From IMG/VR virus record IMGVR_UViG_3300021477_000244, positions 1-20,576 of that record: a stretch of DNA of 20,576 nucleotides. One strand, written 5' to 3'. Under the pieces are notes generated by a model. That model was not told the DNA's origin and ran no database searches. It worked only from the letters and a program-made list of their open reading frames with translations. This DNA is from a virus. The translations under genes and the position numbers were made by a program. This document shows positions 1 through 20,576 of this stretch, piece by piece; positions within the stretch are counted from its first letter, which is position 1; the number at the start of each line of letters is the position of its first letter.

Positions 1-1
1 G

Positions 2-292
2 TTTTGGGCTGGACAGGGAAAGAGCGGTGTCCCACTCACGTACGGGGAGGTGTTCGACCCTAGTTCGCTCACGGAGACGATTGAGACGTCACAAACCTCT
101 TTGCAAGTGAACACGCTTCCCCCATTTGTTGAGGCCTCCATTCCCTCCGACGGCGCTGACAACGTATCCACAAGCACGCTGATTAGCCTAAGATTCTCGA
201 TGCCTCTGGCAGTGCAGACTGTCAATCAGTCAACCGTCGTCCTAGCCAACTCCGACGGCCAGGTTAGTGCGAACGTTGTGCCCGCAGAGTGA
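2..292 (+). pseudogene. Upstream in-frame part of the RHS gene, cut by TGA
   Basis: This reading frame is open from the left edge of the window and ends at a TGA at 290-292. It is in the same frame as the RHS gene that resumes at 299. The residues before the stop (from about nt 120) and those after it together form one bacterial Ig-like (Big_5-type) domain: a 'PSDGADNVSTSTLISLRFS' front half, then 'AFVNPSTALAPG' and 'YTLTLSG' strands beyond the stop. The domain is therefore split in the middle, which points to a nonsense change (for example GGA to TGA) rather than a real gene end. A GTG at 50 is only an internal codon, and the true start lies outside the window. Alternatives are a sequencing error or stop-codon readthrough. 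Confidence 0.65.
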
Positions 293-298
293 GGGATT

Positions 299-3200
299 TT
301 GGCTTTCGTTAATCCCTCAACGGCCCTTGCGCCGGGTTCCGCATATACCTTGACCCTGAGCGGCATGACAAATTCCGCAGGGCAGCAGCTAACCAACACG
401 GTCGTCACGTTTACGACTGCCGGCACTCCGGGAGGAAGCACTGGGCTTCCGCTAGTCTCGTCGAGTCCAGTCACTACCTCGACTCCCAGCACGTCTTCTT
501 CGGCGATGGCCCCGCCACCTCTCATTGCTCCGTCTGGTATCACCGCAATTAGTGGCCGTGTGCTCCAGCTCAACGGGGCACCGCTTGCCAACGTTGCATT
601 ACAAGTGAACAACAAGAAGATTCTCACAGACCAGACGGGCAGGTTCCTGCTGCAAGGCGTGACATCGGGTCATGACGTCATGATGATCGACGGTGCTTCC
701 GCCAGCCGAGCGGGAATCACATATGGGATTTTTCAAGATGGCGTCGACGTGCAGCCAGGGATTACGGATGTCCTCCGCTACACCATTTGGATGACTCCCA
801 TTAATACGCAGCATGCCATCTCCATACCGTCCCCAACCACGTCGGAGACCGTGATCACGTCGCCCGTTATCCCGGGTTTGGAACTCCATCTGCCTCAAGG
901 TTCCGTCATTAGAGATCTGAAGGGAAATATCGTCAACCAGATCAGCATCACCCCAATCCCGGTCAAGCAGCCGCCGTTTCCGCTGCCGAAGGGGGTTGAA
1001 GTACCGATCTATTTCACAATCCAGCCTGGCGGCGCCTATTTGGACACCACGGCTGCAGGCTGGACCAAAGGAGCGACCCTCTACTATCCAAATTGGAGAA
1101 ACGCAAAGCCCGGAACCGCGTTCGACTTTTGGAACTACGACCCCACAGGAAAAGGCTGGTACGTGTACGGCGAGGGGCACGTGAGCAAGGACGGCAAGTC
1201 CGTTGTGCCTGATCCGGGGGTAGAGATTTACGAGTTTACGGGTGCGATGGTAGGAAGCCCATCGGTTGCTCCAGCAGTCGGGGGAAATGGTCCCACTGCC
1301 GCGGACCCAGTGGATTTGTCTACAGGCCTTTTTGTGTACAGCAGCACCGATCTTGTCTTGCCGGATTTTATTCCCATTAAGTTCACGCGCACCTACCGCA
1401 GCATGGATACCGTATCGCGTCCGTTCGGACTCGGATTCACTGATTCGTACGAAATGTTCATGGTTGGCGACACGGCTCCTTACACTTATCAAGAGTTGAT
1501 TTTGCCTGACGGCTCGCGCGTCCGTTTCGACGTCATTTCCCACGAGCCCACTGAAAATTCCTATACGCAGGTCGTTTATGAATGCCTCTCTAAGCCGGGC
1601 CCGTGGTATGGGGCGATTCTCGCGGCGGACTTTAGCTTTCCGGGGTCCACGTGGTCCATTACGACGAGAGACGGCATGAAGTATTTCTTTCCTGATGCAT
1701 TCGCTGAGGTTAATCCGGCTCTGCAGGCCCTCATTGGCATTAGCGACCGGCACGGAAACACAATCACGATCGCGCGTGCTGGTGGAGTTGTTACTCAGAT
1801 CCTCGGTTCTGGGGGACGTTACATCAATTTCGAGTCGGATGCATGGGGCCGCATTACGCAGGCCACAGATAGTTCGGGCCGTACCGTTCAGTACACCTAC
1901 GCTGGTGATGGATACCTATCAACCGTCACAGACCCCAATGGTGGAGTGACCACCTATACGTACGATTCCAACAACAACATGTTGACGATTGAAGATGCAC
2001 GCGGCACTACGTATTTGACGAACGAATATGACAGCAACCAGCGCGTTATCAAGCAAACCCTGGCGGACGGCAACACCTATCAATTTTCCTGGACCGCGAC
2101 ATCGAATACCGCCCAGACTTTCACTGAGACTGGCCAGGAACCGCCAGGGCTAAATGGCTTGCCCGGATCAATCTTAGCGTTCCGTGCCTGCACAACTTGC
2201 CTCGAAGGCTACCTCGCGCTGATTTCGCAAGTTAATATTACCGACCAACGTGGTAACGTTCGACAGGTGCAGTTTGGGCCGACAGGCTATATGACAAGCG
2301 ATACCCGTGCCTACGGTACGAGCATTCAGCAAACCACGACATATGCGTATTCGGCCGATAATCTCCTCCAGTCAACGACAGACGCTCTCGGGCGCACGAC
2401 GGCCTACACCTTTGACGCCAAGGGCAACTTGACCGGGCTTACGAAGCTCTCAGGTACCTCCAGCGCGGTCAGCACGTCCTACACTTATGAGCGCATGTTC
2501 AGCCAATTGGCCAGCGTGACGGACCCGCTGAGCCACACAACGAATTACTCGTACGATCAGAACGGAAACCTTACGCAAATAACTGACCCGCTGGGTCACC
2601 AGACCACTCTTACCTACAATGGTCAGGGGCAGGTTCTTACTGTCACGGATGCGTCCAGCGACACGATCTCCCTTGCTTACCGGTCTAGCGATTTGGTTTC
2701 TATCACTGATCCACTCAGCAGAATTACGACTCGACTCGTGGATGATGCTGGCAGGTCGATCGCGGTAACGAACCCGTTGGGCCAGACTGCCCACATGAGC
2801 TACGACGGTTTCGACCGTGCTACCAGTATGACCGATCCGGCGGGGAGCACGACGTCGGTCACATATGACGCCAACGGGAATTTACTCACGCTGACCGATG
2901 CGAACAGCCATACGATAACCTATACTTATGACAACATGGACCGCGTGGCCACCCGCACAGACCCACTCGAGAATTCCGAAAGCTACAGCTACGATGCAGC
3001 CAGTAATCTAACCCAATTCACTGATAGGCGGGGCAAGATTACCCAGTACACCTACGACGCGTTGAACCGTAGAATATTCGCCGGCTACGGCTATACGACG
3101 GGGCCATCGTACGAGAGCACAATTTCTTACAATTATGACGCCGGGAATCGCTACACGAGTGTAGTGGACTCCGTGACGGGAACAATCACGCCCACTTTCG

Positions 3201-4459
3201 ACAACCTTGACCGGCTGACTCAAGAAGTCTCGCCGCAAGGAACCATCGCCTACACGTATGACAACGCCAATCGCCGGACGAGCGCGACGGTCTCTGGCCA
3301 AACTGCCGTGGACTACAGCTACGACAACGCGAACAGGCTCACGCAGATCACGCAAGGGACACCGACGGTATCCTTCACCTATGATTCCTCGAACCGGCGA
3401 TCATCGCTGACCCTGCCCAATGGAGTGGAAATGAGCTACGGCTATGACGACGCCTCGGAGTTGACCGGACTGACCTATACGCTTGGCACGACCACTCTGG
3501 GCAACCTGACGTATTCGTACGACGGCGCCAGGCGTCGAATCAATGTGGGCGGCAGCTACGCGCAGACAGAGCTTCCTTCAGCGGTTAGCACTACCTCCTA
3601 CAACGCTGCCAATCAGCTGACTGCCTGGGGAAGCGCTTCGCTCTCCTATGACGCCAACGGCAATTTGACGAACGACGGCACGAACACCTACGCCTGGAAC
3701 GCGCGGAACAAGCTTGCGTCAATGAACTCCGGCGCGATCAGTTTTCAGTATGACCCGTATGGCCGTCGCGTGGCGAAAACGGTTTCCGGAACTACCATGA
3801 ATTATCTGTATGATCGAGCTAACATTGTGCAGGAGCTCTCCGGCGGCTCGGTGCTTTCCAATTGGCTCACGGGTCGAACGGATCAGATCTTCACGGGAAC
3901 CGATTCGACCGGAACGGCCAATTTTCTGACTGATGCACTTGGCAGTACCATATTGCTGACAAATTCTTCTGGAAGCAGCATTGCGCAGTACGCTTACGAG
4001 CCATTTGGTAACACGACAGTCACCTCAGGAAGTTCGACCAATGAGTTTCAGTATGCTGGCCGAGAGAACGATGGCGCTGGACTCTATTACTATCGCGCCC
4101 GATACTACGATTCAACTATCGGAAGGTTTATCTCCGAAGACCCTTTGGAATTGGAAGCTGTAACCCGCATGTCCGTGAAGCCTGGATACCCTTTCATAAC
4201 TCCTCGGCGTCGCGCCCCTAGGGTTGCAGCTGAAAATAATTCGTACGCCTACGCGCGAAATGACCCCATCATGTTTAGCGATCCCTTCGGGCTGGTATGT
4301 CAGAACGCGTGTGATGACAGATGTGACCGCGATTGGGCGATTGGGTTTGTCACTTGCATTGCATTGGCCCCCGAAGGGGGCTTCCCGGCAGTTGCATGCA
4401 TCCTTGGAATTACCGCATTGTGGATGAGCTGCGAAGCGGATTGCGATAAATCACGATAG
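299..4459 (+). CDS. RHS/YD-repeat protein with DUF6531 and cysteine-rich C-terminal tip
   Basis: Main body of a giant cell-surface or secreted RHS protein, 1386 residues from a nominal TTG at 299. In order it shows the back half of an Ig-like domain (to about residue 40), a Ser/Thr-rich linker, a carboxypeptidase-regulatory-like beta domain (about 80-125, 'ISGRVLQLNGAPLANVALQV'), a beta-rich segment, a DUF6531 start (about 335-390, 'DPVDLSTGLFVYSSTDLVLP'), then some 800 residues of YD repeats ('YTYDxxNxLTxxTDPLG' style), and the RHS core signature 'GLYYYRARYYD' followed by 'GRFISEDPLE' near 1260-1280. The core ends at 'DPFGL' near 1330. The last 54 residues are a variable tip with seven cysteines and a hydrophobic middle. 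RHS proteins form beta shells that enclose a C-terminal toxin, so the tip may be an effector, but its activity is not recognisable. Because the true front end lies upstream of the in-frame TGA at 290, this may be a non-functional or reinitiated product. Confidence 0.88.
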   Translation: MAFVNPSTALAPGSAYTLTLSGMTNSAGQQLTNTVVTFTTAGTPGGSTGLPLVSSSPVTTSTPSTSSSAMAPPPLIAPSGITAISGRVLQLNGAPLANVALQVNNKKILTDQTGRFLLQGVTSGHDVMMIDGASASRAGITYGIFQDGVDVQPGITDVLRYTIWMTPINTQHAISIPSPTTSETVITSPVIPGLELHLPQGSVIRDLKGNIVNQISITPIPVKQPPFPLPKGVEVPIYFTIQPGGAYLDTTAAGWTKGATLYYPNWRNAKPGTAFDFWNYDPTGKGWYVYGEGHVSKDGKSVVPDPGVEIYEFTGAMVGSPSVAPAVGGNGPTAADPVDLSTGLFVYSSTDLVLPDFIPIKFTRTYRSMDTVSRPFGLGFTDSYEMFMVGDTAPYTYQELILPDGSRVRFDVISHEPTENSYTQVVYECLSKPGPWYGAILAADFSFPGSTWSITTRDGMKYFFPDAFAEVNPALQALIGISDRHGNTITIARAGGVVTQILGSGGRYINFESDAWGRITQATDSSGRTVQYTYAGDGYLSTVTDPNGGVTTYTYDSNNNMLTIEDARGTTYLTNEYDSNQRVIKQTLADGNTYQFSWTATSNTAQTFTETGQEPPGLNGLPGSILAFRACTTCLEGYLALISQVNITDQRGNVRQVQFGPTGYMTSDTRAYGTSIQQTTTYAYSADNLLQSTTDALGRTTAYTFDAKGNLTGLTKLSGTSSAVSTSYTYERMFSQLASVTDPLSHTTNYSYDQNGNLTQITDPLGHQTTLTYNGQGQVLTVTDASSDTISLAYRSSDLVSITDPLSRITTRLVDDAGRSIAVTNPLGQTAHMSYDGFDRATSMTDPAGSTTSVTYDANGNLLTLTDANSHTITYTYDNMDRVATRTDPLENSESYSYDAASNLTQFTDRRGKITQYTYDALNRRIFAGYGYTTGPSYESTISYNYDAGNRYTSVVDSVTGTITPTFDNLDRLTQEVSPQGTIAYTYDNANRRTSATVSGQTAVDYSYDNANRLTQITQGTPTVSFTYDSSNRRSSLTLPNGVEMSYGYDDASELTGLTYTLGTTTLGNLTYSYDGARRRINVGGSYAQTELPSAVSTTSYNAANQLTAWGSASLSYDANGNLTNDGTNTYAWNARNKLASMNSGAISFQYDPYGRRVAKTVSGTTMNYLYDRANIVQELSGGSVLSNWLTGRTDQIFTGTDSTGTANFLTDALGSTILLTNSSGSSIAQYAYEPFGNTTVTSGSSTNEFQYAGRENDGAGLYYYRARYYDSTIGRFISEDPLELEAVTRMSVKPGYPFITPRRRAPRVAAENNSYAYARNDPIMFSDPFGLVCQNACDDRCDRDWAIGFVTCIALAPEGGFPAVACILGITALWMSCEADCDKSR

Positions 4460-4480
4460 ATAATGTAGTGAGGGTGCGAG

Positions 4481-4885
4481 GTGAACGATTTAAGGCGGAA
4501 GCAGGAAATTAAGAGAATGCTATTCACCCTCTTAGTTACTGGGGGCGTGATTTACGTTGGAAAGTGGCTATCTCCGCGAGCTGATTCCATAGGTCACATA
4601 GTAGTCCGTTCGATCCTGCAAGCTGCGGCACTAGCCATTATTCCTGTGATGCTCAGCATATGGCCAGTCGGAGACGAGAAGCCGGTATCAATGCGACGCT
4701 GGTTGGTGATCCTATCGCTCTACTGTCTTTTGATTATTGCTTCATACTTTTCCGCTTTACGAATTCCGGGTTACCCGAATTCGTCGATAACAATATCATA
4801 CTTTATACGAGTGGTGAACAGCTGGCAACTTCTTGTTGCTTTGTTTTTGCTGTTGATTTGGATGACAGCGAGAAAGCGTTCGTGA
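4481..4885 (+). CDS. Small four-helix membrane protein after RHS
   Basis: A 134-residue protein from a GTG at 4481, with a GAGGG ribosome binding site six bases upstream and only 21 bases after the RHS stop. It has a short basic N-terminus and four hydrophobic stretches (about 12-27, 39-60, 73-93 and 110-128), and ends in basic residues (ARKRS). The pattern indicates an integral inner-membrane protein. I do not recognise the family. Its position immediately downstream of the RHS variable tip is where immunity genes usually sit, so an immunity role against a membrane-targeting tip is a reasonable guess, but it is inference from position and topology only. Confidence 0.6.
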   Translation: MNDLRRKQEIKRMLFTLLVTGGVIYVGKWLSPRADSIGHIVVRSILQAAALAIIPVMLSIWPVGDEKPVSMRRWLVILSLYCLLIIASYFSALRIPGYPNSSITISYFIRVVNSWQLLVALFLLLIWMTARKRS

Positions 4886-4930
4886 GCAGCTATCGTTCGG
4901 GTTTTGGGTCATCCGAAGAGGGGGAGAGGC

Positions 4931-5037
4931 GTGTCCAGGAGCCGGCACACAGAAGCACAGATCATCGAGGCGTTGAAGCAGGACGGAAGGCCGAGGATGT
5001 GGCTCGAGAAGTGAGAGTATCCAAGCACACGATCTAA
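4931..5037 (+). pseudogene. Decayed IS3-family OrfA (transposase HTH) fragment
   Basis: Two overlapping frames together spell the N-terminal helix-turn-helix of an IS3-family OrfA. The frame from GTG 4931 gives 'SRHTEAQIIEALKQ', and the adjacent frame then gives 'EAGRKAEDVAREVRVSKHTI', after which the sequence stops at TAA (5035-5037). Intact relatives continue with a Tyr-Ala-Trp-Lys segment and a second ORF with the DDE integrase core; none of that is present. A small deletion has shifted the frame near 4978, and the right-hand breakpoint is near 5035. This is a dead insertion sequence remnant. Confidence 0.7.
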
Positions 5038-5041
5038 TCGT

Positions 5042-5205
5042 CTGACAGTCACGCCGGACGTTATTTCCCTGGCGTTGAAAGACGGGAAGAACGTCGATAT
5101 TCCACCGAAAACTGTTACGTCACTGAGCTATGGGCAGGAGGCACATCGGCGGGTCGGAACGATGGTGCCTTGGCGATATTGGTCGCTCCGGTGGCCCTAA
5201 TGCCT
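5042..5205 (+). pseudogene. Frameshifted fragment of an unidentified protein
   Basis: Directly abutting the IS3 remnant is a protein-like reading frame without a start: 'VTPDVISLALKDGKNVDIP', then 'KTVTSLSYGQEAHRRVGTMV'. It runs to a TAA at 5198-5200. Near 5165 the coding sense moves to another frame, which gives a hydrophobic 'LAILVAPVALM' as expected of a membrane helix after the soluble part. The pattern (beta-rich soluble segment, then a helix, with one base lost between) suggests the middle of a decayed gene truncated on both sides. I cannot name the family with confidence. Confidence 0.45.
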
Positions 5206-5467
5206 CCGGATTGGTCCCGATAACGCGGTTGCAGTGAGCGATGTTGACCATCCTACTGAATTGTGGCAACTGGAAGTTGTCCCTGTACATCCTCAGCGAT
5301 GATCAGGAGCGGGCGACCAGCCTTTGGCTTTCCGAGTGCACTAGTTCAAGACGCGGGCCTGGCGGCTGGAAATTTATGACCCGAGTTTTGCCGACTTTCA
5401 TTTACGATTGAGAGTGCAGTAGAGAAGCTAGAACTGCAGGTCGCAGATCGGAAGGACTAAAGAAAAT
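5206..5467. other. Stretch with no recognisable gene
   Basis: I see no sustained protein-like reading frame, RNA gene or strong repeat here. It separates the decayed insertion/fragment region from the phage-like operon and could hold the promoter of that operon, but I could not find convincing -35/-10 elements. Confidence 0.4.
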
Positions 5468-5499
5468 ATGAATGCCCAACAGCCGAGCAATCCAACAGA

Positions 5500-6021
5500 A
5501 TGAATCCCGGAAACGACCCCCTCACATTTAGAACAATCAACGCGTGGAATGAGCAATTCTGGGCTAAACAAGCATCCTTGACGGAGCAACGGATAAGCGC
5601 CCCAATACTTTATGAAGTGGCGAGTCGCGACATGCGTTCCGAGGCCATCCGAGTAGCTTTTAGAAATCAGAAATCTTTAGACCAGGCTCTCGCTGATGCC
5701 GAACAATCGGCCATTATAGTCCAGAGGAATCCTGAAGACGCCGAGCGGGTGCGCAGGCGAAGCATGTCCCGTAAGGGAGGGAGCGTACCAAAGACCGACG
5801 CCCTCCAGATGTTGATCCAGGTCTGCGTTCGAGAAGCGCCAGAAATAAACCGGCGAAAGTTGTGGCATCGCCTGCGACAAGAGCTAGGGCGTGGCACAAT
5901 TACGGCTATTGATGCTCAGAGGATTGAGTTTCGCACGAGCAACGGTAAATTCAAAATCTCTCCTGTTTCCGGCCTAAAAGACCGCCTGTCCAGAGCCAAA
6001 CGAAAAGGAGATTCGCTCTAA
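5500..6021 (+). CDS. Hypothetical protein at head of phage-like operon
   Basis: A 173-residue soluble, basic protein that I do not recognise. It is helix-rich with many Arg/Lys, especially at the end ('RLSRAKRKGDS'), and a central 'RVRRRSMSRKGG' patch, so nucleic-acid contact is possible. No clear Shine-Dalgarno lies directly before ATG 5500. Instead, a 12-codon mini-ORF (5468-5503), preceded by GGAAGGA, ends in TGA overlapping this ATG (ATGA), which suggests translational coupling. The gene lies 81 bases upstream of the ParB/methyltransferase gene on the same strand, so it is probably the first gene of the module. It contains no large-subunit or portal motifs, and a small DNA-binding packaging or regulatory role is only a guess. 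Confidence 0.6.
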   Translation: MNPGNDPLTFRTINAWNEQFWAKQASLTEQRISAPILYEVASRDMRSEAIRVAFRNQKSLDQALADAEQSAIIVQRNPEDAERVRRRSMSRKGGSVPKTDALQMLIQVCVREAPEINRRKLWHRLRQELGRGTITAIDAQRIEFRTSNGKFKISPVSGLKDRLSRAKRKGDSL

Positions 6022-6102
6022 CTGACTTAGCGCGAATAAATGAGCTCCCACCCCCTCCTGAACGCAGGACATTTCGCTTAATCTTGCGACCAGGAGGTCC
6101 AA

Positions 6103-7431
6103 TTGAACAACAAACCTGGTTTCGAATTGGCCGTAGTCTATCAACCCATTGAAACGCTCGTCCCTCATCCTAGTAACGCGAGAACCCATTCGCGACACCA
6201 GATCCGCCAACTCGCCGATAGTACTAAAGCATTTGGCTTCACGAATCCCGTTCTCATCGACCACAAGAACACAATCATCGCCGGCCATGGCCGTGTGGCG
6301 GCGGCGCAAACACTTGGCATGGATCGCGTGCCAACGATTCGACTCGAATGTCTAAGCGAGAATGAAATTCGGGCCTACGTCCTCGCGGATAACAAACTCG
6401 CCGAACGGGCCGGCTGGGACAAAGAGATCCTCGCGATTGAATTGCAGCATTTAATGACGCTCGACAACGATCTGGACATCACCGTCACAGGTTTTGAAAT
6501 TCCGGAAATTGACCTGATCCTGGAAGGCGCCACTAGCAAAGAGCACGATCCCGATGACAGCTTCGAGGTCGATGAAGCACTTCAGCCAATTACACAGTCT
6601 GGTGATCTCTGGCAACTAGGCAAACATCGCCTATTCTGCGGAAATGCGCTTGAGCTGGCTTCCTACAAAGCTCTCGCGCTCGGACGTCGCGCGAGCGTGG
6701 TCTTTGTCGACCCACCCTACAACGTGGCGATTGATGGCCACGCAACCGGCAGCGGGTCCATCCACCATCGGGAATTCGCGATGGCATCAGGCGAAATGAA
6801 TGAAGCCGAATATATCGGTTTTCTGAGCAGAGCTCTGAGCTTGGTCGCACGACACAGTACGAGCGGTTCCGTTCATTTCATTTGTCTCGATTGGAGACAC
6901 ATAACCGAATTAGTCGCGGCGGGGAAGCAGGTTTACACAACGCTCTTAAATCTGTGCATTTGGGTCAAGGATAACGGCGGTTTGGGTTCTTTTTATCGAT
7001 CACGCCACGAGTTGGTTTTTGTCTACAGGAACGGCAAAGATGCCCACCGCAACAACGTGCAATTGGGCAAATTCGGACGGAACCGAACCAATGTTTGGGA
7101 ATATGCCGGGATAAATACCCTGTCACGGCAGAGCGAAGAAGGCAACCTGCTCGCTCTCCATCCGACCGTAAAACCCGTCGCAATGGTCGCCGATGCCCTG
7201 CTTGATTGTTCGGCACGAGGTGATGTTGCGCTCGACCCTTTTGTTGGCTCCGGCACTACCGTACTCGCAGCCGAACGCGTCGGGCGCATCTGCTATGGCA
7301 TCGAGATCGATCCCCTGTATGTGGATGTTGCGATACGCCGATGGCAGAAACACACAGGGGACCATGCCCTCCACGTAGCAAGTGGCAAGAGGTTTGGTGA
7401 CATCGCGACTGTGGAGGTGAGCCGTGGCTGA
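6103..7431 (+). CDS. ParB-like domain fused to DNA methyltransferase (N4/N6 type)
   Basis: A 442-residue fusion from a TTG start with a textbook AGGAGG six bases upstream. Residues about 10-110 are a ParB/Sulfiredoxin-like domain: 'VPHPSNARTHSRHQIRQLA', then the 'IIAGHGR' motif at about 57-63. Residues about 165-430 are a class I DNA methyltransferase of beta arrangement: the catalytic 'DPPY' at 203-206 comes before the SAM-binding 'DPFVGSGTT' at 378-386. A DPPY motif is typical of enzymes that methylate the exocyclic amino group of adenine or cytosine. Such ParB-methyltransferase fusions are common in prophages and mobile elements, where they may modify phage DNA against host restriction. 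No restriction endonuclease is adjacent, so it is probably an orphan methylase. Its end overlaps the DUF5681 gene by 8 bases. Confidence 0.9.
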   Translation: MNNKPGFELAVVYQPIETLVPHPSNARTHSRHQIRQLADSTKAFGFTNPVLIDHKNTIIAGHGRVAAAQTLGMDRVPTIRLECLSENEIRAYVLADNKLAERAGWDKEILAIELQHLMTLDNDLDITVTGFEIPEIDLILEGATSKEHDPDDSFEVDEALQPITQSGDLWQLGKHRLFCGNALELASYKALALGRRASVVFVDPPYNVAIDGHATGSGSIHHREFAMASGEMNEAEYIGFLSRALSLVARHSTSGSVHFICLDWRHITELVAAGKQVYTTLLNLCIWVKDNGGLGSFYRSRHELVFVYRNGKDAHRNNVQLGKFGRNRTNVWEYAGINTLSRQSEEGNLLALHPTVKPVAMVADALLDCSARGDVALDPFVGSGTTVLAAERVGRICYGIEIDPLYVDVAIRRWQKHTGDHALHVASGKRFGDIATVEVSRG

Positions 7432-7867
7432 CAACGAGGATTACACGATCGGATTTCGGAACCCACCGAAGCATACGCGTTTCGTCAAAGGCCAATCAGG
7501 AAATCCTCACGGACGACCGAAAGGCTCTCAAAACGCCGCTACGATTATCGATAGAGCTTGCCGAGAACGCATACGCGTCACTACAAACGGCAAAGTGCGA
7601 CATCTGAGCAAATTTGAGGCCGCGATGCTGCAGCTGTTGAATAAGGCCGCTTCTGGCGATTTAAGAGCGATGCAACAGCTACTGGGTTGGCTCACATGGC
7701 GTATGAATTCTGAGCAAGAAAATGTGCCAACGATTTCTCCGCAGGAGAGCGACAAATTCGTTATGGAAAGCATCGCGGCGCGCTTTCGGAACTCAGAACC
7801 GGCACCATGCGAGATCGAACCTGACCTTCCGCCGCCTGAAGGCGGCAGCCTGGAGGGTCGGGGATGA
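7424..7867 (+). CDS. DUF5681-domain protein, terminase-associated
   Basis: A 147-residue protein from a GTG at 7424 with a strong GGAGGTGA just upstream, inside the end of the methyltransferase gene. The N-terminus has the DUF5681 signature 'NPPKHTRFVKGQSGNPHGRP' followed by KGSQN (about 10-34). The rest is helical ('EAAMLQLLNKAASGDLRAMQ'). DUF5681 proteins are regularly encoded just before a terminase large subunit, and this one overlaps TerL by ATGA (7864-7867). It could act as a small-terminase-like DNA-recognition partner, but that is inferred from position. The C-terminus is acidic and Pro/Gly-rich ('DLPPPEGGSLEGRG'). Confidence 0.8.
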   Translation: MADNEDYTIGFRNPPKHTRFVKGQSGNPHGRPKGSQNAATIIDRACRERIRVTTNGKVRHLSKFEAAMLQLLNKAASGDLRAMQQLLGWLTWRMNSEQENVPTISPQESDKFVMESIAARFRNSEPAPCEIEPDLPPPEGGSLEGRG

Positions 7868-9291
7868 ACGCTCAGCTCTCATACGCGGAATATGAATTCA
7901 TACTGCGACAAGATTTGATGAGCTTTATTGAACGCTCGTTCTACGAGCTAAACCCACAGACCGTCTTTTCCGCAAGCCCTCATATCGAAGTCCTAGCGTC
8001 GAAACTTGAGGCCTGTCGTCAGGGAAAGATCAAACGCTTGATCGTCAATTTGCCGCCACGATCGCTCAAATCTCATGCCGTAAGCGTGGCGTTTCCGGCA
8101 TACCTGCTTGGGCGTGATCCCGCCAGCCAAATTATCACTGTGAGCTACGGTCAGGATCTTGCCGATAAACATGCCCGAGATTGTCGAACCTTGACGGGTA
8201 GTCCTTTCTATCAAAGATTATTTCCGTGGACCCGCCTATCGACGGAAAAGCAGTCAGTCAGTGAGTTTATGACGACCGGCCAAGGTTTCAGGATGTCAAC
8301 TTCGATCGGAGGAGTTCTAACCGGTCGCGGAGCCGACATTATCATTCTCGACGACCCGCTTAAGCCAGACGATGCCCTTTCCGAAACACGGCGGACGACC
8401 GTCAACCAGTGGTACGACAACAGCCTGCTCAGCCGGCTGAACAGTAAGGGGACTGGCGTCATCATCATCGTCATGCAGCGTCTCCATCAGGATGACCTCG
8501 TGGGCCATGTCCTTGGTCAAGGGGATTGGGAGGTGCTCTCGTTCTCTGCCATCGCGGAGCACGATGAAGTTCACGTCATCGACAGTCCCCTGGGGCGACG
8601 CCGTTTTGAGCGCAAGCTTGGTCAAGCCCTCCAGCCAGCACGTGAATCCATAGAGATCCTGAAAATCATTCGTCAAACAATCGGTGAATATAATTTCGCC
8701 AGTCAATATCAGCAGGATCCAATGCCACTCGGCGGGGCCATAGTAAAGACCGATTGGCTTAAGCGCTATGACGCCGCCAGTCGTCCCTCGACATTCACTT
8801 GTGTGGTCCAGAGTTGGGACACGGCAAACAAAAGCGGCGAGCTCAACGATTTCAGTGTGTGCACCATTTGGGGCGTCTTTGATGGTCACTACTATTTGCT
8901 TGATGTGTTTCGCAAGCGGCTCAACTACCCGGATTTGAAACGAGCCGTGGTCGAGTTGGCTCGCCGGTATGACGCAGATTCTATCGTAATCGAGGATAAG
9001 GCTTCCGGAACCCAGCTCATCCAGGAGCTGCAACACGAGGGTGCGATCTATGGCATCAAACCCTACGAACCACCCCCCGGTTCAGACAAGATCTTGCGTC
9101 TTCATACTCAAACTTCGTTGTTTGAGAGTGGTCGCGTTCTTCTCCCGGTTTCGGCACCGTGGCTCGACGAATACATACGCGAGGTGACCAGTTTTCCAGG
9201 ATCCAAATACGACGATCAAGTGGACTCGACCACACAAGCGCTAGATTACTTGAAGAAGAACGGCGGACTTGAGGTGTGGCTTAAACTTTAG
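7864..9291 (+). CDS. terL: Phage terminase large subunit (TerL)
   Basis: A 475-residue DNA-packaging motor. The N-terminal ATPase has a Walker-A-like 'NLPPRSLKS' (about 62-70) and a Walker-B-like 'DIIILDDPL' (about 159-167). The C-terminal RNase-H-like nuclease begins with 'VQSWDTANKSGELNDFSV' (about 313-330), continues with 'VIEDKASGTQLIQEL' (about 376-390), and ends with 'DDQVDSTTQALDYL' (about 451-464), giving the three acidic clusters expected for metal binding. Length and order match known terminases. Start codon ATG 7864 overlaps the DUF5681 stop, with GGAGGGT upstream, so the two are translationally coupled. No portal, protease or capsid gene follows; the next genes are a reverse-strand regulator and a TonB-C protein. 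It appears intact, but the phage around it is not. Confidence 0.92.
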   Translation: MNAQLSYAEYEFILRQDLMSFIERSFYELNPQTVFSASPHIEVLASKLEACRQGKIKRLIVNLPPRSLKSHAVSVAFPAYLLGRDPASQIITVSYGQDLADKHARDCRTLTGSPFYQRLFPWTRLSTEKQSVSEFMTTGQGFRMSTSIGGVLTGRGADIIILDDPLKPDDALSETRRTTVNQWYDNSLLSRLNSKGTGVIIIVMQRLHQDDLVGHVLGQGDWEVLSFSAIAEHDEVHVIDSPLGRRRFERKLGQALQPARESIEILKIIRQTIGEYNFASQYQQDPMPLGGAIVKTDWLKRYDAASRPSTFTCVVQSWDTANKSGELNDFSVCTIWGVFDGHYYLLDVFRKRLNYPDLKRAVVELARRYDADSIVIEDKASGTQLIQELQHEGAIYGIKPYEPPPGSDKILRLHTQTSLFESGRVLLPVSAPWLDEYIREVTSFPGSKYDDQVDSTTQALDYLKKNGGLEVWLKL

Positions 9292-9327
9292 AGTGAGTTG
9301 GTAGCGCGTGAGCAGCATACTAGAAAA

Positions 9328-9543
9328 TCACAGACGAGACAAAAGCTGGGAAATGCTGATTTTGAACGCTGCTGCGAGCAGTTCGAGGTTACGCATACAA
9401 ATCTCCTTCTTTCCGTTTTCCAGGTCCGAAATGAAGCTCCGATCCATTCCAACATGCTCCGCCATATAAACCTGTGTCCAAGCTCGCTGCTTACGCAGGG
9501 AGCGTAACCGCTTCCCCAAACGGACACAGATATCGCTCGACAC
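9328..9543 (-). CDS. Small XRE-family helix-turn-helix regulator
   Basis: A 71-residue single-domain Cro/C1-type DNA-binding protein on the minus strand, convergent with terL. It shows the five-helix XRE layout: 'LGKRLRSLRKQRAWTQVYMA' then 'EHVGMDRSFISDLENGKKEI' and 'MRNLELLAAAFKISISQLL'. The chosen start is GTG at 9543; its ribosome binding site is weak (GGCGGC). It resembles the small C (controller) proteins of restriction-modification systems as well as phage repressors. The gene lies 36 bases beyond terL, and its promoter must lie near that of the TonB-C gene that reads away from it. It may control the methylase/terminase module or be a leftover; the target is unknown. Confidence 0.78.
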   Translation of the reverse strand: MSSDICVRLGKRLRSLRKQRAWTQVYMAEHVGMDRSFISDLENGKKEICMRNLELLAAAFKISISQLLSRL

Positions 9544-9636
9544 GCCGCCAATTATGGCTGTAGGCTTTGGACGATAAATCGGCTATAGACTACAAGCGTA
9601 GAAATCCATAGGCAGAGCCAAGCGAAGGGCACTCCT

Positions 9637-10539
9637 TTGAGGCGTTTCCCACTTACGATCGCCATAATAGGCGCCGTAGCGTTAGCGGTGGAGATCTTTT
9701 CGCCTCGCCTTACTGATAGCCAGTCAGCAGGTAACATCGCCGCGCCGAGCAAAGCGTCCCAGAAGAAAGCGGTCCCATTTCATCCCAACGGGGTTGCAAT
9801 CCAGGTGAGCGTCGTACCGGGAGCCATCGTCTGTCAGGATCTTGCTTCGGTACATCTGGTGTGGGGGCTATACGTAAACTATTGGACCGATGCGATGCAA
9901 GATCAGCTAACGAATGGAGGCTCGCGCGTTTCGCGCGGCCCCTCAAGTCCAGAACCCGATCCGAAGGTTTACGGATGCGCGTTATTGGCGGCCGGAGCAC
10001 CAGTCGAGTTCGAACAAGCCCTTCCCGGGATCGTCCATGTCACTTCGAGGTTGGCGGATGGCCATTTCATTCGTGGACTAACCCAAGAGAACATGATTAG
10101 GGCAATCAGCGAGAAGGAAAATGAGCCCTCTCAGCAGCAAGGTTCAGTTGGCCGAAGGGCACAGGCACCGGCGTCAAAAGAGGGGCCAATGGAGGGGCAG
10201 GCCAATGAAAGTCAAACCGATAACACAGCCAGGGCTGGTGATGGCCCTTTCGTGCCCGGACAAAACGGAGTCAGTTTTCCCCGGTGTCTCTATTGCCCGG
10301 ATCCGGTGTATTCCGAAGATGGCCGCGCGGCCGGGGTCGTGGGAACTGTTTCCCTACGAATCGTCATAGAAGCCGACGGTCGTCCCGCGGATATTCAGGT
10401 TGTGAAAGCCCTCGGCCACGGGCTTGATGAGCTCGCAGTCCGAGCAGTCCAAGCTTGGCGTTTCAAACCAGCGACGGGACCAAATGGAAGCCCGGTGCCA
10501 ACAACCGTTCCTGTCGAAATCAATTTCCGTTTGAAATGA
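9637..10539 (+). CDS. TonB C-terminal domain protein
   Basis: A 300-residue protein from a TTG at 9637 with GAAGGGC six bases upstream. Residues about 4-22 form a signal-anchor helix ('FPLTIAIIGAVALAVEIF'). The middle (about 25-210) is variable, with a low-complexity Gln/Ser/Glu-rich linker near 160-205. The last 90 residues are a TonB-C domain: 'GVSFPRCLYCPDPVYSEDGR', 'VSLRIVIEADGRPADIQVV', 'LDELAVRAVQAWRFKPAT' and a final 'VPVEINFRL' strand. TonB proteins transmit proton-motive force from ExbB/ExbD to outer-membrane transporters. No exbB/exbD or TonB-dependent receptor is nearby, so a stand-alone, perhaps regulatory or cargo, role is more likely. The Cys-x2-Cys before the domain is typical of acidobacterial versions as I recall them. 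Confidence 0.82.
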   Translation: MRRFPLTIAIIGAVALAVEIFSPRLTDSQSAGNIAAPSKASQKKAVPFHPNGVAIQVSVVPGAIVCQDLASVHLVWGLYVNYWTDAMQDQLTNGGSRVSRGPSSPEPDPKVYGCALLAAGAPVEFEQALPGIVHVTSRLADGHFIRGLTQENMIRAISEKENEPSQQQGSVGRRAQAPASKEGPMEGQANESQTDNTARAGDGPFVPGQNGVSFPRCLYCPDPVYSEDGRAAGVVGTVSLRIVIEADGRPADIQVVKALGHGLDELAVRAVQAWRFKPATGPNGSPVPTTVPVEINFRLK

Positions 10540-10678
10540 CCTGCCCTCGTCTGTTTCGGCACGTTCCTCGCGGCCCGCGTTTCGATTGGAGTCCTGTCCT
10601 CCTTGTCTCGCGCGTCTCGTTTAGCTTGACTGTCTGCCCAACCAGAGCGTCAATGTGCTGCTGGTCAGAGGCAGAAAC

Positions 10679-11137
10679 ATGGCCGATATTCGGGCAGAAA
10701 TCGCGGAATTGCGCACTTTTTCGCGAAAACAGTTGCTTCAAAGATGGCACGAACTCTTCGGCGGCGCCCGGGCACCCAGTATCCGGCGAGAATTGATGAT
10801 TCCCTTCCTGGCTTACAAGATTCAGGAAAATGCCTATGGGGGCATGAAGCCCTCGACACGCGCTGAGCTTCGACGCATCGGACGCGCTCTCGAAACAGGC
10901 TCTGGATCGCTAACTCCCGATATGCGGCCGAGAACAAAACCTGGAACACGCATGGTGCGGCACTGGCGCGGGAAACCACACGAGGTCGTCGTAACCGAGT
11001 CGGGATTTGAGTATTGCGGAAGGAGCTATGGCAGCCTTTCACAGATCGCACGCGAGATTACCGGAACACAATGGTCTGGTCCGGCATTCTTCGGACTGAG
11101 GAAGGCAACAATCGTGCGAGGCTCGTCGGGTGAGTAA
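10679..11137 (+). CDS. DUF2924 protein paired with serine recombinase
   Basis: A 152-residue protein. ATG 10679 is preferred over the in-frame GTG at 10655 because AGAGG lies seven bases upstream of it. The sequence shows the DUF2924 pattern: an N-terminal helical part ('EIAELRTFSRKQLLQRWHEL' and 'RRELMIPFLAYKIQENAYGG') and a C-terminal part with 'GTRMVRHWRGKPHEVVV', 'GFEYCGRSYGSLSQIAREIT' and 'WSGPAFFGLR'. DUF2924 genes usually precede a large serine recombinase, and here the two overlap by 8 bases. The C-terminal half resembles a small DNA-binding module, so it may be an accessory or directionality factor, but no function is established that I can name. Confidence 0.82.
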   Translation: MADIRAEIAELRTFSRKQLLQRWHELFGGARAPSIRRELMIPFLAYKIQENAYGGMKPSTRAELRRIGRALETGSGSLTPDMRPRTKPGTRMVRHWRGKPHEVVVTESGFEYCGRSYGSLSQIAREITGTQWSGPAFFGLRKATIVRGSSGE

Positions 11138-12821
11138 CCTGCCAGTTCGATGTGCGATCTACACCCGGAAGTCTTCAGAAGAGGGCCTCGAGCAGTCATT
11201 TAATTCTCTCGAAGCTCAGCGCGAGGCCTGTATCGCTTATATCCAAAGCCAAAAGCACGAGGGCTGGGTTGCCATCAAGGAAAGCTACGATGACGGTGGG
11301 TTCTCTGGCGGCAACATGGAGCGACCCGCGCTCGGCCGGCTTCTCGACGATATTCGTATTGGAAAAGTCGAGACTGTCATTGTTTACAAGGTGGATCGCC
11401 TTACGCGCTCTCTTTCCGATTTTTCCAAAATTATCGAGATATTCGATTCCCACAAGGTGAGCTTCGTATCAGTCACGCAGCAGTTTAACACCACCACGTC
11501 CATGGGCCGGCTCACTCTTAACGTGTTGCTCTCATTCGCCCAGTTCGAGAGAGAACTAACCGGGGAGCGGATTCGCGACAAGGTAGCGGCCTCAAAGAAG
11601 AAGGGAATGTGGATGGGAGGTATGGTCCCCCTGGGCTACGACTGCGTCGACCGTCGCCTCATCGTTAATCAGTCAGAAGCTAAGGTCGTCCGCGACATTT
11701 TCCGGCAGTACCTGCGGCTCGGCTCTGTCATGAGGCTCAAGGACTACCTTGAGGAGAAGCAGATTCGCAGCAAGATCCGAACCGGTAGCGGTGGCCGCAA
11801 ATATGGAGGAGCCGTCTATTCCCGAGGCGCGCTGTATCAGATCCTGAGCAATCGGATTTATATCGGCAGAATTGTGCACCGGGGCCAATCCTATGTCGGG
11901 AAGCACGAACCGATCATTGCACAAGAGCTCTGGAGTGAGGTCGCCGCCCGATTGGAAGCGAACGACCGAGCACGCAGAACGAGCAAACCTCACCCGACCT
12001 CCAGTCTGCTGACCGGCCTCCTTCGAGACACGAATGGCATCCGATTCACGCCAACGCACAGCGTCAAGAAAGGTAGACGATATCGCTATTACACCTCCCA
12101 GGCCGTGATCCGAAAGCGAGGCGAGCAGCAACAGCTTTCTCGATATCCAGCCGCGGAACTGGAAGCCCTGGTGATGACGCAGATTCACGGGATGCTCAAG
12201 ACGTTTCACAAACACCTGCATAAAACTGAAGTGTCTCCGGGCTCGGATTTGGCTATTCAACGCGCCAAGGATCTGGGAGCCCAATGGCCCCAATTAGGAA
12301 CTTCCAAACAGCAAGAGTTCATTCGAGCGGTGGTTAAGACCGTTATTTTGGGCCATAACAATCTCTGGATCGAAGTGGACCAATCGAAGGTCGTAGCAAC
12401 TTTGCTCGGCCACGACTCGGGCGAGCGCCTTGCCGAGGACGGTCGGAAGGGTGTCGTGGTAACGCTGAAGGTTGAGTTTCAGCCGATCCGGCGAGGAGTT
12501 GAGCTCCGGATCGACGCTCCCAACGGCCAATCAACTCAGGGTGGACCGATTCCGTCGCTCGTGAAGGAGATTGCGCGCGCTCGCACGTGGTATGAACAGC
12601 TCATATCGGGAGAGGTGAGTGGAGTCGAACGTCTAGCTCAACTATCGGGTTTCAAGCGTCGCTATGTGAGGAAGATACTCCAGAGCGCAGTGCTGTCTCC
12701 TGAGATCATCGAAGCAATTCTGTCGGGGCGGCAATCGCGCCGCGTCACCATGAAAAGTTTGCAGGCCGATCTACCATTAGATTGGCGGAAGCAAGGGCAG
12801 ATCTTTCTGCCCGCGCCATAG
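11130..12821 (+). CDS. Large serine recombinase
   Basis: A 563-residue site-specific recombinase from a GTG inside the end of the DUF2924 gene. The resolvase-type catalytic domain (about 5-150) has 'IYTRKS' with the likely nucleophile Ser15, 'YDDGGFSGGNMERPALGRLL', 'VYKVDRLTRS' and 'MGRLTLNVLLSFAQFERELT'. A recombinase domain follows (about 165-275, 'GYDCVDRRLIVNQSEAKVVR'). The zinc-ribbon region lacks the usual cysteines ('LLTGLLRDTNGIRFTPTHSV' then KKGRRYRYY), which is normal for this subgroup. The C-terminus carries a helix-turn-helix-like segment ('LAQLSGFKRRYVRKILQSAV'). All catalytic motifs are present, so it may be active and could be the integrase of the phage-like element between about 5.4 and 12.9 kb. 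No att core could be identified by eye. Confidence 0.93.
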   Translation: MSNLPVRCAIYTRKSSEEGLEQSFNSLEAQREACIAYIQSQKHEGWVAIKESYDDGGFSGGNMERPALGRLLDDIRIGKVETVIVYKVDRLTRSLSDFSKIIEIFDSHKVSFVSVTQQFNTTTSMGRLTLNVLLSFAQFERELTGERIRDKVAASKKKGMWMGGMVPLGYDCVDRRLIVNQSEAKVVRDIFRQYLRLGSVMRLKDYLEEKQIRSKIRTGSGGRKYGGAVYSRGALYQILSNRIYIGRIVHRGQSYVGKHEPIIAQELWSEVAARLEANDRARRTSKPHPTSSLLTGLLRDTNGIRFTPTHSVKKGRRYRYYTSQAVIRKRGEQQQLSRYPAAELEALVMTQIHGMLKTFHKHLHKTEVSPGSDLAIQRAKDLGAQWPQLGTSKQQEFIRAVVKTVILGHNNLWIEVDQSKVVATLLGHDSGERLAEDGRKGVVVTLKVEFQPIRRGVELRIDAPNGQSTQGGPIPSLVKEIARARTWYEQLISGEVSGVERLAQLSGFKRRYVRKILQSAVLSPEIIEAILSGRQSRRVTMKSLQADLPLDWRKQGQIFLPAP

Positions 12822-12922
12822 TCTGCCTTGTGAATTGGCAGGACCTACCTGAGTGAACATCAGCTCAGAAAGCGCTATTTTGAGAAAAGGCGTCTCCCTA
12901 CTCCAATCGGTCGAGTTCTGGT

Positions 12923-12952
12923 AGCGTGTGATAAAGGACGTTATCACACGCT
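12923..12952. repeat. Perfect 12-6-12 palindrome
   Basis: The arms 'AGCGTGTGATAA' (12923-12934) and 'TTATCACACGCT' (12941-12952) are exact reverse complements around a six-base centre, AGGACG. The element ends one base before the ATG of the HEPN-like gene and occupies the place where its ribosome binding site should be. The 12-6-12 geometry is close to that of Xer/dif-type recombination cores (11-6-11) and also fits a dimeric repressor operator. A degraded tyrosine recombinase lies one gene downstream. Confidence 0.8.
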
Positions 12953-12953
12953 T

Positions 12954-13712
12954 ATGAACTTCACGATGCCATCGACATTTCCCACCTCTGAGTTTCAGGC
13001 TTTCGGAATCGCCGCCTCAAATTTCTTTCCCGCCCTCCTCAGCGACGAAGTCCTGTATGACCCTCAGGAGAAGCGTCGGCACTTCGATTTGTCGTGGCAA
13101 GCTGTGCGCTATCGTTACCGCGCTTGCTGCGAATGCAATGATGAATTCAAAGCTCTGCTGGACAACCCCAGTGAAGAATGGCAGGCCGGTTGGGGCGATG
13201 AAGAGCTGACGTACAGGTTGGAGCGTTGCATCTATATCTTCTTTATGGGCGCGCTCTCGGTGTTCGATAGCTTCGCGCTCTGTTTGTATTTCCTCGGCAA
13301 CGCAATCCAGCCAGCTGCATTCTCCGATGTTTCGAATCCGCGCAAGATCACGCGCGCATCCACGCAAAGGGCAATGAACGTCGCGTTCCCGAAAGATGCC
13401 ATCACAGGACTTCTCGTTGGCCTGTCGCAAGATATGCGCTTTTCTACGAAAGACGCCTTCCGCAATCTGCTCGCTCATCGCCTGAGTGGCAGGCGGAGCG
13501 TACGTTCGTCAGGGACACTTAATACGGATGGCACCTATACGACGGACTTCCATGAAGAAACTTGGCAGATTCCCGGTGCCACGGGAAAGCTCGTCTTCGA
13601 CAAGGATATGCTTGAGCGGCAATTGGCGGACGTGGCCGACATTCTTTCAGCGCTTGCTACAGCCGCTCGTGCATTTGCGGAGTCACACCAACCAGTAAAG
13701 CCCGGCCTATGA
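12954..13712 (+). CDS. Hypothetical protein with HEPN-like Rx4H motif
   Basis: A 252-residue, mainly helical protein starting at ATG 12954. I do not recognise a named family. It shows 'RNLLAHR' with Arg170 and His175 in an R-x4-H spacing, which is the catalytic signature of HEPN ribonucleases, placed at the start of a helix as in that fold. Other notable stretches are a hydrophobic amphipathic helix ('IYIFFMGALSVFDSFALCLY', about 92-111) and a C-terminal helix ('LERQLADVADILSALATAAR'). There is no nucleotidyltransferase (MNT) partner. Instead its stop overlaps the start of the decayed tyrosine recombinase (ATGA). The palindrome lies immediately before the start, and the only SD-like element (AAGGA) lies inside the palindrome, too far from the ATG, so initiation may be unusual or repressed. 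HEPN assignment is tentative. Confidence 0.62.
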   Translation: MNFTMPSTFPTSEFQAFGIAASNFFPALLSDEVLYDPQEKRRHFDLSWQAVRYRYRACCECNDEFKALLDNPSEEWQAGWGDEELTYRLERCIYIFFMGALSVFDSFALCLYFLGNAIQPAAFSDVSNPRKITRASTQRAMNVAFPKDAITGLLVGLSQDMRFSTKDAFRNLLAHRLSGRRSVRSSGTLNTDGTYTTDFHEETWQIPGATGKLVFDKDMLERQLADVADILSALATAARAFAESHQPVKPGL

Positions 13713-14638
13713 GTATGGAAGTCGTCAGTCTCGACACTCATGAAAGCCTGGCCACTGGACCGGGCAGTCCCCCGCCCCTCTTTATTGAGGAGGCGAGGAC
13801 GGCTGAGCGATTCTGGGATTTCTTCACCGCGAATATCCGCAATCAGCACACACGGCGCGCCTATTACAACGCCACCTGCAGATTCTCGGAATTCTGCGCG
13901 GAGCGCGGCATTCACCACCTTGGGAACGTGAAGCCGCTGCACGTCTCCGCCTATATCGAGTGTTTGCGGCACTGTTTTGCAAAGCCCACGATTAAGCAGC
14001 GCCTCGCTGCGATCCGCATGCTCTTAGACTGGCTCGTCGTCGGTCAGGTCATCGCTGCTAATCCGGCACACGCGGTGCGCGGACCCAGGCACGTCGTCAC
14101 CAAGGGCCGCACACCTGTGCTCAACCGCGAAGAAGCGCGCGCCCTGCTCTCCTCCATTGAGGTAGGCACCGTCAAAGGGCTGTGTGACCGCGCTGATCGC
14201 TGTGATGATTTACCCTTCGCCCATATAGCGCGGTCCTGCAGATGAATGTCGGAGACCATTTCGTCCAGGGACGGCGCTGCTGGATACGCTTGCAGGAGAA
14301 AGGCAGCAAGGAGCACGAAGCGCCGTGTGTCTCCCGCCTCGAACCCTACCTCGACGAATACATTGCCGCAGCGGGAATTGCGGACGACAGGACGGTTCAC
14401 GGCACACCGCATCGCCTGACTCAGCAGGATGGCTACTGGATGATTGCATGTCGCGCTCGCGAAGCTGGCATCGAGGCTCAGTATGCGCGCGACCGGCGTC
14501 ACCGATTACCTCAAGGGGGAAGGCACTTTGGAGCATGCACAAAATATGGCTGCTCACTCCTCACCACGCACAACGAAGCTCTATGACCCTCGAAACGAGG
14601 AAACCGAGCTGAGAGAGTACGAGAAGGTCCAAATTTGA
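13709..14638 (+). pseudogene. Degraded tyrosine recombinase (phage integrase family)
   Basis: The first frame (13709-14245) encodes the N-terminal SAM-like core-binding domain ('NQHTRRAYYNATCRFSEFC', 'LHVSAYIECLRH', 'PTIKQRLAAIRMLLDWLVV') and the start of the catalytic domain. Around 14185-14235 several indels move the sense into the next frame ('QMNVGDHFVQGRRCWIRLQE', then 'LDEYIAAAGIADD'). Near 14470 it returns to the first frame ('RATGVTDYLKGEGTLEHAQN', then 'MAAHSSPRTTKLYDPRN'). The expected first catalytic Arg ('FARIS') reads as His ('FAHI'), the His-Thr-Phe before RATG is missing, and an internal segment near 14400 is lost. The Tyr nucleophile region (TTKLYD) survives. It is therefore inactive, and once formed an operon with the HEPN-like gene. 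Confidence 0.85.
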
Positions 14639-14663
14639 AGATCATCGCCGACTGGAGCAAACA

Positions 14664-15242
14664 ATGAAAATTGCGATCATAGGTTGGGGCTCGCTCATAT
14701 GGTGTCCCGGCTCATTGCAAATCAAGTCAGCCTGGCACCTCGACGGCCCAATCCTGCCTATCGAGTTTGCGCGGATCTCTAAAGATGGCAGGCTTACCCT
14801 CGTTATTCATTCCGGCAGCGCAGGCCAGAGAACGCTTTGGGCGCCTGCAGTGGTGGAAGATATGAGCGCAGTCTTGAAGAACCTGCAAGACCGGGAAGGC
14901 ACCCCTCCCCGTTTCATTCATAGCGGTACAGCTGACGGGCAATTCTCGGACGGAGTTACACAGGAAGTGCGCGATGTTATCGCAAAATGGCTGGAAGAAC
15001 GTCAGGACATCCGGGGATGCGTGTGGACCGGTCTCGCTACCAACTGGAAAGATAAACAAAAGTCTGATTTCTCAGTCCAGCTGGCTATCCAGTACCTGAA
15101 AGATCTGCCGGACCCCGCCCGAGCACGGGAATATATCCAGAATACGCCGGAGCAGATTCAAACGGCGGTGCGAGCAGCTGCTCGCGAGCACTTGCACTGG
15201 TGCGATGCCGTTTTGTCCCCCACGTTGTTTGCCGCCGATTAG
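14664..15242 (+). CDS. Gamma-glutamylcyclotransferase-like protein
   Basis: A 192-residue protein starting at ATG 14664 with GGAG about seven bases upstream. The N-terminus 'KIAIIGWGSLIWCPG' places a G-W-G-S-L loop (residues 7-11) where GGCT/AIG2-like enzymes have their substrate-binding 'YGSL' loop. The following 'LPIEFARISKDGRLTLVIH' and 'RTLWAPAV' strands fit the same beta-barrel fold. GGCT enzymes release 5-oxoproline from gamma-glutamyl peptides or amines; whether this variant is catalytic is not clear from sequence. It is separated by only 4 bases from the next gene, so the two probably form an operon and may work together. Its presence next to a nuclease-like gene and a ubiquitin-like operon suggests a defence-island role, which is inference. 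Confidence 0.68.
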   Translation: MKIAIIGWGSLIWCPGSLQIKSAWHLDGPILPIEFARISKDGRLTLVIHSGSAGQRTLWAPAVVEDMSAVLKNLQDREGTPPRFIHSGTADGQFSDGVTQEVRDVIAKWLEERQDIRGCVWTGLATNWKDKQKSDFSVQLAIQYLKDLPDPARAREYIQNTPEQIQTAVRAAAREHLHWCDAVLSPTLFAAD

Positions 15243-15246
15243 GTGA

Positions 15247-16296
15247 ATGCGAGAATTGAGTTCGTCAATGGATCTATTCTCTCCGATTGTCACGGAAGCC
15301 GAGCAACACCCGAACTTCCGGACAATCTTGAAGCAGAGCAACTCGTACAATTCCGCCGTGCTGAACGGCTGGGCAAGTGGCTTTCAGGATAGGGATGGAA
15401 AGTTCGTAAAGGAATTCCAAACCACATTCGATTCCAGCTTTTGGGAACTCTATGTCTTCGCGGTGCTTAAGCACTTCGGGATGCGGGTTGATTTTTCTGT
15501 CCCTTCCCCCGATTTCTTCGTGACAACAAACGGCGGTATGAACATCGAAGCGACGGTGGCATTGCACGCCCAGGGCGCACCTCCTGAGCACGGCGAACGC
15601 AAAATCGAAGACGTACCCAAAGACCTTAATGAGCTAAACAGGCAGACGATGCTGCGAATCCGTAACAGCATTGACACAAAACACAAAAAGTATTCAAAGC
15701 TCTACGCATCACTCGGTCATGTGGCGAACCGGCCGTTTGTGATCGCTATCACCGCCTATGACAACCCCTACGCTCGCCTAGCTTGCCAGCGCGCCATCGA
15801 GGCGGTTCTCTACGGCTACTATGTGGATGAAGAAAAGTTTCTGAGGGAAGGGGGCGCGCTGGAGAAACAACGTATCTCGGCGGTCCGCAAGGACAATCTG
15901 AGTGAAGTGCCTCTCGCCGTGTTCGCGATGGAAGAATTCGCCTGGCTAAGCGGGGTCGTTTTCAGTTCCTGCGCATCGTGGGGCAAGGTGAGGGCGTTGT
16001 CCTCCGATCCGAATCCGAACATATTCTTCGAGGCCGTAAGGCTGAACGCTAGCGGCGTCATTCCCCACGTCGTGCGTGCGAGAAAATCGGAATATTCTGA
16101 AAGCCTTTTAGATGGGCTGCGCGTGTATCACAATCCCTCGGCAACGCATAAGCTGGACGTGCATGCTTTCCGGCATCCGGATGTATTTCAAAGCTATTTT
16201 TCGGATGAGGAGGGAGATTGGATGCACGATCAGCGGGATGGCTTGCTTCTTTTCCGCAGCGTCTGGACTCGCATCCCTCGATCTCACAAGCTGTAG
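15247..16296 (+). CDS. PD-(D/E)XK-like putative nuclease, unnamed family
   Basis: A 349-residue soluble protein that I cannot name. Residues 65-103 read 'FWELYVFAVLKHFGMRVDFS', then PSPDF, then 'GGMNIEATVA': Glu67 on a helix, Asp89 and Glu101-x-Thr103 on paired strands. This is the layout of PD-(D/E)XK nucleases with Thr in place of the usual Lys. The remainder has strands and helices such as 'RPFVIAITAYDNPYARLACQ' and 'GVVFSSCASWGKVRALSSDP', without motifs I recognise. The start is uncertain: ATG 15247 is 4 bases after the GGCT-like stop, and an in-frame ATG at 15268 is possible. The gene is coupled to the GGCT-like gene and convergent with the ubiquitin-like operon. Confidence 0.6.
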   Translation: MRELSSSMDLFSPIVTEAEQHPNFRTILKQSNSYNSAVLNGWASGFQDRDGKFVKEFQTTFDSSFWELYVFAVLKHFGMRVDFSVPSPDFFVTTNGGMNIEATVALHAQGAPPEHGERKIEDVPKDLNELNRQTMLRIRNSIDTKHKKYSKLYASLGHVANRPFVIAITAYDNPYARLACQRAIEAVLYGYYVDEEKFLREGGALEKQRISAVRKDNLSEVPLAVFAMEEFAWLSGVVFSSCASWGKVRALSSDPNPNIFFEAVRLNASGVIPHVVRARKSEYSESLLDGLRVYHNPSATHKLDVHAFRHPDVFQSYFSDEEGDWMHDQRDGLLLFRSVWTRIPRSHKL

Positions 16297-16513
16297 GGAC
16301 AATGATGAAACAGTCGGGCGCTGGAAAGGGCGGTATCGCATTCAGCCCTCGGTCGGAAGCCAGCGAATGATAAACCGGATTATCCCGTGCCAGGAGGGAA
16401 GCCAATAGCGACTCCAAATTTAAGCGGGATATTGCTCGGAAGATGCAACGTTGGGGCGTACGGGGCCGTTAGAACAAACCTAACTAACTATTTGCGGTTC
16501 ATGCGTTCCGGGG
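16297..16513. other. Convergent intergenic stretch
   Basis: The space between the PD-DEXK-like gene and the end of the ubiquitin-like operon. It holds no convincing gene. A short palindrome GGGTCAGACCC covers 16511-16521 at its right edge, overlapping the stop of the 56-residue gene. I see no clear hairpin-plus-T-run terminator for either transcript. Confidence 0.4.
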
Positions 16514-16684
16514 TCAGACCCACCGCAGCGCGCCAGTCAGCATGTCCTGGACAAGAGTGCCACGCGCGTCGGACAGAACAACCTGGCAATTCGGACCGCA
16601 CCACTTGGCTTTCGATATTTCGTTAATAACGACGAGTCCGAGAACTCCCAACAACAGCGGTCCCATCCAATCACCGTTCTTCAT
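16514..16684 (-). CDS. 56-residue single-helix membrane protein, last gene of Ubl operon
   Basis: A short gene that is easily missed. ATG at 16684 is preceded by an excellent AAAGGAGGAGGT on the minus strand, and the frame runs to TGA at 16514-16516. The product has a short polar start, one membrane helix (about 6-24, 'WMGPLLLGVLGLVVINEIS'), then 'KAKWCGPNC', with Cys29 and Cys33, and a 20-residue tail ending in 'GALRWV'. It follows the DUF6527 gene by 80 bases on the same strand, so it is probably transcribed with the ubiquitin-like operon. I know no family for it. It could be a membrane anchor, substrate or effector of the conjugation system. The very strong ribosome binding site is the main evidence that it is real. 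Confidence 0.6.
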   Translation of the reverse strand: MKNGDWMGPLLLGVLGLVVINEISKAKWCGPNCQVVLSDARGTLVQDMLTGALRWV

Positions 16685-16764
16685 GACCTCCTCCTTTCTT
16701 AAACTCGGCCATTCCGTGCAGCGGTATCAAGATCATGCAGGTCCGCTGGCAAGGGGCGCAAGCA

Positions 16765-17205
16765 TCATTTTGCCCCAAACCGCCACCAATGTCGCTTCCG
16801 ATTATTGCTTTGTGGCACCGGCGGGGAGACGGAGACATTATCGTCCGTCGTTGCCACGTCGGCCGCGAAATACCGTTCCTTCGCGCGGTGATCGGAGTGG
16901 CGCTCGCGCTCAATTTCCTCGCGCGACCATTTCGGAGCCCATTTGACGCGGTTATTCCGTATCCAGTAGTGGGACTGGCACGGAAAGCTCCAGTTGCCTA
17001 TGGACGGGTCGAGCGAAACCGTCTTGCCGTCAAAAATCAGCTTCCAATCGGTTGGCCGAATCGGCGTTACAACTTTGTTCCCACAGCCGCACAAGCACAG
17101 ATGTGACGCTGTCGCGAAGCGTATGGAGATGTAAATCGTCGCCTGCTCCAGGTTCTCAGGAATAAACTCGACAAATTCATGCTTGAGGACGATTTCCGGC
17201 TTCAT
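16765..17205 (-). CDS. DUF6527 protein of ubiquitin-like operon
   Basis: A 146-residue protein. ATG 17205 is chosen because it overlaps the E1-like gene stop by ATGA and because the family start 'LKHEFVEFIPENLEQATIYI' follows directly; longer upstream reading frame is E1 shadow. The conserved core has 'ASHLCLCGCGNKVVTPI' (His35, Cys37, Cys39, Cys41), 'DWKLIFDGKTVSLDPSIGNW' and 'FPCQSHYWI' (Cys76, Ser78, His79). The Cys/His cluster looks like a metal site, and the Ser-His pair could be catalytic. DUF6527 genes are typical partners of multi-ubiquitin and ThiF genes. A deconjugating or maturating protease is an attractive role, since serine proteases with a Ser-His dyad have been reported in bacterial Bub-type operons, but I cannot confirm that this family is the one meant. 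The tail (about 93-146) is charged and probably disordered. Confidence 0.82.
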   Translation of the reverse strand: MKPEIVLKHEFVEFIPENLEQATIYISIRFATASHLCLCGCGNKVVTPIRPTDWKLIFDGKTVSLDPSIGNWSFPCQSHYWIRNNRVKWAPKWSREEIERERHSDHRAKERYFAADVATTDDNVSVSPPVPQSNNRKRHWWRFGAK

Positions 17206-18389
17206 TGGGGCCGATCCTCGTTCAAAAGCAGGTTGGTATCGATGCTGAACTGGCTGTGGTGCTCGGATTTGAGATCGCGGTAAAAGCCGAAGAGCTTCTT
17301 CCACTTGATGACGGCCAGTGCGGCGTTCAGTGCGTTGAGATCGGCGATCTGGATGTTGCGATTGTAATCGTCGTCGCCCGGCGTGTCCTCGAAGGACACT
17401 CTCTCGCGGAGATGATCGCGCTTCTGCGGCGTGCTCGCCGTCACTCTCACAATTCCGCCCAACGCGCCGTTATCCAGTTGAATCCCCATGCCCACGTCAG
17501 CAAACGGGATATTAAACTCTTGGAGCTTCTCATCAATCAGCTTCTTGGGGCTATTCTTGTCCAGGCACACAAAAACAAAATCCATCCCGCGCAGTTCCTC
17601 CACGTTGCCGGCGTCAAGATAGACCGGGTGATCGACGATGCCACGGTGCATTTTCCCGTAGAGATTCTTGAAATAGGTCGTCTTTGGCTGCCTGGTCCTC
17701 AGTTCGTCGCCGGACGGCGCGGCTGGTGAACGGAAAGCGTTGTGCTGGTAGAACGTGTCCCCGTCATAGAGATGAATCTCCTTCACCGGAGTTTTTGCCA
17801 CGAGGTCCAGCACGTACGAGCCGGTGCCGCCCAGGCCTAAGATCGCGATCTTCTTGCGCGCCAGCTTTTTCGTGACTTCGACGATTTCCGCGCGGCTGGA
17901 GGCGGTATCGGTGTAATCAAATGGCTCTTCGCTGTCGTCGTCCGGAATAATCACCGGGAAGGTCTTTGCCGTGACCGTGGAGTCGATTCTCAGCGCTGGG
18001 CCGGAGAGGATGGCCACATAGGTCGTCACTTGCTCGTAATAGTCCGGATAGGAATCAGCCGGCTTGGGTTTGGCCGAAAACGAGTGGTTGACCGGCACCC
18101 CTTCAGCGAGAGAATGCGTGTCGCTGCCGTGCTTTATTTTGGCGATTTCCGAGCCGTCCTCGTAGCACGGGTGCTCCCCGGAGAAATAGGCGACATGCGT
18201 ATCGGGGCGGCCGGTCTGGTCGTCCGCCAGCACGAGCTTGATGACGAGAATCCCGCGCCTAATCTGCGTCTGCGAATTCACGTAGGGCACGTCTTTCACC
18301 AGCAGGCAGCCGGAGCGGACTTCGATGTCATAGCCCTCATCGCGCAGTTTTTTCAGGTCGGCGCTACGATTTATCGGTCGCTGTGACAT
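17202..18389 (-). CDS. E1-like ThiF-family enzyme with N-terminal extension
   Basis: A 395-residue Ubl-activating enzyme. The ThiF/MoeB-type adenylation domain begins near residue 175: 'KKIAILGLGGTGSYVLDLVA' (nucleotide loop at 185-190), 'IHLYDGDTFYQHNAFRSP' (acidic and Asn/Arg residues that grip ATP), 'MDFVFVCLDKNSPKKLIDEK' with Cys275, and 'IPFADVGMGIQLDNGALGGI'. The roughly 165-residue N-terminal part (catalogued, I believe, as DUF6791) has 'HVAYFSGEHPCYEDGS' with Cys75 and is thought to be an E2-like or adaptor domain in this family, so activation and transfer may be combined in one chain. The start ATG 18389 overlaps the Ubl gene by 26 bases and its stop overlaps DUF6527 by 4, showing strong translational coupling. 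No JAB-type peptidase gene is present. Confidence 0.88.
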   Translation of the reverse strand: MSQRPINRSADLKKLRDEGYDIEVRSGCLLVKDVPYVNSQTQIRRGILVIKLVLADDQTGRPDTHVAYFSGEHPCYEDGSEIAKIKHGSDTHSLAEGVPVNHSFSAKPKPADSYPDYYEQVTTYVAILSGPALRIDSTVTAKTFPVIIPDDDSEEPFDYTDTASSRAEIVEVTKKLARKKIAILGLGGTGSYVLDLVAKTPVKEIHLYDGDTFYQHNAFRSPAAPSGDELRTRQPKTTYFKNLYGKMHRGIVDHPVYLDAGNVEELRGMDFVFVCLDKNSPKKLIDEKLQEFNIPFADVGMGIQLDNGALGGIVRVTASTPQKRDHLRERVSFEDTPGDDDYNRNIQIADLNALNAALAVIKWKKLFGFYRDLKSEHHSQFSIDTNLLLNEDRPQ

Positions 18390-18819
18390 TGAAGATCATC
18401 CCGTTCTTCACCTTGACGCTCTGGCCTTCCTTAAGCGAGCCCTGCGGGTTGTCGCGCGAGCCGTCCTCGTAGGACACGGTGTACAGGATGTTCGTTCCTG
18501 GCGGCGGAGTCGGAAAGGCCAGCTTAACGATCTCTTCGAACGTTACCGTCCTGCTCGTCACCGTCTTTTCCTGACCGTTCACGATGATGATGTATTTCCG
18601 GGGTTGCGCAGGACCGCTGTGAAAATGCTCGTCCTCCCGCAGGTGGATCGGCTCAGCGTCGTTTTCCACGATCGGGTCTTCCTTGTCGCCGCGAACTTCG
18701 CGGAAGAGATCATGGCCAGACTGGACATGGCCCAGACGATAGAGGGCCTCGCCTGTCGTGGGATTCGGCGACTGATAGGGCCTCTGGTCGATGTGAATGC
18801 GGAGTTCGTGCGCGGACAT
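18364..18819 (-). CDS. Multi-ubiquitin protein (two ubiquitin-like domains)
   Basis: A 151-residue protein. ATG 18819 is preferred over the in-frame TTG at 18837 because AAGGAGG sits eight bases before it. Two beta-grasp units are visible: residues about 4-66 ('HELRIHIDQRPYQSPNPTTG' to 'REDEHFHSG') and about 75-147 ('KYIIIVNGQEKTVTSRTVTF' to 'GQSVKVKNGMIFNVT'). This matches the Multi_ubiq family (PF14452), whose members are encoded next to ThiF-type enzymes. The C-terminus is 'NVTATDKS', so the Gly-Gly tail of eukaryotic ubiquitin is absent; either Ser151 is the activated end or processing is needed. It is the presumed modifier conjugated by the E1-like protein encoded downstream. Confidence 0.88.
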   Translation of the reverse strand: MSAHELRIHIDQRPYQSPNPTTGEALYRLGHVQSGHDLFREVRGDKEDPIVENDAEPIHLREDEHFHSGPAQPRKYIIIVNGQEKTVTSRTVTFEEIVKLAFPTPPPGTNILYTVSYEDGSRDNPQGSLKEGQSVKVKNGMIFNVTATDKS

Positions 18820-18886
18820 GATGATTCCTCCTTCCAAGGACAGTCTTCAAACGCCGTACCGCACAAATCGTTCGAAACATTTCGCC

Positions 18887-19171
18887 TCAGCCGATCCTTT
18901 GCAGTCCAGACCATGCGCGGCTCTTTGCTTCCGTTACGAATACTGCGTTTTTCTTCCCCGTGCTATTGGCGGCTGCTTGAGCGAAGTCAAGGACCTGCAT
19001 GCTGGTCAACTGGCCCGAGCCGTTATATTCGGCCCAGGGCATGTGGTAGCGATTCCCCTGGTCGGACATGACTTCACGGCTGAAACCTTGCCGCTCCATG
19101 GCCGCGTGCAAACTCTGGTAGTCGGCCCATTGGGCATCGTGGAGTTCAACTCGAACGGTGAAAAGCGCCAT
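18887..19171 (-). CDS. GhoS/DUF2622-like small protein heading Ubl operon
   Basis: A 94-residue protein. ATG 19171 is chosen for the GGAGG nine bases upstream and because the conserved-looking start 'ALFTVRVELHDAQWADYQSL' follows; the longer frame upstream is low-quality sequence. It continues with 'HAAMERQGFSREVMSDQGNR', 'PWAEYNGSG' and ends 'NAVFVTEAKSRAWSGL'. The strand-helix-strand-strand-helix-strand order suggests a ferredoxin-like fold, and I recall similar proteins being annotated as DUF2622/GhoS, the endoribonuclease antitoxin of a type V toxin-antitoxin system. No GhoT-like small toxin is adjacent, although a small membrane protein closes the same operon. It lies 67 bases before the Ubl gene and may share its transcript. 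The assignment is from memory of the family pattern. Confidence 0.6.
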   Translation of the reverse strand: MALFTVRVELHDAQWADYQSLHAAMERQGFSREVMSDQGNRYHMPWAEYNGSGQLTSMQVLDFAQAAANSTGKKNAVFVTEAKSRAWSGLQRIG

Positions 19172-19327
19172 CGGTCTCAGCCTCCGTTGCGGGTGGCCCT
19201 TTAGGCCTGCGTTACGCCAACTTGCAATCGGCAGCGCAAGGTGCCATAGTGTGCGCTGTCCGAGAGGACAACGGCATTCAGAAAGTGACTGTGCTGAGAA
19301 ACCAGCTCCAGCTTGCTGCGCAATGAG

Positions 19328-19351
19328 ACCGTTGTCCCAATAGACAACGGT
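19328..19351. promoter_or_regulatory. Inverted-repeat operator before XRE-ImmA pair
   Basis: Perfect 9-base arms 'ACCGTTGTC' (19328-19336) and 'GACAACGGT' (19343-19351) surround the centre CCAATA. The TTGTC...GACAA core resembles operators of XRE regulators encoded with ImmA peptidases. A candidate promoter overlaps it (TAGACA at 19341-19346 and AATATT at 19363-19368, 16-base spacing), reading toward the XRE gene. Binding here would give autoregulation and could also affect the divergent operon starting at 19171. Confidence 0.6.
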
Positions 19352-19385
19352 ACGCCTGGCGGAATATTTTGTCAAGGGAGGGCTG

Positions 19386-19778
19386 ATGGCTCAGCCGGCA
19401 TTGGGATTCTTGCTGCAGAAAATGAGGGAGTCACGCGGGCTGTCTCTGCGCGACCTAGCACTGCTCGCGGACACAGACCATGCGTATATCTACCGTCTTG
19501 AGACGGGAGATAAGGAGGCGCCGTCGGAAGAGGTATTGTCGAAGCTCCTCCGCGCGTTGAAAACCGGAAAGCGCGAAGCGGAAATGCTTCGCTACGTCGC
19601 GGCTCATCCTGAGACAGCCGCGGGCCTTGTTGGCTATGTTCTTGAGGACGCGAGCGTGTCGATCGAGATTTTCACCGCTGCTGCGGGCGCCGTTCATCGG
19701 GGGAGTGCGCGGCCGGATTATCCGAAGCTGATAGAGAGAGTCCGCAGAATACTAACAGAAGAGGATTCCGGTGGATGA
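19386..19778 (+). CDS. XRE-family regulator paired with ImmA
   Basis: A 130-residue DNA-binding protein from ATG 19386 with AGGGAGG four to five bases upstream. Residues about 6-60 form the helix-turn-helix domain: 'LGFLLQKMRESRGLSLRDLA', 'DTDHAYIYRLETGDKEAPSE' and 'EVLSKLLRALKTGKREAEML'. The C-terminal part (about 70-130) is helical and ends in 'LIERVRRILTEEDSGG'; it is probably the dimerisation or peptidase-sensed part. The gene overlaps the ImmA/IrrE gene by 8 bases. In phages and integrative elements such pairs act as a switch in which the peptidase cleaves the repressor. Here it is transcribed away from the ubiquitin-like operon and may control it. Confidence 0.85.
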   Translation: MAQPALGFLLQKMRESRGLSLRDLALLADTDHAYIYRLETGDKEAPSEEVLSKLLRALKTGKREAEMLRYVAAHPETAAGLVGYVLEDASVSIEIFTAAAGAVHRGSARPDYPKLIERVRRILTEEDSGG

Positions 19779-20576
19779 ATTTGCAGCCGTCATAAAAGCG
19801 CGCGAATTTGTGCGCAAGTCCAACCCCGTCACGGTACCGGTGCGCGTGGAGGCCTATGTCGAGGAAGCGAAAGCTGTCCTGCGCCCTCAGACTGACCTTG
19901 GGCCCGATGAGCCGGGTTGGTCGTTCAGCAGCGGCGGCAGGCACTATATTTGCGTAAACGCAAATGACCGGCCTGAGCGTCAGCGATTCACAATTTGCCA
20001 CGAACTTGCTCATATCGTTCTCGGCCTGAAGTCCGAGCATAATGCGCTACAGTGGTGGAGCTACGCGAAGAGGCCGCCCGGTGAAATCATTTGCGACGTA
20101 TTCGCGGCGGAACTACTGCTTCCTTATGGGTTATTCAGACCTCTTGTAGACGGCGCCTCCGTCGAGATGGCCAAGATAGACGAGCTGGCCGGCAGGTTTG
20201 TGGCATCTCTTACGGCGACGGGATCGCGATTTGCGGCGATACACGCTGAACCCTGCGCTTTTGTACTATCGGAGCAAGGCAAGGTACGGTACGCGTCGCG
20301 GTCCAACACACTCAAAGAAGTTTATGCGTGGATTCAGCCACGCCTTGACCTGCCGCCCGGATCATTGTCGGAGAAGGTCCGGGCCGGCGAGGTGGCTAAC
20401 GGACCTGAAAAGGTGGACGCCGATGTTTGGTTCGCTGACTGGGAGCGTGGCGGGGTGCTAATTGAAGAGGTAAGACATTTTCCGCATTGGGACCAGACGC
20501 TGACGCTGCTCTCGTTTCAAGACGGCGAGGCTCCTCCAGCGAAGAAACGTGAAGAATTGCGCGAAGACGAAGAGGA
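19771..20576 (+). CDS. ImmA/IrrE-family metallopeptidase (3' end outside window)
   Basis: The frame starts at GTG 19771, overlapping the XRE stop by 8 bases, and stays open to the window edge, giving at least 268 residues. The zinc-binding 'ICHELAHIVLG' places His77, Glu78 and His81 in an HExxH motif. A downstream 'CDVFAAELLLPYGLF' supplies the likely third ligand, Glu114. This is the ImmA/IrrE (DUF955, PF06114) layout. The C-terminal half (about 150-268) is longer than the minimal peptidase and ends in an acidic and Lys-rich stretch ('KKREELREDEE'), perhaps a sensor region. Known relatives cleave a co-encoded XRE repressor after DNA damage or infection signals; that this one does the same is inference. 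The end of the gene is not in the window. Confidence 0.86.
   Translation, partial: MDEFAAVIKAREFVRKSNPVTVPVRVEAYVEEAKAVLRPQTDLGPDEPGWSFSSGGRHYICVNANDRPERQRFTICHELAHIVLGLKSEHNALQWWSYAKRPPGEIICDVFAAELLLPYGLFRPLVDGASVEMAKIDELAGRFVASLTATGSRFAAIHAEPCAFVLSEQGKVRYASRSNTLKEVYAWIQPRLDLPPGSLSEKVRAGEVANGPEKVDADVWFADWERGGVLIEEVRHFPHWDQTLTLLSFQDGEAPPAKKREELREDEE

Follow-up and report, generated by a model that had tools for sequence, protein, structure and literature searches.

A 12-6-12 palindrome as a probable core site of a plasmid tyrosine recombinase module with exchangeable cargo genes

Introduction

The Cre/loxP system of P1 pairs a single tyrosine recombinase with a symmetric site beside its gene. 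In pdif modules the accessory genes have sites on both sides and the host XerC/XerD recombinases are used, and dif itself occurs once per chromosome, at the terminus, where host XerCD/FtsK act on it. Vika/vox, Nigri/nox and Panto/pox each consist of a single tyrosine recombinase with a symmetric site beside its own gene (PMC4957104), and the pdif modules of Acinetobacter plasmids place short Xer-like sites around accessory genes, as described in parts of two reports (PMC12907356, PMC7885321). The portions of the report on Sphingobium plasmid pPDL2 that deal with its CIP (copG-int-pgm) module describe a copG stop codon overlapping the int start, predict CopG-binding inverted repeats upstream of copG, and place integration in vivo at an attP close to the 3' end of int1 rather than at the palindrome discussed below (PMC3516476).

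The palindrome described here lies in a virus-derived window of 20,576 nucleotides (IMG/VR record IMGVR_UViG_3300021477_000244, positions 1 to 20,576) and shares features with each of these systems. As in Cre/lox-type modules, a recombinase gene lies near a symmetric site on a plasmid (19/20 plasmid loci), but the site is 12-6-12 rather than 13-8-13, has a conserved AGGACR spacer, and is accompanied by an XerD-like recombinase with variable passenger genes between site and gene. It has the 6-bp spacer, inner ATAA/TTAT and XerC/XerD-like recombinase of Xer/dif, whereas its arms are symmetric, its recombinase falls well short of the XerC/XerD equivalog cut-offs, and it sits beside a plasmid or island recombinase gene. 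Like pdif, it is a short Xer-like site next to accessory genes; unlike pdif, it comes with its own recombinase and usually as one site, the exceptions being contig C112 and locus L028. It differs from integrons in having no IntI-family integrase match and a short double-arm site instead of attC. The CIP module of pPDL2 has the same recombinase family and site, and passenger exchange and wide distribution are additions to what the consulted portions of that report describe (PMC3516476). We put at roughly 0.78 the probability that the palindrome is an Xer/lox-type core site of a plasmid tyrosine recombinase module, forming the 5' edge of a swappable cargo slot.

Results

The palindrome, cargo gene and recombinase relic of the window

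Direct reading of the sequence confirms a perfect 30-base 12-6-12 palindrome at 12923-12952, AGCGTGTGATAA-AGGACG-TTATCACACGCT, in which a left arm (12923..12934, + strand; AGCGTGTGATAA, with the inner TGATAA near-invariant in 39 pairs) and a right arm (12941..12952, +; TTATCACACGCT, from the alignment of site/recombinase pairs) are predicted recombinase-binding half-sites, and the 6-bp spacer AGGACG (12935..12940, +) is the predicted strand-exchange region, as judged from AGGACR conservation. A single base, T at 12953, separates it from the ATG at 12954, and there is no Shine-Dalgarno sequence between palindrome and ATG. The first-pass annotation had described this symmetry, its position one base before the gene and the displacement of the normal ribosome binding site, and had also proposed a dif/Xer-type geometry, which holds for the 6-bp spacer, the inner ATAA/TTAT and the arm length, the arms of dif being about 11 bp. 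With gaps of 0-20 allowed, no other perfect 12-base inverted repeat occurs in the whole window; perfect 12-6-12 repeats are absent from 60 Markov replicas, and shuffles (n=100) yield no comparable palindrome with up to 3 mismatches allowed. No further copies are present elsewhere in the 20.6-kb IMG/VR record, and Rfam and tRNA scans of the window gave no match, so there is no tRNA attachment site. A short conserved left flank (12901..12922, +), ending GTTCTGGT, is common to sites 2 and 4 of a Ca. Acidiferrum contig and similar in L170 (blastn), and is possibly a promoter-proximal segment.

The cargo gene (12954..13712, +) encodes 252 aa and has few relatives, with no match in Pfam, NCBIfam, PADLOC or PDB; its HEPN-like label comes solely from the R-x4-H motif RNLLAH at residues 170-175. 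Its relative in L170 is 76% identical and lies behind a near-identical site.

A pseudogene of an XerD-like tyrosine recombinase (13709..14638, +; recognized by a Pfam SAM-like N domain, Phage_int_SAM_1, and by tblastn and by aligning it with intact relatives) begins at the stop codon of the cargo gene, which it overlaps as ATGA, and therefore directly follows the cargo gene, placing the relic one gene from the palindrome as originally annotated. The N-terminal frame is intact from 13709 to 14245 and is followed by frameshifts and stops, with the last frame ending at 14638; because these fall in the catalytic half, the recombinase is inactive, and the relic could recombine only in trans. The intact relatives keep the catalytic R, K, H-x-x-R, H and Y (FAR, EKGGK, HxxR, H, LYDRR). 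Scores lie below the cut-offs of the NCBIfam XerD equivalog (112 bits against 329.6), the XerC equivalog (107.9 bits against 335.15) and the integron integrase profile (45.1 bits against 265), and the closest solved structure is XerD (1a0p). Judged from its sequence, the window copy is a relic in an acidobacterial-type island: its site and passenger are intact, while its recombinase gene carries frameshifts.

Recurrence of the site beside recombinase genes

Related sites are found in Acidobacteriota and Proteobacteria, mostly on plasmids, 5' of a gene for an XerD-like tyrosine recombinase of about 320 aa. A scan of 257 Gb of genome contigs with the pattern GTGTGATAA-N6-TTATCACAC gave 30 loci, six of them with a relative of the window recombinase within about 1 kb, and many of the Acidobacteria and Proteobacteria loci carry AGGACG or a near variant as spacer. 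In Ruminococcus and Clostridium, the palindromes with GTGTGATAA have other spacers and no recombinase was found at them; they are likely unrelated hairpins.

When 20 plasmid loci are picked by recombinase similarity alone, 19 have an upstream site, usually within 1.4 kb, which always reads ATAA-N6-TTAT and mostly has AGGACR. These 19 include L154, with a weaker spacer 1.7 kb from the recombinase, and L044, whose site is just past the start of the circular record, in L049; the plasmid L155 has a recombinase and no recognised site. Scoring against a Markov null gives 0 sites of score at least 15 per 1.5 Mb.

Starting from the site, a recombinase adjoins 17 of the 20 evaluable sites found blind in genomes. 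All nine AGGACR sites found with the exact pattern alone in 289 alphaproteobacterial genomes are upstream of a recombinase, and among 396 Acidobacteriota genomes the pattern (at most one mismatch) occurs in 22, versus a handful for a reversed control pattern, with a recombinase at 8/11 evaluable exact sites, the four-site contig being left out. The Acidobacteriota sites lacking one are in G269, G382 and G115, one of which is a 5.7-Mb chromosome. The element is sparse, as the 274 genomes sampled from the class of the Paraburkholderia genome gave the starting genome alone. Most replicons have one site each, and one multi-site island was seen among about 960 genomes sampled.

Back-translation searches of viral contigs with the recombinase and cargo gave no match, and the pattern search found 13 viral contigs, of which L142 alone has a recombinase within the retrieved DNA. 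Five others (L139-L141, L143 and L146) form one phage family in which the pattern lies inside a gene, apparently by chance.

The annotation had recommended searching for further copies near related recombinases, and had named a sequence unique in its genome and absent from such neighborhoods as the outcome that would count against it; because the same site recurs beside recombinase relatives in unrelated genomes, that objection falls away. A text search of a literature collection for the core site sequence found no paper. The palindrome is probably one copy of a DNA recombination site that had no name so far and that is found repeatedly on plasmids and islands across many bacteria.

Site anatomy and homology breakpoints

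In 39 non-redundant site/recombinase pairs the inner TGATAA/TTATCA is near-invariant and the outer arm bases vary between loci, with the spacer AGGACR, in either orientation, present in 33. Outer bases match at 5.62/7 positions between the arms of one site versus 3.80/7 between arms of different sites (p = 2e-4), the pattern predicted if a single protein binds the two arms. Covariation of arm and recombinase sequences is weak, although suggestive (Mantel r = 0.145, p = 0.07). Such an anatomy would be expected of a site to which two copies of one recombinase bind.

Breakpoints were compared at loci in register, leaving out same-record and same-strain pairs and the phage family with the chance match, and in every informative pair, a small set of about seven independent ones, homology ends within about 12 bp of the site edge. 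The plasmid-like acidobacterial contigs L124 and L125 (15-17 kb) are 99.96% identical over 2,352 bp, a stretch that ends with the final base of the site, fall to about 30% identity at the cargo start and 60-80% across the cargo and the first part of the recombinase, and regain 100% about 950 bp past the site start, inside the recombinase gene; a passenger has therefore been swapped between a breakpoint at the site and a second one within the recombinase gene. A 2.2-kb segment present only in L125 goes back to a deletion inside an L124 gene, and no second site lies there. L162 and L163 are 97.4% identical over 2.3 kb on the recombinase side, ending at the opposite site edge, and between L161 and L162 the recombinase is 97% identical and the segment between site and gene is replaced. 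Further pairs breaking at the site are L039/L157, L148/L157 and L079/L080. The Komagataeibacter plasmids pGX3 and pGX4 and an Acetobacter plasmid share their whole backbone and reveal no element ends. Such breaks may partly come from homologous recombination within a short conserved segment, or may simply mark where an operon begins at its 5' end.

Passenger genes

Zero to three genes lie between site and recombinase, the last commonly overlapping the recombinase start. Passengers were labelled from record annotations, Pfam and PADLOC, with those of L130 (ParDE-like) and the first L165 gene (a ribbon-helix-helix-like protein, followed by Fic) identified by eye. They include CAP12/Pycsar-type TIR proteins in L027 (PADLOC candidate PDC-S35) and L158, Hypoth_Ymh proteins in L044 and L168, the former with PADLOC Aga_HEPN/PD-Lambda-3 similarity, a GIY-YIG protein (L152), a death-on-curing protein (L040), and DUF2513 proteins (L039 and L157). 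The passengers appear to be swappable, and in the examples seen are often defence- or toxin-like.

Loci with several sites or without a recombinase

The Ca. Acidiferrum contig C112 has four direct sites with the same spacer and gene blocks between them: site 1 is followed by a recombinase fragment and then AbiEi/AbiEii-like genes (by eye), site 2 is half-decayed, site 3 precedes a PD-T7-1 gene, and site 4 belongs to a copy of the window unit reduced by deletion. A left flank of 72 bp is common to sites 2 and 4, and their homology stops within the right arm. L170, which comes from a further genome in the family of Ca. Acidiferrum, has site and cargo and no recombinase; it aligns with the window from a point just ahead of the site as far as the stop codon of the cargo gene. 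In L028, palindromic sites at 887-916 and 2989-3018, with spacers AAGACA and AGGAGG, lie around a recombinase and a 179-aa gene, possibly forming a two-site cassette. Plasmid pPDL2 (L045) carries two modules around one site, which is located between two divergent recombinase operons (7069-10621), and looks like a fusion of two replicons joined at the shared site.

Discussion

Alternatives to a recombination site

The palindrome could be only an operator, at which the recombinase or the first passenger (e.g. a ribbon-helix-helix protein) represses the passenger-recombinase operon. The site does lie directly before the Shine-Dalgarno or start of the first gene in most loci, TGTGATAAT may resemble an extended -10 element, and the authors of the pPDL2 study, in the portions concerned with CIP, took inverted repeats upstream of copG as CopG sites (PMC3516476); the attP position given there also speaks against the palindrome as the recombination site. 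An operator is nonetheless unlikely, since the site is kept where the passenger is unrelated or missing, the central AGGACR spacer, which an operator does not need, is conserved, homology breaks at the site, and no conserved -35 box is found at fixed spacing upstream across loci. Still less probable, to the point of being remote, is a leader RNA hairpin controlling passenger translation: the predicted fold is stable (-22.7 kcal/mol, z = -4.1) and the window copy lacks a Shine-Dalgarno sequence, but purines (Shine-Dalgarno) directly follow the site in other copies, the spacer reads with the gene in some loci and against it in others, departures from arm symmetry are mostly not G-U wobbles (33 other, 18 G-U, 8 A-C), and there is no Rfam family. 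A hairpin would also leave the conserved spacer, the recombinase linkage and the breakpoints unexplained.

A further proposal, going beyond a core site at a cargo slot, is that the window unit is a pdif- or integron-like cassette able to move by itself, site and cargo together, whether the recombinase is included or not. The four direct, same-spacer sites of C112, followed by AbiE-like, PD-T7-1 and other genes, the homologous unit of L170 that stops at the cargo stop codon, and the two sites of L028 around a recombinase and second gene all favor it. We consider it doubtful, given that most replicons have a single site, that no empty site was identified among the loci examined, and that L170 may be the same island minus its recombinase, because a DUF6527/ThiF/multi-ubiquitin operon is also common to both. 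The mobile cassette of the first-pass annotation stands in that a site-cargo-recombinase unit recurs, with homology breaks at the site and four direct copies in C112; independent movement of the window unit itself would be a conjecture beyond this. Its likeness to pdif modules does not carry over to membership, with the recombinase encoded in the unit and most replicons single-site; a plasmid Cre/lox-like module fits better for these two reasons. In kind, as recombination site, cargo and recombinase, the earlier interpretation was largely right.

A plasmid module with a cargo slot

As a core site, each 12-bp inverted arm would be bound by one monomer of the single XerD-like recombinase, with strand exchange expected in the 6-bp spacer. 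The plasmid module would run from site through zero to three passengers to recombinase, and passengers and recombinase are probably co-expressed, as the last passenger usually overlaps the recombinase start. With one site per plasmid, we infer that the basic role is most likely multimer resolution, together with plasmid fusion and separation, as for Cre/lox. The passenger would be exchangeable because it is flanked by two conserved pieces, the site and the recombinase gene, and in the close pairs the breakpoints lie at the site and inside that gene. More tentatively, we suggest a widespread, unnamed plasmid recombination system in which the site forms the constant left border of a slot with exchangeable content; plasmids and islands would there swap individual genes for immunity or toxins (TIR, HEPN-like, Fic, GIY-YIG, ParDE) at one precise position and could stack them into direct chromosomal arrays.

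Such a module would offer a testable recombinase-site pair across Acidobacteriota and Proteobacteria and a mechanism by which plasmids could precisely exchange defence or toxin genes, with TGATAA-AGGACR-TTATCA as a sequence tag for finding new cargo of this kind. A symmetric site with a 6-bp spacer and a single recombinase could be a tool beside Cre/lox, and the pPDL2 inverted repeats described, in the portions cited, as putative CopG operators gain another possible reading.

Genomic surroundings

Directly 5' of the palindrome, a 160-aa ORF overlaps a large serine recombinase gene with Resolvase and Recombinase domains (10655-12821, +). The leftwards-transcribed DUF6527, DUF6791/ThiF (E1-like) and multi-ubiquitin operon (16765-18837, -) constitutes a ubiquitin-like conjugation system, with 78% identical DNA in L170 (16295-18014), where it again lies close to this cargo gene. 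A ParB-like/DNA methylase gene and a terminase-like large subunit gene (6103-9291, +; by eye) lie beside an RHS-type protein gene (299-4459), and these terminase-like, ParB-like and RHS-type genes may be the basis on which the contig counts as viral. Aphanizomenon phage Yong-DA (L150, ON073792.1), labelled a phage, encodes ParA/ParB, a replication protein, polysaccharide genes and a 42% identical recombinase, and in this respect resembles a bacterial plasmid more than it does a phage.
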